In this document: one piece after another, positions 1 to 64,000 of the stretch | Numbering within the stretch: the first letter of the stretch is position 1 | How the letters are laid out: the number at the start of each line of letters is the position of its first letter | NCBI GenBank assembly: GCA_016192705.1 | Contig: JACPTQ010000044.1 | Location: forward strand, 1 to 64,000 | DNA length: 64,000 bases | From: Deltaproteobacteria bacterium | Lineage (GTDB): Bacteria; Myxococcota; JACPTQ01 | Reading direction: 5' to 3' | The notes under the pieces: model-generated | What the model saw: the letters and a program-made list of their open reading frames with translations, nothing else | Database searches by the model: none | Told to the model about the DNA's origin: nothing | Position numbers and translations under genes: made by a program

Positions 1-1
1 C

Positions 2-136
2 CTTCGAATCGATGGAAAACGCGCGGCGTGGGAGGTCGTTGAAGGGGTTGCGATCGAGGAGAACGCGGCGCTCGATATGCTTGAGCGGCATGTGGTGTCG
101 GGTTTTTTGGAGGTGGTTGGGGAAGGGGGGGAGAGG
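2..136 (+). CDS. 3' part of an upstream gene or domain, cut by the window edge
   Basis: The frame is open from the first bases and reads as plausible protein (ends near ...HVVSGFLEVVG). It meets no stop: it runs through the palindromic repeat at 141-216 straight into the DnaJ/TPR gene in the same frame. Either this is the tail of a separate gene whose stop codon was lost when the repeat inserted, or the downstream protein is longer than annotated and includes this segment. The short stretch looks like a small winged-helix tail, but no family can be named from it. Confidence 0.35.
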
Positions 137-140
137 CTTC

Positions 141-216
141 GACGCAAAGACGCAGAGGCGAAAAGGGAAGTGGTGTCTGTAGTTGCGCCTTCCCGCCTTG
201 GCGCCTTGGCGTTGAA
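141..216. repeat. Palindromic ACGCAAAG-type interspersed repeat, copy 1
   Basis: An inverted repeat begins with GACGCAAAGACGCAG and ends with GCGCCTTGGCGTTGAA. A second copy is at 13542-13609, with the same end sequences and the same central GGGAAGTGGT. Repeats of this ACGCAAAG/CTTTGCGT hairpin type are scattered in many bacterial genomes. This copy lies in an open reading frame without breaking it, and marks the likely boundary between the upstream open segment and the DnaJ/TPR gene. Confidence 0.75.
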
Positions 217-253
217 TCCGGTTGAGGAAGCGGTGCCGACACCGAGCTCGCGC

Positions 254-2047
254 ATGACGCTTGCGATTCCAGAACCGCTCGCGTCGCGGCTTTGGGACGA
301 GAAGCCGGGCGTCAAGCCGGGGCTCGATATCACGACGCGCGACCTCGACATGATGCAGGGGTTTCTCGTGTCGCGAATCGACGGTGCGACGCGCGTGGCC
401 GACCTCGCGCAGCTGTGCGGGTTTGACAGGCTCGGGGCCCTCGGTGCCGTCGCGGGCCTCGTCGTCGATGGTGTTGTCGCCGTTTCGCCCGCCGTCGACC
501 GTGAAATCCGCGTCCTTGCTGGCGATGTTGACGCGGGCGACGCGCTCGACGCTTTCACGTCGTCACCCGGTCCAGTGCCAGCGCCCGCCGAAGCAAACGA
601 CGACGTCGCGCCCATCGAGCTCGCGCGCACTTGGCGAAAAATCAAGCCGGCCGGGAAACTCGCCGACACACCTTTTCTAACGCTCTTGCGTTTTGCGATC
701 GACGAGCGACAGACCGGCGTTTTGCGCGTCGCGTTCGACAAGCATCGGCGCGAGCTTTTTTTGCAGGATGGCGTCGTTGTGTGCGCGGCGACGACGCATC
801 CCGACGACGACCTCGGCGAGCTGCTTCGTGCGGCAGAGCGACTCAAGGGGAAAGACCACGATCGATACAAAGCGCTGGTCGCGGGGGGCGGAAAGGGCCC
901 GGTCGAGGCGCTCGTTGAAATCGGCGTTGTGAAAGGCGACGACGCGGTTCTCGCGCTTCGGTATCGCGATGAGAAGGTCATCGAGGCTCTCCTGCGGGCG
1001 TCGCTCGACAACGCGACGGCGTCGTACGAATTCGTTGGAAAAAAGAGGTTGCCGGCCGGCTTAACCGTGACGCAACCGACAACCCCGGCGACGATGTTTC
1101 GATTCATGATGGAGGCGACGCCCGAGGAGACGACGCGCCGATTTGCCGCTGACAATCTCGATAAATACGTCCTTGTTCGAAAAAATCCGCGCGTGCCGAT
1201 TTCGGCGCTTCGCTTTCGCAAGCGCGACGACGAGTTTTTTGCGCTCATCTCTGGCCCCGTGCGTCGCATTCGCGAAGTCTTTCTTATCAGCACGACGAAC
1301 CGGTTGCGCTCGGCGCTCTACCTCCAAACGCTCGTCGACCTCGGCGTTCTCGAGCTGTCGGCGTCGATTCCCGAGTCGCTCAAAAAGAAGGAGACGCCGC
1401 GCGACCGGCTCGACGACAAGCTGCGTCGCACCCGGGGCCGCAACCATTTTGAGGTGCTTGAGGTCCAGGAGGTTGCCTCGCGCGACGAAGTTGAAGCGGC
1501 CTTCGCGCGCCTCACGGCTGAATACGAACTTTCGCGGTTTGACAAAGCGAAGGACGCGACCGCCCTAACCGAGTTGCATCAACTTCTCGAGCGTTCGTAC
1601 CGCGAACTTATCGACGACGCAAAGCGCCGCGCTTACCGCGAGCGCGTCGTGGGTCGAGAGCGCCTGATGACGCTTGCCGTCGCGGAGTTTGAAAAGGGCG
1701 AAGACCTCCTTCTCCTGCGGCGAAAATACCAAAGCGCCGTCGTCTGCTTCCAAACAGCGTGCGAGCTCGCGCCTTGGGAGCCGGATTTCCTCGCTTTTCT
1801 AGGGCTTGCGCACTTCAAATACGTTTTCCCCGACCCCAACGAAGTGCAAAACGCGATCAAAATGATCGACCGTGCGCTCGCCCTCGCGCCCGACTCGCCA
1901 CGCGTTTACATCTGCCTCGCGATCGTGAACGCCGAAACGGGGAACAAACAGCTTGCGCGACAGCTTTTGGATCGCGCATCGGCGTGTAAGAAGCGGACGA
2001 CCGACATTTCGGACCTGATAGCGTCGATTCGCGCCGAGATCGTTTGA
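254..2047 (+). CDS. DUF4388-like / DnaJ-like / TPR protein
   Basis: 597 residues counted from ATG 254, chosen because the preceding bases belong to a palindromic repeat; the frame itself stays open to the window edge, with another start at 77. Visible parts: an N-terminal helical winged-helix-like segment, a middle region of the DUF4388 type (TGVLRVAFDKHRRELFLQDG), a J-like segment (HFEVLEVQEVASRDEVEAAF, no clear HPD) and at least two TPRs near the C-terminus (DFLAFLGLAHFKY and PRVYICLAIVNAETG). Proteins of this build are common in Myxococcota and are thought to act as cytoplasmic scaffolds, sometimes near gliding or regulatory genes; the exact role is unknown. No signal peptide or membrane helix is evident. 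The next gene, nrdJ, is about 490 bases away and looks separately controlled. Confidence 0.8.
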   Translation: MTLAIPEPLASRLWDEKPGVKPGLDITTRDLDMMQGFLVSRIDGATRVADLAQLCGFDRLGALGAVAGLVVDGVVAVSPAVDREIRVLAGDVDAGDALDAFTSSPGPVPAPAEANDDVAPIELARTWRKIKPAGKLADTPFLTLLRFAIDERQTGVLRVAFDKHRRELFLQDGVVVCAATTHPDDDLGELLRAAERLKGKDHDRYKALVAGGGKGPVEALVEIGVVKGDDAVLALRYRDEKVIEALLRASLDNATASYEFVGKKRLPAGLTVTQPTTPATMFRFMMEATPEETTRRFAADNLDKYVLVRKNPRVPISALRFRKRDDEFFALISGPVRRIREVFLISTTNRLRSALYLQTLVDLGVLELSASIPESLKKKETPRDRLDDKLRRTRGRNHFEVLEVQEVASRDEVEAAFARLTAEYELSRFDKAKDATALTELHQLLERSYRELIDDAKRRAYRERVVGRERLMTLAVAEFEKGEDLLLLRRKYQSAVVCFQTACELAPWEPDFLAFLGLAHFKYVFPDPNEVQNAIKMIDRALALAPDSPRVYICLAIVNAETGNKQLARQLLDRASACKKRTTDISDLIASIRAEIV

Positions 2048-2163
2048 CAAGCGCGCCGGTTCTCCACAGCGGCGACCCAACTTTCGGGGACAAGGTGTGA
2101 AAACCCTGTGGAGAGTCTTGGATGAAACGCGCCGACTGTCTACCGGGGCGCGCCTTGTTTTTT
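2047..2163 (+). terminator. Nested hairpin ending in a T tract, likely terminator
   Basis: Directly after the stop codon, 2047-2060 can pair with 2142-2158. Inside this, TCTCCACAG (2061-2069) pairs perfectly with CTGTGGAGA (2106-2114). The structure ends in six T (2158-2163). A shorter local stem, GCGCC/GGCGC, also precedes the T tract. It is larger than needed for a simple terminator, so a small RNA is possible. The rest of 2164-2391 shows nothing I can name. Confidence 0.4.
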
Positions 2164-2391
2164 CGAAGGCACGGAAGCCCGGTAACGGCGCGGAAATCAT
2201 CTTTGGTCTTGAATGAATTCAGCGTAGAGAGAGGCTCGCACGGTGCGTTACGCGGCAAACCCTCGTTGGGACGACGATTTCCGGAACAGCGAGCGCCAAA
2301 ACGGAGTGAATTTTTGGTAAAACGACGTTGACGCGCGTTGTCGAAGGCGATCGGGTGACAAATGGGCGTCCATTGCGAAAAACGGCCTAAA

Positions 2392-2439
2392 CCCCAAGAT
2401 ATTGATGGTTTAGGCAATTGAGTCTACTATATATAGTGT
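2392..2439. promoter_or_regulatory. Tandem NrdR-type operator upstream of nrdJ
   Basis: 2424-2439 (CTACTATATATAGTGT) matches the NrdR box consensus ACACWATATATWGTGT at 14 of 16 positions. A weaker box at 2392-2407, with core CAAGATATTG, lies exactly 32 bases upstream, the usual phasing of paired NrdR boxes. NrdR is the ATP/dATP-sensing repressor of ribonucleotide reductase genes. A GTG at 2438 lies inside the second box, which argues against it as the nrdJ start. Confidence 0.8.
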
Positions 2440-2533
2440 GAATTCCTTGACGCGTCGATTTGGGTTTCGTTATGGTGCGAGCGTAGTCTCGGAAACCAGC
2501 GGCACCGCAACCGACAAGGAGGGCAAGTCGACG

Positions 2534-5500
2534 ATGAATCCGAATGCGACGCGTGAAACGAACGGGAAAAAGAAGAACGGGCACCTTGCGAAGAACGGGG
2601 TCGGGTTGAAAAAAGAAGGGGCAGCGGCGGGCCTTCATTTTCCAAGGTGGTTTACGCGGCCGGCGGTCGACCCGTTTAGCGAGGTCGCGTGGGACAAGCG
2701 GTCGAGCGTCATTGCGAATCCCGACGGCAGCGAAGTGTTTCGCATGGATGCGATCGAAGTGCCGGCCGGGTGGTCGCAGCTCGCGACGGACATCGTGGCG
2801 TCGAAGTATTTTCGGAAGGCGGGGCTTTCGCAAGGGACGGGCGGCGAAACGTCGGTCAAACAGGTCGTGCATCGGATCGTTCACTCGATTCGCGTCGCCG
2901 GTGAAAAATTCGGCGGTTATTTTGCGACGCGCGAGGACGCCGACACGTTTGAAGCGGAGCTCAAGGCGATTTTGGTGAAGCAGGTCGGCGCGTTCAATTC
3001 GCCGGTGTGGTTCAACTGCGGGCTGTATCACGCGTATGGGATCGAGGGGTCGGGTGGGAATTTTAGGTGGGACTTTGATGCGAATGCGGTCGTCGAAACG
3101 AAAAACGCGTTCGAGTACCCGCAGTGCTCGGCGTGCTTTATTCAAAAGGTCGATGACGATTTGATGTCGATTTATGGGCTCGTGAAGGCCGAGGCGCGCG
3201 TTTTCAAGTACGGCTCGGGGTCGGGGACAAATTTTTCGAAGCTGCGCGGGCGCCAGGAAAAACTCTCGGGTGGCGGGACGTCGTCGGGGCTCATGAGCTT
3301 TCTCGAGGTGTTCGATCGCGCGGCGGGTGCGACGAAATCGGGTGGCACGACGCGGCGAGCGGCGAAGATGGTTTGCCTCGACCTCGACCACCCGGAGATT
3401 GTCGACTTCATCCAATGGAAAATGCGCGAGGAAAAAAAGGCGCAGGCGCTCATCGGGGCCGGTTATCCGAGCGACTTTAACGGCGAGGCGTACCACACCA
3501 TCGCGGGGCAGAATTCGAACAACTCGATTCGCATCCCGGACGCGTTTATGAAGGCGTATGAGTCGGGCGGCACCTGGGCGACGACAATGCGCACGACGGG
3601 GAAGCCGTGCGAGACGTTCGATGCGCGGTGGATGATGCGGCAAATCGCCGAGGCGGCGTGGAAGTGCGCGGACCCGGGCGTGCAGTACGACACGACCGTG
3701 AACGATTGGCATACGTGCGCGGCGACCGACCGGATCAACGCGTCGAATCCGTGCAGCGAGTACATGTTTCTAGACGATTCGGCGTGCAACTTGTCGTCGA
3801 TCAACCTGATGAAATTCTTGAATGAGGACGGGTCGTTCGATGTGGCCGGGTATCGGCACGCGATCCGCGTGCTCATGACGGCGCAAGAGATTCTCGTCGA
3901 TTTTTCGAGCTACCCGACGGCGACGATTGCGAAGAATTCGCACGACTATCGGCCGCTCGGGCTCGGGTACGCGAATCTCGGGACGATGCTGATGGTGCAA
4001 GGGATTCCGTACGATTCGGACAAGGGGCGCGCGACGGCGTCGGCGCTCACGGCGATTTTGACGGGGCACGCGTACCGAACGTCGGCGGAAATTGCGGCGA
4101 CGAAGGGGCCGTTCCCAATGTACGAGCCGAATGCGGAATCGACGAACCGCGTCATGAAGAAGCACCGCGATGCGGCGTATGTGATCGACGCAATGGAGTG
4201 CCCGCCGAATTTGTGGCGCGCGGCGAAGGAGGATTGGGATGCGGTCGTCGAGGCGTGCGGGCGGTGGGGTGTGCGAAACGCGCAGGCGACGGTCATTGCG
4301 CCGACGGGGACGATTGGGCTCCTCATGGATTGCGACACGACGGGGGTCGAGCCCGACTTCGCGCTTGTGAAGTTCAAGAAGCTTGCGGGGGGCGGCTATT
4401 TCAAGATTGTGAACGATTCGGTGCCGATGGCGCTCGAGCGGCTTGGGTACAGCGCGAGCGAGGTTGACGAGGTGTTGCGGTTCGCGCTCGGGACGGGCAC
4501 GCTCGCCGACGCGCCGCACGTGAACCACGAGGCGCTCCGGCAAAAGGGGCTGAGCGACGACGAAATTCAGAAGGTCGACGCGGGGCTTAAAGGGGCGTTT
4601 GATTTGAGGACCGCGTTTGCGCCGTGGACGCTCGGTGGCGAAACGATGAAGCGGCTCGGATTTAACGACGAGACGTGGAAGGCGCCGAAGTTCGATTTGC
4701 TCGCGGCGCTGGGGTATTCGGACGCCGATGTTCGCGAGGCGAATGAAGTCGTCTGCGGGCGCATGACGGTCGAGGGCGCGCCGCACCTGAAGCCCGAGCA
4801 TCTGCCGGTCTTCGATTGCGCGAACAAGTGCGGGCCGCACAGCACGCGCTACATCGAGCCGATGGGGCACGTGCGGATGATGGCGGCCGTGCAGCCGTTC
4901 ATCTCGGGCGCGATTTCGAAGACGATCAATTTGCCGAACCACGCGACGGTCGATGACGTCGAGCAAATTTACGTCGAGTCGTGGAAGCTCGGCTTGAAGG
5001 CCGTCGCGCTTTATCGCGATGGGTGCAAGATGTCGCAACCGCTCTCGACGTCGAGCGACAAGAAGGCGGACACGGCAACGGCGGTTTCGCACGTGGTTGT
5101 GGCGCCGGCAAAACTCGAACGGAAAAAACTTCCGCGAAAGCGCCGCGGGTTTACGCAGGAGGCGCGCGTTGGCGGACAAAAGATCTATTTGCGCACCGGC
5201 GAATACGACGACGGGATGCTCGGCGAGATTTTCGTCGACATTCACAAAGAGGGCGCGGCGTATCGCTCGATGATGAACTGCTTCGCGATCGCGGTGTCGC
5301 TCGGGCTCCAATACGGTGTGCCGCTCGAGGAGTTCGTGAACATCTTCACGTTCACGCGGTTTGAGCCGCAGGGCGCCGTCGACCACCCGAACGTGAAGTT
5401 CGCGACGTCGATCGTCGACTACATTTTCCGCGTTCTCGGGATGGAGTACCTGGGGCGCACCGATTTCGTGCAGGTGCCGCCGAATCCGGAGACGTTAACC

Positions 5501-5728
5501 GTGAATCAGCTTCGCGATGGCGTCGACGCCGAGTCGGTATCGCGCGCGCCGCACGCGGAAGCCATCGCGACGACGGCAGCGACGGCGCACGGCAAGAGTG
5601 CTCTCGACGACCAAATGACGAAGTTGATGGGCGACGCGCCGTTTTGCAACCAGTGCGGGCATGTCACTGTCCGCAACGGTGCCTGTTACAAATGCCTCAA
5701 CTGCGGCAACTCGATGGGTTGCAGCTGA
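2534..5728 (+). CDS. nrdJ: Adenosylcobalamin-dependent (class II) ribonucleotide reductase
   Basis: Reduces ribonucleotides to deoxyribonucleotides using a radical generated from coenzyme B12, independently of oxygen. 1064 residues from ATG 2534, which has AAGGAGGG at 2516-2523; the in-frame GTG at 2438 sits in an operator and is rejected. Family signatures: [11 protein letters not shown] with a conserved Cys, the stretch [20 protein letters not shown], the phosphate-binding [16 protein letters not shown], a TSCPD domain (about residues 880-985) and a C-terminal zinc-ribbon/redox tail ([18 protein letters not shown]). This is the long NrdJ form with the TSCPD domain. The paired NrdR boxes upstream indicate control by deoxynucleotide status. 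No other nrd gene is in the window. Confidence 0.97.
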
Positions 5729-5801
5729 CAGGTTGGCCCACCCGATAGGCGCAACCCGGCGACCTGCCGTATACTGGGGGTGATGTTTCGGAGGATTCGC
5801 C

Positions 5802-7199
5802 ATGAATGAACATCGCGAGCGGTCGCGACGGTGGACGACGGCTCTTCTCGTCGCGGTTGCGTTTTTCGCGGGGTTGTCCGTCCAACATTTTGTCGATGCG
5901 GCGCCTAAGAACGGCACGCCCTACAAGAAGCTCAACATCTTTACGAAGATTCTCCATTACGTGGAGACAAACTATGTCGAGCCCGTCGACGACACAAAGC
6001 TCGTTTACGGCGCAATCAAAGGGATGCTCGACACGCTCGACCCGCACACCGTTTTCATGCCGCCCGACCTCTATAAGGAGATGAAGGTCGACACGAGCGG
6101 CGAGTTTGGTGGCCTTGGGATCGAAATTACAACGAAGGACGGCGTGCTGACGGTCGTCGCGCCGATCGATGGAACGCCGGCGCATCGTGCGGGCGTCAAG
6201 TCGGGCGACCAAATCTTGCGGATTGATGGCGACTCGACGAAGACGATGTCGCTCATGGACGCGGTCAAGAAGATGCGCGGGCCGAAGGGGTCGAAGGTCA
6301 AGCTGACGCTCCGGCGCAAAGGCGAACGCGGCACGATTCAGGAGCTTGTGATTGTGCGCGATCGGATAAAAGTTGTGAGCGTCGATTCGCGGCTGCTGGG
6401 TAGTGGCGTCGGCGTCGTGCGCATCAAGAGCTTCCAAGAGCGGACCGACGTTTATCTTAAGGACTCGATCGAGAAACTCGAGCAGCAGTTTGGCGCGCCG
6501 CTCAAAGGGCTGGTGCTTGATTTGCGAAACAACCCGGGCGGATTGCTTGAGCAGGCGGTGCGTGTGTCCGACGCTTTTATTGAATCGGGGCTCATCGTTT
6601 TCACGAAGGGGCGGCAAAAGGGGTCGGTCGAGCGTGAGTTCGCGCACCCCAAGGGGACGCGCACCGATTTTCCGATGGTCGTTCTCGTGAACGGCGGAAG
6701 CGCGAGCGCATCGGAGATCGTTGCGGGGGCGCTGCAAGACCATGGGCGCGCGGTGATTTTGGGGACGCAAACTTTTGGCAAAGGGTCCGTTCAGACGGTG
6801 ACCGAGCTCGAAGACGGGTCGGGGCTGAAATTGACGGTTGCGAAATATTACACGCCGAAGGGGCGCTCGATTCAGGAGAAAGGGATTTCCCCGGATATTG
6901 TGGTGCCGGAGGGAACGATCGCGAAAGCCACCGAGAAGTCGACGCGCGAGAAAGATTTGCGCGGGCATTTGCGCGAGGAGAAGAAAGGGCCGGGATCGGG
7001 GACGGAGGAGGCAAAGCCCAAAGAAGGGGAGCCAGCGGCGCCGAAGCCTGACGTGAAGCCGGACGAGAAGGGAGAGGCCAAGGTTGAAAGCTGGGGGGAT
7101 GCGAGCGACCTTCAGCTCAAGGCGGCGCACGACTACTTGAAGGCGTGGCATATCTTTAAGCAGTCGGGGAAGTCGGCGGCGGTGGGCGGGAAGCGTTGA
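5802..7199 (+). CDS. C-terminal processing peptidase, S41 family (CtpA/Prc type)
   Basis: Periplasmic serine protease that cleaves proteins near their C-termini. 465 residues from ATG 5802, with CGGAGG upstream. A basic N-terminus and hydrophobic stretch (TALLVAVAFFAGLSVQHF) form a signal peptide or anchor. A PDZ domain spans about residues 95-180 (GGLGIEI through DQILRIDG). The S41 catalytic core holds the Ser in GGSASASEI (near residue 305) and the Lys in FGKGS (near residue 330), a Ser/Lys dyad. The C-terminal 70 residues are charged and Pro/Glu/Lys-rich, then a conserved-looking helix. A small exported-protein gene overlaps its stop codon. The substrate cannot be told from the sequence. 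Confidence 0.95.
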   Translation: MNEHRERSRRWTTALLVAVAFFAGLSVQHFVDAAPKNGTPYKKLNIFTKILHYVETNYVEPVDDTKLVYGAIKGMLDTLDPHTVFMPPDLYKEMKVDTSGEFGGLGIEITTKDGVLTVVAPIDGTPAHRAGVKSGDQILRIDGDSTKTMSLMDAVKKMRGPKGSKVKLTLRRKGERGTIQELVIVRDRIKVVSVDSRLLGSGVGVVRIKSFQERTDVYLKDSIEKLEQQFGAPLKGLVLDLRNNPGGLLEQAVRVSDAFIESGLIVFTKGRQKGSVEREFAHPKGTRTDFPMVVLVNGGSASASEIVAGALQDHGRAVILGTQTFGKGSVQTVTELEDGSGLKLTVAKYYTPKGRSIQEKGISPDIVVPEGTIAKATEKSTREKDLRGHLREEKKGPGSGTEEAKPKEGEPAAPKPDVKPDEKGEAKVESWGDASDLQLKAAHDYLKAWHIFKQSGKSAAVGGKR

Positions 7200-7618
7200 T
7201 CGCCGCTTTTGTCGTTGCGAGCGTCGTTGGAGCGGGCGCGAGCGGCGCGGTTTCGATTCGCGGCGCGGTGATCGACGGTGCGGTGGCGCGGACAAAGGCG
7301 GTCGTCGACTACGCGGCGCGGGCGGTTGCGAAGAACCGGAACTTCACGGGTGACTTGCGGCGGGCTTGGCAGCACATGGCGCGGGTTGGTGAGCGGAGGC
7401 GTGCGGGCGACAACGTGGCCGCCTTGCGACACGCGATGCGCGCACGCGAGCTCGGCTGTCGCGCGATTGTCGCGAACGGGTGGAAGTTGAAACGCGCATT
7501 CACGCGGGAGAGTGAAACCGAGAAGTCGGTCCTGTCTGGAGTTGCTGTCGGAGAGCTCGATCGAACTGTCGACGAGATAGCGGTTCGCGAGGAGTTTCTG
7601 CTGGAACCGCGCCGCTGA
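7196..7618 (+). CDS. Small exported protein, unknown function
   Basis: 140 residues starting at TTG 7196, which overlaps the stop of the S41 protease (TTGA), a sign of translational coupling. The first ~20 residues (LIAAFVVASVVGAGASGAVS) look like a signal peptide; the rest is Ala/Arg-rich and helical, with no cysteines in conserved pattern. I do not recognise a family. The overlap suggests a partner or substrate of the protease, but this is inference. A chance open frame is possible because GC-rich DNA has few stops. Confidence 0.5.
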   Translation: MIAAFVVASVVGAGASGAVSIRGAVIDGAVARTKAVVDYAARAVAKNRNFTGDLRRAWQHMARVGERRRAGDNVAALRHAMRARELGCRAIVANGWKLKRAFTRESETEKSVLSGVAVGELDRTVDEIAVREEFLLEPRR

Positions 7619-7632
7619 TCCGCGGGTGCTGG

Positions 7633-7857
7633 TTAACCGCCGTCGCCTGCGTCCTGACCAGCGTCTGCGCCACTGTCGACCCCCGCATCGGTTTTTCCGG
7701 CATCTGAGGTTCCGCCGTCAACCGGTGGACACTGCTGACCTGACGTGAGGGTCGTCGCGCCCACTCCGGGGCAAAAAACCTCGCTCGCCTTTTCGAAACA
7801 GTGAAACGTCCCGGCAAAAACAAGAACGACGAAACCGAGAAAGATGACTCGCTTCAT
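7633..7857 (-). CDS. Small exported Asp/Ala/Gly-rich protein
   Basis: 74 residues. ATG at 7857 is preceded by GTGAGGA on the minus strand. The N-terminus MKRVIFLGFVVLVFAGTFHC is a hydrophobic export signal ending near a Cys, but TFHC is a poor lipobox. The last third is a low-complexity Asp/Ala/Gly tail (DAGVDSGADAGQDAGDGG), a linker type seen in several lipoproteins of this window. It converges on the gene ending at 7618. No family recognised. Confidence 0.55.
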   Translation of the reverse strand: MKRVIFLGFVVLVFAGTFHCFEKASEVFCPGVGATTLTSGQQCPPVDGGTSDAGKTDAGVDSGADAGQDAGDGG

Positions 7858-7912
7858 GGGATCCTCACTTGCCGCGGAGTTTACCGGATGATCGTGTGGT
7901 ACGCTACTCCGC

Positions 7913-9295
7913 ATGGCGCCTGTAACTCCACGCATTGCAGCGTCCGTGGTGCTTTTGCGGCGGAACGCAAACGACGACATCGAGATTCTCTGGGTGCGAC
8001 GCGCGCCGACCCTTCGTGTGCTTGGCGGGTTTCACACTTACCCCGGCGGGACGGCGAACGCGGATGACGGTCCCGCGGGGAGCGATGAGGCGATTCGACA
8101 CGCTGCGGTGCGAGAGTTGGCGGAAGAGGTCAGCGTTACCGTAGACCCTGCGACGCTCATTCCAGCGGGACGCTGGGTGACGCCGGAGTTTTCGCCGTTT
8201 CGTTACGACACGCATTTTTTTCTTGCGTGGGCAAACGACGCACAGGTGACGGCCGTTCGGCTCTGCGAGGGCGGCGAGCTTGACGCGTGCGAATGGATTC
8301 GGCCAGCCGATGCCATCGCGCGGTGGGAGCGCGGTGACGTGTTGCTCGCGCCGCCGACGCTCCACGTGCTTCAATCGCTGGCGCCAGGGTGGACGGGCGC
8401 TGTCGAGCGGCTCTACGCAACGCCCGAGGCGGGCGGCGCTCCCGCGGGGCGCATCGAAATGCGAAAGGGCGTGCTGTTGTTGCCGCTCTGCGCACCGACA
8501 CTTCCGCCGTTCACGCACACGAACTGCTTCATCGTCGGAGGCGCGGACATCGTCGTTGTCGACCCAGGTTCGCCGTACGACGAGGAGCAAACGAAGCTTC
8601 ACACGTTCGTTGAAGCGCTCTTGCGCGAAGGTCGCACGCTGCGGGCCGTTCTTCTCACGCATTACCACGGTGACCATGTGGGAGGCGCGGCGGCGTTTCG
8701 CGCGCGCTTTGGAACACGCGTTTTTGCGCACGCCGAAACAGCGAAGCGCCTCGACGCGGGTGTCGTTGACGACGTCATCCCCGATGCGCACACGTTCGCG
8801 CTCGACGGAGCCGGTGGCTTTCGACTGCGCTCGCTCTTCACGCCGGGACACGCGCCGGGGCATTTCACGTTTCTCGAGGAGACGACGGGGACGCTGCTCG
8901 CGGGCGATTTGCTCGCCGGCGTTGGGACCGTCATCGTTCCGCCGCCGCCCGACGGCGACATGGGCGAATACATCGCGTCGCTCAAGCGCGTGCGCGACGT
9001 CGCGGCGTCGGTCATCTTCCCGGCGCATGGCCCCATCATCACGAATCCGCGAGGCCACATCGACCAAGTCATTCGCCACCGCGAGCTTCGCGAGGCGCAA
9101 ATCCTCGCGGCGATTGGCGATGGCGCGTGGTCGCTCGACGACCTCACGTCGGCCGTCTACACCGACGTGCCGGCCACCATGCATCGTTTCGCGAAGGTAT
9201 CTCTCAAGGCCCACCTCATGAAACTCGAGCGCGACGGCCGCGCCACGCACGACGGCGAAGTTTGGCGACGGGCCCCCATCGCGCTTCCCGGCTGA
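7913..9295 (+). CDS. Nudix hydrolase-metallo-beta-lactamase fold fusion protein
   Basis: 460 residues. The N-terminal part (to about residue 200) has a Nudix fold with the box helix HAAVRELAEEVSV, preceded by GGFHTYPGG. The C-terminal half is a metallo-beta-lactamase fold with the metal-binding motif THYHGDHVGG, further ligand segments GHAPGHF and FPAHGP, and a winged-helix tail (residues ~390-460), the arrangement seen in LACTB2-like enzymes. Nudix domains hydrolyse nucleoside diphosphate-linked compounds; LACTB2-like proteins act on RNA or thioesters. Substrates of the fusion are unknown. The next gene begins 8 bases after the stop, so the two are probably cotranscribed. Confidence 0.9.
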   Translation: MAPVTPRIAASVVLLRRNANDDIEILWVRRAPTLRVLGGFHTYPGGTANADDGPAGSDEAIRHAAVRELAEEVSVTVDPATLIPAGRWVTPEFSPFRYDTHFFLAWANDAQVTAVRLCEGGELDACEWIRPADAIARWERGDVLLAPPTLHVLQSLAPGWTGAVERLYATPEAGGAPAGRIEMRKGVLLLPLCAPTLPPFTHTNCFIVGGADIVVVDPGSPYDEEQTKLHTFVEALLREGRTLRAVLLTHYHGDHVGGAAAFRARFGTRVFAHAETAKRLDAGVVDDVIPDAHTFALDGAGGFRLRSLFTPGHAPGHFTFLEETTGTLLAGDLLAGVGTVIVPPPPDGDMGEYIASLKRVRDVAASVIFPAHGPIITNPRGHIDQVIRHRELREAQILAAIGDGAWSLDDLTSAVYTDVPATMHRFAKVSLKAHLMKLERDGRATHDGEVWRRAPIALPG

Positions 9296-9302
9296 GATCG
9301 AA

Positions 9303-10940
9303 ATGGCGTCGCCGCGCGCGGAACGAATAAAACAGGTTTGGCGATGCCTTCTACTTCTCGCGCTCGTCGCGGTTCTTTACGGGCGCACGCTGTCGTTCGA
9401 ATTCGCTTACGTCGACGACTCGCGCCTCGTCATCGACCGCGCGCGATTCCTGTCCGATCTGTCGAACGCGCCGAAACTTTTTCGCGAACCGTACTTCGTT
9501 CCCGCCGAGCGCCGCGGCGAGGGTTACTATCGTCCGCTCGTTTCGTTGACGTACATGCTCGACGCACAAGGCGGTCCCCTGTCGCCCGCCGCATACCACC
9601 GCACGAACGTCGCGCTTCATGCCGCCGCGTGCCTTCTCGTCTTTGCGCTCTTCTCGCTGCTCCTCGCGAATCGCAACGCGGCTCTTGCTTGCGCCGCCGT
9701 TTTCGCGGTTCACCCTGCGCTTACCGAAACCGTTGTTTGGATTCCGGGGCGAAACGACACGATCGCCGTCATCTTTATGATCCTCGCGTGGATCGCGCAT
9801 CTCGCAGCACCCAAGTCGCAATCGGCCGCGCGTCGACTTTTGCTCTGGGCCGCTTACGCAGTTTCGTTTCTGTTCGCACTCCTCTCTAAGGAGGCGGCGA
9901 TCATGCTTCCTTTACTGGTCGTGGGTCATCATTGGCTTGCCGATCGCGTCCGACCGACGTCCCGATCGCTCGCGATCCTCCTGGCCGCGTCAGCAGCGCC
10001 CATCATCATCTGGGCCACGCTCCGCGCGCAGATCGGCGCCGAGGGTTCGACCGAATCGCTCTTTCAACGCGCGGGTGTCGCCGTCGCAGAGCTCCCGTCG
10101 CTCCTTCTCTTTCTCGGCAAAGCGGTTTTCCCCTTCGACCTCGCGCCCCTCGCGCACCAGAAAGATAGCTCGTGGCTCCCGGCCCTTGCCGCGCTTCCCG
10201 TTGTTTCAATCGCATTTTATCGCGTGAACGCCGACGTCGCGCGCCGCATGGCCGCTGGATTCGCGTTTTTCTTTCTCGCGCTCGCGCCGACGCTCCCGGT
10301 CAGCGACACGCTCATCCTCGAAAACCGCCTCTATCTTCCAATGATTGGACTTCTTTACGCGGCCGCTGTACGAATCCAAGCCCTCGCCTTATCGCTTCGC
10401 GCGGTTGCGCTTCTGGCAGGTCCCGTTGTCGCTCTGTTTGGCGCCCTCGCCTTTCGCTACAGCGACGGCTTTCGAGACCGCCACGCGTTCGCCGCATCCG
10501 CCGTTCATGCGTCGCCCAACCTCGCCCTCGCGCAGATGACGCACGGCAATTCGCTTCTCGTGCACGGCAACATCGACGCCGCCGAAACGGCGTACCAGGC
10601 GACGCTCCGCCTCGACCCAAATCGCACCATCGCGCACAACAATCTCGGCGTTGTTCATCTGCGTCGCAACAACGTTCCGGCCGCCGAAGCCGAATTTCGT
10701 GTCGAGCTCGCGCGCAATCCAACCTACGCCCCCGCGCACTACAATCTTGGCCTCGCGCTCTATCGCACGGGACGTGGAGCCGAAGCCGTCACCGCGTGGC
10801 TTCGCGCCGCCGAGCTTGAGCCCGACCACGTCGACGCCGTCGGCGAACTCTGGGCTTACTTTTCGCGCACCGGCGACACGGCGCGCGCGGCCGAGTTCCG
10901 CTCGCGCCTCGAACGTCTCGGCCTCAAAGTCGTGAAGTGA
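9303..10940 (+). CDS. Polytopic membrane protein with C-terminal TPR repeats (TMTC-like)
   Basis: 545 residues with about ten hydrophobic segments. The first, LLLLALVAVLYGRTLSFEF, is followed by an acidic loop (YVDDSRLVIDRARFL), the layout of O-mannosyltransferase/TMTC-like proteins in which the first loop carries catalytic acids. From about residue 400 there are three to four TPR units (ALAQMTHGNSLLVHGNIDAA, NNLGVVHLRRNNVPAAEAEF, YNLGLALYRTGRGAEAV). A membrane glycosyltransferase with a TPR scaffold is likely, but donor and acceptor are unknown. It follows the Nudix-MBL gene by 8 bases. Confidence 0.8.
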   Translation: MASPRAERIKQVWRCLLLLALVAVLYGRTLSFEFAYVDDSRLVIDRARFLSDLSNAPKLFREPYFVPAERRGEGYYRPLVSLTYMLDAQGGPLSPAAYHRTNVALHAAACLLVFALFSLLLANRNAALACAAVFAVHPALTETVVWIPGRNDTIAVIFMILAWIAHLAAPKSQSAARRLLLWAAYAVSFLFALLSKEAAIMLPLLVVGHHWLADRVRPTSRSLAILLAASAAPIIIWATLRAQIGAEGSTESLFQRAGVAVAELPSLLLFLGKAVFPFDLAPLAHQKDSSWLPALAALPVVSIAFYRVNADVARRMAAGFAFFFLALAPTLPVSDTLILENRLYLPMIGLLYAAAVRIQALALSLRAVALLAGPVVALFGALAFRYSDGFRDRHAFAASAVHASPNLALAQMTHGNSLLVHGNIDAAETAYQATLRLDPNRTIAHNNLGVVHLRRNNVPAAEAEFRVELARNPTYAPAHYNLGLALYRTGRGAEAVTAWLRAAELEPDHVDAVGELWAYFSRTGDTARAAEFRSRLERLGLKVVK

Positions 10941-10959
10941 GGGCGAGGGCGAACGTTCC

Positions 10960-11586
10960 TTAGTCGTAATTCTCGTCGAGCCAGGTGAAAAAGGCATCCA
11001 GCAGGTCGATCATCTGATCAGAAAAACAGCTTCCCATGGACTGCGCCCCAATCGCATTTAATGCGTCGAAGAGTCCATCCGTAAGGTGCGGCTTATTCTC
11101 GACGTGACGCTCCCACGACTGTCTGAACACCTCAATCTGGTCGTGGGGCATCCAACCCCCGTGCTCTCGGCAATCAGAGATCAGCAGACGGGGAGCGTCG
11201 ACGAATCCAAAATACCGCATCTGGACGCGGCAGCGAGGGCAACGATTCGTGTTGGAGTGTAGCTCTTCAGGAGCCATTGTTACGAAGTTGATCCCGCCTC
11301 TTTGCCGCTTCCAACCCTTGAGTTGCGCGTATCGTTCAACCTCTCCATGGTCAAACCAAGTTCCGCGACACTGCAGACAGTGATCGATGACCAAGTCGTC
11401 GTTTTTTTAAGGGATCAGTTCGGCATGGCAGAGTGGGCACAAAAGAGATGATGGCTTTTGACCCGCCTGAACAGCACTCTCTCGGATCTGAGTCGCCGGA
11501 GTGATTTCCTTCTCTGAGCGTGCGCGCCGGCCCTTCGATCGACCGTCAACGACCGAACGACGTGGCCTGGAATCCTCTGTAGACAT
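10960..11586 (-). pseudogene. Double zinc-ribbon (TFIIB-type) protein gene interrupted by an in-frame TAA
   Basis: Reading the minus strand from ATG 11586 gives a 58-residue piece ending CPLCHAELIP, then TAA (11407-11409), then in the same frame KNDDLVIDHCLQCRGTWFD and a second ribbon with CPRCRVQMRYFG and DCREHGGWM. The first CxxC pair lies before the stop and its partner CLQC after it, so the stop cuts one zinc ribbon in two. Removing it restores about 208 residues with two ribbons, matching the zf-TFIIB type. A homopolymer shift does not explain it, since both halves share a frame. Real nonsense mutation, sequence error, or use of the downstream TTG start at 11394 remain possible. Function unknown. 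Confidence 0.7.
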
Positions 11587-11706
11587 CTGAGTTTCGCCCC
11601 TTAACCCTTTTTAGAGAAAACGCATGATGCCGAAGGATGTGCAGCGAGTCAACGGTCGGTTCGAACTTGTCGGTTCGAACTTCTTCCAATAGCCAAATGT
11701 CATTAA

Positions 11707-11838
11707 ATGGAAGTCGAACATCGCGAGGTCTGGGCCGTGGCACGCGAGGTCGACGTCAGAGGCGCCGAGGTCGACGTCGACGGTGCCGATATAAAGGTCG
11801 AGGGTGTCGAGGTAAAGGTCGAGGGTGTCGACGTCTGA
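11707..11838 (+). CDS. Micro-ORF made of four 7-residue repeats (21-bp tandem repeat)
   Basis: 43 codons from ATG 11707 to TGA 11836-11838. Four consecutive 21-base units (11746-11766, 11767-11787, 11788-11808, 11809-11829) encode EVDVRGA, EVDVDGA, DIKVEGV and EVKVEGV. The units differ mostly in ways that keep the pattern acidic-hydrophobic-charged-Val-x-Gly-hydrophobic, which suggests selection on protein. No convincing ribosome binding site is seen and a TAA stands directly before the ATG, so this may instead be a remnant of a longer repeat protein. 11587-11706 otherwise holds only a direct repeat of CGGTTCGAACTT. Confidence 0.35.
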   Translation: MEVEHREVWAVAREVDVRGAEVDVDGADIKVEGVEVKVEGVDV

Positions 11839-11872
11839 GCCGGCGTTGCCGCGAAAAGATTGGGTTTTTTGG

Positions 11873-12223
11873 TTAGCGGGGTGCGACGTCGGTCGTCGGA
11901 CCTGGCGCGGGCGATGCCTTTTCCCCGGCGTCGCGCGGGCCGGTCGAGAGCCAGTCGCGGATGAAATCGAACGCGCCGCGAATCTCTGCGTCCTCGCGGC
12001 CGAGTGCGGTAGCGAGCCGGTGGACGCGATAGACGTCGTTCATGAGTTCATCGCAAACCGCGAGGCGCGTTTCGCGCACAATCTCCGAAAGCTTCTCGAC
12101 GCGCGCGAGGGCTTGCGTGAGCTCAGCGTAGCGGCCGAGCCGTTTTTCGAGCGTGACCGCGTCGCACCCTTTCGCGGGCAGCCGGTCTTGATACTTGGGA
12201 AGAACCTCAATCAGCGTCTCCAC
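11873..12223 (-). CDS. Small predicted helical protein, unknown function
   Basis: 116 residues from GTG 12223; GAAGGA lies 12 bases upstream. The sequence is mostly amphipathic helix (LEKRLGRYAELTQALARVEK), with a Pro/Ala-rich C-terminal tail. No cysteines in a motif, no export signal, no membrane segment. No family recognised. It lies in the repeat-rich island and points toward the micro-ORF and zinc-ribbon remnants. Confidence 0.55.
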   Translation of the reverse strand: METLIEVLPKYQDRLPAKGCDAVTLEKRLGRYAELTQALARVEKLSEIVRETRLAVCDELMNDVYRVHRLATALGREDAEIRGAFDFIRDWLSTGPRDAGEKASPAPGPTTDVAPR

Positions 12224-12268
12224 GATCGAAACGAATCCTTCGCGCGGTCTTCGAAACGCGCGAACTTA

Positions 12269-12320
12269 TTTCGCGAGCAGTCTGCTGAGAAGCCAGTGGC
12301 TTCTCGGCGCGAGCGAAATG
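12269..12320. repeat. Palindromic element with AAGCCAGTGGCTT core, copy A
   Basis: Outer arms TTTCGC/GCGAAA and inner arms GCTGAGAAGCC/GGCTTCTCGGC surround an AGT loop, followed by ATGGCGAGGGCG. Two more copies at 23603-23656 and 35027-35080 keep the core but differ in the stems with pairing largely preserved. This is a REP-like dispersed hairpin element; no transposase of the RAYT type is in the window. Confidence 0.75.
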
Positions 12321-12348
12321 GCGAGGGCGACGGAACGGAGCCCGCAGC

Positions 12349-12462
12349 CTACAATTCGTCGGCCGCGTAGTCGCGAAGCCCGAGCTTCGTTCCGTCGAAG
12401 CGCAGGTTCTCGTCCTTTATCGCCGTTTGAAAACCGCTCTCGTGGTTTTGTTTTTCCGACAT
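12349..12462 (-). CDS. Possible 37-residue protein
   Basis: ATG 12462 has GAGGGG six bases upstream on the minus strand. The product starts MSEKQNHESGFQTAIKDENL, is hydrophilic and has no recognisable motif. The good ribosome binding site is the main support. It would be cotranscribed with the 116-residue gene that follows, separated by copy A of the palindromic element. Confidence 0.35.
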   Translation of the reverse strand: MSEKQNHESGFQTAIKDENLRFDGTKLGLRDYAADEL

Positions 12463-12563
12463 TTGATACCCCTCGTCTTTGCCGCAGAGCGCGCTCGCAA
12501 TTGAACGCGAACCGTGTGGCGAGCGGATGAAGCCATGGCTCCCTGGCGACGTCAATGGGGGAT

Positions 12564-12635
12564 GCGAAGGCGGGAGCGGGGGCGAAGGCGGGGGCGGGAG
12601 CGGGTGCGGTTGCGGAAGCGGGTGCGGAAGCGAGG
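12564..12635 (+). repeat. GCGNNN hexamer array, 12 units
   Basis: Twelve consecutive six-base units of the form GCGNNN (GCGAAG, GCGGGA, GCGGGG, GCGGGT, GCGGTT, GCGGAA and so on). Similar arrays in the same orientation occur at 13484-13537 and 13623-13688. This one lies directly upstream of the leader hairpin of the plus-strand four-helix-bundle gene. Confidence 0.85.
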
Positions 12636-12649
12636 TTGCCTGTTCGCGA

Positions 12650-12736
12650 CCTCCTTTTGCGCCCGCGTTCTCGTGGGCCCCCTTCGCGCTCCGCGCTTCG
12701 GTTGAGGGCCCACTCGAACTTGGGCTCCAAAGGAGG
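12650..12736 (+). promoter_or_regulatory. Leader hairpin that can sequester the Shine-Dalgarno site
   Basis: CCTCCTTTTGCGCCC (12650-12664) can pair with GGGCTCCAAAGGAGG (12722-12736), which contains the AAAGGAGG ribosome binding site of the gene starting at 12743. Inside it, GTGGGCCC (12673-12680) pairs perfectly with GGGCCCAC (12706-12713). The stem would hide the ribosome binding site. The facing gene has an equivalent leader with unrelated sequence. Confidence 0.7.
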
Positions 12737-12742
12737 TTCCCG

Positions 12743-13072
12743 ATGAATCGTTACTCCGTTCCCACGACGGCTTCCCTCGAACGTCTCGATTGCTATCGTG
12801 TTGCGTGTGACTTCGCGCGACTCGCGCAATCATTGCCAATCGCAAATCCAGTGCTTCGAGATCAGTTTCGTCGAGCCTCGCTGTCAGTCCTCACCAATGT
12901 CGCCGAGGGAGCGGGTCGGGTCGCGAAAGCGGACAAACGCCGATGCTATGCCATCGCGCGCGGCGAAGCGTGTGAAAGCGCGGCGTTGCTGGATTTGATG
13001 GACGACGCGCCAGCCGAGGTGGGCGCGCTGCTCAGTCGCGTCATCGCGATGCTCACGCGGCTCGTGCGATGA
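12743..13072 (+). CDS. Four-helix-bundle protein (S23 / 23S rRNA IVS type), copy 1
   Basis: 109 residues from ATG 12743, with AAAGGAGG at 12729-12736. The pattern RLDCYRVACDFARLAQSLP, then LRDQFRRASLSVLTNVAEGA, then a helix with RRCYAIARGEACESAALLD is that of the S23/IVS family, small helical proteins first seen in 23S rRNA intervening sequences and related to the Avd proteins of diversity-generating retroelements. The biochemical role is unsettled; binding of nucleic acid is assumed. No reverse transcriptase or rRNA is nearby. Its last 20 bases overlap those of the convergent copy 2. Confidence 0.85.
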   Translation: MNRYSVPTTASLERLDCYRVACDFARLAQSLPIANPVLRDQFRRASLSVLTNVAEGAGRVAKADKRRCYAIARGEACESAALLDLMDDAPAEVGALLSRVIAMLTRLVR

Positions 13073-13394
13073 GCTTCGAAAGCAGTGCGCAAACTCGATC
13101 GGCGATCGCGTCCAGCTCGGCGACCGTTGGCTCGTCGACGTATCCCCATATCGCCGCGAGCTTCAGGGCTGCGCGCGCTTCGCGACACGACCCACGAGCG
13201 ATTTCGAAGAATCGCGCTTGGTCTCGCAGCGAACTTTTCCCGTCACCCTCTGAAATATTTAGAACGATGCTCGCCGTTGCACGTCGAAGTTGATCTTCGA
13301 GTGAACGATCTTTGCGGCGCAGCGAATCGAGCACAGGACGCACGCGACTCGCGAACTGAAACGCCACGTCGTACGCGATGAACCGATGAGACAT
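13053..13394 (-). CDS. Four-helix-bundle protein (S23 / 23S rRNA IVS type), copy 2
   Basis: 113 residues from ATG 13394, preceded by GAGAGGAGG. Family pattern: YDVAFQFASRVRPVLDSLRR, LEDQLRRATASIVLNISEGD, and ARFFEIARGSCREARAALKL. It is only distantly similar to copy 1, so the pair is not a recent duplication. Being convergent with 20 shared bases at the 3' ends, the two transcripts could base-pair. Its leader is a hairpin containing its ribosome binding site. Confidence 0.85.
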   Translation of the reverse strand: MSHRFIAYDVAFQFASRVRPVLDSLRRKDRSLEDQLRRATASIVLNISEGDGKSSLRDQARFFEIARGSCREARAALKLAAIWGYVDEPTVAELDAIADRVCALLSKLIARAA

Positions 13395-13399
13395 GAGAA

Positions 13400-13467
13400 C
13401 CTCCTCTCGAAGCCGCTGAGCGCGGCCCCCGCAAGGAACAGGGCCCGCGAAGCGGCAAGAGAGGAGG
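13400..13467 (-). promoter_or_regulatory. Leader hairpin that can sequester the Shine-Dalgarno site
   Basis: On the minus strand CCTCCTCTC (complement of 13459-13467) pairs perfectly with GAGAGGAGG (complement of 13400-13408), the ribosome binding site of copy 2. The stem continues with GCCGCT/AGCGGC and further GC pairs. Apart from pairing with the ribosome binding site, the sequence does not resemble the leader of copy 1. Confidence 0.75.
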
Positions 13468-13483
13468 CGCGATCGGGGAGAAA

Positions 13484-13537
13484 GCGGGAGCGGATGCGGA
13501 TGCGGTTGCGGAAGCGGGTGCGGAAGCGGAAGCGGGG
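13484..13537 (+). repeat. GCGNNN hexamer array, 9 units
   Basis: Nine consecutive GCGNNN units lie just outside the leader hairpin of copy 2 and run directly into the palindromic repeat at 13542. Confidence 0.85.
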
Positions 13538-13541
13538 ATTT

Positions 13542-13609
13542 GACGCAAAGGCGCAGAGACGCCACGGGAAGTGGTCTCATTCCTTGCGTCTTTGCGCCTT
13601 GGCGTTGAA
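13542..13609. repeat. Palindromic ACGCAAAG-type repeat, copy 2
   Basis: GACGCAAAGGCGCAGAGACG at one end and CTTGCGTCTTTGCGCC near the other form an inverted repeat closely related to copy 1 at 141-216, including the shared GGGAAGTGGT. It is flanked on both sides by GCGNNN arrays. Confidence 0.8.
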
Positions 13610-13622
13610 ATCTTCTTCGGAA

Positions 13623-13688
13623 GCGGAAGCGGAAGCGGGAGCGGATGCGGAAGCGGGTGCGGGAGCGGGAGCGGACGCGGGAGCGGAC
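13623..13688 (+). repeat. GCGNNN hexamer array, 11 units
   Basis: Eleven GCGNNN units end just before the 3' end of astD. No gene is supported between 13395 and 13699; that stretch holds only the leader hairpin, two hexamer arrays and the palindromic repeat. Confidence 0.85.
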
Positions 13689-13699
13689 CCGACCGCCCC

Positions 13700-15232
13700 T
13701 CAATCTGGCTCGTACGGAGTTTTCGGCGCGGGGCCAAGGCCGGGCCACTTTTCGACATTACCAACCGGCTCTTCAAGATGCGAAACGGGGGTAACACACC
13801 AGCGAATCGCGTGGAGCCCAACGGCGCGATGATTTCCCGACGCGCCGGCGCCGCCAAACGGGAGCCGTGCATCGGCGCCAACGGTCGGCCGATTCCAGTT
13901 GATGAGTCCCGCCCGAACCTCGTTTGCGACCGCGCGATACGATTTTTCGCTCTTTGTGAACACACTCGCCACGAGCCCAAACGGCGTGTCGTTCGCGATT
14001 TCAATCGCCGCGTCGATGTTCTTCGCGCGATAAATCGCAACGTCGGGTCCAAACAACTCGTCGCTCTGGTAGGCGCTCGACCCTGAACGTGCGACGACCT
14101 CGTGAACCGACGGCGCGACGAAATTCCCCTTTGCGCGAGCGTCGAACCGGCCCCCATCGATCAGCGCGACCGCACCTTCCTTGCGTCCCAGGGCGACGCG
14201 TCCAAGAAAACGCTCCGCGATTGCTTCGGACGCGAGGGGCCCCATGAAAGTGTCGGCCGCGCGTGGATCGCCGACGCGAATGGCCTTCGCGCGTTCCATA
14301 AATCGCTTGACGAATTCGTCGGCGACTTTCCGCGTCACGACAACGCGCGACGATGCCGTGCAGCGCTGGCCGGACGTGATGTAACCGCCAATCAAACACT
14401 CGTGCACCGCGAGGTCGATGTCCGCGTCGTCGAGGACAACCGACGCATTTTTTCCGCCCATTTCGAGGACGAGCATCTTTCCTGGTTGCGTTGCGCAAAC
14501 CGCTTCGATCGCGCGACCCGTTGCGACCGACCCGGTAAAAAAGATGCCATCAACGCGGGGACTCGCGGCAAGCCGCGCGCCGATATCGCCCCCGCCCTGC
14601 ACCATGTTGAAAACGCCCTTCGGTAAATTCGCGTCGTCGATGATTTCCGCGTAGACCTGGCCGACGAGCGGCGTCACGTCGCTTGGCTTGAAGACAACGG
14701 TGTTCCCTGTGACGAGCGCTGGCACAACGAAACCGTGCGCGAGAAGCGCCGGGAAGTTAAACGGGCAGATGACGCCGATGACGCCAAGCGGTCGGTAGCG
14801 GCATCCGCCCCGCACGCCGGCCGGCACGAAATCCGCGACGTCGCGAAGCCCCGCGTCGACGACGACGTTGAGCCGTCCCGCCATCGACTCAACCTCGCGA
14901 CGCGCTTCCCAAAGGGGTTTTCCGACTTCGCGTGTGATCGCGGCCGCCAGATCCTCGCGCCGATTCACGACCGCTGCGCGCACCTTTCGGATGGCGTTGA
15001 TTCGGTCTTCAAGGGACCGCGCGGCCCACGCACGCTGGGCTTCACGGGCTGCCAGAATCGCCTCGTCGGCCGCCACGCGCGAAAATGAAAACGCGCCGAC
15101 AACATCGTCGAGGTTTGCGGGGTTTCGCTTTTCGATGGCGCCGTCTGCGTGTCGCGGCACGCGAAACTTTCCGTTGATATAGTTTCCGCGCGGGATCGCG
15201 GCACGCTTGTCGTTCAACACCGCTTGCGTCAT
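13700..15232 (-). CDS. astD: N-succinylglutamate 5-semialdehyde dehydrogenase
   Basis: Oxidises N-succinylglutamate semialdehyde to N-succinylglutamate with NAD, step 4 of the arginine succinyltransferase (AST) pathway. About 510 residues from ATG 15232 (a GTG codon lies directly before). Aldehyde dehydrogenase signatures: cofactor site FTGSVATGRAIE, catalytic Glu in LEMGGKNASVVL, catalytic Cys in SGQRCTASSRVV, and ELFGPDVAIY. The N-terminal GNYINGKF and the pairing with astA favour AstD over other aldehyde dehydrogenases. The start overlaps the astA stop (TGATG). astB, astC and astE are not in the window. Confidence 0.88.
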   Translation of the reverse strand: MTQAVLNDKRAAIPRGNYINGKFRVPRHADGAIEKRNPANLDDVVGAFSFSRVAADEAILAAREAQRAWAARSLEDRINAIRKVRAAVVNRREDLAAAITREVGKPLWEARREVESMAGRLNVVVDAGLRDVADFVPAGVRGGCRYRPLGVIGVICPFNFPALLAHGFVVPALVTGNTVVFKPSDVTPLVGQVYAEIIDDANLPKGVFNMVQGGGDIGARLAASPRVDGIFFTGSVATGRAIEAVCATQPGKMLVLEMGGKNASVVLDDADIDLAVHECLIGGYITSGQRCTASSRVVVTRKVADEFVKRFMERAKAIRVGDPRAADTFMGPLASEAIAERFLGRVALGRKEGAVALIDGGRFDARAKGNFVAPSVHEVVARSGSSAYQSDELFGPDVAIYRAKNIDAAIEIANDTPFGLVASVFTKSEKSYRAVANEVRAGLINWNRPTVGADARLPFGGAGASGNHRAVGLHAIRWCVTPVSHLEEPVGNVEKWPGLGPAPKTPYEPD

Positions 15233-16254
15233 CACTCGAGCGGGAGCACCGACACGCGCTCCGTGGGCAAAAGCGCAAGCGCATCTTTCGCCGCCTGCGG
15301 CAAGTCGACGGTCCCCATCTTGACCGTGTATGGCGCCCGCACCGCCTGGAAACGGAGTGCGCCGTTCGCTCGTTCAACCGCGACGAGGGCCTCGGGACTT
15401 CCATCGAGTGGCTCGTCGTCGCTCACCGGCAGCTTCTGGACTTTCTTAACCAGTGAAATCTCGTCGACCCGCGCTTCAAAATGCGGCCCGCCATCAAACG
15501 GGTCGATGCGGTGCGCGTATCGAAACCCGATGCGCATCAACATCCGCTCGACGCCCTTTGTTTGCTGCCCCGTTTGCCCGATCACGCGCTGCACCTTCTC
15601 CGGGAAAATGGTCGCGTGAATGCTCTGCGACGGAAAAAGCGTCCGAATGAACTCCTTATTCTCCTTCGAGAGGAAGTCGGCCTCGATGTACGACATCCCC
15701 GTAAATTTTTTTCCGAACGATTCCCAGAGGAGACTCTTGCCGTCTTTCGTGAGCGGAGGCAGCAGCTCGGCGATGACGGTGTCGCGAAACCGCCGCGGGT
15801 GCATCGCGATGAAGAGGAAACGCACAAACGAGAGCTGCCGACCGAACTGACGCGCATCACCGCGGAGCGACTTGTCGAGGACAAGACCGCCGATTTCCGT
15901 TGGGCCCTCGAAGTTGTAGCCGATGCGAAGAACCTTGTGCTTGAAGTGTCGGTCGAGCGTCGTCGAATACCGCTCGTCGTCGAGGACGTCGAAATAAACG
16001 TGCGGCGATTCGCGCGTCCCGTGCTGCGCGATGACGAGGCTCGTTCCGACAACTTTTTGGCGTTCCGTGTCTTCGAGAACGAAAAGGTACTCGCGCTTCA
16101 AAACCGGCCTGTCGCCGCGAAACGACTGGCGCGACTGTGTGAGCACCTTCTTGAGCGCGCGTTCGTCGTCGGGGAGGTTAACCGTGTCGAAATCGGCGGC
16201 GAGACGCTTAACGTCGTCGAGGTCGGACGGGAGAGCTTCGCGAATGACAAACAT
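15232..16254 (-). CDS. astA: Arginine N-succinyltransferase
   Basis: Transfers succinyl from succinyl-CoA to the alpha-amino group of arginine, the first step of the AST pathway. 340 residues from ATG 16254, with AAAAGG eight bases upstream; GTG 16260 is an alternative start. Family features: N-terminal IREALPSDLDDVKRLA, GPTEIGGLVLDKSLRG, the stretch FVRFLFIAMHPRRFRDTVIA, and GFRYAHRIDPFDGGPHFEA. It is a single-subunit GNAT-like enzyme of normal length. Only astA and astD are linked here, so the remaining steps must be encoded elsewhere or the pathway modified. Confidence 0.92.
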   Translation of the reverse strand: MFVIREALPSDLDDVKRLAADFDTVNLPDDERALKKVLTQSRQSFRGDRPVLKREYLFVLEDTERQKVVGTSLVIAQHGTRESPHVYFDVLDDERYSTTLDRHFKHKVLRIGYNFEGPTEIGGLVLDKSLRGDARQFGRQLSFVRFLFIAMHPRRFRDTVIAELLPPLTKDGKSLLWESFGKKFTGMSYIEADFLSKENKEFIRTLFPSQSIHATIFPEKVQRVIGQTGQQTKGVERMLMRIGFRYAHRIDPFDGGPHFEARVDEISLVKKVQKLPVSDDEPLDGSPEALVAVERANGALRFQAVRAPYTVKMGTVDLPQAAKDALALLPTERVSVLPLE

Positions 16255-16256
16255 GC

Positions 16257-16364
16257 TCACAGCCTTTTGAGCGCTGAATCCTCGCAGATGCGCGTTAACG
16301 AAGCAAGGGCGCCAAGAGGCGTAAATGCGAAAAAACCGAGCAAAAAAAGCAAAACAGTTGACAT
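16257..16364 (-). CDS. Possible 35-residue signal-peptide-like leader ORF before astA
   Basis: ATG 16364 has GGAG five bases upstream. The product MSTVLLFLLGFFAFTPLGAL... is very hydrophobic, then ends in a short charged tail. Its stop TGA (16259-16257) lies two bases before the astA ATG, so translation could be coupled. Part of the frame overlaps a degenerate copy (16293-16330) of the ACGCAAAG palindromic repeat, which weakens the case for a real protein. Confidence 0.3.
   Translation of the reverse strand: MSTVLLFLLGFFAFTPLGALASLTRICEDSALKRL
16293..16330. repeat. Degenerate ACGCAAAG-type repeat half
   Basis: CGTTAACGAAGCAAGGGCGC followed by CAAGAGGCGTAAATGCG resembles one arm of the palindromic repeats at 141 and 13542 with several mismatches. 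No second arm is clear. Confidence 0.35.
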
Positions 16365-16500
16365 GCGTCTCCGGTTCGTCTTAGCGTACGGCATCCGTCG
16401 GTCAATAAAAGATCGGACGAGGAAGTTTACCAAGTTTTCGCCCGCTCTCGAAGAACGGGTGAGGGTTGAAACGTTGCGGAAGTTGAAAAGGAGTCTGGCA

Positions 16501-17385
16501 ATGAGACGTTTTGAAGCGAGCTGGGTAGCTGTGGGCCTTGCCGCGTTGCTGCTCGGGGGAACGGCATGTGGTCCCACCTTTCCGGAGTGCGAAAAGGACG
16601 AGCATTGCACGAAGCCGAAGGACCCGAAGCTGAAGCCAGCCGGGGATCGGCGCGATTGGTGTATCAAGAAGAAGTGTGAAGAGTGCGCGGAAGATAAGCA
16701 CTGCAAGGGCGAGGATGGCGAGGAGTGTAAGGCGAATCGCTGTAAGGTGAAGGAGGGGTGGTGCAAGACCGACGCGGATTGCGCGCGCATGAACCCGAAC
16801 GACGCGAAGAAGGCGGTCTGCCGGAACCACGCGTGTACGCCGGAGTGTAGCGCGGAGTTCAAGTGTCCCGACGGACAGAAGTGTGAAAACGACAAGTGCG
16901 TGCCGGACGTGCAGTGTTCTGACACGAAGCCGTGTCCCGCGGGCGAGACGTGCAAGAGCGGGTTGTGTGTGAAGATTAAGTGCACGGACGATCCGAAGCT
17001 GTGCCCGAAGGGGACGAAGTGCGAAAACGGCGAGTGCGTGCCGGTTAAGGAAGAAGTCGTCGAGTGCAAGCTCGAGTCGGTTTCGTTCGACTACAACGAG
17101 CACACGCTCACGGCGGCGGCGCAGGAGATCATGAAGAAGAACGCCGATTGCGCGAAGCAGAAGGGCAAGGCGGTGTTCATCGAGTCGTTCTGCGATGAGC
17201 GCGGCACGACCGAGTACAACATGGCGCTGGGCGTCAAGCGGTTCTCGGCGGCCGAGAAGTTCTTGAAGGCGGCTGGGTTCGACAAGACGTCGACGAAGTC
17301 GTGGGGCAAGGAGAAGGCGCAGTCGTGCAAGGACGACGCGTGCTGGTCTAAGGATCGGCGGTGCGACTTCAGCTTCAAGGACTAG
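16501..17385 (+). CDS. Cysteine-rich lipoprotein with C-terminal OmpA/Pal-like domain
   Basis: 294 residues from ATG 16501 with AAAAGGAG upstream. Lipoprotein signal peptide with lipobox GGTAC near residue 23. Residues ~30-190 hold many CxxDxxC-like cysteine pairs (CEKDEHC, CAEDKHC, CKTDADC, CPDGQKC, CSDTKPC). Residues ~195-294 are an OmpA/Pal fold (VSFDYNEHTLTAAAQEIM, SFCDERGTTEYNMALGVKR), which in Pal binds peptidoglycan. The Cys-rich insert between anchor and Pal domain is unusual; it may be a disulfide-stiffened spacer. A ybgF-like gene follows, as in tol-pal clusters, though tolQRAB are absent. Confidence 0.88.
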   Translation: MRRFEASWVAVGLAALLLGGTACGPTFPECEKDEHCTKPKDPKLKPAGDRRDWCIKKKCEECAEDKHCKGEDGEECKANRCKVKEGWCKTDADCARMNPNDAKKAVCRNHACTPECSAEFKCPDGQKCENDKCVPDVQCSDTKPCPAGETCKSGLCVKIKCTDDPKLCPKGTKCENGECVPVKEEVVECKLESVSFDYNEHTLTAAAQEIMKKNADCAKQKGKAVFIESFCDERGTTEYNMALGVKRFSAAEKFLKAAGFDKTSTKSWGKEKAQSCKDDACWSKDRRCDFSFKD

Positions 17386-17418
17386 CGAAGTGGCCGCAGT
17401 GAGCGGCAGTTAAGATGG

Positions 17419-17447
17419 ACGGCGGAGGTTTTGAAAATCTCCGCCGT
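17419..17447 (+). terminator. Strong hairpin between the Pal-like and YbgF-like genes
   Basis: ACGGCGGAG (17419-17427) pairs perfectly with CTCCGCCGT (17439-17447); the interior is G-TTTT-G-AAAA-T. The following TCGTGTTTT is a weak T tract, so partial termination or transcript processing is more likely than a full stop. The same bases provide the upstream region of the next gene's GGAGG site. Confidence 0.5.
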
Positions 17448-17468
17448 TCGTGTTTTGGAGGCGCACAC

Positions 17469-18314
17469 ATGGGGCAGTCAAAGAGCATTCTCGCTTTTGG
17501 CGTTGGGCTGGCGTTGAGCGGTTGTGTGACGACCAGCCAGGGGAATCTCATCCGAGCGGACATCAAGAAAGTTCAGGACGCGGTCAAGGAGCTCGAAAAA
17601 GGGACGCACGACCAGAAGCTAAAATTCGAGGCGCTCGTCGCGGCAGCCAACACGCACATCGGTAAGCTACAGAAACTGATCAAGGAATCGACCGATTTTC
17701 TAGCGAAGAATAACGCGGCCTTTGGTGCGGAGATGGACACGGTCAAGCAGACAATTGGAAAGATGACGGGACGAATCGAAGAGATTTCGTTTGGGTTTGA
17801 GCAGTGGAAAAAGGACTACGGCGAATTCAAGGCGGCGCTTGAGAAAAAGGTTGGGAACATCGCACAGGGCCTGCCGACGGAAGTGCCCGATACGCCTGAG
17901 GGGCTGCTTGCGGAGGCGGCGAAGCGGTTCAAGGCGAGCGAATACGTGACGGCGCGAAAGCTGTGGGAAATCTTTTTGTCGAAGCACGACAAACACGAAA
18001 AGGCGGCGCTCACGCAGTATTGGATCGGGCAGTCGTTTTTTGAGGAGGGGAACTACAAGCGCGCGGTCGAGGAGTTCGACAAGGTGAGAAAGCAGTGGCC
18101 GCAGAGCGATGTTTTGCCGGCGACGCTTTTTAATATGACGCTCGCGTTTCATGCGCTTGGGGAGAAAGATTTGGCGGTGGCGGCGGCGAACGAGTTAATC
18201 AAGGCGTACCCAGAAAACGAGCTTGCGAAGAAGGCGAAGAAGCGGCTGAAAGAGTTTAAGAAGGGGATCAAAAAGGCGACGTGGCGGCGATCGTTGTCGT
18301 ATCGGCATTTTTAG
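17469..18314 (+). CDS. YbgF/CpoB-like coiled-coil TPR lipoprotein
   Basis: 281 residues from ATG 17469, with GGAGG upstream. Lipobox LSGC near residue 19. Residues ~30-140 are predicted coiled coil (IKKVQDAVKELEKG, MDTVKQTIGKMTGRIEEI). Residues ~155-270 carry TPR units of YbgF type (AAKRFKASEYVTARKLWEIF, YWIGQSFFEEGNYKRAVEEF, NMTLAFHALGEKDLAV). In E. coli CpoB links Tol-Pal to peptidoglycan synthesis at division; here the protein is lipidated rather than soluble. Its neighbour upstream is the Pal-like lipoprotein, and the next gene overlaps its 3' end. Confidence 0.85.
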   Translation: MGQSKSILAFGVGLALSGCVTTSQGNLIRADIKKVQDAVKELEKGTHDQKLKFEALVAAANTHIGKLQKLIKESTDFLAKNNAAFGAEMDTVKQTIGKMTGRIEEISFGFEQWKKDYGEFKAALEKKVGNIAQGLPTEVPDTPEGLLAEAAKRFKASEYVTARKLWEIFLSKHDKHEKAALTQYWIGQSFFEEGNYKRAVEEFDKVRKQWPQSDVLPATLFNMTLAFHALGEKDLAVAAANELIKAYPENELAKKAKKRLKEFKKGIKKATWRRSLSYRHF

Positions 18315-19162
18315 GCGCGGCTTTTGGGTCGGCGAGCCGGCCGTGTGCGCCGCGCGAGGCGGAGTGCCGAGATTTCAGCGCGTGGCTCGGCGAAATCGTT
18401 GAGGCGGAGCGGGGGGTGTTTCGCGTGAACGCGACGGTGGTCGACACGCGCGATGTATCGCGAAGGGGAAGCGTTGACGGCGGCAAGGCGGTTTACCCGG
18501 CGAGCGTTGTGAAGCTCGTTTATTTGGTTGCGCTGATGCGGCGGTTGGATGCGGGCTCGGTGCGCTTGACAGTTGATTTCGCGTGGAACGTCGAGGAGAT
18601 GGTTCGCCACAGCCATAATCCCGCGGCGGGTCGTTTGATGGATGTCGTGACGAAGACGTCGCAGGGCCGTACGCTCGCCGGGGGTGAGTTTGAGGAATTT
18701 CGACGGCGTCGACGGGCGCTTGAAGATGAGATGGCGCGGCTGGGTGCCAAGGGGATTCGTGCGCACGACCGCATCTGGACGCGGGTGTCGGCCCGCGACA
18801 AGCAGCTTCGGCGTGCCGATGGCACGAACGCCATGTCGACGGAGGCGACCGCGAATCTGCTCGTCGGCATCGCGCGGTGCGCATTTTTATCAGCCGCGCG
18901 CTGTCAACAGGTTCAGTTTCTTTTGAAGCGGCACGTCAACGATGAGTCGGACCCGCGCTTTCTTCCCATCGGGCGCGGCCTGCCCGTGGGTGCGCGTTTC
19001 TGGTCGAAACCTGGACTAACGGCAGGCACGCATCACGATGCGGCGATTGTTGAATTGGCAAACGGCGCGCGGTTCGTCGTCGTGGTTTTCTTGCGTGGCA
19101 AGGGATCTGACGGTTCAGTGATTTCGCGGATTTCAAGTCGCGTCGCGCGTGGTTTCGAGTAG
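18281..19162 (+). CDS. Class A beta-lactamase-like serine hydrolase
   Basis: 293 residues from GTG 18281, overlapping the YbgF-like gene by 34 bases. A hydrophobic N-terminus (IVVVSAFLGAAFGSAS) should export it. Active-site motifs of the class A beta-lactamase/PBP fold: S-x-x-K in PASVVKL (Ser near residue 76), S-x-N in SHNPAA, and KPG in FWSKPGLTAG in place of KTG. A canonical omega-loop ExxLN is not seen, so true beta-lactam hydrolysis is uncertain; it could be a peptidoglycan-acting or other esterase. Its place after Pal-like and YbgF-like genes suggests a cell-wall role. Confidence 0.8.
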   Translation: MAAIVVVSAFLGAAFGSASRPCAPREAECRDFSAWLGEIVEAERGVFRVNATVVDTRDVSRRGSVDGGKAVYPASVVKLVYLVALMRRLDAGSVRLTVDFAWNVEEMVRHSHNPAAGRLMDVVTKTSQGRTLAGGEFEEFRRRRRALEDEMARLGAKGIRAHDRIWTRVSARDKQLRRADGTNAMSTEATANLLVGIARCAFLSAARCQQVQFLLKRHVNDESDPRFLPIGRGLPVGARFWSKPGLTAGTHHDAAIVELANGARFVVVVFLRGKGSDGSVISRISSRVARGFE

Positions 19163-19229
19163 ACGGCGTTTCAACACTCGGCCACTTTTTAGTCGGCCGT
19201 CGAGAGTGGAAAAAAGATCTGGCGCAGCG

Positions 19230-20531
19230 TTACACGAGGTGGAGGAAAAGAAGGGTCGGGTTCTCGAGGATGCGCTTTACCTCAGCGGTGAAAGCCGCGC
19301 CGACATGACCATCGATGATTCGGTGATCGAACGAGAGTGAAAGGTTCATGCGATCGCGCGCGACAATTTGGTCGTTCACGACGACGGCACGCTTCTCGAT
19401 CTTGTGAACACCCATGATGGCGACTTCAGGGTAGTTGATGATGGGCGTCGCAAAGATGCCGCCCGCGGCGCCGAGACTCGTGATGGTGAAGGTGCTCCCC
19501 GTCATCTCTTCGAGTTTCGCTTGCCCGCGACGCGCGCTCTCCGCGAGGCGCGCAATCTCGACGGCGAGATCCTTTAATTTTCGCGCATCCGCGTTTCGAA
19601 CGACGGTAACGACAAGCCCCGCGTCAGTCGCTGTTCCGATTCCCATATGGACGGCCTTCTTGACGACAACTTCGGCCTTTGCGTCGTCGACATGCGCGTT
19701 CAGCGTCGGATATTTTCGAAACGCCATAACGCACGCCTGAATGATGAATGGAAGGTAAGTGAGCTTGATGCCCTCCGATTCCACAATCGCACGCGCGTTT
19801 TCGCGCAATCGCACAAGCTCTGTGACGTCGATCTCGTCAACATAGGTGTAATGCGCCGCCGTTCTTCGCGACTGCGTCATCTTCTCTGAAATTCGCTTTC
19901 GGATTCCGCGAATCGCGATTCGCTCGTCGCCAGCCGCGGATGTCGGTGACGATGGACGCGTATCGGGCAATGTTATCTTGGGTGCGGAGGCGGGCGCCGT
20001 GGTGGCGACCGACGTCGTTTGGATTGCGCGCGTTGGGCTTTTACCGGCGGCATCGATGTCTTCGCGTGTGATGCGCCCGTCGGGCCCGCTCCCTTTGATG
20101 GTCGAAATGTCGACTCCTTTTTCGCGCGCGTATCGGCGTGTCGCTGGTGTTGCGAGCGGGCGGTCGTTCGTTGCGGTCGCCGGTGTCGACGCGATCCGAG
20201 CCGCCATCGCCGGCGCCGGAGCTGACGCTGTTGCCCGCGCTCCATTTCCGGCTCCGTTGCCGCCGGCATTCGACTTCGCGACCGCACCCGCGCCTGCAAC
20301 TTCGATCACGACCAACGTACTGTGGACCTTAACAATCTCACCCTCTTTGCCATTTCGCGCCACGACCTTGCCGCGCTTCGGCGAAGGAATCGTAACCGTC
20401 GCCTTGTCGGTCATGACCTCCGCAAGCGGCTGATCTTCGGCAACATCATCGCCCTCGCTCACAAGCCACTTTACGAGCTCGCCCTCGACAATTCCTTCGC
20501 CAATATCTGGAAGTTTGAACTCGAAAAGCAT
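19230..20531 (-). CDS. Dihydrolipoamide acyltransferase (E2) of a 2-oxoacid dehydrogenase complex
   Basis: 433 residues from ATG 20531, which has GGGAG six bases upstream; an in-frame ATG at 20543 lacks a ribosome binding site. Lipoyl domain with the modified Lys in MTDKATVTIPSP (near residue 43), an Ala/Gly/Thr linker, an E1/E3-binding domain (ATPATRRYAREKGVDISTIK), a second linker, and a catalytic domain ending with the SFDHRIIDG active-site motif. It accepts the acyl group from E1 and passes it to CoA. With E1 genes of the branched-chain type, this is most likely the branched-chain 2-oxoacid complex. No E3 gene is here. Confidence 0.92.
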   Translation of the reverse strand: MLFEFKLPDIGEGIVEGELVKWLVSEGDDVAEDQPLAEVMTDKATVTIPSPKRGKVVARNGKEGEIVKVHSTLVVIEVAGAGAVAKSNAGGNGAGNGARATASAPAPAMAARIASTPATATNDRPLATPATRRYAREKGVDISTIKGSGPDGRITREDIDAAGKSPTRAIQTTSVATTAPASAPKITLPDTRPSSPTSAAGDERIAIRGIRKRISEKMTQSRRTAAHYTYVDEIDVTELVRLRENARAIVESEGIKLTYLPFIIQACVMAFRKYPTLNAHVDDAKAEVVVKKAVHMGIGTATDAGLVVTVVRNADARKLKDLAVEIARLAESARRGQAKLEEMTGSTFTITSLGAAGGIFATPIINYPEVAIMGVHKIEKRAVVVNDQIVARDRMNLSLSFDHRIIDGHVGAAFTAEVKRILENPTLLFLHLV

Positions 20532-20572
20532 TTCTTCTCCCATCCGGCGGGACTCGTCTCGCCCGCACTTCG

Positions 20573-21547
20573 CTAATAGTTCAATACGCCGCGCACCCCA
20601 TCCACGATCCGCGGTGCACGCGGCAAGTAGTCGTTCTCGAGCGTGTACGGAAACGGCGTGTCGTACCCCGTCACGCGCTTAATCGGCGCCTCGAGGTGCA
20701 GGAACGCCCGCTCTTGGATCAGCGTCACAATCTCAGCGCCAAACCCGCACGTTCGCGGCGCCTCATGCACCACGACGACGCGTCCCGTCTTCTTCGCGCT
20801 ATCCACGATCGAATCGATGTCGACGGGCCACAGCGTTCGCAAGTCGATCAGCTCAACACCAACGCCGTCGCCCTCAAGCGTCGTCGCCGCCGCAAGCGCC
20901 TCATGCACCATCGCGCCCCACGTGATGATCGTCGCGTCTCGACCTTCCCGCAAGATCGCCGCTTTGCCGAGCGGCACGGTGTAATCGCCCTCCGGCACCT
21001 CGCCCTTTGCGGCGCGGTAAATTCGCTTCGGCTCGAAAAAAACAACCGGATCGTCGTCTCGAATTGACGACAGGAGCAGCCCCTTCGCGTCGTGCGGATT
21101 CGACGGCATCACGACTTTGAGCCCGGCCGTGTGAATGAAATAAGCCTCTGGGCTTTGCGAGTGGTAATGGCCGCCGCGAATTCCGCCGCCGCAAGGCGTG
21201 CGAATCACCATCGGCACCGTAAACTGCCCTCCGCTGCGATAACGAAACTTCGCCGCCTCATTCACGATCTGATCAAACGCCGGGTAAATGAAATCCGAAA
21301 ACTGGATCTCTGGGACGGGCCGCAGTCCATAAACCGCCATACCGATCGCGGTCCCCATGATTCCGCCTTCAGAAAGCGGCGTATCAAAAACGCGCTCGTC
21401 CCCGAACTCCTTTTGCAGTCCTTCCGTCGCCCGAAAAACGCCGCCAAACTTCCCGACATCTTCGCCCAAGACGACGACGTTCGGGTCGCGCCGCATTTCA
21501 ACCCTGAGCGCGTCGTTTATCGCCTGAATCATGTTCCACGTCGGCAT
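20573..21547 (-). CDS. 2-oxoacid dehydrogenase E1 component, beta subunit
   Basis: 324 residues, the usual length for E1 beta. Motifs: MIQAINDALRVEMRRDPNVV, VVLGEDVGKFGGVFRATEGL, FDTPLSEGGIMGTAIGMA and a C-terminal transketolase fold (GVELIDLRTLWPVDIDSIVD). It forms the ThDP-dependent decarboxylase with the alpha subunit encoded 11 bases upstream. Sequence features resemble the branched-chain (BkdA2) and acetoin types more than pyruvate E1 beta; substrate cannot be fixed without comparison. Confidence 0.92.
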   Translation of the reverse strand: MPTWNMIQAINDALRVEMRRDPNVVVLGEDVGKFGGVFRATEGLQKEFGDERVFDTPLSEGGIMGTAIGMAVYGLRPVPEIQFSDFIYPAFDQIVNEAAKFRYRSGGQFTVPMVIRTPCGGGIRGGHYHSQSPEAYFIHTAGLKVVMPSNPHDAKGLLLSSIRDDDPVVFFEPKRIYRAAKGEVPEGDYTVPLGKAAILREGRDATIITWGAMVHEALAAATTLEGDGVGVELIDLRTLWPVDIDSIVDSAKKTGRVVVVHEAPRTCGFGAEIVTLIQERAFLHLEAPIKRVTGYDTPFPYTLENDYLPRAPRIVDGVRGVLNY

Positions 21548-21558
21548 TGTCCCTCCCG

Positions 21559-22692
21559 CTATTTCAAATCCCGCGCGCGAGCGGCCTCATCCCACTCTTC
21601 TCGCAAGTGCCACGGCTGCTCGGCAAAGACGCCCTCGAAAATCGTCTCGAGGTCAGGCTCCGCCGTCGCCTCCGCGGTTTTGATGGCTGCTTTTACGGCA
21701 TCGTCCGCCTTTGTCCGCACCGTCTCCTCGTCGCTGGGCTTCCAAATCCCGCGCCGTTCCAAGTAACGCCGCATTCGGTCGATTCCATCCTGCGCTCGCC
21801 ATGGGACGACCTCCTCGTCGGCTCGGTACACGCGCGGATCGTCTGACGTTGAATGCGCGCCAACGCGATACGTCAAGCACTCGATGAGCGTCGCGCCCTC
21901 CCCGTGGCGTCCGCGTTCCGCCGCTTCGCGAGTTGCGGCGACCACCGCGAGCGCGTCGTTGCCATCGACCTGCACCCCGCGAATTCCATACGCCTCCGCC
22001 TTAACCGCGATGTTTTCACTTCGCGTTTGTCGCGCGACCGGTACCGAGATCGCCCAATGATTGTTGCGACACAAAAAAATGACCGGCGCCTTCATGACTC
22101 CGGCGAAATTGAGCCCCACGTGAAAATCGCCTTCACTCGTTGCGCCTTCGCCAAAATAAACAAGCGCCACGCTCTTCTCACCCTTGTGGCGCGCCGCCCA
22201 CGCGTAACCGACCGCCTGCGGGATTTGTGTCCCAACCGGCGACGAGACGCTGCCAAAACCGATTTCGCGCGCGCTGTAGTGGTCGGGCATCTGTCGCCCC
22301 TTCACGGTGTCGCCGGCCGTACCGAACATGTTGTGCATGTACGTCTCGAGCGAAAACCCGCGATAGAGCGCCGCGCCAATTTCGCGGTAGCACGGAAAGA
22401 TGAAATCGCCCGCGTCAAGCCCCGCGGCGCTTCCGACGATGGTTGCCTCCTCACCCATCGACCCGATGTGAAATCCGATGCGGCCTTGACGCTGGAGCAT
22501 CGTCATCCGCTCGTCCAAAACGCGCGTCCGGACCATTGTTTCATAAAGATGTCGCGCGGCCGCTGTCGACAGTTTTGGGTCGCGACGCGCATCGACCGAG
22601 CCATCCGCCTTCATCACCGAAAAAACTCCGCTGTTTGGCGTTGGTGCAACGACGGGCTTCGTCTTTTTCGCGGCCATTTCAACGCTCTCCAT
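21559..22692 (-). CDS. 2-oxoacid dehydrogenase E1 component, alpha subunit
   Basis: 377 residues from ATG 22692 (AAGGGA six bases upstream); ATG 22677 is an alternative. The start lies within the end of lipA, so the genes overlap by 14 bases. ThDP-binding features: [36 protein letters not shown] (GDG-like motif through NFA), [11 protein letters not shown] and [12 protein letters not shown] with the conserved His-Ser-Thr phosphorylation-loop region. [12 protein letters not shown] is typical of 2-oxoisovalerate dehydrogenase alpha (BkdA1). Confidence 0.92.
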
Positions 22693-23605
22693 CGATTGTC
22701 CCTTCAATAAACAACTCCGCAGCGCGATACGAGCTCCGCACAAGTGGCCCGGACGCCACGAAACGAAAACCAAGCCGCAACGATTCATCCCGAAGAGCGT
22801 CAAATCGTGCCGGTGTCACGAACTCCACGACCGGCAAGTGCCAACTCGTCGGCTGCAAGTATTGCCCAATCGTGACGAGCGAAACGCCCACCGCTCGAAG
22901 GTCGGTGAGCGTCTCGAGAATCTCGTCGTCGCGCTCGCCAAGTCCGACCATGATCGACGATTTCGTTGTGAGTCCGGCCCGCCGTCCGGCCTCAAGAACC
23001 GCAAGCGACAAATCGTACGATGCTCTTCGGTCACGCACGGTCCTGGTCAGCCGCCGAACCGTCTCGATGTTGTGCGCGAAGACACTCGGGCGCGCTTCGA
23101 AAAGTGTCGCAAGCGCTCGTTCATGGCCTCGAAAGTCTGGCGTCAACGTCTCGACGAGCACCCTCGGAACCGCCGCTCGAATCGCGCGCACGGTGTCCGC
23201 GAAGTGCGCGGCGCCACCATCCTCAAGGTCGTCGCGGTCGACGCTCGTGAGAACAACATAGTCGAGCCCCATTTTCGCGACCGCGCGCGCCGCATTCGCC
23301 GGCTCGTCGTGATTGAGCGCACCCCGCGGATTCCCGGTCGTGACGTGGCAAAACCGGCAACCGCGCGTGCAAACGTCGCCCAGCAACATGATCGTCGCCG
23401 TTCCCGCTCCCCAACACTCGCCGATGTTCGGGCACCGCGCCTCTTCGCACACGGTGTGGAGTCCATGACGTTCAACCGTCGCCCGCGTCGCACGGTACCG
23501 CTCGCCGCCCGGCGCACGCACCTTAAGCCACTCCGGTTTTCGCGTTGTTGCGACGACTGGGAGCGAGAAGGTGGGGTTCGCGCTCTGTGAACAGGCGCTC
23601 CCCAT
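22679..23605 (-). CDS. lipA: Lipoyl synthase
   Basis: Radical SAM enzyme that inserts two sulfur atoms into protein-bound octanoyl groups. 308 residues from ATG 23605. Auxiliary cluster cysteines C53, C58, C64 ([12 protein letters not shown]), radical SAM cysteines C79, C83, C86 (CTRGCRFC), and the terminal RSSY that closes the auxiliary cluster. The nearest in-frame start upstream of the conserved core is the ATG that lies inside a dispersed palindromic element (23571-23656), so the first ~13 codons come from the repeat. Its product would lipoylate the E2 encoded downstream in the same operon. No lipB is seen. Confidence 0.95.
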
Positions 23606-23656
23606 TTCGCTCGCGCCGACAAGCCCCTGGCTTATCGGCCGATTGCTCGCGAAATA
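23571..23656 (-). repeat. Palindromic element with AAGCC/GGCTT core, copy B
   Basis: 23603-23656 carries the same hairpin as copy A, and 23571-23605 matches the flanking half of copy C at 34994-35029 (GGTTCGCGCTCTG... CAGGCGCTCCCC). The element supplies the lipA start codon. Confidence 0.75.
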
Positions 23657-23675
23657 GACCGACACCGCCGCGCGC

Positions 23676-24683
23676 CTATTCGCCGCCCGCGCTTGCGATT
23701 CTCGTTTTGATCGCGCGATACCGCTCGAGGAACTGCTCGTTGCGCTTCTTGAACGATTCAAAGTAGCGCCTCGCCTTGGTTCGGTCGGTTTGCCGCTTTC
23801 TCACCTCGGCGATCTTGTCGAGAATGATTCGAATATCCGAAAACGGCTTCAACAGATAACCAGCCGCGCCGTAATCGAGCGCCTGAACGGCCGACTCCAT
23901 TGATGCGTATCCCGTGATCATGATCGCTTCAATCCCATTGTATTGCGTTTTCAGGTGCCGAATGAGCTCCAGGCCAGTCATTTTCGGCAGGTTCTTGTCG
24001 GTCACAACGAGGTGGAATCGCTCCTTCGCAAGCATATCAACCGCCTCTTCCGCAGAGCCGACCGACTTCACCGCCATCCCTTCACCCGTGAGCAAATCTT
24101 CGAGAACGTTCAAAATGATTTCTTCGTCGTCGACAACGAGCACGCGATAGCTGTCGTCCGCATCGCCTCCCGGTCCACCCGCAATCTGGTCGCGCAAATC
24201 CGAAACCTCTTTGTCGAGCGCGATCATATTCTTCAAAAACCCTTCATTCAGCTCGTCGATGTCGGCAAGCAGATCCTCGCTTACGCTTGCGGCTCCGTCT
24301 CCCGATGTGCGCGCTGGTGCACGGCTCGCCCGCGCTACCGCCGCCTTCAAATCGTCAATCCCGTCTCGCTGCTTGATAAAGAAATCGTTTGCTCCGACCC
24401 GCAACGCCTCTATCGCGTACGAAACGTCCTCGGCGGCCGTCAGCACGATGACCGCGAGCTGCGGGTTGATTTCGCGCGCCGACCGCACGACGTCAAAGCC
24501 ACTCGGACCATCAAGATCAACTTCGGTGACAACGACGTCAAACGATTTCTGCTTCAGCTCTGCGAGCGCCTCGGCACACGTGGCAACCGCAGCCGTCTCG
24601 TATCCCGACTCGGAAAACAACGTCGCCAGCGCCCCGCGCATCTTCGGGCCGCGCTCAACAATGAGAATAGATTTTCGTTCCAT
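23676..24683 (-). CDS. Response regulator with two receiver domains, the first degenerate
   Basis: 335 residues. Receiver 1 (about residues 4-125) has Glu54 where the phosphoacceptor Asp belongs (FDVVVTE) and VERG in place of the acidic pair, so it probably cannot be phosphorylated. Receiver 2 (about 178-300) is complete: VVDDEE, phosphoacceptor Asp in [10 protein letters not shown], Thr in ITGYAS and Lys in LLKPF. A coiled segment ([20 protein letters not shown]) joins them and the C-terminal 35 residues are a charged helix. There is no DNA-binding or enzymatic output domain. Output is presumably by protein binding. The neighbouring sigma-54-type pilin promoter needs an AAA+ activator, which this is not. 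Confidence 0.9.
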
Positions 24684-25296
24684 GATGGTGCCACAGATTT
24701 TTTCATCGGTTGGAACGAATGTAAAGCCCCAATCCCCGGTTAAGCGGTGATGTCACTCGAGGGCGTCGGATTGGCAGAGGGCCGCGTCGGCGCGCCGAAG
24801 TCCTCGGGTCTGAATGCAATCGTGCGATAAAATCAGTGTAAAGTGGCGCCCGAAAACCCGTAGGTTTCAATGGATACTGCGCTGCAGACCCTGCGGAGGC
24901 GCGCCTTTGCGGCTCCCCTGCCAACCCGCCGCAACTCCGGACGAACCGCTTACCCGGTACGTGTTCCTCGCCCTTGAGGGTGGTACGAAGAGTTAACCCG
25001 CCGGGCGTCGACCTGCGATCGATCAACCCCCAAGCCTTATAACGGCCATACCCGGAAAACGGCGGATTTCTGATCTGCGGGCGGGGTCTGGGCAAGCGAA
25101 GGCTCGCGTCCGCAGGGGCTGAGGTGCCGACCGGGCATGGATTTGCCGCTGCCATCAGGTTTTATCGATTCTGCATTTCTCGCATTACGTCAGCCCCGAG
25201 GACGTTCGCGAGCCGGAGCGAACCCAGGCCCCGCCCGCCCCACTGAAGTCTTTTCCGTTATCCGGGGATTGGGAAATGTAAAGCTGAGAAAAAAAC
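24684..25296. other. Non-coding, GC-rich structured region between response regulator and pilA
   Basis: No frame in 24684-25296 looks like protein. 24860-25135 is dense in inverted repeats, for example GTAC...CCCTTGAGGG...GTAC around 24957-24988 and GCGAGC/GCTTGC near 25094-25109. I compared it by eye with RNase P RNA, tmRNA, 6S RNA, SRP RNA and c-di-GMP, TPP and cobalamin riboswitches and found no convincing match. It may encode an unrecognised structured RNA on either strand. Confidence 0.4.
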
Positions 25297-25392
25297 GGGG
25301 CGAGGAACGCTTCGACTGTGATAGGGTGTTTAGAGACACGCAAGCCCCTACACATCCCCAACACCCCACAGTCCCCTATCGTTCCCCGCCCC
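25297..25392 (-). terminator. Long terminator-like hairpin overlapping a six-tract G-quadruplex motif
   Basis: On the minus strand, downstream of pilA, GGGGCGGGGAACG pairs with CGTTCCTCGCCCC (12 of 13) and an inner arm GACTGTG/CACAGTC plus GGGTGTT/AACACCC continues the stem; the last arm is followed by G and seven T (25296-25289), an intrinsic terminator layout. The 5' arm also contains six runs of four G (complements of C runs at 25345-25348, 25356-25359, 25364-25367, 25373-25376, 25384-25387, 25389-25392) separated by 7, 4, 5, 7 and 1 bases. Hairpin and quadruplex use the same G tracts and exclude each other. 25393-25688 shows no gene. Confidence 0.75.
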
Positions 25393-25688
25393 TATCGCCC
25401 GGGAGAGCGACTCCAGGCGAATATGTTATGAACGAGAAGAGAGCAACGGGCGTTCCATGTGCTGCTGCAAATGGTCTTTGCGCGCGAAGTCACTGTTTCT
25501 ATGGATTATTCCGAGGGCCGTCACAGAATCTTCGCGCCGCGCAAGCTGTTTTCGGATGGATGAACGCCCCTACAGACGTGCATCGAAATCACAGGTCACC
25601 GGCCGTGAATCGACTCCACGACACTACTGTCAGGCGATTGGCTTTTTGTCAGAGGATGTCAGGTTGGATTGGAGAGGAGGCGCGGGTG

Positions 25689-26258
25689 CTATTCGAGCGG
25701 CTGGTACTTATAAAGGCCCGAGCCGCCCTGCACGTTACGGTAGGCGTCGACTCGACCGGTACGCTCGTATTGCGAAAACACTCCGTCGCAGTTCAAATCA
25801 CCCCAGGCGTGTGCCGTGAATGACGCCGCCGTGTCCGTACCGGCAGCCGAGTACTGGTACGAGTAATAGAACGGATCGTCAACCGCGAAGTTGAGCGCAT
25901 TCCAGGTTGAGTTGCTGTTCCAGATGGTCGAGCTGGTTCCACCGAACCCCGGCGCGCCGCATTTGTCTCCTGCTTGGCCGCAACAGATCCCCCTTGTAGG
26001 AGTCGGATTCTGACCCGCTGGGAATTGCTTCGCGATGATGGTGCCCGTGCGAGCCGCGAACTCTTCCTCGTAGTACGAAACCGACGAGTCGAACAACTTG
26101 CGGATGTTCATCGTTGCTTCGCTGGTCTTTGAACGGCGGATATATTTCATAAACGCCGGAATCGCGACCGCCGCGAGAATACCGATAATCGCGACAACGA
26201 TCATGAGCTCGATGAGTGTGAAGCCTTTCAGCTTCTTGCTTCTAAGCTTGCTCAACAT
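25689..26258 (-). CDS. pilA: Type IV pilin (PilA-like major pilin candidate)
   Basis: 189 residues. Short basic leader [12 protein letters not shown], then cleavage before [20 protein letters not shown], with Glu5 of the mature protein present. The hydrophobic N-terminal helix is followed by [20 protein letters not shown] and a globular domain with an early CC pair ([11 protein letters not shown]) and a late Cys (DLNCDG) suited to a disulfide loop. The leader would be cut and the new N-terminus methylated by PilD, encoded elsewhere. Transcription probably depends on sigma-54 (promoter at 26456-26471). Used for twitching or social motility. It could be a paralogue rather than the major pilin. 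Confidence 0.9.
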
Positions 26259-26444
26259 TCGTTCTGCCTCCTCGTGTAAGGCGTCAAATGAGACGCCGTA
26301 AAAACCATGGGCGAAATAACGTCGCCCTCACAATCCCCCATTTCTTGAACCAGTGACCACGCTTATCGTGGCCTACCCTCCTTTCAAGGGCCGGCTCTTC
26401 GACCGGCGCCATGACCGTGGCAATCAAGATTCAATTATTCGCAT
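26259..26444 (-). promoter_or_regulatory. Long structured 5' leader of pilA
   Basis: About 185 bases separate the predicted transcription start from the pilA ATG. On the minus strand the leader holds GCCGG-TCGAAGA-GCCGGC and GGCCACG-ATAA-GCGTGGTC hairpins, then CGTC-based pairs and an AGGAGG site. I found no match to the c-di-GMP (GEMM) consensus. Such a long leader suggests post-transcriptional control. Confidence 0.4.
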
Positions 26445-26455
26445 AACGGTTCATG

Positions 26456-26471
26456 AGCAACCAGGGTGCCA
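26456..26471 (-). promoter_or_regulatory. Sigma-54 promoter of pilA
   Basis: On the minus strand TGGCACCCTGGTTGCT fits the -24/-12 consensus (TGGCAC, five bases, TTGCW) with the GG and GC dinucleotides 12 bases apart. Sigma-54 with PilR-type activators drives pilA in many proteobacteria. Confidence 0.85.
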
Positions 26472-26673
26472 CGTAATATTAAGCTGACTCGATTTAATAC
26501 GATGTAATTTCAATGGGTTGTGGTCGAAAAAGGCGGCGTCGTTCACGGAAAACCGGCGGAGTGACAATTTTAGGCCAGCCGTTCGCGGCCGACGGCCCAA
26601 AAACGGCCTCTGGGCGTCTCGCGATTTGCGCTCTTACGAACGACGTATTATCAAGGATGGCGAGAGGCGAACA

Positions 26674-27684
26674 ATGGAGGCTGGAGTTCGACATCCGCGT
26701 GGCGCCGCCTTTGCGCTCGATCTGTGGCGGCTTTTTTATATCTTGTTTCCGTTGTTTCTCGCTGGAACTGGCGGAGTTGTAACGGCTGCGCTCTGTGGGG
26801 TGTGGTCGGAAGTCGGGCGAGGTCGACCGTACATCGTGCGAGAGTGGAAAGCCGATCCAGACGTCGAGAAATTTATTGCCGACGACGGGAAGGCGACGTG
26901 GGAGGCGGTGGCGTCTGTGCTTAGCGATGTTGTTGGGGATGCGCGCGGGGCCGCGTGGGACAGTGCGGCCGCGCAAAAGCTCCGCGAGCGGTTCGTCGAC
27001 GAAGCGAAAAAAGAGCCGGCGCTTGAGCGGCTTATTGACCAACTGGCGAAATCGTACGAGGCGATTGTTTTGTTCGCCGAGCGGAGCGAGTCGCGAGTCG
27101 ATATCGCTGCCGTGAAAAAAGCGGTCGGTGAGCGGATTGGCGCTGCGGCGTCGAAGATCGACGGGGCGAAGGCGCGGGTCGCTCGGTTTGCGCGAAACGT
27201 CGCGCTCTATCGGACGAGCCAGTTTGTCGAATACGTGGGATTCGCGAGCCTCGCGGGGACGTTGCGAGGAATGATTTCGGTGGAGAAGCCGGGTGCGGCG
27301 CCCGAAGTTCCGGCTGCGGCGTCGGGGCGCGATCCACTGAAATACTTGAGCGTGATCGACAAGGCGATGTCCGGAAAAATTGGCGTTAAGCGCGAGCTCG
27401 AAGCCGCATGGCGACTCGAGCGCCTCGTCGTCTTGGTTTTAGCGCTTTTGGGTTTTGTGCTTTGGGTGTTTCGCGATGCGAGCCCCGCGTGGCTGTTTCC
27501 CGGTCGGCGCGAAGTTGGCCTTTGTGTTGTGGACGCGGCGACGGGAAACGCGGCGTCGTCACGCGCCTGTGTGATTCGCGGAGCGGTCGCCCTGCTGCTT
27601 CTGCCGGTGCATGGGCTTATGGTCGTCGTGAGCGGGATCGGCGTCGCCGACCGAGTGTCGGGAACGCGCGTCATGAAGAGGTGA
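26674..27684 (+). CDS. Membrane protein of unknown function
   Basis: 336 residues from ATG 26674, with GAGAGG upstream. One hydrophobic helix near the N-terminus (LWRLFYILFPLFLAGTGGVV), a large soluble middle of about 200 residues rich in charged helices, then two C-terminal helices (RLVVLVLALLGFVLWVF and GAVALLLLPVHGLMVVVSGI). No family recognised. Its stop overlaps the GTG start of the HD-domain gene (GTGA), so the two were translated as a pair. Confidence 0.7.
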   Translation: MEAGVRHPRGAAFALDLWRLFYILFPLFLAGTGGVVTAALCGVWSEVGRGRPYIVREWKADPDVEKFIADDGKATWEAVASVLSDVVGDARGAAWDSAAAQKLRERFVDEAKKEPALERLIDQLAKSYEAIVLFAERSESRVDIAAVKKAVGERIGAAASKIDGAKARVARFARNVALYRTSQFVEYVGFASLAGTLRGMISVEKPGAAPEVPAAASGRDPLKYLSVIDKAMSGKIGVKRELEAAWRLERLVVLVLALLGFVLWVFRDASPAWLFPGRREVGLCVVDAATGNAASSRACVIRGAVALLLLPVHGLMVVVSGIGVADRVSGTRVMKR

Positions 27685-28815
27685 GTCCCGTTCAGATTCG
27701 AGATGCGGTGCATGGGACGATAGACGTTTCGGGAGACGAGCGCGTCGTCATTGACCATCCGCTCGTTGCGCGGCTTCGGGGCGTTCGGCAACTCGGGTTT
27801 GTCGAACACGTTTTCCCGGGCGCGACGCACAGCCGGTACGCGCATGCGCTGGGCGTTATGCACGTCGCAACGCGCGTGTTTGATGCGGTTCTCGCGGATG
27901 CGCGCGTTCGGCCGGCGGATCGCGAACGGATGCGACGGGCGCTCCGCATGGCGGCGCTTCTGCACGACGTTGGGCACCCGCCGTTCGGCGCTTATGCGCG
28001 CGGGGACTGATGTTGACGATGTGCTCTGTGTTTTGGGCAACACGCCACGGTTCGTTTTTGAAGGCGTCGATTTCGGACCGCTCCTTCACTCGATTGTTGC
28101 GGGCGAGCTTGACGCCGACCGGATGGATTACCTTTTGCGCGACAGCCATCACACCGGCGTTTCGTATGGGCGTTACGACCACGAGTGGATTGTGCGAAAC
28201 GTCACCATGACCGTTGTCGATAACGCCGCTCGTCTCGCGCTGTCGCATCGGGCGCTCTACGCGTTCGACGATTTTCTTTTCTCGCGACTTCAAATGTTTT
28301 TGGCGGTCTATTTTCATCCGACGCCCGTCGCCTTTGATGAGATGCTGCGTCGCCACTTTGCGTCGAGCGGTGCGACCTTCAAGATTCCTGCCGAGCCGGG
28401 AGCCTTCGCGCACTGTGACGACGGGGCGCTCGTCGAGAATCTTCGTGCGTCGCACGAGCCTTGGGCAGAGCGGATCGTCGCGCGCGTGCCGTTCAAGCTT
28501 TTGTACGAGACGGATGCCGAGCCGGCGCTTGTCGATCGCATCGCGTCCGAGTTGGACGGCGCCGGTGCTTTGAATTTCACAACCACGTCGCGCGGAGTTG
28601 TTTCGAAATATTTTGGTGGCGACGATTCACTTCTCGTGGTCGACGGCGATCGCGTTCGGCCGATTTCAGAGGTTGCGTCTCTACTCAAAAACCACAGCCG
28701 ACCTGTGCAGCTTGCGCGCGTTTACGCAGCGCCCGAGCGTTGGGACGAAGCCGTTTCCGTTCGGAATCGCGTGCGCGCGTCATTCACTCGGGCAGGTAGC
28801 CGGCTTGACGCATGA
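27681..28815 (+). pseudogene. HD-domain phosphohydrolase (dGTPase-like), frameshifted
   Basis: Starts at GTG 27681, overlapping the previous stop. The first 110 codons read MSPVQIRDAVHGTID...HSRYAHALGVMH...AALLHDVGHPPF, the HD fold with its His and HD metal ligands, then stop at 28008-28010. The rest continues in the next frame (+1) from about 28005: SIVAGELDADRMDYLLRDSH and HTGVSYGRYD, matching the same family (COG1078 type). A surplus G in GCGGGGAC would explain the shift. The segment that usually follows GHPPFS and carries a conserved His-Glu pair also seems missing, suggesting a real deletion rather than only a sequencing error. The intact enzyme would hydrolyse deoxynucleotides. The 3' end overlaps the convergent gene by 32 bases. 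Confidence 0.75.
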
Positions 28816-30991
28816 GCCGTCGAACTTCCGCGGAGAGCGGTGTCGTCGGCGTGTGTCGACGCCCCTTTTCAAGGACGGTGAGCGCCGCGCGGAGGCGTGC
28901 GACGATGTCGGGGTGCGCGGCGGCAATGTTTTTTTGACCGAATGGGTCGGTGCGCCGGTCGTACAGCTGGACTTTGTCAACGGGCGCTTTTGCGTTGTGG
29001 GACGGCCACGAAAGAATCGTGTTGCCGGTATCTTCAAGGAAGAGGTGATCCGGCGTCACGAGTCCGCGAATCGATTTGTGATGCGTCATCCCGACGCGCA
29101 CGGGGCCCGCGCGGCCTTCGAGTTCGGGTCGAAGTGAGATGCCGTCAAGGCCTTTGGGGACGGGGATTTGCGCGAGATCGAGCAGCGTCGGGCCGATGTC
29201 AACGAGGCGAGAAAGCGACTTGATGCGGGTTCCAGGTCGGACGCGGCCGGGAGCGTAGATGACGGCGGGCACGCGGAGCGACGCGAGGTTGGGCGTGCCA
29301 AAGACGAACCAGAGGTTTTGTTCGCCAAGGTGCGTTCCGTGATCGCCGAGGACAACAACGATGAGGTCGTCGACGAGCTTTTCGGTGGCGAGTCGTTCGA
29401 GTGTACGGCGAAGCGTCGTGTCGATGTGGTGATAGCCGGCGTCGATGAGGGAGATGATGTGTGCGCGCTCGCGTGGCGTGCTGCGGTCTGGGTGAACGGC
29501 GATTTTGTCAAACTCGGGGCGGGTCACAACGTGCTTGAATCGGCCGGTGTAATCGCGGTCCCAACGCTGGTGTGCGCGCGGCGGGTCGTAGGGGAAATGG
29601 ACGCCGTTCAAGTGGACCCATGCGAAAACAGGCGCGCTCACGTCACGCGCGGCGCGGAAATTCGCGACGAGGCGCTCGAAGCACGGCTCGACGTCGTGCG
29701 GGCGCTCGACGATGTCGAAGCCTTCGACGAGAAACGACGGAAGGTGCGGCGTTCCGATTCGTGCCGTGCGGTAGCCTGCGCGAGCGAACGCGGCGGCGAC
29801 GGTCGGCTGACCCGTCGGGAGGCGGCGGCCATTGAAGGCGCCGTGCGTTTCGGGATGGTAGCCCGAAAAGAGAGCGCCGATCGCTTCCCACGTTTGGCCG
29901 AAGGGCGCAACGGCGTCTTCGAGGAGCGCCCCTTGTGCGGCGAGGCCGTCGATAAACGGCGTTGTCTCGCGCGGGTTTCCGTACGCCGAGAGGCCATCGC
30001 GCCGCGCGCCATCAAGGACAACGACGATGACGTGTGGGCGCTTGGTGGCTGGCAGTTGCCAAAGGGTGGAAGCACCCCACGCAACGGTTGCAGGTCCCTG
30101 CGATTCAAGGGTGAGCGACGACGCACCCGCTGGAATCGGAACGACGTGACGTTTCCATGTGTCCGGTCCGGGGCGCACCACCAGATGCGCCATCTCGCGC
30201 TTTCCACGTCCGAACTGAATCCGCATGAGACTCTCGGCTGGTTTCGTCGGACCAGAGGCGCGGGGAACTTCGACGGTAAAAAGTTCGAGCACGGCGTTCG
30301 TTGAGATCGGAATTTCAAATTCGTAGCGGCTGTCGCTTGTGGCCAGAATCGAATCGACGACGAGCGATGTGCCGCGATGATCGAGGGGCCTATCGATGAG
30401 GCCGCGGTTCCACGCGACGCGCTCCGAGATTTCGAGTGCGGGATCGCGGTGGCCGCGCTCGCGGACGCGAAGGCGTTTAAGTCGCACCAAATCCGCGCCG
30501 GGTCCGGGTTTCGTGACGATGGTAAATCGAAGTGGCAGGTCGGTGCGCCGATCGTCGCCGATGTACCAAAGGTCGGAAACGGTATCCGTGTAATAGGTAT
30601 CGGCGCGCTCCCAGCCGTCGGGTTCGTCGGCCGCCGGATCGGTCGGTGGGAGCGGGGGGAATTTCGAGCGGTCGGGTGTTTCGTTTTCGACGAAGAGGCG
30701 CGTCGCCTTTCGGGGATCGAAGACGTTCGCCTCGATCGTGTAGGCGACGTGGCGACGGGCGGCCACTTCGAAACGCCACGGGGACGGTGTGTGCGGCGGG
30801 TCTTTGACATCCAAGAGAACGATGGGTGCGAGCGCGCGTGTGTCGGTTGTGATTCGCGTCGCAAGGTCGAGGCGTTCCGCGAGGCGAATCGGCGTGTCGA
30901 CGCGCGGCGGTTCTCGCGGTGCCACGACCCAAACGGATGTCGCCGACAAAGCGAGGCCAGAGATAATGAAGAGGCCCGTTGCGAGTTTCAT
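28784..30991 (-). CDS. Alkaline-phosphatase-fold (sulfatase-like) exported enzyme
   Basis: 735 residues from ATG 30991 (ATGA overlap with the gene upstream). N-terminal hydrophobic anchor or signal (LATGLFIISGLALSATSVWV), about 300 residues of beta-rich region, then a sulfatase-like catalytic domain from about residue 355: HVIVVVLDGARRDGLSAYG with metal-binding Asp, PRETTPFIDGLA, and VVVLGDHGTHLGE with the second metal site. The C/S-x-P-S-R formylglycine motif of true sulfatases is absent; the equivalent site reads PFGQTWEAIGALFSGYHP, leaving Thr as likely nucleophile. That favours a phosphotransferase or phosphodiesterase. Last gene of a four-gene operon. Confidence 0.8.
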   Translation of the reverse strand: MKLATGLFIISGLALSATSVWVVAPREPPRVDTPIRLAERLDLATRITTDTRALAPIVLLDVKDPPHTPSPWRFEVAARRHVAYTIEANVFDPRKATRLFVENETPDRSKFPPLPPTDPAADEPDGWERADTYYTDTVSDLWYIGDDRRTDLPLRFTIVTKPGPGADLVRLKRLRVRERGHRDPALEISERVAWNRGLIDRPLDHRGTSLVVDSILATSDSRYEFEIPISTNAVLELFTVEVPRASGPTKPAESLMRIQFGRGKREMAHLVVRPGPDTWKRHVVPIPAGASSLTLESQGPATVAWGASTLWQLPATKRPHVIVVVLDGARRDGLSAYGNPRETTPFIDGLAAQGALLEDAVAPFGQTWEAIGALFSGYHPETHGAFNGRRLPTGQPTVAAAFARAGYRTARIGTPHLPSFLVEGFDIVERPHDVEPCFERLVANFRAARDVSAPVFAWVHLNGVHFPYDPPRAHQRWDRDYTGRFKHVVTRPEFDKIAVHPDRSTPRERAHIISLIDAGYHHIDTTLRRTLERLATEKLVDDLIVVVLGDHGTHLGEQNLWFVFGTPNLASLRVPAVIYAPGRVRPGTRIKSLSRLVDIGPTLLDLAQIPVPKGLDGISLRPELEGRAGPVRVGMTHHKSIRGLVTPDHLFLEDTGNTILSWPSHNAKAPVDKVQLYDRRTDPFGQKNIAAAHPDIVARLRAALTVLEKGRRHTPTTPLSAEVRRLMRQAGYLPE

Positions 30992-32967
30992 GGAGAGTCG
31001 TTCCGAATGAAATGGTCTCGGGCGTCGCGAACTCGGAGCGGGTCGTGGGAAAGCCAATCGAGGAGCGCATCGCGAAGCGGACTCTGCGGCGGATTCCACA
31101 CGACGCCTGATTGCGTGGGCGAATAGACGAGCCGATCGCGCCCGCGCTTTACGAGCCGATGTTTCGCCTCGACGACGCGGTTTTCGTGACGCGGGAGAAG
31201 TGAGAGGAGAAAACCGTCGTCGGGGCCAGCGGAAAGGAGGCGCTCGATTCGCGGATAACGCATCGTTGGGCCGCGCGCGAGTGAGCCGGTGAGCCAAAGC
31301 CCCGTCTCCGCGAACGCGGGGCGCGTAGGGCGAGCTGACGAATCGCCGCGAAGGAGTCGCGCGTGCGAGGCTCCGTCGATAAACGGAAACGGGATTCCCG
31401 CGAGTTCGGCAAGCGTCGGCGCGAGATCGACGAGGCTCACCGTTTCGGGGATGCGAAGGCTGGGAACGACGCCGGGCGCGCGGACAAGCCACGGGACCCG
31501 GTTGGACAGGTCGTTGACGAAATCGTCGCCGTGAAGCGTGCCACCGCCGTTTTCGGAAAGCGCGGCGCCATGGTCGGCTGTCACCATCACAACCGATTCT
31601 CGAAGGCCAGGCTCTCGATCGATGACGTCGAAGATTGTTCCCATCGCGGCGTCAACCTCCGAAAGCGCATTGTCGTAGATTGCGCGAATCTGCTCCACGT
31701 CAGCCTCTGGCGCGGGTCTGTTGGCCTTCGAGATGTCGGCGAGGCTGTGAACGAGGTAGGCGGAGCGGTAGGGTCCGTTGTACCCATTCACGCGAAACCG
31801 GCCGGTAAATGGGTACGACGGTGCCCACGGGATGTGCGTTGTCGAGAAGAAAACGACGACAAAGAGCGGCTCGTCGGCGTTCAAGAGAACGTTCTTTGCG
31901 TGTGTGGCGAGTCGCGCGGCTTCGGCGTTTTCGGGCATGAAGCCGATGACCGGAAACAGCGCGCGGCCAAGCGGGTTGTTGAAGAGTGCGAGAACGACCG
32001 GCGAGCGGATGAGAACTTCGCGTTCGTAGATGGTGCGAAGATCAAGGCGGCGCGGCCCGATCAGCTCGTCGAAGCCGAGGTCGAACGTTGGGAAAAAGTC
32101 GCCGGCGAAGTCGGAGATGGCGACGGTGCGGTAGCCGAAGTTGCGGAAGGCGCGCGCGACGGACGGCAGCGTCGGGAGGCGGCGGGCGCGCGTCGGGAAA
32201 ACGTGGCGAACGCCGTGGCTGTGCGGGTAAAGGCCCGTGAGGATAGAAATCCACGCGGGAACGGTGCGCGCGAGGGGCGAGATGGCGTCGTCGAATGTTG
32301 CGGCGCGGGCGGCGAATCGGTCGATGTTGGGGGTTGTGGGGCGGGTGTGACCGTTCATCGAGATGCGGTCGGGACGAAGCGAATCGGCGACGAGGAGAAC
32401 GACGTGGGGGCGACCAAACCCGCGTGGAACGGGGCGGGAGGCGAAGAGGAGCACGAGACCGAGCACGTTTACGAGCACGACAACGACTACAATCACGGGG
32501 ACGTGGGAGCGAAGATGGGTGCGGCGACGGAAGAGGCCGATGGCGATGGGGACGAAGACGAGCGCAGCAAGAACCGCGTCGATGACAGGCGGCGGAATGA
32601 CGGGGATGAGCGCGCCGAGCGTCACTTCGTAAAGCGCGGGGTGAGCGCCGGCGTCGCGAAGGAGGAGCAGCGTGAAGACGGCGAGAGTGCAGAGGAGATC
32701 GGCGGCGATGCGGCCCATGCGGGATATCGGTTTGAGAACACCTGAGAAACGGCGAAGCGCAGATTGCGAAAAGCCGATGAGCGCACCCTGGGCGACGACG
32801 GCGATGGCGAGGCCGATTTGAAATCGCATGAGGTCGGGTGCGAGCGGGCGAAGCGATTCGTTGATGGCGGCTTCGACGTCGCTGGTGCCCGCGGGGGCGA
32901 GCGCAGCGAGAAAACCGAAATGGGCGACGAGCGCGAGAAGTGCGCCCCACAGGGTGGCGGCGATCAT
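30988..32967 (-). CDS. LtaS-like membrane phosphotransferase (alkaline-phosphatase fold)
   Basis: 659 residues from ATG 32967. About four to five N-terminal transmembrane helices (residues 1-185, e.g. DAVLAALVFVPIAIGLF and VIVVVVVLVNVLGLVLLF) precede an extracytoplasmic sulfatase-like domain: HVVLLVADSLRPDRISMNG, RPTTPNIDRFA, LARTVPAWISILTGLYP and VTADHGAALSENGG. The nucleophile position is Thr (RTVPAW) rather than Cys/Ser-x-Pro-Ser-Arg, as in lipoteichoic acid synthases and phosphoethanolamine transferases. It therefore probably moves a phospho-alcohol head group onto an envelope polymer or lipid. Overlaps both neighbours by four bases. Confidence 0.82.
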   Translation of the reverse strand: MIAATLWGALLALVAHFGFLAALAPAGTSDVEAAINESLRPLAPDLMRFQIGLAIAVVAQGALIGFSQSALRRFSGVLKPISRMGRIAADLLCTLAVFTLLLLRDAGAHPALYEVTLGALIPVIPPPVIDAVLAALVFVPIAIGLFRRRTHLRSHVPVIVVVVVLVNVLGLVLLFASRPVPRGFGRPHVVLLVADSLRPDRISMNGHTRPTTPNIDRFAARAATFDDAISPLARTVPAWISILTGLYPHSHGVRHVFPTRARRLPTLPSVARAFRNFGYRTVAISDFAGDFFPTFDLGFDELIGPRRLDLRTIYEREVLIRSPVVLALFNNPLGRALFPVIGFMPENAEAARLATHAKNVLLNADEPLFVVVFFSTTHIPWAPSYPFTGRFRVNGYNGPYRSAYLVHSLADISKANRPAPEADVEQIRAIYDNALSEVDAAMGTIFDVIDREPGLRESVVMVTADHGAALSENGGGTLHGDDFVNDLSNRVPWLVRAPGVVPSLRIPETVSLVDLAPTLAELAGIPFPFIDGASHARLLRGDSSARPTRPAFAETGLWLTGSLARGPTMRYPRIERLLSAGPDDGFLLSLLPRHENRVVEAKHRLVKRGRDRLVYSPTQSGVVWNPPQSPLRDALLDWLSHDPLRVRDARDHFIRNDSP

Positions 32968-33473
32968 GGAGCGACCGCGCGGGGTCGAAGTGCCACAAGG
33001 CCGGCGGCGATGACGGGCGGTGCGACCGCGAAGAAAAAGAAGCCGAAGGTTGCAAATCCCGCGAGAGCGACGACGATGCCGATGACGAAGCCGTTGTTTT
33101 CATCGAGGAGCACAAGTCGCACGTCGGGTGCGCGTGTCGCCATCTGTTGGAAAAAAACGCCCGCGTAGGCGCCGCCCGCGGCGACGAAAAGAGCGATCAC
33201 TGGGATGGCGGCGGCTGAGAAGGTTAAGAGGTGTGTGAGGAGCCAGACCGCGTAGAAGGCGGCGAGAGCCGCGAACGGCGCGAGTTTGAGGAGGCGGTCG
33301 TTTGCGATCCAAAGGCCGGCGATGAGACCGACGAGCCAGGCGGCGGTCACCGAAAAATAAGAAACAACCGTCGCGCTGACTTCGGCTTGGACGAAAAAGA
33401 AAAAGCCGAACTGGAGAACGGCGAAAAGGATGCCGGCGCCGAAGGCGGCCACGCGGTTTCGAGCGAACGTCAT
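32964..33473 (-). CDS. Small polytopic membrane protein
   Basis: 169 residues from ATG 33473, overlapping the aminopropyltransferase-like gene (ATGA) and itself overlapped by the LtaS-like gene (ATGA). Five hydrophobic helices (FGAGILFAVLQFGFFFFV, SVTAAWLVGLIAGLWI, FAALAAFYAVWLLTHLL, ALFVAAGGAYAGVFF, GFATFGFFFFAVAPPVIAAG). No family named. Its constant coupling to the aminopropyltransferase-like protein suggests it completes that protein's membrane unit. Confidence 0.75.
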   Translation of the reverse strand: MTFARNRVAAFGAGILFAVLQFGFFFFVQAEVSATVVSYFSVTAAWLVGLIAGLWIANDRLLKLAPFAALAAFYAVWLLTHLLTFSAAAIPVIALFVAAGGAYAGVFFQQMATRAPDVRLVLLDENNGFVIGIVVALAGFATFGFFFFAVAPPVIAAGLVALRPRAVAP

Positions 33474-34960
33474 GGCCGCCTCGCGCGGAAGAAGCGGTTC
33501 CAAAGGCGTTTCAACCCCTCGACAACAACCGTGTCCATTGACCCTTTTGAAAACGGCGGCGTCGCGCGAACCTTGAGCCGCACGTCGTCTGCGCCGTACA
33601 CGCGCGCCTTGATGCTGCGCGCATCGAGCCACGCGATGATTTCGCGTACGCCGAACCCTGGCGCATCCGACGCATACGCAAACGCCGTGTCGCCGCCGTG
33701 CGGGTCAACGACAAACACCTCACGAAAAACCGAATTCAGCGTCGCCGCGATTCGCGTCGCGTTTGGACCGGGCGTCGCGAATCCTCCGCTCAGCTGCACC
33801 GCCACAACGCCGCGCGGCGTGAGTGCCCGTTTCGCGGCTTCGTAAAATTCGCGCGTGTAAAGAAGCGCAACTTGAAACTGAAACGGTCCCGCAATGTCCA
33901 TCGCGATGACGTCGAACCTTTCCGCCGTCGTGGCAACGAAATGCTTTGCGTCGTCAACCTCCATCGACCATGCGGCCTTCTCAGCCGGGCGTTTTCCACG
34001 GCGCAGGTCGCGCAGTCCAATCTCCGCAACACGCTCGTCGATCTCGACGTTCATGACGCGCGCCGCCGTCTCGCTCGCGCGGTCGGCCGCGAAAAACGAG
34101 CCGCTCCCGACGATGAGTACCGACCCGAGAGAATTCATCGACGACGGCAGCCCTGCGATGAGATCGTTGAAGCGCGACAAATCGCTCGAACCAAAATGCT
34201 GAAAACCGTCGAGGTAAAGGAAGCGCGTTCCAGATTTCGCCTGGACAACGGCGATCCGTTGGTAAAGCGAATGTGCCGATTCGACCGTCCGCAGCTCTTT
34301 GAAGTCGTAGATGTTGCGATACGCGTAGGCCGTTGATGCGAAGTCGAGCTGCTCGAACGCGAGTGCTTGAACCAGGGCGAATGGCGCCAACACCGCGGCC
34401 GTTGCGCGCCCGAAAACGTGTGGCCCGGTGGTGAGATGAAGGATGGTGATGAACGCGGCGGCCGATGCGGCGTAAACGATTGCGAACGGAGCCTTCGAGG
34501 CGATGAACATCACGACGAGGCCCGAGAGCATGCCGATAACTTCGAACGTCATGTAGATGCGAAATGGGACGGCACCTGCGGCCGCGCGTTCGACGAGGCG
34601 TGGCAAGAAGATGCTGTAGAACGCGGTTCCGCCAAAGACCGCGACGCCGACGAGTACGAACGGGACAAACGCGCGAAGGCCCCAATCGTGGAATAGGCCG
34701 ACGACGGCTCTCGGAAGAAAGGGGAGCGCAAGGTGCAAGAAGAACGCCGCGAGCCCAATTCGCGCGAGCGTTTGGGGGGAGAGGCGGTGCGCAACGACGT
34801 AGCCAACCGAAAATCCGGCAAAGTACGCCGTCGTGACCAACGTCAACGCGACTTCGGCGGCAAGCAAAAGCGACGACAACTCCTTCACGAGGAAGAGCTG
34901 CAAAATGGCGACATTGAACCCGCAAAGGACGAGGACGGTGCGCGCACGGCGAACGGACAA
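33470..34960 (-). CDS. Membrane-bound spermidine synthase-like (aminopropyltransferase fold) protein
   Basis: 496 residues. The first ~200 residues are six to seven transmembrane helices; residues ~215-470 are a Rossmann methyltransferase/spermidine synthase fold: YLDGFQHFGSSDLSRFND (substrate-loop region), GSVLIVGSGSFFAADRA (nucleotide-binding loop), MNVEIDERV, and DVIAMDIAGPFQ. Cytoplasmic spermidine synthases lack the membrane part. Whether it makes polyamines or transfers aminopropyl or another group at the membrane is unknown. It is the first gene of a tightly overlapping operon with two alkaline-phosphatase-fold enzymes, suggesting envelope modification. Confidence 0.82.
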   Translation of the reverse strand: MSVRRARTVLVLCGFNVAILQLFLVKELSSLLLAAEVALTLVTTAYFAGFSVGYVVAHRLSPQTLARIGLAAFFLHLALPFLPRAVVGLFHDWGLRAFVPFVLVGVAVFGGTAFYSIFLPRLVERAAAGAVPFRIYMTFEVIGMLSGLVVMFIASKAPFAIVYAASAAAFITILHLTTGPHVFGRATAAVLAPFALVQALAFEQLDFASTAYAYRNIYDFKELRTVESAHSLYQRIAVVQAKSGTRFLYLDGFQHFGSSDLSRFNDLIAGLPSSMNSLGSVLIVGSGSFFAADRASETAARVMNVEIDERVAEIGLRDLRRGKRPAEKAAWSMEVDDAKHFVATTAERFDVIAMDIAGPFQFQVALLYTREFYEAAKRALTPRGVVAVQLSGGFATPGPNATRIAATLNSVFREVFVVDPHGGDTAFAYASDAPGFGVREIIAWLDARSIKARVYGADDVRLKVRATPPFSKGSMDTVVVEGLKRLWNRFFRARRP

Positions 34961-34993
34961 AGTAATTCCTCGCTAAACCCCATTGAATGTAGC

Positions 34994-35080
34994 GGTGGGG
35001 TTCGCGCTCTGCAAGCAGGCGCTCCCCATTTTCGCCGCGCGCTCAAGCCACTGGCTTTCGCGCCAATGCGGCGAAAATAT
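34994..35080 (-). repeat. Palindromic element with AAGCCAGTGGCTT core, copy C
   Basis: On the minus strand ATTTTCGCCGC and GCGGCGAAAAT flank GCGCGAAAGCC-AGT-GGCTTGAGCGC, followed by ATGGGGAGCGCC as in copy B. It lies between the envelope operon and the prepilin-like gene. Otherwise 34961-35180 shows no gene. Confidence 0.75.
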
Positions 35081-35200
35081 GTGGGAGAACTGCGCCTGTA
35101 AAGAAACAGGGTGCGACAGTCGCGTACCGAGGCCGGTTGGGGCTATCGAACTGTCGACGGAGAGAGGTACACTATAGGTGTAAGAGAGGAGGACTGGGCC

Positions 35201-36043
35201 GTGTTGGCTTTATATAAAGGTGGGTCGAAGTGTAAGGGAGGATCGGCGGGGTTTGTGCTCGTCGACCTGATGACGTCGGTGACGATCATCGGGATCTTGT
35301 CTGTGACGGCGGGCGCTTCGTACAAGCGGTACGTTGATCGGGCGGGGCTTTCGGGGTGTCTTGACCAGCTTCGCGACTGGCGGCGCTCGGCGATGGAGTA
35401 CAAGCACCACAACGACATTGGACGGTACGCGTCGAGCGGTCAGTTTTGGCAGACGTACAATCGAGGTGAGCAAGACGCGAACTACGTCTATTGCTCGAAC
35501 GACGAATCGGCGGCGGGGGTGACGGGGTTATCGCGAAGCGGCCAGATGACGACGGCCGGGGCAACGACGTTCAGCATCACGTGCCTGCACGACCATGGAA
35601 CCGCGGCGGCGTACGTTTATACGGACAACCTTTTGCCGAATGCCATCGCTGTTGCCGCGGCGGCAGGGACCGTGTCGACCTCGGGGAGCTGTCCCGGAAG
35701 CAGTGGGTCGTCGGGCTCGAGCGGATCGAGTGGCTCGGGCGAATCAAGCGGGTCGTCGGGATCGAGTGGCTCCAGCGGGTCGAGCGGCTCCAGCGGATCG
35801 AGCGGCTCATCGGGATCGAGCGGATCCAGCGGATCGTCGGGTGATAGCTCGAGTTCGGGCGATTCGAAATCGTCGGGCGACAGCAGCAGCTCCGGCGATT
35901 CGTCGAGTTCCGGCGATTCGAGCTCATCGGGTTCGTCGGGAAGTAAGTCTGGACTTGGCGACGGAACGAATCCCGGCGAGGGAAGTGGGACTGACAACAG
36001 TCCGAACGAAGGGACCGATAACCCGAGCAAATCAGGGCACTGA
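35201..36043 (+). CDS. Prepilin-like protein with long Ser/Gly repeat tail
   Basis: 280 residues from GTG 35201, with AGGAGG at 35187-35192. The N-terminus has a prepilin site: ...GGSAG, then FVLVDLMTSVTIIGILSVTA, where the residue at mature position 5 is Asp instead of the usual Glu. A globular part of about 130 residues with several Cys (GLSGCLDQL, YVYCSND, SITCLHDH) follows, then about 110 residues of Ser/Gly with scattered Asp/Glu and Lys (units GSSGSS and SSSGDSS), ending GTDNPSKSGH. A pilin-like core would be membrane-held or part of a pilus; the tail should be an extended surface-exposed string. No close family recognised. The chemosensory operon follows. Confidence 0.75.
   Translation: MLALYKGGSKCKGGSAGFVLVDLMTSVTIIGILSVTAGASYKRYVDRAGLSGCLDQLRDWRRSAMEYKHHNDIGRYASSGQFWQTYNRGEQDANYVYCSNDESAAGVTGLSRSGQMTTAGATTFSITCLHDHGTAAAYVYTDNLLPNAIAVAAAAGTVSTSGSCPGSSGSSGSSGSSGSGESSGSSGSSGSSGSSGSSGSSGSSGSSGSSGSSGDSSSSGDSKSSGDSSSSGDSSSSGDSSSSGSSGSKSGLGDGTNPGEGSGTDNSPNEGTDNPSKSGH
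35698..35945 (+). repeat. Ser-Gly coding low-complexity repeat
   Basis: Degenerate tandem 9- to 15-base units such as TCGAGCGGATCGAGTGGC encode Ser-Ser-Gly runs, then Ser-Ser-Gly-Asp runs. Such repeats are prone to length change by slippage and recombination. Confidence 0.85.
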
Positions 36044-36073
36044 TGGAGCGACCTCGGCGTCGCTAACCGTTCG

Positions 36074-36103
36074 TTGTCGCTTCCGATTTGCCTCCTATAT
36101 AAT
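36074..36103 (+). promoter_or_regulatory. Sigma-70-type promoter of the chemosensory operon
   Basis: TTGTCG (36074-36079) and a perfect TATAAT (36098-36103) are separated by 18 bases and lie about 40 bases before the first start codon. Confidence 0.6.
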
Positions 36104-36142
36104 ACGGCTAGCGAAATCGCGGATCCGAGGTGTGACGGCGTG

Positions 36143-36514
36143 ATGCGAAAGCGGGTGCTCGTGGTCGATGATTCGGCGGCGATGCGGACGCTTGTCACGA
36201 CGACGATCGAGACGCTCGGCGATTTCGCGGTCGACGAGGCGAAGGGCGGCGTTGAGGCGCTCTCGCTGCTCAACCACGCGGCGTACGACATCATTTTGCT
36301 CGACATCAACATGCCCGATCTTCATGGCCTCGAGCTTCTCGGCTTTATTCGCAGCAACCCGCGGAACAAGGCGACGCCCATCATTCTCATCAGCACCGAA
36401 TCGACGGAGCGCGATCGCGAAAAGGGGCTCGCGCTCGGTGCGTCGGCCTATGTTGCGAAACCGTTTTCGCCCGAAGAGCTGGCGGCGCACGTGTCGCGCC
36501 TGGCAGGTTCATGA
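36143..36514 (+). CDS. CheY-like single-domain response regulator
   Basis: 123 residues from ATG 36143 with GAGGTG upstream. Complete receiver: VVDDSA acidic pair (Asp9, Asp10), phosphoacceptor Asp54 in IILLDINMPD, Ser/Thr in LISTESTE and Lys in VAKPFSPEEL. First gene of the chemosensory operon, overlapping cheA by four bases (ATGA), so it is the likely phosphorylation target of that CheA. It could act on a motility motor or bind another partner. Confidence 0.93.
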   Translation: MRKRVLVVDDSAAMRTLVTTTIETLGDFAVDEAKGGVEALSLLNHAAYDIILLDINMPDLHGLELLGFIRSNPRNKATPIILISTESTERDREKGLALGASAYVAKPFSPEELAAHVSRLAGS

Positions 36515-38631
36515 CGTCGTCGCTCGTTGGTGGGATTGAGGACTTTCTCGCGGAGGCGCAGGAGATCGTCGACCATCTGAGCTCGACGCTCTTGGCGGTC
36601 GACCAGGGAACGAAATCGGGCGGCGTCGACCCCGACCTCATCAACACGTTTTTTCGGCACGCGCATTCGCTTAAGGGGCTCGCGGGAATGTTTGGTCAGA
36701 CGGAGGTGGGTGGGATTGCGCACCACTTCGAAAACGTTCTCGACGCGCTTCGGCTCGGGCGGGTTCGGCTCGACCGCGACAACCTCGACCTTTTTTACGA
36801 AACGATCGAGACGTTTCACGCGCAACTCGCGGCGGTCGCGGGCGGGCCAGCACACGGGCGCGACATGGACGCGTTGACGGCGCGGCTTGATGCGGCTGAG
36901 CGTTCCAAGGCGCCGTGGCAGAAAAGCGGGCTGCCGCGGGTTCCGGTCGAACCGGCGATTGCCGAAGTGCTGTCTGAATACGAGGAGCATCGGCTCCGGG
37001 AGAACTTGGCGCGCGGGGCAACGCTTTACGACGTTCGCGTGGCTTATGAGGTGACGGCGATCGAGAGCGGGCTTTCAGGGATGCGCGAGCGGTTGAAGCC
37101 GGTGGGTGAAGTGATCGCGACGCTTCCCAATCCCATACCGGGCGACGATGTGCGACTCGAGTTTCGGTTCATTGTTGGAAGCGTGGTGCCCGAGGCGAAC
37201 GTTGCGGCGGCGCTATTTGGATCGGGCGCGGTGGTGTCCGTGCTTCCTTTGGTGACGATAACGCCGACAGCATCAGCGGCGACGGGGGCGGGCGCGGCCA
37301 CGGAAGCTGGAGCGGGTAAGGGTGCCGCCGCTGCGAATGTTGGTGCGGACCCGGGCGTGGCCGCGGGTGCAGCTTCGGCTCCTCCGAGCGCTGGCGACAA
37401 CGTTCCGATTTCGCTTCGAAGCGTGTCACAAACGGTGCGCGTCGATATCGCGCGCCTTGATTCGCTGATGAACATCGTGGGCGAGCTCGTTTTGGCGAAG
37501 GCGGGAATCTTGCGCGTCACGGAACGACTCAAGGGTGAGCCCGAACTGGGTCACCTCGCGGTAGAGCTTCATCGTGAGTACCGAATTTTGGATCGCCGCG
37601 TGGCCGAGCTTCGCGAGGGCTTGCTTGAAGTGCGCATGGTTCCGCTCTCGACGATTTTTGACAAGCTCACACGCGTCGCGCGATCGATTTCGCGGTCAGC
37701 CGGGAAGAGTGTCGAAGTAGTCGTGAGCGGCGCCGACACCGAGCTCGATAAGCTGATCGTCGAGGAGCTGTCGGACCCGCTTCTTCATATGTTGCGAAAC
37801 AGCATCGACCACGGCATTGAGGCGCCTGAGACACGTGCGGCGCGCGGAAAACCGCCTGCGGGCCGGGTGGAGCTGCGCGCGTACCAGAAGGGAAACCACG
37901 TCGTGATTGAGGTTGCGGACGACGGAGGCGGCATCGACCCGGACGGAATTCGGAAGGTGGCGCTCGAGCGCGGCGCGGTGACACAGACCCGCCTCGCCGA
38001 AATGTCGGCGCGCGACCTTCTCAATCTCATTTTCCTTCCGGGGTTATCGACGAAGAGCGAGGTGAGCGAGCTGTCGGGGCGCGGCGTGGGACTGGACGTC
38101 GTCAAGAACAACATTGCGAAACTGTCGGGCGTCATCGACATCGACTCGGAGCCTGGCAGAGGAACGACGTTTACGATTACGCTTCCGATCACGCTCGCGA
38201 TTCTCCCGGCGCTTATCGTTCGTTCAGCGGGGCAAGTTTTCGCGATCCCCTTGTCGTCGGTCCTCGAGAGCATCGCCGTTGACCCGAGCCGCCTCCATCG
38301 GCTCGCGGGGCGCGAAGTGGTGACGCTGCGCGGCGTGACGCTCCCCATCTTGCGCCTTGCGGAGACATTTGGCTTTGGACCCACGCGTCCCATCACCAGC
38401 GCGGCGAACACTTGGTACGTTGTGGTCGTTGGCATCGCCGAACTGCGCCTTGGAATCCTCGTCGAGGATCTTGCGGGGCAACAGGACGTCATTATCAAGT
38501 CGCTGGGGAAGATGCTATCGGGCGCGCGGGGAATCGCGGGTGCGACGGAGCTCGGCAACCAAGAGCCGGTGCTCGTGCTGGACGTCGCGGCGCTCGTCGA
38601 AGAGGCTTTGCGGCGTGAGGTGGCGGCGTGA
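36511..38631 (+). CDS. cheA: CheA-type chemosensory histidine kinase
   Basis: 706 residues. Hpt domain with phospho-His52 (HAHSLKG), a second domain around residues 160-250 resembling a P2/regulator-binding fold, an Ala/Gly-rich linker (residues ~275-305), dimerisation helices with VRVDIARLDSLMNIVGELVL, ATPase domain with N box MLRNSIDHGIE, G1 VADDGGGI and G2 SGRGVGLDVVKNN, and a C-terminal CheW-like domain that docks to receptors. The full set of residues is present. No receiver domain is fused. Overlaps the gene before (ATGA) and after (GTGA). Confidence 0.96.
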   Translation: MTSSLVGGIEDFLAEAQEIVDHLSSTLLAVDQGTKSGGVDPDLINTFFRHAHSLKGLAGMFGQTEVGGIAHHFENVLDALRLGRVRLDRDNLDLFYETIETFHAQLAAVAGGPAHGRDMDALTARLDAAERSKAPWQKSGLPRVPVEPAIAEVLSEYEEHRLRENLARGATLYDVRVAYEVTAIESGLSGMRERLKPVGEVIATLPNPIPGDDVRLEFRFIVGSVVPEANVAAALFGSGAVVSVLPLVTITPTASAATGAGAATEAGAGKGAAAANVGADPGVAAGAASAPPSAGDNVPISLRSVSQTVRVDIARLDSLMNIVGELVLAKAGILRVTERLKGEPELGHLAVELHREYRILDRRVAELREGLLEVRMVPLSTIFDKLTRVARSISRSAGKSVEVVVSGADTELDKLIVEELSDPLLHMLRNSIDHGIEAPETRAARGKPPAGRVELRAYQKGNHVVIEVADDGGGIDPDGIRKVALERGAVTQTRLAEMSARDLLNLIFLPGLSTKSEVSELSGRGVGLDVVKNNIAKLSGVIDIDSEPGRGTTFTITLPITLAILPALIVRSAGQVFAIPLSSVLESIAVDPSRLHRLAGREVVTLRGVTLPILRLAETFGFGPTRPITSAANTWYVVVVGIAELRLGILVEDLAGQQDVIIKSLGKMLSGARGIAGATELGNQEPVLVLDVAALVEEALRREVAA

Positions 38632-39179
38632 CCGAAACGCGCGAAGACCCGCTTCACAGCTTGTTTGCGCGGCTTGACGAGGCGCGTGCGGAAAGGGTGA
38701 CGGAGAGCGCGGGTGAGGCGACGCGGGCGTTTTTATGTTTTTGGCTTGCCGGGGAAGAGTACGGTGTAGACATTCGTGAGATCCGCGAAATCTCGAAGAT
38801 GCGCGTCGTGACGCCGGTCCCACGCGTGTCGCGCGATGTGATGGGCGTGATGGCCCTTCGCGGCGCGATGATCGCCGTCGTCGACCTTCGACTTCGACTC
38901 GGGCTTGAATCGCCGGATGAGCCGCTCGGGTCGCGTCGTATCCTTGTCGTCAAGCGAAACGCAGAGCTCATCGGCCTCTTGGTTGACGAAGTGACCGACG
39001 TGATTCGGTTGACCGCGGCCGCAATCGAGCCGCCGCCCCCGATGACGCCGCCCAGAGGCGCAGCCGTCGGTCGGGCCGTGATTGAGTCCGTCGCTGGGGT
39101 TGGGCGTATCGACGAGCGGACGCTCATCCTTCTTGATCTTGATGCGGTGATGGAACTTGAGGCAAAAGGTGATTCATGA
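38628..39179 (+). CDS. cheW: CheW-type coupling protein 1
   Basis: 183 residues from GTG 38628, which overlaps the cheA stop. An acidic 35-residue N-terminal extension precedes a CheW domain (FWLAGEEYGVDIREIREISK, TPVPRVSRDVMGVMALRGAM, IAVVDLRLRLGL, LVDEVTDVIRL). CheW joins CheA to receptors. A second cheW follows with a four-base overlap; the two may serve different receptors or form mixed rings. Confidence 0.93.
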   Translation: MTETREDPLHSLFARLDEARAERVTESAGEATRAFLCFWLAGEEYGVDIREIREISKMRVVTPVPRVSRDVMGVMALRGAMIAVVDLRLRLGLESPDEPLGSRRILVVKRNAELIGLLVDEVTDVIRLTAAAIEPPPPMTPPRGAAVGRAVIESVAGVGRIDERTLILLDLDAVMELEAKGDS

Positions 39180-39664
39180 CGCGACCCATTGAGTCCGTGG
39201 TTCAGCTCGCGACGTTTCGCGTGGGTCAAGAGGATTACGCCCTCGACATCATGCAGATTCGGGAAATTGTGAATCCGTTGCCCGTGCGCGCTGTGCACAA
39301 TGCGCCGACCTTTGTCGAAGGGCTGATCGAACTTCGCGGATCGGTCATACCGGTCATCGATTTGCGAAAACGATTCGGTCTTGAGGCGACGGCGGCCACG
39401 CGGCGCACGAAGTTCGTAGTCGTGAACCACAAGGGACGGGCGATTGCGCTTGTTGTCGACGAGGTGGGCGTTTTGCGCGTGCCCGAAAAAGAAATTCGCG
39501 ACGCGCCGGGTTATGTGTCGGATGGCGGCGCTTCATATTTTTCCGGTGTCGTGAGCCGCGACGGAAAAATGTATCTGGTTTTGAAGATCGAAGAGATTCT
39601 CGGTTCAAGCGCGACCATCGATGTTGCCGCGATTCGGCGTGGCGTGGGCGAGCCGCCCCAATGA
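39176..39664 (+). CDS. cheW: CheW-type coupling protein 2
   Basis: 162 residues from ATG 39176 (ATGA overlap). A CheW domain with little extension: TFRVGQEDYALDIMQIREIV, VHNAPTFVEGLIELRGSVIP, VIDLRKRFGLE, LVVDEVGVLRVPE. Slightly longer and closer to consensus than CheW 1. The following HEAT-repeat gene overlaps its stop by four bases. Confidence 0.94.
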   Translation: MTRPIESVVQLATFRVGQEDYALDIMQIREIVNPLPVRAVHNAPTFVEGLIELRGSVIPVIDLRKRFGLEATAATRRTKFVVVNHKGRAIALVVDEVGVLRVPEKEIRDAPGYVSDGGASYFSGVVSRDGKMYLVLKIEEILGSSATIDVAAIRRGVGEPPQ

Positions 39665-41742
39665 AGGGTTCCGCGATGAGCGAAGAGGAACGGTACGCGG
39701 CGCTCAAGGGTCGACGCGGCGCGGCGGACGACGCTGCGGATGAGGCGCGCCTTTTGGCGTTGGGAGACGCGAGTTTTCGGGTTCGTGCGGAGGCGGTTGA
39801 GCAGTTGGCCGGACGCCCGGCCTCGATACGAATCGAAAATGCCCTCGTTGCGGGTCTTGGCGCGGGCGATAACGCTGGGCTTCGGAACGCCGCGTGCGAT
39901 CTCATGATTCGGTACGGTCGAACGGTTGCACCCGCGGTGGCGCGCGCGGTTCGCGCCGATGATGCGGACGTGAGGAAGCTCGCCATTGACGTCGCCGGGG
40001 AGATTTCCCATCCATCGCTCGCGGACGTCCTTCTGTCGGCGCTTCGCGACACCAATGTCAACGTTCGTATCGCGGCGGCCGAGGCCCTCGGGAACTTCGA
40101 TTCCAACGACGTGGAATCGGCGCTCATTGCGGGACTCGATGATGGCGAGTTGGTTTTTGAATTGGCGTGCCTTGAATCGCTCGCACGGCGTCGATGCGCT
40201 GTTTCGGCGGTGACCCTCGGTCGGCACCTGCGCGATCCCTACAAGCGGCGCGCGGCGTTGGCGGTCCTGGGGTTCACGCCGGGAGAGGACTCGCTTAACG
40301 CCTTACTCGGGGCGCTCGGGGACGAGCGCGTGAGCACCCTCGTTGCGGCGGTGAGAGCGCTTGGGGCGTGGTTGGAATCGAACGATCGCACGACGCCGTC
40401 GGCTCGCGACGCTGTGACGCGCCGGGTGAGGGCGGCGATTCCGCTCGATCGCGAGGATGAATTCGTCACGCGGATCGAAGCGCTCCTTGCGGATGAATCG
40501 GTTGCGCGTGCGGCGGCTCTCGTGCTTGGGCGACTTGGGTTCGCGCGATCGGCGCTGGCCCTCGCGTTGGCGGCGCGGCAGTTTCCGATGCTTGAGGCGG
40601 ATGTCGATGACGCGCTTCGGGCGCTTGATTCACGAGCGGCGGATGATTTGGCGCGGGCGCTCAGGCAAGCCTCCGTGGAGGATTGGGTTTGGATTGTGCG
40701 GGCGCTCGATGTTCTCGGGGACATTCGTGGCGCCTCCGCGCTCATCGCGCGTTGCGAGCGCGGACCCGAGCCCGACCGTCATCTCATTGACGCGTTGGGC
40801 CGCGTAGCGGATCGACGCGCGATCCCGATTCTCTTTCGGTGCGCGAAATCGATCGATTCTGAGGTGAGTGATTTGGCCGCGCGGAGCCTCCGCGCCTTGG
40901 CGACCCGGCAGCCCGAAACGCTTGCGCGAGATTTGGCGGCGCTCTCGGACGACGATTACCGGGCCGCGCGCGGGGTCGAGGTTGAGGGGGCCCTTGGCGC
41001 AAACGCGAACGAAAAAAGAATCGTTCGACTCTTGGACGACGGACCCGATGAGGATCGCGTGTGCGCCATCCGCGCGCTCGCCGAAATCTGTTCGCCGTTG
41101 ATCTTGTCGCGCTGTCGCGAACTTGCGCGGACCGCGGCCACGGAAGTGCGTGTTGCGGCCGTTGCCGCGCTCGGGTCGTATTCGATGGACACGACGGATG
41201 CAGCGTCGGCTGAATCACGAAGCACCTTACTCGTCGCGCTGCTCGACAATCCCGACGCACGAATTCGCGAAGCCGCGGCAAGTGCGCTCGAGAGCGATGA
41301 CAACGAGCTCGGGACAGAAGCCCTCGCGAGAGTTGCGCATGGGTCGGATCTGAGCGTCACGCTCGCGGCCTTGCGGGCCCTCGCGGCGAGAGCGGCCCGC
41401 GGGCGTGAATCGGCTTGGAAAGCGATACTTGCGTTTTACGACGGCGAAAGGCGGCGTGGCGTCGAACGATTTTCTAATCCGCTGTCCGTCGAGGTTTGGA
41501 AGGAGACGCTCGCGGCGTTGAGCCACGCGCCGGTTCCCGCGGCTTTCGAGATTCTTGTCGAGAACCTCGGCTCGGAGCGATGGGATGTTCGCGCGGTTGC
41601 TGCGCGCGCGCTTGGTTCGCGTCGCGACCGGAATGGCTTTACACCTTTACGAGCCGCGCTTCAGCGCGAATCAGACGTCGTTGTTCGCCGGGCGCTCGAA
41701 GATGCGTTGGTGACGCTCGCACGAGAGTCGCGCGGAATCTGA
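39661..41742 (+). CDS. HEAT-repeat protein of the chemosensory operon
   Basis: 693 residues from ATG 39661 (ATGA overlap with cheW 2). Nearly the whole length is helical HEAT/PBS-lyase-like repeats, e.g. ALIAGLDDGELVFELACLES, LADVLLSALRDTNVNVRIAA, LLVALLDNPDARIREAAASA and RWDVRAVAARALGSRRDRNG. No enzymatic motif or signal peptide. HEAT proteins of this kind occur in a few myxobacterial che clusters (e.g. Cpc7 of the M. xanthus Che7 cluster), where they link the pathway to a non-flagellar output. Its fixed position between cheW and cheR indicates a pathway component. Confidence 0.88.
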   Translation: MKGSAMSEEERYAALKGRRGAADDAADEARLLALGDASFRVRAEAVEQLAGRPASIRIENALVAGLGAGDNAGLRNAACDLMIRYGRTVAPAVARAVRADDADVRKLAIDVAGEISHPSLADVLLSALRDTNVNVRIAAAEALGNFDSNDVESALIAGLDDGELVFELACLESLARRRCAVSAVTLGRHLRDPYKRRAALAVLGFTPGEDSLNALLGALGDERVSTLVAAVRALGAWLESNDRTTPSARDAVTRRVRAAIPLDREDEFVTRIEALLADESVARAAALVLGRLGFARSALALALAARQFPMLEADVDDALRALDSRAADDLARALRQASVEDWVWIVRALDVLGDIRGASALIARCERGPEPDRHLIDALGRVADRRAIPILFRCAKSIDSEVSDLAARSLRALATRQPETLARDLAALSDDDYRAARGVEVEGALGANANEKRIVRLLDDGPDEDRVCAIRALAEICSPLILSRCRELARTAATEVRVAAVAALGSYSMDTTDAASAESRSTLLVALLDNPDARIREAAASALESDDNELGTEALARVAHGSDLSVTLAALRALAARAARGRESAWKAILAFYDGERRRGVERFSNPLSVEVWKETLAALSHAPVPAAFEILVENLGSERWDVRAVAARALGSRRDRNGFTPLRAALQRESDVVVRRALEDALVTLARESRGI

Positions 41743-41743
41743 C

Positions 41744-42637
41744 GTGCGGCGAGGTGCACCAGAGTCACCACCCCTTGGTGACGACGAGTACCGGCTCATT
41801 CGCAATACGTTGTACGCACAGACCGGGCTGACGTTTCGGGATGATCAGCGCGCCTACGTCGAGCGTCGGCTGCTGACGCGCGTTCGGGCGCTCGGGTTGA
41901 CCGGCTTTCGGGCGTACCACCTGCGACTCCTCACGGATACGGCGCGAGAAAACGAGTTTCAGGAGGCGGTTGAGGCGCTGACCAACCACGAAACGTATTT
42001 TTTTCGGGAAATCACGCAGCTCCGCGCGTTGATCGACGATGTGTTGCCGCGTCTTCCTAAGGCGGGAATGCGCCAAGGTCCCGTGCGCATTCTGTCGGCC
42101 GGCTGTTCGACCGGCGAGGAGCCGTTCTCACTCGCGATTCTTTTTCTCGAGGCTCGGCGGTCAGCGGGCCGGACGCTCGTTCCGCTGTGCGAAATCGTCG
42201 CGACCGATCTCTCGCGGCGCGTCATCGAGCGCGCGCGACGCGGCGTGTATGGTGATTCCGCGTTTCGCAGTTTGCCAATTGCGCTCAAGGACCGGTATTT
42301 TAGGCCCGTGGAGGGCGGGACGACGGTGACTGCGGAGCTTCGTGCGCAGGTGAGATTCGCGCACGCGAATATTCTCGACCGGGCACGGATGGAAGCGCTG
42401 GGTTCGTTTGATGTTGTCCTTTGCAGGAATGTCCTTATCTATTTTGATCGCGACGCCAAGATTCGTGCGGTCAGCGACTTTTTTGACATTCTCAGGCCAG
42501 GCGGATTTCTTATGCTTGGACATGCCGAATCGCTCCTTTCGGTGTCGACAGAATTTCGTGTTGCGCAGCTTGCGAGCGGCCTCGCGTATCAAAAGCCCTT
42601 GCCAACGGGTGAAGCGGGCGGAGGGTCGCGGTTGTGA
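41744..42637 (+). CDS. cheR: Chemoreceptor glutamate methyltransferase CheR
   Basis: 297 residues from GTG 41744, one base after the HEAT gene stop. N-terminal CheR helical domain (DDEYRLIRNTLYAQTGLTF through NHETYFFRE) and SAM-binding methyltransferase domain (VRILSAGCSTGEEPFSLAIL, VLCRNVLIYFDRDAKIR, LMLGHAESL). Methylates receptor glutamates for adaptation. No TPR extension. Followed by cheB with a GTGA overlap. Confidence 0.95.
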   Translation: MRRGAPESPPLGDDEYRLIRNTLYAQTGLTFRDDQRAYVERRLLTRVRALGLTGFRAYHLRLLTDTARENEFQEAVEALTNHETYFFREITQLRALIDDVLPRLPKAGMRQGPVRILSAGCSTGEEPFSLAILFLEARRSAGRTLVPLCEIVATDLSRRVIERARRGVYGDSAFRSLPIALKDRYFRPVEGGTTVTAELRAQVRFAHANILDRARMEALGSFDVVLCRNVLIYFDRDAKIRAVSDFFDILRPGGFLMLGHAESLLSVSTEFRVAQLASGLAYQKPLPTGEAGGGSRL

Positions 42638-43746
42638 CGGGCGAAAAAATCAAAGTCCTCGTCGTCGACGATTCGGTTGCGAGTCGTCGCGCCATCACAA
42701 CGGCACTTGAATCGTCGCCGGCGATCGCCGTGGTTGGATCTGCGTCGAACGGAGCCGACGGACTGCAGCAAGCCCTCGTTCTTTCGCCGGACGTGGTGAC
42801 GGTCGACCTCGCGATGCCCGAAATGGACGGCTTCACGTTTATTCGCATGCTCATGGCGCGGCGCCCAACGCCCATCGTGGTGTTGTCGTCGTACGGTGAA
42901 CGCGAGAATGTTTTCCGTGCGCTCGATTTAGGTGCGTTCGATTTTATCGTGAAGCCTTCGGGCGCCGAGGCGGGTCGCGGGTTCGACGATGTTCGCGATC
43001 AACTCGTGCAAAAAGTTCTCACGGCGCAATTGCTCAATCGCGATCGCTTAAAGCGGCCATTTTCCGTGCCGACGCCGCCGCCCAGCCCGGCGCCGGTTTT
43101 GGGGCGTTCCGCACGCAAGGTCGCTGCAGAAGTGCGCGCCGCGGTTGCGCCCGCGCGATTCGTTGCCATCGGAGCGTCGACCGGCGGACCAAACGCGATT
43201 CAAGAACTTCTCACGAAGCTTCCCGAAGAACTGCCCATCGCGGTCGTCGTTGCGCAGCATATGCCGGAGCGGTTCACGCGCGTTTTCGCGGAGCGTTTGA
43301 ATAAGCGAAGCGCGTTTACCGTTGTCGAAGCGAAGGACGGCGATCGCATCCTTCAGGGGACCGCGCTTATCGCGCCCGGCGGGCGTCACGTCGTCGTCGA
43401 GCCCGATGGGTTGGGACGCCCCATCGTTCGGACACCCGCGCGTCGAACGGCCGACCGCTATGCGCCATCGGTGGATAGGCTGTTCACGTCGGGCGCCGCG
43501 ACGTTCAAGGACCGCATGATGGCGATTGTTCTGACCGGAATGGGGAATGACGGAGCCGAAGGCGTGCGCGTCGTTGCGGCCGCAGGCGGTGTTGTCGTCG
43601 CGGAGTCGGCGGAATCGGCGGTCATTTTTGGGATGCCGAAGGAAGCCATCGACACAGGCGTCGTCCACGCGGTTCTTCCCATCAGCGCGCAAATGGCGAA
43701 AATCGAGGAATTCGCGAACCGCGGTGCTGTCGCGGTGAAGAAATAG
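42634..43746 (+). CDS. cheB: Chemoreceptor methylesterase/deamidase CheB
   Basis: 370 residues from GTG 42634. Receiver domain with VVDDSV, phosphoacceptor Asp58 (VVTVDLAMPEMDG) and KPSG, then a Pro/Ala linker and the methylesterase domain with catalytic Ser182 (IGASTGGPN), His209 (VAQHMPERF) and Asp306 (TGMGNDGAEG). CheA phosphorylation of the receiver activates demethylation. Last gene of the operon. With CheR it shows that the pathway adapts by methylation, although no receptor gene is in the window. Confidence 0.95.
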   Translation: MTGEKIKVLVVDDSVASRRAITTALESSPAIAVVGSASNGADGLQQALVLSPDVVTVDLAMPEMDGFTFIRMLMARRPTPIVVLSSYGERENVFRALDLGAFDFIVKPSGAEAGRGFDDVRDQLVQKVLTAQLLNRDRLKRPFSVPTPPPSPAPVLGRSARKVAAEVRAAVAPARFVAIGASTGGPNAIQELLTKLPEELPIAVVVAQHMPERFTRVFAERLNKRSAFTVVEAKDGDRILQGTALIAPGGRHVVVEPDGLGRPIVRTPARRTADRYAPSVDRLFTSGAATFKDRMMAIVLTGMGNDGAEGVRVVAAAGGVVVAESAESAVIFGMPKEAIDTGVVHAVLPISAQMAKIEEFANRGAVAVKK

Positions 43747-43841
43747 CGCCGAATCGCGAAAAATGGGCGCATCCGAAGCCGAATGAATAAATCCCCCGTT
43801 CCGTCGTCAAACATTGCGGGGTACGGAAGGAGGGTTTTTTT

Positions 43842-44426
43842 ATGGTTCGATTTTGTTCGTTAGGACTCGCCGCGGCTCTTTTGTCGGCGCCGGCGGTTGC
43901 GGCTGAGGATTGCTTGGATTTATCGGCGACCGGTGCGTCAGCGGGCCTTGCCGGTGCCAAACTTTGTATCTCGGGCTCGTCGACGAACTACGAGCTCAAG
44001 TTCAAGGTCGGCACCAAGATCGTCATCCACTTCCATTCAATGAAGAAGGTGCAGGCGGTTTGCGTTGCTGCCCCGTGTTACGCCCCGACGACGTATTCAC
44101 CGAAGACACCGACGCTCTCGATTCTGCGCGATTTGGGGGTGACGGTGAACCCGGACAGCTCGACGTCGGGAACGGTTTCGGTCGGGACGGTGACTTACAA
44201 GTACCGAAAGCCGGGAAGCGGCTCGGGCGGCACGTGCCAAAAGGGTGGCTGCTCGGGGCAACTTTGCTACGACCCGGCGACGGGAAGCGGCATCAGCACG
44301 TGCGAGTTCCGCCCGGAATACGCTTGTTATCGGACGGCCGAGTGCAAGCGCCAATCGGACGGAAAGTGCGGGTGGACGCAGACGAGCGCGCTGACGAGCT
44401 GCATCAACAACGCGCGCAATCCTTAG
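43842..44426 (+). CDS. Exported eight-cysteine-cluster protein
   Basis: 194 residues from ATG 43842 with AAGGAGGG upstream. Signal peptide MVRFCSLGLAAALLSAPAVAA. A middle domain of about 110 residues with KVGTKIVIHFHSM is followed by a C-terminal module with exactly eight cysteines: CQKGGCSGQLC, STCEFRPEYACYRTAECKR, GKCGW and SCI. This matches the eight-cysteine-cluster domain, known by sequence only; its function is unknown. A possible hairpin between TTCCGT (43799-43804) and ACGGAA (43823-43828) abuts the ribosome binding site. Its 3' end overlaps the convergent PFK gene by four bases. Confidence 0.8.
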   Translation: MVRFCSLGLAAALLSAPAVAAEDCLDLSATGASAGLAGAKLCISGSSTNYELKFKVGTKIVIHFHSMKKVQAVCVAAPCYAPTTYSPKTPTLSILRDLGVTVNPDSSTSGTVSVGTVTYKYRKPGSGSGGTCQKGGCSGQLCYDPATGSGISTCEFRPEYACYRTAECKRQSDGKCGWTQTSALTSCINNARNP

Positions 44427-45706
44427 TTGCGAAATAAATGAATGGGCGGCGGCTCGTCGTCGATGAGGGTGCCGAAATCGCGGCGAAAATCGTCGAGTGA
44501 AATGCCAGCCGTTGCGGCGAACTTCGCAAGCTCGTGCGGGTCGTCGAAGTCGTCGCGTCGCAGTCGAATCATGTAGCGCCGCGCGATTTTGTACCGCTCG
44601 GAATTGATGTCGACCATGCGAACGCGCGTGCGGCCCGTCGTGGGGTCGATCATCGCGCCCAATGGAATCGGGTGAAACGTTGCCTCTTGCATTGTCACCA
44701 TGATGCCACCGCCGCCTTCGTCAAGGACTTTCGCCGCGCAGTAACCGAGGTCGCGCGTGTACTCCATGTCGAACGGGATCGGATCGGCGCAGCGCAACTC
44801 ATAGCCGATGTTTTTAGCGGCGATGGTCGCCTTGATGCCGTACCGCTTGAGGCCCGCCTGAACTTTCGTCTTCAAGATTTCGCCAAAATCGATCTCCGCG
44901 ATTCGAAGGTTGTCATGCGCGTCCCGCTCTAGACCGGCGATCGCCTTCACATCGCTCGCGTCCATCCCTTCAACGAGTCCCTCCGCGAGCACCGCGACGC
45001 CGTCTGGTCGCCCCCCCGCGAGTCGCTTCACGATGGCGCCGATCAGCGTGTCGACAACGCGCGTGAGTTGCACGTGGCCACTCCACTCTTCGGGGATGAG
45101 CGTCAGCGTGGCGCCCGCGGCCTTGCCGATGCCGAGCGCGAGGTGCCCGGCTTTGCGACCCATGGTGATGACGAAGTACCAGCGGGACGTGGTTTTCGCG
45201 TCGACCATCAAGTTCTTGACGATTTCAACGCCGATGTGGCGCGCGGTCTGGTAGCCGAACGTGCACATGTTGTTCGGCAAGTCGAGATCGTTGTCGATCG
45301 TTTTTGGAACGTGAACCACGCGGATGCGCCCCTCGCTTCGCTCCTCGAGGCGAAACGCCGAGAAAGCTGTGTCGTCGCCACCGATCGTGATGAGCTTGTC
45401 GATGTTGAGGCGAAGGAGTGAGATGACGCTTGTTTCAAGGTTGTGCTCGTCTTTGGTGGGGTTCGCGCGGCTGATGCCGATGTACGACCCGCCGCGAAAA
45501 TGAATACGGCTGACGGCGTCAATCGTGAGCGGCGTGACGTGGTCGATGTCGCCTTCCATGATCCATTTGAAGCCGTCGCGGATGCCGAGCACCTCGCAGC
45601 CCGAGAGGAGTCCGCGAATTGTTGCCGCGCCAATAACGCTGTTGATGCCGGGCGCGGGTCCGCCGCCCACCAAGATGCCGAGTCGCTTTTGGCTGTGCGT
45701 CGTCAT
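44423..45706 (-). CDS. 6-phosphofructokinase, PPi-dependent type
   Basis: 427 residues. Phosphofructokinase fold with N-terminal GILVGGGPAPGINSVIG, TIGGDDTAFSA and VPKTIDND. ATP-dependent enzymes have a Gly where Asp112 stands in GGDD, and PGTIDND where Lys135 stands in PKTIDND; both substitutions are markers of pyrophosphate use. The longer length (>400) also fits PPi-PFK. It would catalyse a reversible fructose-6-phosphate/fructose-1,6-bisphosphate step with pyrophosphate. Next to it on the same strand is an ABC transporter pair 5 bases upstream, probably cotranscribed by proximity only. Confidence 0.9.
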   Translation of the reverse strand: MTTHSQKRLGILVGGGPAPGINSVIGAATIRGLLSGCEVLGIRDGFKWIMEGDIDHVTPLTIDAVSRIHFRGGSYIGISRANPTKDEHNLETSVISLLRLNIDKLITIGGDDTAFSAFRLEERSEGRIRVVHVPKTIDNDLDLPNNMCTFGYQTARHIGVEIVKNLMVDAKTTSRWYFVITMGRKAGHLALGIGKAAGATLTLIPEEWSGHVQLTRVVDTLIGAIVKRLAGGRPDGVAVLAEGLVEGMDASDVKAIAGLERDAHDNLRIAEIDFGEILKTKVQAGLKRYGIKATIAAKNIGYELRCADPIPFDMEYTRDLGYCAAKVLDEGGGGIMVTMQEATFHPIPLGAMIDPTTGRTRVRMVDINSERYKIARRYMIRLRRDDFDDPHELAKFAATAGISLDDFRRDFGTLIDDEPPPIHLFRN

Positions 45707-45711
45707 CGATG

Positions 45712-46455
45712 TCAGCTTACCTCATTTGGTGGTGGCTCTATTTGCGGGGCTCGAGAAACGGCTTTGCGGTAAAGGCGCGCGAGGCCGGCGCCGTCGACGA
45801 ACTCAGCGCGCGCGAAGGTGTGTGCCACACGGTGCTCCTTGAGCAAGATGGCGCGATCGGCGATGCGGGCGAGCGCGTCGAGGTCGTGCGATGCGATGAG
45901 GACGGCTTGCCCCGCATCGGCGCGGCGCCGAACGCCACGGGCGAGGGTGTCGGCGATGACGGGGTCGAGCCCCGCGAGCGACTCGTCGTAAAGGGCGACG
46001 GGCGTTGGGGCCACCCACGCGGCGGCGACGGCGACGCGAAGCTGCGAGCCGTGCGAGAGTTCACCGATGAGTTGACCGTCGAAGGCTTCGAGGGAAAGTT
46101 CGGCTGCGACTTCGTCATAGGCGCGCCGCGTATCGGCGTCGGTGAGTCCGCGCATCGCGGCGACAAAAGCGACGTGTTCTCGCACGGTGAGATAGCGGAA
46201 CGTTTCCGGGACTTGCGGTGTGTAGGCGACGGCGCGTCGTCCGGCTTCGGGATCGACGAATCGATCGACGCCGGCCACGGAAACGGTTCCCGCGTCGGGG
46301 CGCAGCAAACCCGCGAGAATATTGAGAAGCGTAGATTTTCCAGTGCCGTTTGGCCCGAGAAGTCCGACGACTTCGCCGCGCGTAATCTCAAGGGAGAGGC
46401 CCGCGAGCACTTCGCGCTTGCCAAAGCGTTTTGCGAGCGCGTCGACCCGAATCAC
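45712..46455 (-). CDS. ABC transporter ATP-binding protein
   Basis: 247 residues from GTG 46455, which overlaps the stop of the membrane partner (GTGA). Walker A GPNGTGKST, Q loop TPQVPETFRYLTV, signature LSHGSQLRV instead of LSGGQ, Walker B PVALYDES and switch His in IASHDLD. The altered signature (His for the second Gly, Ser for Gln) may weaken ATP hydrolysis. With the membrane protein encoded upstream it forms an exporter of unknown substrate. Confidence 0.9.
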   Translation of the reverse strand: MIRVDALAKRFGKREVLAGLSLEITRGEVVGLLGPNGTGKSTLLNILAGLLRPDAGTVSVAGVDRFVDPEAGRRAVAYTPQVPETFRYLTVREHVAFVAAMRGLTDADTRRAYDEVAAELSLEAFDGQLIGELSHGSQLRVAVAAAWVAPTPVALYDESLAGLDPVIADTLARGVRRRADAGQAVLIASHDLDALARIADRAILLKEHRVAHTFARAEFVDGAGLARLYRKAVSRAPQIEPPPNEVS

Positions 46456-47852
46456 GACACAACCCCAAGCCACGCGAGTCCGGCACCGGAAACGATTGCA
46501 AACGACGCATACGCGCCATTCGCCGCGGCTGTGCTTTCGAGTCGTTCACGAAGGCCAATGGCGATCGCGGGCAAAGAGATGACGGCAAGGCCGAGATACG
46601 GCAAGAGCGATGCGACATCGGGTTTTCGCGAAATGAGCGCCACAAGGGGAAGCGGAAGCGCGGCAACAAGCGTGACGCGGAACGAAAAAAAGTAACGCCC
46701 CACGATGCGGCTTAAAGCAATTCCCGGGAGGAGGTGGCGCGAAGTCGGTGGCTCAATAAGCGCATCGGCGAGTGAAATGGGGAGGCGCGCGGCAAGCGCC
46801 ACGAGGGCGAACGCGAATCCGACGATGCGCGCGTCGGCGTGGGGGGCGCTGTGTCGAATTGCGAGGGCGAAGAGGGCGAGCGACGCCAAGAAGCGAAACA
46901 CCGGGCCAGCCGGATACCGGCGCGCCGAAATGAGCGCGTCTTTAGCGTAGGCGGCGCGTGCGCGCGGTGGGAGGAGTGCGCCGAAGACGCCGACGTGGAG
47001 TGGGGATTGCGACGCGGTCGCGGTCGCCGCGATCGCTTTGGTGCCGACCGAGTCGGCTTCGAAGACTGTTGGGAGAACCGCGCTGTGGTGTTTCGAGAAG
47101 TGCGATCGGACAAACGCGTAGAGAAGAGGAATGGGGAGCGCGATGACGGCGAGGCCAACGGCGGTCGCCTGCGGTGACGAGGCGATGATCTCGAGGGAGC
47201 GTTGGAGCGGAATCGCGAGGAGCGCGGTCGTCGCGAGAGCGAGCGCAGGCGTATAGAGAAATGGGGCGGAGGCCGCCGGCACCCAGCCGCCCGATAAGTC
47301 AGCGGAACCGCCGCGGGCCACGGCGCGGGCGGCCGCGACATTGAACGCGATGGCGACGAGAATGGCGAGCGGATATCCGAGCGCGAAGAGGAGGGCGCCG
47401 ACGCAAAAGAGGATCGGATCGGCGACTTGAAGCAGCGGGATTTGTGCGGCGATGCCGACGATCGGAAGCGGGAGATGGGCGAGCGCGATTTGGCGGAGGT
47501 GCGCGCGGAGTAGGGCGTGCGGTGGCGCGGGGAGCGTTGCGACGAGGCGAACCCACGGCGCACGGAAGAGCGCGGCGAGCGTGTTGTACGAAATGACGCC
47601 AGATGCTGCGACGAAGCCAAAGTAAAGCCATTCGCGAAAGGTCGACCACGCCGTGGCGGGAACGGCGCCGGCGGCAAAGAGGCGTGCGATTTCGCGCCAC
47701 GTGTAGCCGATAACGAACAGAGCCGCGGCCATCGCGAGAAGAGCGGTCGGAAGCGCGAGGGCGAGTCCCCGACGCGACAGGCGGCGACGAAGATCGGTCG
47801 CTATCGCCGTGACGAGGGCGCGCGTGGGGTCGGTCGTGGCAGCAGGCGGCAT
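46452..47852 (-). CDS. ABC transporter membrane protein
   Basis: 466 residues from ATG 47852 (no strong ribosome binding site; a longer frame upstream reads as unlikely protein). About ten to twelve hydrophobic segments (e.g. LALALPTALLAMAAALFVIG, PILFCVGALLFALGYPLAIL, ALALATTALLAIPLQRS, ASFAIVSGAGLAWLG). It resembles ABC-2-like permeases in being encoded directly with its ATPase. Substrate unknown. Confidence 0.78.
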   Translation of the reverse strand: MPPAATTDPTRALVTAIATDLRRRLSRRGLALALPTALLAMAAALFVIGYTWREIARLFAAGAVPATAWSTFREWLYFGFVAASGVISYNTLAALFRAPWVRLVATLPAPPHALLRAHLRQIALAHLPLPIVGIAAQIPLLQVADPILFCVGALLFALGYPLAILVAIAFNVAAARAVARGGSADLSGGWVPAASAPFLYTPALALATTALLAIPLQRSLEIIASSPQATAVGLAVIALPIPLLYAFVRSHFSKHHSAVLPTVFEADSVGTKAIAATATASQSPLHVGVFGALLPPRARAAYAKDALISARRYPAGPVFRFLASLALFALAIRHSAPHADARIVGFAFALVALAARLPISLADALIEPPTSRHLLPGIALSRIVGRYFFSFRVTLVAALPLPLVALISRKPDVASLLPYLGLAVISLPAIAIGLRERLESTAAANGAYASFAIVSGAGLAWLGVVS

Positions 47853-48000
47853 GCGCCCAGGATGTTGAGCGGGACGGTTGCTGTCAAGGATGCGTCTTTG
47901 CGCGCGGCGGGCGTTTTCGTCACCCCCGTGCGCTTCAAGGAGTTTTTCCGCACTCTGTTGAGGTATATTGAAGAGAGCGCGTGCGCGGGAGGCTTTCTCA

Positions 48001-50061
48001 GTGAAGATTTCGTTGACATCGCTTGGTATTTTCGTAGTCGGGGTTTGTGCGGTCGTCGGCTGCAAGAAGCGCGAAGTTCCCGGGACGACCGAAACGGACT
48101 CAGGGACGCCTGTGTGCGCGGCGAACGCGGATTGCGCGGGGCGATGCGATGGAGGACCGGAGTGCGTTTGCGTCGCCGGGAATTGCGCGCTGCCCCATTG
48201 CACAAGCAGCGCCGCGTGTGATGCGGGGCTCGTCTGCCTTGCGGGCGGGTGCGCGTCACCACCATCTGCGGCGGGTTTGCGATGCACCGTCGTGAGTTGC
48301 CCATCGCTCCTCGTTGTTGGCACGAGCGGCTCGTGCGTCGGGGCGGCGGTTGGCTCAAGCGGCGATTTGGTCGCAGGACAGACGCTCGCGTGGAATTCGT
48401 CGGACACGGCGGCTGTTGCGATCGACGCGTCGGGTGCCGTAGAGGCGGGTGTGGCGCCTGGCGCCGCGCAAATCACCTGTACGGTCCAAGGGTCTTTGGA
48501 GGCGGCGTCGTCACCGGCGACGATCAACGTGCTTCCAAATGTTGACGCGGGGCTCGTGCGCGTCATCGTTGTGGACGACTACTCGGGCGCGCCGATTTCG
48601 GGCGCAACCGTTGTTGTGAGTCCCGTCGATGGAGGCTCGGCCTCGCTCGTGACGGGCGACGCGGGAATCGTCGAGTTCGCCGCGGCACCGCCGCTTTCGG
48701 AGGTTTCGGTTTATCACGCGTCGTACAACTACGTGACCGTGGTCGGCTACGCGGCGTCGGATATGCAGGTCGCGATTACGCCGGCACCCGATTCGACAAA
48801 GGCCGGCGGCATTCACGGCACGTTCAGCTACGACATGACCGGCGTCGCGGCCGACAAAGTTGAAATCGGGATCGCGGGGTTGTCGTTCCCTGGCACGATG
48901 CTCGACTTTAGTTTTGACCTCGTCGTTGGCGAGCAAGTCCCGACGTCGCTCATGGGCCTCACGCTGAAACTTCCGCGTGGCGTGTTCGCATACCTTGAGC
49001 CGACGGCGCTCCTCGTGCGCGAGTATCAGGCGCTTGGGCTTGGCGGCAAGCGCGTGCGATGGGGCCTTGCGACACGCGAGGCGGTTGCAACCGTTTTGAC
49101 GCTCGCGGGTGTTGCGTCGGATCCGGGTGCCATTGTGACGGCGCTGGTTCCCATTCTCGCCAAGTCGAACCACACGCTTCAGGCGAACTACACGGTCACG
49201 GAAATTCCGACGATTTCTGATAGCGACGGCGGTACGACGCCCGATTTCGCGAACATGCCGAACCTGACGCTCTCCGCATCGCGCCCGCTGAGCACGAACA
49301 TTGCGCTCGACGTGCCACGCCTCCCCTCATACGGTGGCGCCGCATTCCTTAAGGCGTCGGTCGGCGTGATCGGTGCGCTCGTTCCCGGCCAGGGGTTTAC
49401 GCCGCTTGGGCTCGGCGCGGCGCGCGACACGCAGTCGGGTGGCGAGACGCCCGACGGCATCGTCGATACCGACCTCGGCGACGCCGGTAACCAGACCGTT
49501 ATGCCGGTGCAAATAACGCCATCGTATGGCGGCATCGAGGGCGCGCCATACCTTGTTCTCCTTTTGGCGTCGTCGTTCAGTGGAACAGCCGCCGATGCGC
49601 CGCCCGTCGCGTCGTCGTCGCTCCTCAAGGTTTATCAGCCATCGCAAGTCATGCCCGAATCGCCAACGACGGTTGCGTTCGAGCCGTTTGATGCCGGTGC
49701 TGCCGTCGAGTTTCTCGCGCTGCCCATTGGAGCCACGTACGATGCGGGCGCGCGCGTTTTATCGGCCGTGCCGACCATAAGCGGGGCGCGGCTTCACCGG
49801 CTCGTTTTTGGAACGTCGCGCGTTCGTCGCTGGTTCATTTACTTCATCGGTTCGTCGGTGACCGTGCCGACGCCGCCATCGGCCGAGTGGAATCTCGCGA
49901 CCGATGCGCTTTATCGAATCGACTCGATCGCGTTAACCGGAACGAATTCGTTGCAGTCGCTTTTTGGGGTTGGTGCGCCGAATGGTCGCAACCTGACAAC
50001 GATCATGACCGCGTTTTCGGCGCTCGAGTGTAAGAACGGCGTCTGCACGGGGCAGCCGTAA
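48001..50061 (+). CDS. Large lipoprotein with cysteine-rich N-terminal region
   Basis: 686 residues from GTG 48001 with GGGAGG upstream. Signal peptide and lipobox VVGC (near residue 20). Residues ~30-90 are Cys-rich (CAANADCAGRCDGGPECVC, CTSSAACDAGLVC). Then Ig-like regions (a Big_2-like stretch around TLAWNSSDTAAVAIDASGAV and a carboxypeptidase-regulatory-like stretch with YSGAPISGATVVV), and a beta-rich remainder without a recognisable enzyme motif. Asp-Ala-Gly and Val-Asp-Gly-Gly motifs are typical of Myxococcota surface lipoproteins. Probably an outer-membrane surface protein. Confidence 0.8.
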   Translation: MKISLTSLGIFVVGVCAVVGCKKREVPGTTETDSGTPVCAANADCAGRCDGGPECVCVAGNCALPHCTSSAACDAGLVCLAGGCASPPSAAGLRCTVVSCPSLLVVGTSGSCVGAAVGSSGDLVAGQTLAWNSSDTAAVAIDASGAVEAGVAPGAAQITCTVQGSLEAASSPATINVLPNVDAGLVRVIVVDDYSGAPISGATVVVSPVDGGSASLVTGDAGIVEFAAAPPLSEVSVYHASYNYVTVVGYAASDMQVAITPAPDSTKAGGIHGTFSYDMTGVAADKVEIGIAGLSFPGTMLDFSFDLVVGEQVPTSLMGLTLKLPRGVFAYLEPTALLVREYQALGLGGKRVRWGLATREAVATVLTLAGVASDPGAIVTALVPILAKSNHTLQANYTVTEIPTISDSDGGTTPDFANMPNLTLSASRPLSTNIALDVPRLPSYGGAAFLKASVGVIGALVPGQGFTPLGLGAARDTQSGGETPDGIVDTDLGDAGNQTVMPVQITPSYGGIEGAPYLVLLLASSFSGTAADAPPVASSSLLKVYQPSQVMPESPTTVAFEPFDAGAAVEFLALPIGATYDAGARVLSAVPTISGARLHRLVFGTSRVRRWFIYFIGSSVTVPTPPSAEWNLATDALYRIDSIALTGTNSLQSLFGVGAPNGRNLTTIMTAFSALECKNGVCTGQP

Positions 50062-50137
50062 CAAAAAAATCTTCGCCCGATGAATGGGCGCGTGGTATAA
50101 CAATTGTCCCCGGGTGGGGTTGGAGTTGAGGAATCCG

Positions 50138-50434
50138 ATGACGAAGCGAACCGAATTGATCGATGAGATGTCGCGTGAGTTGGAAGAGCTGAAAACCGCG
50201 CGTTACGAGTGCCCTGGGCCGTCGCGAGATGTCGACGACTCCGTCAAAGATGCGATCGAAAAAAACCTCGTCGATGGCGTGAACATGTTTTACACGCAGT
50301 GCATCGCGATTCATTGCTGCGCGTGCGACCGATTCGACACGCAGGACGACGCGGTGGCCGCCGTCGAGGACAAACTCGATGCGTTGATGGAAGCCGAAGA
50401 GGGCGGGTCGACGACGCGGAACGCCGACGCGTAG
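50138..50434 (+). CDS. Small cysteine-containing protein, unknown function
   Basis: 98 residues from ATG 50138 with TTGAGGA upstream. The sequence is acidic and helical, with TQCIAIHCCACDRF in the middle, a possible metal site, and an earlier Cys in YECPGPS. No family recognised. A convergent zinc-ribbon gene lies 54 bases beyond; both carry CC pairs, but nothing else links them. Confidence 0.6.
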   Translation: MTKRTELIDEMSRELEELKTARYECPGPSRDVDDSVKDAIEKNLVDGVNMFYTQCIAIHCCACDRFDTQDDAVAAVEDKLDALMEAEEGGSTTRNADA

Positions 50435-50487
50435 GTAGAATCCAAACTGCGATCAACCGAGCCGTCGTCATCGCGTTCGCCGAAGCG

Positions 50488-50922
50488 CTACGTCGATTTC
50501 TTTTTAAACAACGCGTCGAGTTTCGCTTTGGCGTCGAGAGGGTCGGAGGCGCGTTGGGGTTCGGCATCCGCGGGTGCGGGCGGCTTTTTGAAAAGTGACG
50601 CGAGCTTGTCCTTTTGGTCGCGCGTGTCTTCTTTCGGACCCTCGCCGCCAAAGAGCGCCTTGAGCCCGAGGCGCGCCGCCTGCGCCGACACGAGGTCGAC
50701 CGGCTTCGTGTCTTTGAATCGCCAGTAAGTGCAAAAGTTTCCTTCGACGCGGTCGCGAACGTAAGCGGCCATTGGTTCGCGGCACTCGTTTTGCGCACCC
50801 GTGTCATAGAAATCGCAATTCAAGCAGCAGTGCAGATACGCGTCGCAGTGTGGGCACGGCTCGAGTCGACCGATCGCGACATCTAGGTCAACTTCTTTTT
50901 TGCACTTGTGACAAAGCTTCAT
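50488..50922 (-). CDS. Zinc-ribbon protein, unknown function
   Basis: 144 residues. The N-terminal half has many metal-ligand cysteines: CHKCKKEVD, CPHCDAYLHCCLNCDFYD, ECREPMAAYV and NFCTYWRF, likely two zinc sites. The C-terminal half is a charged Lys/Asp/Pro-rich tail with two LFKK repeats (KLASLFKKPPAP and KLDALFKKKS). Proteins with this N-terminal Cys pattern are widespread and uncharacterised. Nucleic-acid or protein binding is a guess. Confidence 0.75.
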   Translation of the reverse strand: MKLCHKCKKEVDLDVAIGRLEPCPHCDAYLHCCLNCDFYDTGAQNECREPMAAYVRDRVEGNFCTYWRFKDTKPVDLVSAQAARLGLKALFGGEGPKEDTRDQKDKLASLFKKPPAPADAEPQRASDPLDAKAKLDALFKKKST

Positions 50923-50999
50923 CGCCGCTTCCGAATCCTCAATTTACGGGTGGTGAGCCGAGGCTGTCAACGTCCGACGCGCTTATATATGATGAAGAC

Positions 51000-51824
51000 G
51001 TGCAGCCCGTCATCATAACGGCGGCGCTTGTCGGTGCCGAGGTTACGCGGGAACAAACGCCGTTTCTGCCGATTTCGCCCGACGAGATCGCGCTCGAGGC
51101 AGAGCGCGCGTGGCAAGCGGGCGCGGCGGTCGTGCATCTTCATGTGCGCGAGGCGGACGGTCGCCCGTCCCAGCGCGCGGAGCTGTTCGACGAGGCGCTT
51201 CGGAAAATCCGCGCGCGGTGTGACGTTATCACGCAGGTATCGACGGGCGGTGCGCTCGGGATGAGCGTCGAAGAGCGCTGTGGGCCGCTCGCGGTGACGC
51301 CGCCCCCCGAGATGGCGACGCTGAATGCGGGGTCGTGCAATTTCGGCGACGAGGTGTTTATGAATCCACGTGGTGCGATCGAGGAGATCGCGCGGCGGAT
51401 TCGGGCGCGCGGGATTGTCCCCGAAGTGGAGGTCTACGAAGTCGGGATGGTCGACAACGCGCTCGAGCTCGTGCGCGCGGGGCTTCTCAAATTGCCGTGC
51501 CACTTCGATTTCGTGCTCGGCGTCAGGGGATCGATGGCGGCGCGCGCCGAGAATTTACGGTTTCTCGCGGGTTCGATTCCGCCCGATTGTCACTGGACGG
51601 TTGCGGGGGTTGGGCGCCACGAGTTTCCAATGGTTGAAGAGGCGCTCAGTCTTGGTGGGCACGTTCGTGTCGGGCTTGAGGACAACATCTATATGGAGAA
51701 AGGTGTGCTCGCGAAGGGGAGTTTCGAGCTGGTTGAAAAGGCGGCGGAACTGGCGCGGGCGCGCGGGCGCGACGTCGCGACGGTGACGGAGGCGCGAAAG
51801 ATTCTTGGGATTAAGTCGATCTGA
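51000..51824 (+). CDS. BKACE-family (3-keto-5-aminohexanoate cleavage enzyme-like) protein
   Basis: 274 residues from GTG 51000, chosen because the TIM-barrel core begins right after it (VIITAALVGAEVTREQ). Zn-binding His pair in VVHLHVREADGRPSQ; other family segments VITQVSTGGALGMS, PEMATLNAGSCNFG, VEVYEVGMVDNA, HWTVAGVGRHEFP and VRVGLEDNIYMEKG. The family (DUF849) condenses a beta-keto acid with acetyl-CoA, cleaving it into acetoacetate and a new CoA ester. The substrate, lysine-fermentation keto acid or another, is not told by context. Confidence 0.9.
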   Translation: MQPVIITAALVGAEVTREQTPFLPISPDEIALEAERAWQAGAAVVHLHVREADGRPSQRAELFDEALRKIRARCDVITQVSTGGALGMSVEERCGPLAVTPPPEMATLNAGSCNFGDEVFMNPRGAIEEIARRIRARGIVPEVEVYEVGMVDNALELVRAGLLKLPCHFDFVLGVRGSMAARAENLRFLAGSIPPDCHWTVAGVGRHEFPMVEEALSLGGHVRVGLEDNIYMEKGVLAKGSFELVEKAAELARARGRDVATVTEARKILGIKSI

Positions 51825-51831
51825 CGGGAAT

Positions 51832-52599
51832 ATGGGCGCCGCACCAAGGCGTCGTAAGGGCGGCGTTGCGGCGATCGTTCTCGCGGCGGGCTTGGGAACG
51901 CGCATGCGGTCGCGACGCGCGAAAGTGCTGCATCGCGTGGGCGCCAAGGCGATGGTCGTTCGCGTTGTCGCGGCGTGCCTTGAGGCGGGACTCGCGCCGG
52001 TCGTTGTTGTTGTGGGGCATCAACGCGAGAAGGTTGAAGCCATCGTGCGTCGGGCGTTTCCGCGCGCGCCCGTAAGATTCGCGTGGCAACGGGAGCAAAA
52101 GGGGACGGGGCACGCGGTGCGCGTCGGTCTAGGGCGCGTCGGACGCGGGGCGCGGCGCATCGTCGTGACCTCCGGCGACACGCCGCTTCAGCGCGCGGCA
52201 ACTCTCGGCGCGCTTGCGAAGTCGCCGGCAACGCTCGCGTTCGTAACGGCGCGGCTTCGTGATGCGACGGGGTACGGACGCGTTTTACGGGATCGGTCGC
52301 GAAAGGGCGTACCCCCGGTGCGAATCGTCGAGCAGAAAGATGCGACGGCGCGTGAGAGGCGGATTCGGGAGGCGAACATGGGCCTCTACGGTATCGACGC
52401 GACGTGGCTGCGCGCCGCGATCCGGGGACTTCGCGCGGAGAATGCGCAGGGCGAATTCTATTTGACGGATCTCGTGGAGATGGCGGTGCGGGAAGGAAAG
52501 CGCGTCGTTGCGCATTGTGTTCGCGACGCGCGCGAAGTTCTCGGTGTTAATACCCGCGAGGATCTTGCGGCGCTCGACCGGCTTGCCTCAGACTGGTGA
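51832..52599 (+). CDS. GlmU N-terminal-like nucleotidyltransferase, single domain
   Basis: 255 residues from ATG 51832, eight bases after the previous stop. Nucleotide-binding loop LAAGLGTRMRSRRAKVLH (GlmU has Pro-Lys-Val-Leu-His; here Ala replaces Pro), EQKGTGHAV, metal Asp in TSGDTPL, GEFYLTDLVEMA and EVLGVNTREDLAAL all match the uridylyltransferase half of GlmU. The C-terminal beta-helix acetyltransferase is absent, so it cannot make GlcNAc-1-phosphate. It may make UDP-GlcNAc from GlcNAc-1-phosphate or activate another sugar. The following lipoprotein gene overlaps its stop. Confidence 0.85.
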   Translation: MGAAPRRRKGGVAAIVLAAGLGTRMRSRRAKVLHRVGAKAMVVRVVAACLEAGLAPVVVVVGHQREKVEAIVRRAFPRAPVRFAWQREQKGTGHAVRVGLGRVGRGARRIVVTSGDTPLQRAATLGALAKSPATLAFVTARLRDATGYGRVLRDRSRKGVPPVRIVEQKDATARERRIREANMGLYGIDATWLRAAIRGLRAENAQGEFYLTDLVEMAVREGKRVVAHCVRDAREVLGVNTREDLAALDRLASDW

Positions 52600-54164
52600 T
52601 CGTGGGCTTGCGCGTTATCGCGATTGTTTCAGCGTCCGTCTTGACGCTGGTCGCGTGCGCGCGAACAAACCCGCTTTTCGGGCAGAGCTTCAAGGACGCA
52701 GGAGGAGATGAGCCGGGCACCGATGCTGGACCAGACGCGGGTGGCGATGCGGGACCAGATGGTGGCTCGGATGCAGGCTTCGATGCGGGATCGAAAACGG
52801 CGAACGGCGGAAGTTGCGCTACCCCGAACGATTGCGCGTCGGGGTTTTGTTGGCGATCGACGGTTTGTTGCGCGACGGCGTGCAACGCGCCTTGCGAACG
52901 TTGCAACACGACCGATGCCGGAACGTGCGTGCACGAGACCTCGAACCAGAATGCGGGTGGCCTAAATCTTTCGAACGCCGCCGACTCCGGTTACTCCGCC
53001 TACGTTCCCGCGATCACCGCGGGGCCTTCGCACTACGTCGTGTCGTGGATCCAGGATAATGCCTTCAACTCCAACGTCATCGCCCAGTCTGTCAGGTTCT
53101 CAAACAGTTCGCCCGACGTTGCTTGTCTCCCCATTCCGGTTAGCGACGCGGGCGCGATCGGTTCAATGCTGTTCTCTTCAGTCGCGGCGCGGAATCCCGT
53201 TGACGGACGCGTTGGCGTTGCGTGGGGCGTGAGGAGCGCATCGTGGTTCGGGCGTTATTTCCGTTACGTTGACGTCGACGCAGGCGGGAATCGCGGCTGT
53301 CTCACCGCGCTCGACGTGCCCATGGAGCATGCAACTGCCGTTGGGTATGACGCGGGCGAATTGGCGCGCCCCGAAAAACTCGTCTACGTCCCTACGGGGG
53401 ATCGCTTTTACAATTTCTTTAGCCTCGATAATGTAACGTCCAGCGCTTGTCAGGATAATCGTTTGTGCGAAACGAGCTTTCTCGGCTCCGCGCCGAGCGC
53501 AGCGACAACGGCTCCCGTTCGCACGTACGCTCAGGGCAGCTACCTGTACTACGCGACAGATTCCGACCGCCGAAACTATGCGGACCACGACGGGACGATC
53601 GTCGGGCTTTTTTATGTCGACTCGGCCGGCAACTCCGTCTTCAACCGGATCGACCCCGCGGGTGGCGCGCCCGCGTCGATCCAAGAAGACGGACCCAGCG
53701 TGATTGTCGACGGCGGCTACCCAATGGGAATTGCCTGGAACGCGGCGCTCAACCGTTTCGCATTTCTGTACGGGAAGAATGACGCTCTCGTCGTCGCGGA
53801 TAATTCGGATACGGCGGTGGCTGTGACATCGGTTGACGCGGGTGCGCTGGCGATCGGCGCGGCAGCGTTTGTTGCGACGCGATGGGGAACGCAGCAGGCC
53901 GGATGGGGTGTCGTGTGGGTGCAACTTACTTTGGGCGGAAAGCGGGAGATTGTTTTTCGCGGAGTCGGCGCGAGCGGAAGTCCGACGGGGCTTGCGCTTG
54001 GGGTTGCCGCGACGACCGTCTTGTCGATCCCTTCGAGTACCGGAGTCTTTTGGCTCGACATCGCCGCGCCGCCCGACGGTGGACCCTTTGGCGTCGTTTG
54101 GGCTGACAACCGCCACCCAAACACGAACAGCGACATCTTTTTTTCTGCCTTCGCTTGTTATTAG
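52596..54164 (+). CDS. Large lipoprotein with Asp/Ala/Gly linker and cysteine cluster
   Basis: 522 residues from GTG 52596 (GTGA overlap). Signal peptide with lipobox LVAC near residue 21; an Asp/Ala/Gly linker (DAGGDAGPDGGSDAGFDAG); a compact Cys cluster (SCATPNDCASGFCWRSTVCC, ACNAPCERCN); then about 400 residues with weak repeats of beta-propeller flavour (VSWIQDNAFNS, VAWGVRSASWFGRY, GIAWNAALNRFAFLYGK, FGVVWADNRHPN). Layout fits Myxococcota surface lipoproteins with a WD-like or sialidase-like beta-propeller. No catalytic motif. Confidence 0.8.
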   Translation: MIVGLRVIAIVSASVLTLVACARTNPLFGQSFKDAGGDEPGTDAGPDAGGDAGPDGGSDAGFDAGSKTANGGSCATPNDCASGFCWRSTVCCATACNAPCERCNTTDAGTCVHETSNQNAGGLNLSNAADSGYSAYVPAITAGPSHYVVSWIQDNAFNSNVIAQSVRFSNSSPDVACLPIPVSDAGAIGSMLFSSVAARNPVDGRVGVAWGVRSASWFGRYFRYVDVDAGGNRGCLTALDVPMEHATAVGYDAGELARPEKLVYVPTGDRFYNFFSLDNVTSSACQDNRLCETSFLGSAPSAATTAPVRTYAQGSYLYYATDSDRRNYADHDGTIVGLFYVDSAGNSVFNRIDPAGGAPASIQEDGPSVIVDGGYPMGIAWNAALNRFAFLYGKNDALVVADNSDTAVAVTSVDAGALAIGAAAFVATRWGTQQAGWGVVWVQLTLGGKREIVFRGVGASGSPTGLALGVAATTVLSIPSSTGVFWLDIAAPPDGGPFGVVWADNRHPNTNSDIFFSAFACY

Positions 54165-54844
54165 CGCTGGGCTGGTAGAAAAAAATGCTCGAGCTCGACG
54201 AGCCCCTCGTCCATCGACGCGGTCACGAGCATCGACATTGCGAGCAGGTGCATGAGCGCGTTCAGATTCGCGTCTTCCTTGGCGGCCGCCTTGATGCGTG
54301 CGAAGAATGCGTTATTCAACTCTTCGAGATCGGCGTAGAGCTTTCGCAATTTCTCGAGTCTGTAATCGGGCTCTTCGCCGCGTCGCGCCGCGAAAAACTG
54401 TTTGAGCAAGTGATTCGCCGTCGTGCGGTAAATCGTCTCGGTGTGGTTAGAAAACGGCAAATGAAAAATCGCCATCGCGCGCAGCTCCGAGAGAATGGGA
54501 CACGCCGACGACGCCATGATGAGCCCGAGGACTGCCATGAGCGCGGTCTGCACGTCGCACCGCTTCGAGATTTCGCGTTCGGGAGTTTTGACGCGCACGT
54601 CGATCACCTCGCACGAAACGATGTCGCTAAAGAGCTTTAGAACTTCGCGGGCGTCGTACGCCGGTGGGCAGACCGGTGTTTCGCGCGACGACAGCGGGCA
54701 GTGCGGGCATTTGTTTGTTTCAAGCAGCGTCCACGGCGGCGCATCGGCAGCACCCATCGGTGCCGACGCGTTTGCGACGCGCTCTGGATCGACAACGATC
54801 GTCCGAGCATGACCGTCTTTCAGAAGAAAGGTATACTCAATCAT
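54161..54844 (-). CDS. Protein of unknown function with N-terminal Cys motif
   Basis: 227 residues from ATG 54844. N-terminal ~45 residues form a small beta domain (YTFLLKDGHARTIVVDPERV), then a Cys motif KCPHCPLSSRETPVCP and a helical C-terminal region (about 110 residues). Intracellular, no signal peptide. Family not recognised. It is divergent from the DUF218 gene, whose start codon shares bases with this one, so promoters must lie inside the genes. Its 3' end overlaps the lipoprotein gene by four bases. Confidence 0.7.
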   Translation of the reverse strand: MIEYTFLLKDGHARTIVVDPERVANASAPMGAADAPPWTLLETNKCPHCPLSSRETPVCPPAYDAREVLKLFSDIVSCEVIDVRVKTPEREISKRCDVQTALMAVLGLIMASSACPILSELRAMAIFHLPFSNHTETIYRTTANHLLKQFFAARRGEEPDYRLEKLRKLYADLEELNNAFFARIKAAAKEDANLNALMHLLAMSMLVTASMDEGLVELEHFFLPAQR

Positions 54845-55652
54845 GATGACACCATATGACCTGCACTCTACCATGTCTGTAAGCGTATTCGCGCTCGCGA
54901 CGGCGCTCGCCGCAATCCCGCGTCAATCCAAGGCGCAAAGCGAGTCGGTCGCGCAAGTGTCGCCTGCGCCCGCGGCCGTCGCCTCGTGCCCTGTCGAGAC
55001 AATGGATCGACTGTTCCCGGGCCCGCTCCCCATGAACCCGTATTTGCCGCCGAAGCGCGCAAGCGCGTGCCTCATCGCGGAGCACGACGTCATCATTGTG
55101 CTTGGGTGCCCGAACGATCGAAAGGGGAAACCGACCACCTGCCAAAAACGGCGCGTCGATCTCGCCGTGAAGCTCTCGAAGTCGGGTCTCGGGCGCCGCT
55201 TTATCGTAACCGGGGCATCGGTTCATTCGCCCGGAGTCGAAGCAGAGTCGCTGCGCAAACTCCTTAGGCAGCGTGGCGTCGCCGCAAGCGCCATCACGCT
55301 TGAACCCAAGGCGCGCCACACCGACGAGAACATTTATTACAGCACGCGGATCATGGAAGCGGCCGGCTGGGTGACGGCGCTCGTCGTGAGCGACAATTCG
55401 GGGCAGCTTTTTTACAACGCGCTTTGCGATTCGAACTGCTGCGTCAAAAAAGGGCGCTTGACGGTTGCTGGGTTTCCGACCGACGGCGCGGCAGGAAAAA
55501 AACTCGCCTGGGTCGGGAACTATGTTCGTTACCCCGCGGCAGCAAACGTGAGCAAGGCTGAGTGTGCCGCAATCCAGAAGCCGACGAAGTTCATGTGTGT
55601 AAAGCTCGCGGAACGTGCATCGTGCGCAGGGCGCCTCGCGCTGCCACGATAG
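54843..55652 (+). CDS. Exported DUF218 (SanA/YdcF-like) protein
   Basis: 269 residues from ATG 54843; an ATG at 54873 would give a neat signal peptide (MSVSVFALATALAAIPRQSK) and may be the true start. The DUF218 fold is visible: HDVIIVLGCPNDRKG, RRVDLAVKLSKSG, RFIVTGASVHSPGVEAESL, LEPKARHTDENIYYSTRIM and TALVVSDNSGQLFY. Members (SanA, ElyC, YdcF) are linked to envelope integrity and peptidoglycan or carrier-lipid metabolism, with chemistry unknown. Extra cysteines (CDSNCCVKKG, and further C-terminal ones) are not typical and may form disulfides. Confidence 0.82.
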   Translation: MMTPYDLHSTMSVSVFALATALAAIPRQSKAQSESVAQVSPAPAAVASCPVETMDRLFPGPLPMNPYLPPKRASACLIAEHDVIIVLGCPNDRKGKPTTCQKRRVDLAVKLSKSGLGRRFIVTGASVHSPGVEAESLRKLLRQRGVAASAITLEPKARHTDENIYYSTRIMEAAGWVTALVVSDNSGQLFYNALCDSNCCVKKGRLTVAGFPTDGAAGKKLAWVGNYVRYPAAANVSKAECAAIQKPTKFMCVKLAERASCAGRLALPR

Positions 55653-55747
55653 ACTCAGCATAAGGCCGGGCTTTTTAGAACGTCGGTTGACGTTCATCAC
55701 CAGGGCACGTAACATTGCGGGCCTTTTGTAGTTAGAACGGAGTGCGT

Positions 55748-58393
55748 GTGAACGATCTGTTGAAGCTTTTGAAACGAGTAGAAAAGCCAGCGCGCTATCT
55801 CGGCGGCGAAGTGAATGAAATCGTTAAGCCGGATGCGCGGGTGCGCGTCGCCGTCGCGTTTCCAGACGTTTACGAAATGGCGATGTCGAATTTCGCGCTG
55901 CACATCCTTTACAACATCTTGAACGCCGAGCCAGACGTCGCATGCGAGCGGATTTACGCGCCGTGGCCCGACTTCGAGCGCGCGCTTCGCGGGGCCGGGA
56001 TGCCGCTCATGTCGCTCGAAACGAAGCGGCCGATGCGTGACTTTGACGTCGTCGGGTTTACGCTTCAGTACGAACTGTCGTACGGCATGGTTGTGTCGAT
56101 GCTCGACGCGGGCGGCGTGCCGATTTGGTCGAAAGACCGCGGTGAGCGGGACCCGATCGTCGTGGCTGGTGGGCCGGGGGCGTTTAACCCGGAGCCGATC
56201 GCTGACTTCTTAGATGCGGTGGTGATTGGCGACGGCGAAGAAGTCGTCGTCGATGTCGTGCGCCGGGTTCGCGAAATGTCGGGGTGTTCGCGCGCGGAGA
56301 AACTCGCGGCGCTTGCGGAAATCGAGGGGGTTTACGTTCCGCGGTTTTTCGAAGTCGACTATCACGACGACGGCCGCGTGCGTGCGATTCGCCACGTCGG
56401 GCCGGGCCCGCGTGTCATCAAGAAACGCGTCGTCGCCGATTTGAACAAGGCGCCGTATCCCGAGCGGCCGATTGTGCCGAACATCGATGCGATCCACGAC
56501 CGCGTCCCGATTGAACTTCAGCGCGGGTGCACGCGCGCGTGTCGTTTCTGTCAAGCGGGGTACATCGCGCGACCGACGCGACAGCGATCGCCCGAAGAAG
56601 TTTTTCGACTCGCCGACATTGGGTTGCGCTCGACGGGGCACGAATCGATCGGCTTTCTGTCACTCTCGGCTGGCGATTACGGCTGCTTGAATCCGCTGCT
56701 CGAGGATTTTTTCAAGCGCTACGACGGCGAAAAAATTTCGGTTGGCCTTCCATCGTTGCGCACCGAGACGCTGACGCCGCGCCTTGCTGCTGAAATCAGG
56801 CGCATCCGAAAAAGTGGGTTCACGATTGCGCCCGAGGCGGGGAGCGCGCGGATGCGGCGGGTCATCAACAAGGGAAACGACGAACAAGACTTGCTGAATG
56901 CAGTGCGCGCGACGTTTGGGGCCGGCTGGGACCTCATTAAAATGTACTTCATGATCGGGCTGCCGACGGAGACCGACGTCGATGTCGAGGCGATCGCCGA
57001 GCTCGCAAAACACGCGCTCGATGTGGGGCGGTCGATCAATCGGCGCGCGCGGGTCACGGCGTCGGTGTCGACGTTTGTGCCGAAGCCGATGACGCCGTTT
57101 CAGTGGTCGCGACAGATTGGGCTCGAAGAGACGCGCGAAAAGCAAAGTTTACTGTGGCGGGCCTTTAAGGGGTCGCGCGTCGATTTCAAGCGGCACGATG
57201 CGCCGCAAACGCTCATCGAGGGCGTGTTGTCGCGTGGGGATCGCCGCGTCGGTCGCGCGATTGCGCTCATGCACGAGCGCGGTGGGCGCTTCGACGGATG
57301 GACCGAGCACTTCAGCCTCGACGCGTGGCGGCAAGCGATGGCGGATGTTGGGCTCGACATCGCGTGGTACTTGCGCGAGCGCGACGGCGACGAAGTGTTG
57401 CCGTGGGATCACATCGACTCGCTGATGCCAAAGTCGTTTTTTTGGGAAGATTATCAGGCTGGACTTGCGGAGGCGTTCGTCGACGATTGTGCGCTCGCTG
57501 AGAAGCCGCGCTGCTACGATTGTGGCGTCTGCGATCACAAAGTCGTCAAGAACCGGATTTACAAGGAGGGAACGTACAACGTCTCGCTCCCCGTGGTTTC
57601 CGCCGAGCCCGTGCCGCACGCTTATGCGGCCGCCGCAGTTGCTCCGTTGCAGACAGCTTCCTCCGTGAATGCTCCGTGCTTCAGTGCCACCGTGGTTTCT
57701 TCGGGTTCGCCTTCTCCCCGCCGCATGGTCGCGCGGATTCGCTACGGCAAGATGGGGCGTGGGGCGCTCTTTGGGCATCTCGACACGATGACTGCGCTCC
57801 TTCGCGCAATGAAGCGCGCCGGAATCCCGTGCGCGATGTCGGACGGTTTTCATCCCAAGCCGAAGGCGAGTTTTTCGCCGGCGCTTGGGCTCGGCGTTGA
57901 GTCGCGTGCCGAAATCGTCGAAGTCGAGCTTGAGCGACCGATGCGCGCCGCGGAAATCTACGAGCGCCTGGCGCGCGAATCGCTCGATGGGTTTCCGATT
58001 TACGACGTGCAGGTCGTGCCGGCGCCAACACCGCCGCTCGAAAAAATCATTGAGTCGGTCGATTACCTATTTACGTTTCCGGCGCCGAATGGCATCGCCG
58101 CGCAGGTCGCCGAGTTTCATGCGGCACAAGCGTTTGAGTTTGTGCGACGCAAGGACGACCGCGAAAAACGGTTTGATTTGAAACGCGCCATTTCGTTGAT
58201 GGAGGCGGTTTCGGACGTTGAGGCGCGCGTCGCAATCGTCAATCGGCTCGATGGCATGCCGAAGCCGAGCGAAATCTTGAGCGCCGTTTTTGGTGTTGGC
58301 GACGAGGCGCAGCCGCACGTCGACATCATGAAAGAGCGCGTTACGTTTATTCGAGAGAGTCCGCGGGAGCAGCGTCGGGAGGCAAGAGTCTGA
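55748..58393 (+). CDS. B12-binding radical SAM protein with C-terminal DUF2344-like domain
   Basis: 881 residues from GTG 55748, with GGAG five bases upstream; GTG 55742 overlaps that site. N-terminal B12-binding-like region (VAFPDVYEMAMSNFALHILY), radical SAM core with Cys triad in RGCTRACRFCQAGY, FTIAPEAGSARMRRVINKGN, then a Cys tail (CYDCGVCDHKVVKN), and from about residue 660 a second domain (RIRYGKMGRGALFGHLDTMT, MSDGFHPKPKASFSPALGLG). The two-part layout matches the TIGR03960 + TIGR03936 fusion common in deltaproteobacteria and clostridia, often near ribosomal genes; the reaction is unknown. A gap between the two domains (residues ~625-655) is low-complexity Ala/Ser/Val. Confidence 0.9.
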   Translation: MNDLLKLLKRVEKPARYLGGEVNEIVKPDARVRVAVAFPDVYEMAMSNFALHILYNILNAEPDVACERIYAPWPDFERALRGAGMPLMSLETKRPMRDFDVVGFTLQYELSYGMVVSMLDAGGVPIWSKDRGERDPIVVAGGPGAFNPEPIADFLDAVVIGDGEEVVVDVVRRVREMSGCSRAEKLAALAEIEGVYVPRFFEVDYHDDGRVRAIRHVGPGPRVIKKRVVADLNKAPYPERPIVPNIDAIHDRVPIELQRGCTRACRFCQAGYIARPTRQRSPEEVFRLADIGLRSTGHESIGFLSLSAGDYGCLNPLLEDFFKRYDGEKISVGLPSLRTETLTPRLAAEIRRIRKSGFTIAPEAGSARMRRVINKGNDEQDLLNAVRATFGAGWDLIKMYFMIGLPTETDVDVEAIAELAKHALDVGRSINRRARVTASVSTFVPKPMTPFQWSRQIGLEETREKQSLLWRAFKGSRVDFKRHDAPQTLIEGVLSRGDRRVGRAIALMHERGGRFDGWTEHFSLDAWRQAMADVGLDIAWYLRERDGDEVLPWDHIDSLMPKSFFWEDYQAGLAEAFVDDCALAEKPRCYDCGVCDHKVVKNRIYKEGTYNVSLPVVSAEPVPHAYAAAAVAPLQTASSVNAPCFSATVVSSGSPSPRRMVARIRYGKMGRGALFGHLDTMTALLRAMKRAGIPCAMSDGFHPKPKASFSPALGLGVESRAEIVEVELERPMRAAEIYERLARESLDGFPIYDVQVVPAPTPPLEKIIESVDYLFTFPAPNGIAAQVAEFHAAQAFEFVRRKDDREKRFDLKRAISLMEAVSDVEARVAIVNRLDGMPKPSEILSAVFGVGDEAQPHVDIMKERVTFIRESPREQRREARV

Positions 58394-59133
58394 GCGGTCT
58401 TGGAGGGCGCGTTGCGCTCGTGACCGGCGCCGGGAAGCGGCTGGGGCGCGCCATCGCGCTCGGTTTAGCTGAGGCCGGTTGTGATGTCGCCGTACATTCT
58501 TTTCGGTCAAAGGAAGATGCCGAGGAAACGGCGACGAGAGTTCGCGCGTTGGGCCGCCGCGCCGTCGTCGTCGCTGCCGATCAGACGAGTGGCGACGAGG
58601 TTCAGCGCGCGGTCGATCATGCTGTACGAGGTCTCGGTCGGGTCGACCATCTTGTGGTGAGCGCCGCGGCGTTTGAGCGCGCTCCATTTTCCGAAATGAC
58701 CCGGGACAAGTGGGACCGCATGATCGCCGCGAATCTGACCGGGCCATTCGAATGGGTTCGCGCGGCGCTTCCACACCTCCAACAATCGGATGCGGCGTCC
58801 ATCATCGTTATGCTCGACGTCGCTGCGTTCCATGCCTGGCGCGGATTTGCGCATTATTGCGCGGCGAAGGCGGGGCTTGAAATGCTGGTGCGTGTTCTCG
58901 CGCTTGAGCTCGCTCCGACGATTCGCGTGAACGGTATCGCGCCTGGAACCGTTCTTCCTCCCGAAGATCTGGCGCAGACTGAGGCCGAGTCGATTCGGCG
59001 ACAGATTCCGCTCGAGCGCTTCGGTTCGCCCGACGACGTCACGCGCGCCGCGCTCTACCTTGCAAACGCACCCTTCGTGACCGGCACAACGCTCTTCGTC
59101 GATGGCGGGCGATCGGCCGTTGCGCGGTTGTGA
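58390..59133 (+). CDS. Short-chain reductase of PTR1/FolM (pteridine reductase) type
   Basis: 247 residues counted from CTG 58390, which overlaps the previous stop (CTGA) and has GGGAGG seven bases upstream. The only usual start nearby, GTG 58420, would remove the first beta strand of the Rossmann fold (GRVALVTGAGKRLGRA). The catalytic set is Asp (IIVMLD), then Tyr 13 residues later and Lys four after that (HYCAAKAG). PTR1 and FolM have this Asp in place of the usual Ser, with the same spacing. It may reduce dihydropteridines or dihydrofolate with NADPH. Translationally coupled to the radical SAM gene, a link that may mean a shared cofactor. Confidence 0.82.
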   Translation: MSGLGGRVALVTGAGKRLGRAIALGLAEAGCDVAVHSFRSKEDAEETATRVRALGRRAVVVAADQTSGDEVQRAVDHAVRGLGRVDHLVVSAAAFERAPFSEMTRDKWDRMIAANLTGPFEWVRAALPHLQQSDAASIIVMLDVAAFHAWRGFAHYCAAKAGLEMLVRVLALELAPTIRVNGIAPGTVLPPEDLAQTEAESIRRQIPLERFGSPDDVTRAALYLANAPFVTGTTLFVDGGRSAVARL

Positions 59134-59154
59134 TTGAGCCGGTCGACGTATGCG

Positions 59155-59167
59155 TGTACAATGTACA
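59155..59167. promoter_or_regulatory. TGTACA operator of the toxin-antitoxin pair
   Basis: TGTACAATGTACA is a near-perfect palindrome of two TGTACA hexamers, one base apart, two bases before the antitoxin ATG. TGTACA is the core of YefM-YoeB operators, and Phd-family antitoxins bind related palindromes. The bases also fit a -10 element, so antitoxin binding would block transcription. Confidence 0.7.
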
Positions 59168-59168
59168 A

Positions 59169-59420
59169 ATGAAACGAGCGACGGCAGCGCAGGCACGACA
59201 GCATTTCTCATCCCTTCTCGATGCCGCGGAACGCGGCGAGACCGTGGCGATTGAACGCCGTGGTGTTCGGTTCGTGCTCAGGGCCGAGCATAGGCGCCGC
59301 ACGCGCAAGAAGGTCGCGCCGTATTTCAAGATCGTCGATCCTGCGATTGAGAGTGGTCAGTGGACGTGGGACTGGGAACCGGGGAACGTGACCTTTCGTG
59401 ACACGACGCGAAAACGTTGA
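59169..59420 (+). CDS. Phd/YefM-family antitoxin
   Basis: 83 residues from ATG 59169. N-terminal Phd/YefM fold (ATAAQARQHFSSLLDAAERG, then ETVAIERRGVRFVLRAEHR), which binds DNA, and a C-terminal segment (FKIVDPAIESGQWTWDWEPG) expected to wrap round the toxin. Autoregulates through the TGTACA palindrome just upstream. Its stop overlaps the TTG start of the PIN toxin (TTGA). Confidence 0.9.
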   Translation: MKRATAAQARQHFSSLLDAAERGETVAIERRGVRFVLRAEHRRRTRKKVAPYFKIVDPAIESGQWTWDWEPGNVTFRDTTRKR

Positions 59421-59788
59421 TTTTGATCGACACCAACGCTGTCCTTTTCCTTCAAGCGGGACAATCCCGCATGCGTGCATTCGCCGCTCTTCCGGGGCCG
59501 CACGCCATCTCACCGGCGACGGTACTCGAGCTTACCCTTCTCATGGAGGCGGGGCGTCTGAACGCCTATTCACCACGGAGCCTAGACGCCTTCATCGACG
59601 ATCCGCGCTGGGTTGTCGACGACCCGCCGGCGCTCGCCTGGTTCAACGCCGCGCGCGACGTCACCTGGACGCGCGATCCATTCGACCGCCTCATCGTTGG
59701 CCATGCGCGCTATCGCAGCTGGCGCCTTGCGACGAGCGATTCTCGGATCATCGAGAAGCTCGGCCCCCGTCACGCCATCGAGGTGTAA
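59417..59788 (+). CDS. PIN-domain toxin (VapC-like ribonuclease)
   Basis: 123 residues from TTG 59417. PIN fold acids: Asp5 (ILIDTNAVL), Glu in VLELTLLMEAG, Asp in TRDPFDRLIVGHA and Asp in LATSDSRIIEKL, the set that binds Mg2+ for RNA cleavage. VapC-type PIN toxins cut tRNA or rRNA. Pairing with a Phd/YefM antitoxin rather than VapB is a known recombination of partners. Confidence 0.9.
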   Translation: MILIDTNAVLFLQAGQSRMRAFAALPGPHAISPATVLELTLLMEAGRLNAYSPRSLDAFIDDPRWVVDDPPALAWFNAARDVTWTRDPFDRLIVGHARYRSWRLATSDSRIIEKLGPRHAIEV

Positions 59789-59798
59789 CGGTCGTCGC

Positions 59799-60425
59799 TT
59801 AAATCCGCGTCGGGACGGGCGGCTTCGGCATCGGCTTCGTGTTGTCCTTCGGCACCTTCGGGTCGCGCCGCAGAATCCAGCCGCTAGCGCCCCGAGCGAC
59901 CTCTTCGTGCCCCCAAATAAACTGAATCATCGCCATGTCGCCGCCCGCCACCGCCGTGACGCGCTTAACCTCGGTCACGATTTCGCGCTTGTCGCGCACG
60001 ATGGTTGAAAAGCACGCATAGTAAGTCGGGACGGCCATCCAAATGAACAATGTTGCGACGACGAGCGGCTGCTGCCACCAGCAGAGCCCCTTGCGCCAAT
60101 CATCGACGAAGTCGGGAAAGAAGCGGAAGCTTGGTGTCACTGCGAACTTGCCGACGATGACGTGCTGGAACCCAGGCTCGACGGAGATTACGCGACCGTC
60201 CCACTTGATCCCGTCTGGAACGGTATCGACCAGCACCGAGATCTTTTCGAGCCCGTCGATCTTTTTGCCGCGCGATTCATCAAACGCCTTTCGGATGGCG
60301 GCGTCACGCTCCAAATTCATCTCGCCGAGCGACTGAAAAGAAGCCCGAAGATGAACAGCGCCGCAGCCAACCGACCCGCTCGCAGCAACGGCCAGAACAA
60401 TCAAGAAGAGTTTCGCCGATTTCAT
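59799..60425 (-). CDS. Lipoprotein of unknown function
   Basis: 208 residues. Signal peptide with lipobox SVGC near residue 21. A middle domain (ISVLVDTVPDGIKWDGRVIS) is followed by one strongly hydrophobic segment (PLVVATLFIWMAVPTYYACF) and a Pro/Lys C-terminus. A lipoprotein with an internal transmembrane segment is uncommon. No family recognised. Confidence 0.7.
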   Translation of the reverse strand: MKSAKLFLIVLAVAASGSVGCGAVHLRASFQSLGEMNLERDAAIRKAFDESRGKKIDGLEKISVLVDTVPDGIKWDGRVISVEPGFQHVIVGKFAVTPSFRFFPDFVDDWRKGLCWWQQPLVVATLFIWMAVPTYYACFSTIVRDKREIVTEVKRVTAVAGGDMAMIQFIWGHEEVARGASGWILRRDPKVPKDNTKPMPKPPVPTRI

Positions 60426-60495
60426 TTGTCATCCTCCCAAACAGAATGAAGGCGCGATGCTCATCAATTTGACGCGTTTTGTCAACGCTGGCGCG

Positions 60496-61065
60496 CTACA
60501 TGAAGTCGCGGACGAGCTTTGAAAAATCGCGAAAGAGCGGGTGCGTTGAGGTGCCGAGGAGTTGGAAAATGACGGTCTCGGCGTTTGTAACGGTGGCGCC
60601 GGCGTCACGCGCGAGGTCGAGCGCATTCTTAAAGTTAGCCTTTGTGCGCGAGAGGACGGCGTCGCGAACGAGGTGAACCGTGAAGCCGCGGTCGATAAGG
60701 TCGAGGACGGTCGAGTGAACGCAGACGTGCGCCTCCATGCCGATGACGATCGCGGCCTTGCGCGCGCCGGCGGCTGAAAGCGCGGCGTCGAATCCAGTCG
60801 CGGGTCCGCAACCGAAACAGGTCTTCTCGATAATCTTCGCTTTGTCGATGTGCGCCAAAAGCGCCGGCACCGTGTGGCCGAGCCCTTGCGGATACTGCTC
60901 CGATGCAACGACTGGAATTTCGAGACCACGCGCGAGTTTCAAGAGCGCGACCGCTTTGGCCTCGTTCGCCGCGCGGATCTCCGGCGGCATGGCGGCGACG
61001 AGCTTCTCCTGCCAATCCACGCAAACGACGATCGTCGAGTCGGCCTTCACACGCTGGTTCTTCAT
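60496..61065 (-). CDS. Isochorismatase-like hydrolase
   Basis: 189 residues. Isochorismatase-fold motifs: VVCVDWQEKLV with catalytic Asp, Lys in KIIEKTCFGC, and nucleophilic Cys in GMEAHVCVHST. YcaC-like members hydrolyse amides, nicotinamide or other small ligands. ATGA overlap with the ThDP enzyme gene upstream indicates tight coupling. The substrate may be a product or cofactor related to that enzyme, but neither is known. Confidence 0.88.
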   Translation of the reverse strand: MKNQRVKADSTIVVCVDWQEKLVAAMPPEIRAANEAKAVALLKLARGLEIPVVASEQYPQGLGHTVPALLAHIDKAKIIEKTCFGCGPATGFDAALSAAGARKAAIVIGMEAHVCVHSTVLDLIDRGFTVHLVRDAVLSRTKANFKNALDLARDAGATVTNAETVIFQLLGTSTHPLFRDFSKLVRDFM

Positions 61066-62723
61066 ATCGTCAAACCCTTCGCCATCGCCTCCTCGCGCAT
61101 CGTCGTCGGATCGATCTCGACGTTTACAAGCGCGACCTTGCCCGACGCAAACGCGCGCTCAAGCGCCCCGCGCATTTCGCCCGGCTTCGTAACGTGTTCG
61201 CCGTGTCCGCCCATCGCCGCGACGATCTTGTCGTAGCGGGTCATCGCGAGCTTTGTCGCGACCGCACGCTCCTCCGTATAGAAGGCGATCTGCGGCCCGC
61301 GAATCTGTCCCCATGCGCCATCGTTCCCGAGCACGATGACAAACGGCAAATTGAAGCGAAGCGCTGTATCGACCTCAAAGCCGTTCAGCCCAAACGCGCC
61401 GTCGCCCATGATGAGAAGGATGCGCCGCTTGGGATCAAGCTTTCGCGCCGCGATCGCGAACGGCACGCCGACGCCGAGGCATCCGAGCGGTCCCGGGTCG
61501 AGCCAGCCGCCCGGCTTTCGCTGCGGCAAAACTTTCGCCGACGCAACGACGATATCGCCGCCGTCGCCGATGAGAAGCGTGTTCGGGTCGTCCTTGATGA
61601 AGTCGGCGATCTCGCGCGCAAAGCGGTAATGCGTGATCGGAATCGCGTCGCTTTTTTCCTTCTCGCGCTGCCGTTCCTGCGACTTTGTTTCGGCGTCGCG
61701 CAGCATCCCAATCCACGCTGCGCGATCGGGTTTCCCAACGGCACGCGCCTTGAGCGCCATCTCCGCGAGCACCGCCTTCGCGTCCGCGTGAATCCCGATT
61801 TCGCACGAGCGATTCTTTCCAAGGATATGCGCATCGCGGTCGACCTGGATGACCTTCGTCTGCGGGCCAAACGTCGGTGACTGCCCATAATTCAGCCGAA
61901 AATCGAACGGCGTCCCAACCACGAGAACCCAGTCGGCCTGCGAAAGCGCCTGCCGTCGCGACAACTGAAACGCAAGCCGATGCGTTGGCGGAATCGACCC
62001 GCGCCCCATCGCGTTCGTGTAGACAGGTAATTCGAGCGCCTCCGCACACGCAACGAGCTCGGCCGCCGCGTCGTCCCACCAAATCTGCGAGCCCGCCATG
62101 ATCGCGCACTTTTCGGCCTTGTGGAGCGTCTCGACCGCGCGGTCGACGTACTCCGGGTCGCCAAACGGTCGCGCCCGCGTCAAATAGTCGCGCGGCCAAT
62201 CGACGTTTTCCTCCTCGATGAAATTCATGAGCACGTCGACGGGCAACTCCAAAAAGCACGGCCCCGGCACGCCCGATCGCGCGATGCGAAACGCCGTCGT
62301 CAAATATTCTGGAATGCGCCGCGTCTCGTGACACGACTTCGCCCACTTCGTGATCGGCTTCATGACCGACACGTGATCCATGTCTTGCAGCGACCCGCGC
62401 TCCATCAAAAAGAAAGGCCCCGCACCGCCAATCACGACGAGCGGCACCTGCGCGTAGTACGCGTTCGCAACCGCGGTCACGACGTCCGACACACCCGGCC
62501 CCGCCGTGACAATCGCAACGCCGACGCCGCGCGTGAGCCGCGCCCACCCGTCCGCCGCGTGCCCCGCCGCCTGCTCGTGTCGCGTGTCGATGATGCCGAT
62601 CCCTTCCTTCAAGCACCCCTCGTAAATCGGCGCGATGTGCCCGCCGCACAGCGTAAAGACGCACGATACCCCCTCAGCCTTCAGCGTTTTCGCGACCATC
62701 CAGCCGCCGTCGATTTGTCCCAT
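61062..62723 (-). CDS. ThDP-dependent enzyme of the acetolactate synthase / 2-hydroxyacyl-CoA lyase family
   Basis: 553 residues. Catalytic Glu in IIDTRHEQAAGHAADGWAR, GPGVSDVVTAVANAY, central FAD-like/structural domain with VIQVDRDAH, and ThDP motif GDGAFGLNGFEVDTALRFNL followed by VIVLGNDGAWGQIRG. A true large subunit of acetolactate synthase is slightly longer and linked to ilvN, which is absent. The ILVBL/HACL1 or oxalyl-CoA decarboxylase branch is a likelier match. Expected carbon-carbon cleavage or ligation at a 2-oxo or 2-hydroxyacyl substrate. Confidence 0.85.
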   Translation of the reverse strand: MGQIDGGWMVAKTLKAEGVSCVFTLCGGHIAPIYEGCLKEGIGIIDTRHEQAAGHAADGWARLTRGVGVAIVTAGPGVSDVVTAVANAYYAQVPLVVIGGAGPFFLMERGSLQDMDHVSVMKPITKWAKSCHETRRIPEYLTTAFRIARSGVPGPCFLELPVDVLMNFIEEENVDWPRDYLTRARPFGDPEYVDRAVETLHKAEKCAIMAGSQIWWDDAAAELVACAEALELPVYTNAMGRGSIPPTHRLAFQLSRRQALSQADWVLVVGTPFDFRLNYGQSPTFGPQTKVIQVDRDAHILGKNRSCEIGIHADAKAVLAEMALKARAVGKPDRAAWIGMLRDAETKSQERQREKEKSDAIPITHYRFAREIADFIKDDPNTLLIGDGGDIVVASAKVLPQRKPGGWLDPGPLGCLGVGVPFAIAARKLDPKRRILLIMGDGAFGLNGFEVDTALRFNLPFVIVLGNDGAWGQIRGPQIAFYTEERAVATKLAMTRYDKIVAAMGGHGEHVTKPGEMRGALERAFASGKVALVNVEIDPTTMREEAMAKGLTI

Positions 62724-62812
62724 GCGAAACCTCCAGCCGATTGGTTTAGCACGGCCGGCCGAGCAAGATAAGGCGGGCTCGGATGGGTCGAAGCGACGCT
62801 CGACACGGGTTT

Positions 62813-63319
62813 TTATCGATGGCGCCGTCGCTGCGTCGTTCCCTTGATCGAATTGTCCTCCAACGTGCGCACGATCGATTCGAGAACCGCCCGGGCTCCC
62901 TTAACCTCCACGGACGAAACGGACGCCAGCGCCGCTCGAATCAAGTCCTCGATTGTTCCTGCGGTCGCGCCATGAAGCTGACGGCCCGTTGCGGTGAGGC
63001 CGAGCAACGACCGGCGAGCGTCACGCGGATCCGCGCGGCGCTGCACGAGTCCATCGCGCTCAAGGCGCTTGAGCATTGGCGTGAGCGTTCCGGGATGAAC
63101 ATGGAAGAGGCGTGCAAGCTGGCCCGCTGTTATTCCCGGAAACCGACCAATCATCCGAATGACGAGACGCTGAGGCCCGGTCACACCGAGTGTGGTGGCC
63201 ATTCGTTTCGACGCGCGCTGGAGTGCGTGGTCGACGGCCCAGATGAGCCGAAGAAACTCGAACAATTCGCCGGGTGCGAGCAGCGGCTGGTCGGTCGCGC
63301 TCTGAATCGAAGCACTCAA
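62813..63319 (-). CDS. MarR-family transcriptional regulator
   Basis: 168 residues from ATG 63319 (ATGA overlap with the trehalose-phosphatase gene). MarR winged helix: GVTGPQRLVIRMIGRFPG, ITAGQLARLFHVHPGTLTPM (recognition helix), LKRLERDGLVQRRADPRDAR (wing) and a C-terminal dimer helix. A local regulator of the ThDP enzyme/isochorismatase pair is plausible, since the next gene starts 90 bases downstream on the same strand. The inducer is unknown. Confidence 0.88.
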   Translation of the reverse strand: MSASIQSATDQPLLAPGELFEFLRLIWAVDHALQRASKRMATTLGVTGPQRLVIRMIGRFPGITAGQLARLFHVHPGTLTPMLKRLERDGLVQRRADPRDARRSLLGLTATGRQLHGATAGTIEDLIRAALASVSSVEVKGARAVLESIVRTLEDNSIKGTTQRRRHR

Positions 63320-64000
63320 CGCGCGATCCGCGACAACGGCAACGCTCGTCGCCGAAACTCAATGACGAGCCGCAGGAACTCGTCGATTTCGCGTTGGCTT
63401 CGGATGAAGTACGCCGCCTGCGAGTTCCGGGTCGCCCCCACGCGGATCGACAGAAGTCGCCCCGGCTGATCCAGCTCGAACACGTCCTCGTCCGTTCTGT
63501 CGTCGCCCACGTAAATCGCGGTGTCACACCCGAGTCGTCGGCGTTCCCGTTCGAGCGCGATTCCCTTATGCGGCGCGGACTTCGGCAACACATTGACCAC
63601 CTGCTTGCCGGGAATCACCCGCACGTCACCGAGCGTGGCGAGCACGGAGTCAATCGACGCACGCACCCGTTTCTTTTCGCGCGACCTTCGAAAGTGAATC
63701 GCAACCGAGTAGACCTTGTCCTCAATTTGGACGCCCTGCAGAGGCAGGAGCCACTCGTCGAGCGCCGATCGCCAGCCCGCGACCTTGTGCATAAGGCGAT
63801 CGTTCGCTTGCCACGGCTCGATCCCGTGGTTTCCAACGACGCCATCCACGTCGGCACCCTTCAATTTGCGCCTCGCATCGATTTGGGCGCGGCCCGAAAT
63901 CACGACGATCGGAAGGAGTTTGGTCGCCGCGCAAAGGAGCGCCCGCGTGCGTTTCCGCATTTCAGCGCGCTCCGGCACAGCGACGATGGGCGCGAGGGTT
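63316..64000 (-). CDS. otsB: Trehalose-6-phosphate phosphatase, 5' end beyond the window
   Basis: HAD-superfamily phosphatase; the frame runs to the window edge (TLAPIVAVPERAEM), so the DxDGT nucleophile lies outside. Visible motifs: ISGR (motif II), VGNHGIEPW, Lys in SAPHKGIAL (motif III) and VGDDRTDEDVF (motif IV). Removes phosphate from trehalose-6-phosphate to give trehalose, a compatible solute. Followed by the MarR gene with a four-base overlap. otsA is not visible. Confidence 0.88.
   Translation of the reverse strand, partial: TLAPIVAVPERAEMRKRTRALLCAATKLLPIVVISGRAQIDARRKLKGADVDGVVGNHGIEPWQANDRLMHKVAGWRSALDEWLLPLQGVQIEDKVYSVAIHFRRSREKKRVRASIDSVLATLGDVRVIPGKQVVNVLPKSAPHKGIALERERRRLGCDTAIYVGDDRTDEDVFELDQPGRLLSIRVGATRNSQAAYFIRSQREIDEFLRLVIEFRRRALPLSRIAR

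Follow-up and report, generated by a model that had tools for sequence, protein, structure and literature searches.

A G-rich terminator-like hairpin with six GGGG tracts downstream of the type IV pilin gene pilA in a member of the Myxococcota

The window, that is the whole stretch of 64,000 nucleotides analysed here (contig JACPTQ010000044.1, positions 1 to 64,000), carries on its minus strand a type IV pilin gene, a G-rich hairpin followed by a run of T, a mobile element and a response regulator gene. In the direction of transcription the features are as follows:

25689 to 26258, minus strand: pilA, type IV pilin precursor of 189 amino acids with a prepilin motif (Pfam N_methyl PF07963, 4e-9)
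25393 to 25688, minus strand: spacer of 296 nt from the pilA stop codon to the hairpin, single copy in the genome, with weaker stems inside
25297 to 25392, minus strand: terminator-like hairpin of 96 nt with 39 pairs, the lower stem pairing 25392-25380 with 25309-25297
25392-25389, 25387-25384, 25376-25373, 25367-25364, 25359-25356 and 25348-25345, minus strand: GGGG tracts 1 to 6
25289 to 25295, minus strand: T7 tract, read as U7 in the transcript of pilA, directly after the G at 25296
25275 to 25283: first copy of the 9 bp target-site duplication CTTTACATT
24727 to 25274, minus strand: copy of a MITE-like mobile element of 548 bp with inverted ends (T/C)CCCAATCCCCGG(A/T)TAA..
24718 to 24726: second copy of the 9 bp target-site duplication CTTTACATT
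24697 to 24725, minus strand: promoter-like site TTTACA-17-AAAAAT before the response regulator gene, weak and at chance level, overlapping the duplication
23676 to 24683, minus strand: two-receiver response regulator (two stretches matching Pfam PF00072, 5e-51)

The N-terminus of the pilA product matches the NCBIfam model typeIV_PilA_Myxo at 3.6e-19, yet stays below the cut-off of that family, and the protein matches the PilA of PDB 8tj2 at 1e-13. The genome encodes a second full-length pilin (C14:54223-54756), with 39% protein identity to pilA. Elsewhere in the window, an open reading frame on the plus strand (35111-36043) begins with a pilin-like hydrophobic stretch (GFVLVDLMTSVTIIGILSVTA) and ends in a long tail of SGSS repeats; its match to pilins is weak. 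The 3' untranslated region (UTR) of pilA contains a further inverted repeat, GCGCGGCGCGAAG ... CTTCGCGCGC, at 25541-25480 of the minus strand. That this UTR might be a genomic repeat was considered and rejected, the sequence being present in a single copy.

The minus strand from 25392 to 25345, in the sense of the pilA transcript, holds six GGGG tracts in 48 nt, with loops of 1, 7, 5, 4 and 7 nt, and reads GGGG C GGGG AACGATA GGGG ACTGT GGGG TGTT GGGG ATGTGTA GGGG. With six GGGG tracts and loops of 1-7 nt, it exceeds the at least four G tracts with short loops that define a G-quadruplex (G4) motif. Across the 5.2 Mb of the genome (88 contigs), 49 overlapping matches were found to a pattern of three GGGG tracts separated by 1-7 nt; four of them belong to the locus downstream of pilA, which is the sole six-tract site of the genome. 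Markov sequences of order 1 and order 3 (10.4 Mb) gave 6 and 11 three-tract clusters, respectively, and none with four, so that the six tracts are not a chance product of base composition. The runner-up motif of the genome has five GGGG tracts (C3:121533-121580, L224, minus strand) and sits in a 123-codon open frame, the reality of which is uncertain. Tandem G-rich hexamers of the GCGGGAGCGGGTGC type are found at several places in the genome, including positions 12571-13700 of the window, L211 and L233.

The G tracts form the 5' arm of the 96-nt hairpin. From the base upwards the predicted fold has 13 pairs, an internal loop of 6/4 nt, two runs of 7 pairs separated by a 3-nt bulge, and an apical part of 12 pairs rich in G-U, giving 27 core pairs and 39 in total. 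Nine pairs are G-U, and with DNA parameters the same strand folds at only -26; the wobble pairs thus favour RNA over DNA as the folding molecule. Over 126 nt the minimum free energy is -67.1 kcal/mol, against a mean of -44.9 (standard deviation 3.8) for shuffled sequences (z -5.9; 0 of 200 as low). Taken by itself, the raw folding energy does not stand out in this G+C-rich genome; in 0.86 Mb, 46 of 40,962 segments of 126 nt (0.1%) fold at least equally well. No second copy of the hairpin as a dispersed repeat was found in the genome, and an Rfam search of the region gave no match.

The tracts, the hairpin and the T run agree with what a sequence-only reading of the same DNA had described. On re-reading the sequence, the six GGGG tracts have the coordinates and loops that it gave, and the terminator-like hairpin that it placed 3' of pilA, with a 5' arm able to form a G4, is supported in predicted fold, T run and position. 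Its stem of about 26 pairs corresponds to the 27 pairs of the core, with 39 in the whole hairpin, and the G and seven T that it placed behind the 3' arm are found at 25296 and 25295-25289. The observation made in that reading is therefore real, while its interpretation is partly supported.

In the predicted fold, tracts 1 and 4 are wholly paired with C and tract 2 has one G-U pair, most of tract 3 falls in the internal loop and most of tract 6 in the terminal loop, and half of tract 5 is in G-U pairs. Of the 24 G in the tracts, ten are outside G-C pairs, and tracts 3, 5 and 6 are largely unpaired or in wobble pairs, so that pairing in the stem by itself does not account for the G tracts; this counts against a plain terminator. 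The excess of tracts reflects either selection on the tracts themselves or growth by local duplication, since CGATAGGGG is directly visible twice in the G-rich region. Most likely, the capacity to form a quadruplex is a by-product of a G-rich arm that was enlarged in this way.

The locus has the parts expected of an intrinsic terminator: a stable G+C-rich hairpin, a U-rich tract directly behind it, and a co-directional gene upstream, the stop codon of pilA being 296 nt away. In 0.86 Mb of the genome hairpins are not clearly commoner beside T runs than beside A runs, so that a hairpin with a T run is insufficient alone for a terminator call; the call made here rests jointly on stability corrected for composition (the z-score), on the length of the core stem, on the T7 tract and on the location behind a pilin gene. 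Among hairpins adjoining any of 432 T runs (at least six T; the same 0.86 Mb), the one downstream of pilA is the most stable. With T runs not clearly ahead of A runs in this respect, intrinsic termination is perhaps not how most transcripts end in this genome, which counts against the terminator, as do a stem far exceeding the usual terminator length and a distance from the stop codon several times that seen in relatives. A genome-wide survey of terminators at gene ends with a home-made gene finder gave mostly noise and is not counted as evidence; it missed the pilA site, probably owing to a spurious open reading frame on the opposite strand over the site.

Pilin genes of the phylum were compared in their 3' flanks after a protein search of GTDB contigs and 195 genomes of the phylum, which yielded about 40 pilin genes whose 3' flanks could be read; the best full-length relatives are about 33-55% identical, and the 38 related genomes share only the phylum with the present one. 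A compact hairpin with a T run starts 39-77 nt past the stop codon in at least 12 of the about 40 loci (L171, L174, L177, L178, L181-L183, L186, L192, L194, L198 and L199), and at L178 (GGGGCGGGGC), L181 and L182 its 5' arm is G-rich. As this arrangement recurs, a strong terminator is a normal neighbour of a pilin gene in the phylum. Four G3 tracts within 450 nt downstream were found at none of the about 40 other pilin loci, all of them phylum-level relatives, nor at the second pilin of the genome (C14:54223-54756), so that the G4 motif is confined to the pilA locus as far as visible.

Taken with these comparisons, the G-rich hairpin is very probably an oversized Rho-independent terminator of the pilA transcript that also protects its 3' end, and it probably acts as a block to 3' exonucleases. 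RNA polymerase would transcribe pilA, the 296-nt 3' UTR, the G-rich 5' arm and then its C/U-rich partner arm, upon which the hairpin would close and, together with the trailing U7, would stop transcription short of the response regulator gene. The 296-nt spacer with its further stems also suggests that the hairpin could end a separate small RNA derived from the 3' UTR, or could chiefly stabilise the mRNA instead of terminating it. This is unlikely, since the fold of the spacer is unexceptional (z -1.7 with the hairpin included) and it has neither a detected promoter nor an Rfam match.

The 548-bp element, which had gone unmentioned in the sequence-only reading, begins 14 nt behind the T run. 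Its ends at this locus, TCCCAATCCCCGGATAA... and ...TTAACCGGGGATTGGGG, are inverted, and other copies in the genome have the same ends and duplications of 8-12 bp. Forty copies were scored; their identity is 76-94% across as much as 241 bp. Exact matches to the core 17-mer GTCCTCGGGTCTGACAT number about 84 among those listed, and there are 263 with at most three mismatches, where both arms of one element can match; roughly 85 or more genomic sites, L010, L013 and L018 among them, carry a member of the family. It is a MITE-like family, sharing with MITEs the short length, many copies, inverted ends, target duplication and absence of a transposase gene. A coding role of the element was also considered, but the frame that stays open in several copies is broken in others, and no frame is open in all. 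The left end of the element was not seen in any of 38 further genomes from the phylum. The family probably breaks the assembly, since contigs end at many of its copies. Some three-tract G4 motifs (L139, L145; C5:23807, C13:25871) appear to span the right end of the element (CCGGGGATTGGGG), by which it would spread G-rich sequence. With the element subtracted, the T run is 48 nt ahead of the start codon of the response regulator gene, a spacing that makes an older role as an attenuator thinkable.

This arrangement bears on the proposal of the sequence-only reading that hairpin and quadruplex exclude each other and so form an RNA switch. The mutual exclusion holds, as both folds require the identical G tracts and the model energies differ accordingly. 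ViennaRNA with a quadruplex term gives -25.2 for the 48-nt G strand (versus -6.8), -41.9 for the RNA up to the loop (versus -17.4), -51.4 for the RNA including half of the 3' arm (versus -35.6) and -60.4 for the full RNA, which folds as the hairpin. In this crude quadruplex energy model G4 would be favoured until the 3' arm is complete and the hairpin afterwards, which makes a kinetic competition physically possible. A quadruplex formed in the nascent RNA before the 3' arm could, if it persisted, block the terminator and cause read-through, originally into the response regulator gene 48 nt downstream. Such a switch would be in keeping with the energies of the partial transcripts, with G tracts in excess of the pairing need at a six-tract site unique in the genome, and with the close spacing to the regulator gene before the insertion. 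It is nevertheless distinctly unlikely: the hairpin is the predicted end state, the 548-bp element now lies between terminator and regulator gene, a conserved adjacency of pilA and the regulator gene was not seen, the locus has no sensor, aptamer or Rfam match, and the G4 motif is absent from the about 40 other pilin 3' regions and from the second pilin. On these last points the switch proposed from the sequence finds no support. Regulation would follow only if the quadruplex outlasted synthesis of the 3' arm and something shifted the balance; that a K+-stabilised RNA quadruplex in the 5' arm blocks the hairpin and so links pilin transcription to read-through into the response regulator gene is very unlikely. 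Among the titles and abstracts of open papers we found no described example of a quadruplex competing with a bacterial terminator hairpin. If the quadruplex forms first, the locus would be a natural and testable bacterial case of such competition; if the hairpin serves as a terminator and nothing more, it is an extreme example and usefully cautions that the arm of a strong terminator may be scored as a quadruplex motif.

A parallel had also been drawn with Neisseria pilE. In N. gonorrhoeae pilin variation draws on silent pilin copies as donors and requires a small RNA that starts within a G4 upstream of pilE (PMC3547852). A DNA quadruplex that initiates recombination of the pilin gene in this manner would fit a strong G4 motif adjoining pilA, with the G strand as the non-template strand. 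The motif, however, is 3' of pilA, past the stop codon, while that of pilE is upstream. A DNA search with pilA matched only itself in the assembly (88 contigs, 96.65% complete), no part of the gene having a second copy, and protein identity to the other full-length pilin is only 39%. A search for sigma-70-type promoters found none within or beside the G4. As the motif sits at the opposite end of the gene, and as neither silent copies nor a sigma-70-type promoter at the motif were found, the parallel fails, and a recombination role is extremely improbable here.

Compared with known systems, the locus resembles that of pilE in having a G4 motif near a pilin gene and differs in that the motif is downstream, overlaps a terminator hairpin, and comes with neither silent copies nor a detected sigma-70-type promoter; as two defining features of the pilE type, the upstream position and the silent donors, are lacking, it is not to be classed with pilE. 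With RNA switches of the hairpin/G-quadruplex kind and with attenuators it shares two exclusive folds made from the same G tracts, whereas the pilA site is at a gene end and not in a leader, unless the arrangement before the insertion is counted as one. With the intrinsic terminators of pilin genes of the phylum it shares a G+C-rich hairpin, a T run behind it, a co-directional orientation and a place close 3' of the pilin gene; it differs from them in having 39 pairs in place of the roughly 10-15 of compact terminators, in lying 296 nt and not about 40-80 nt from the stop codon, and in carrying six GGGG tracts in its 5' arm.
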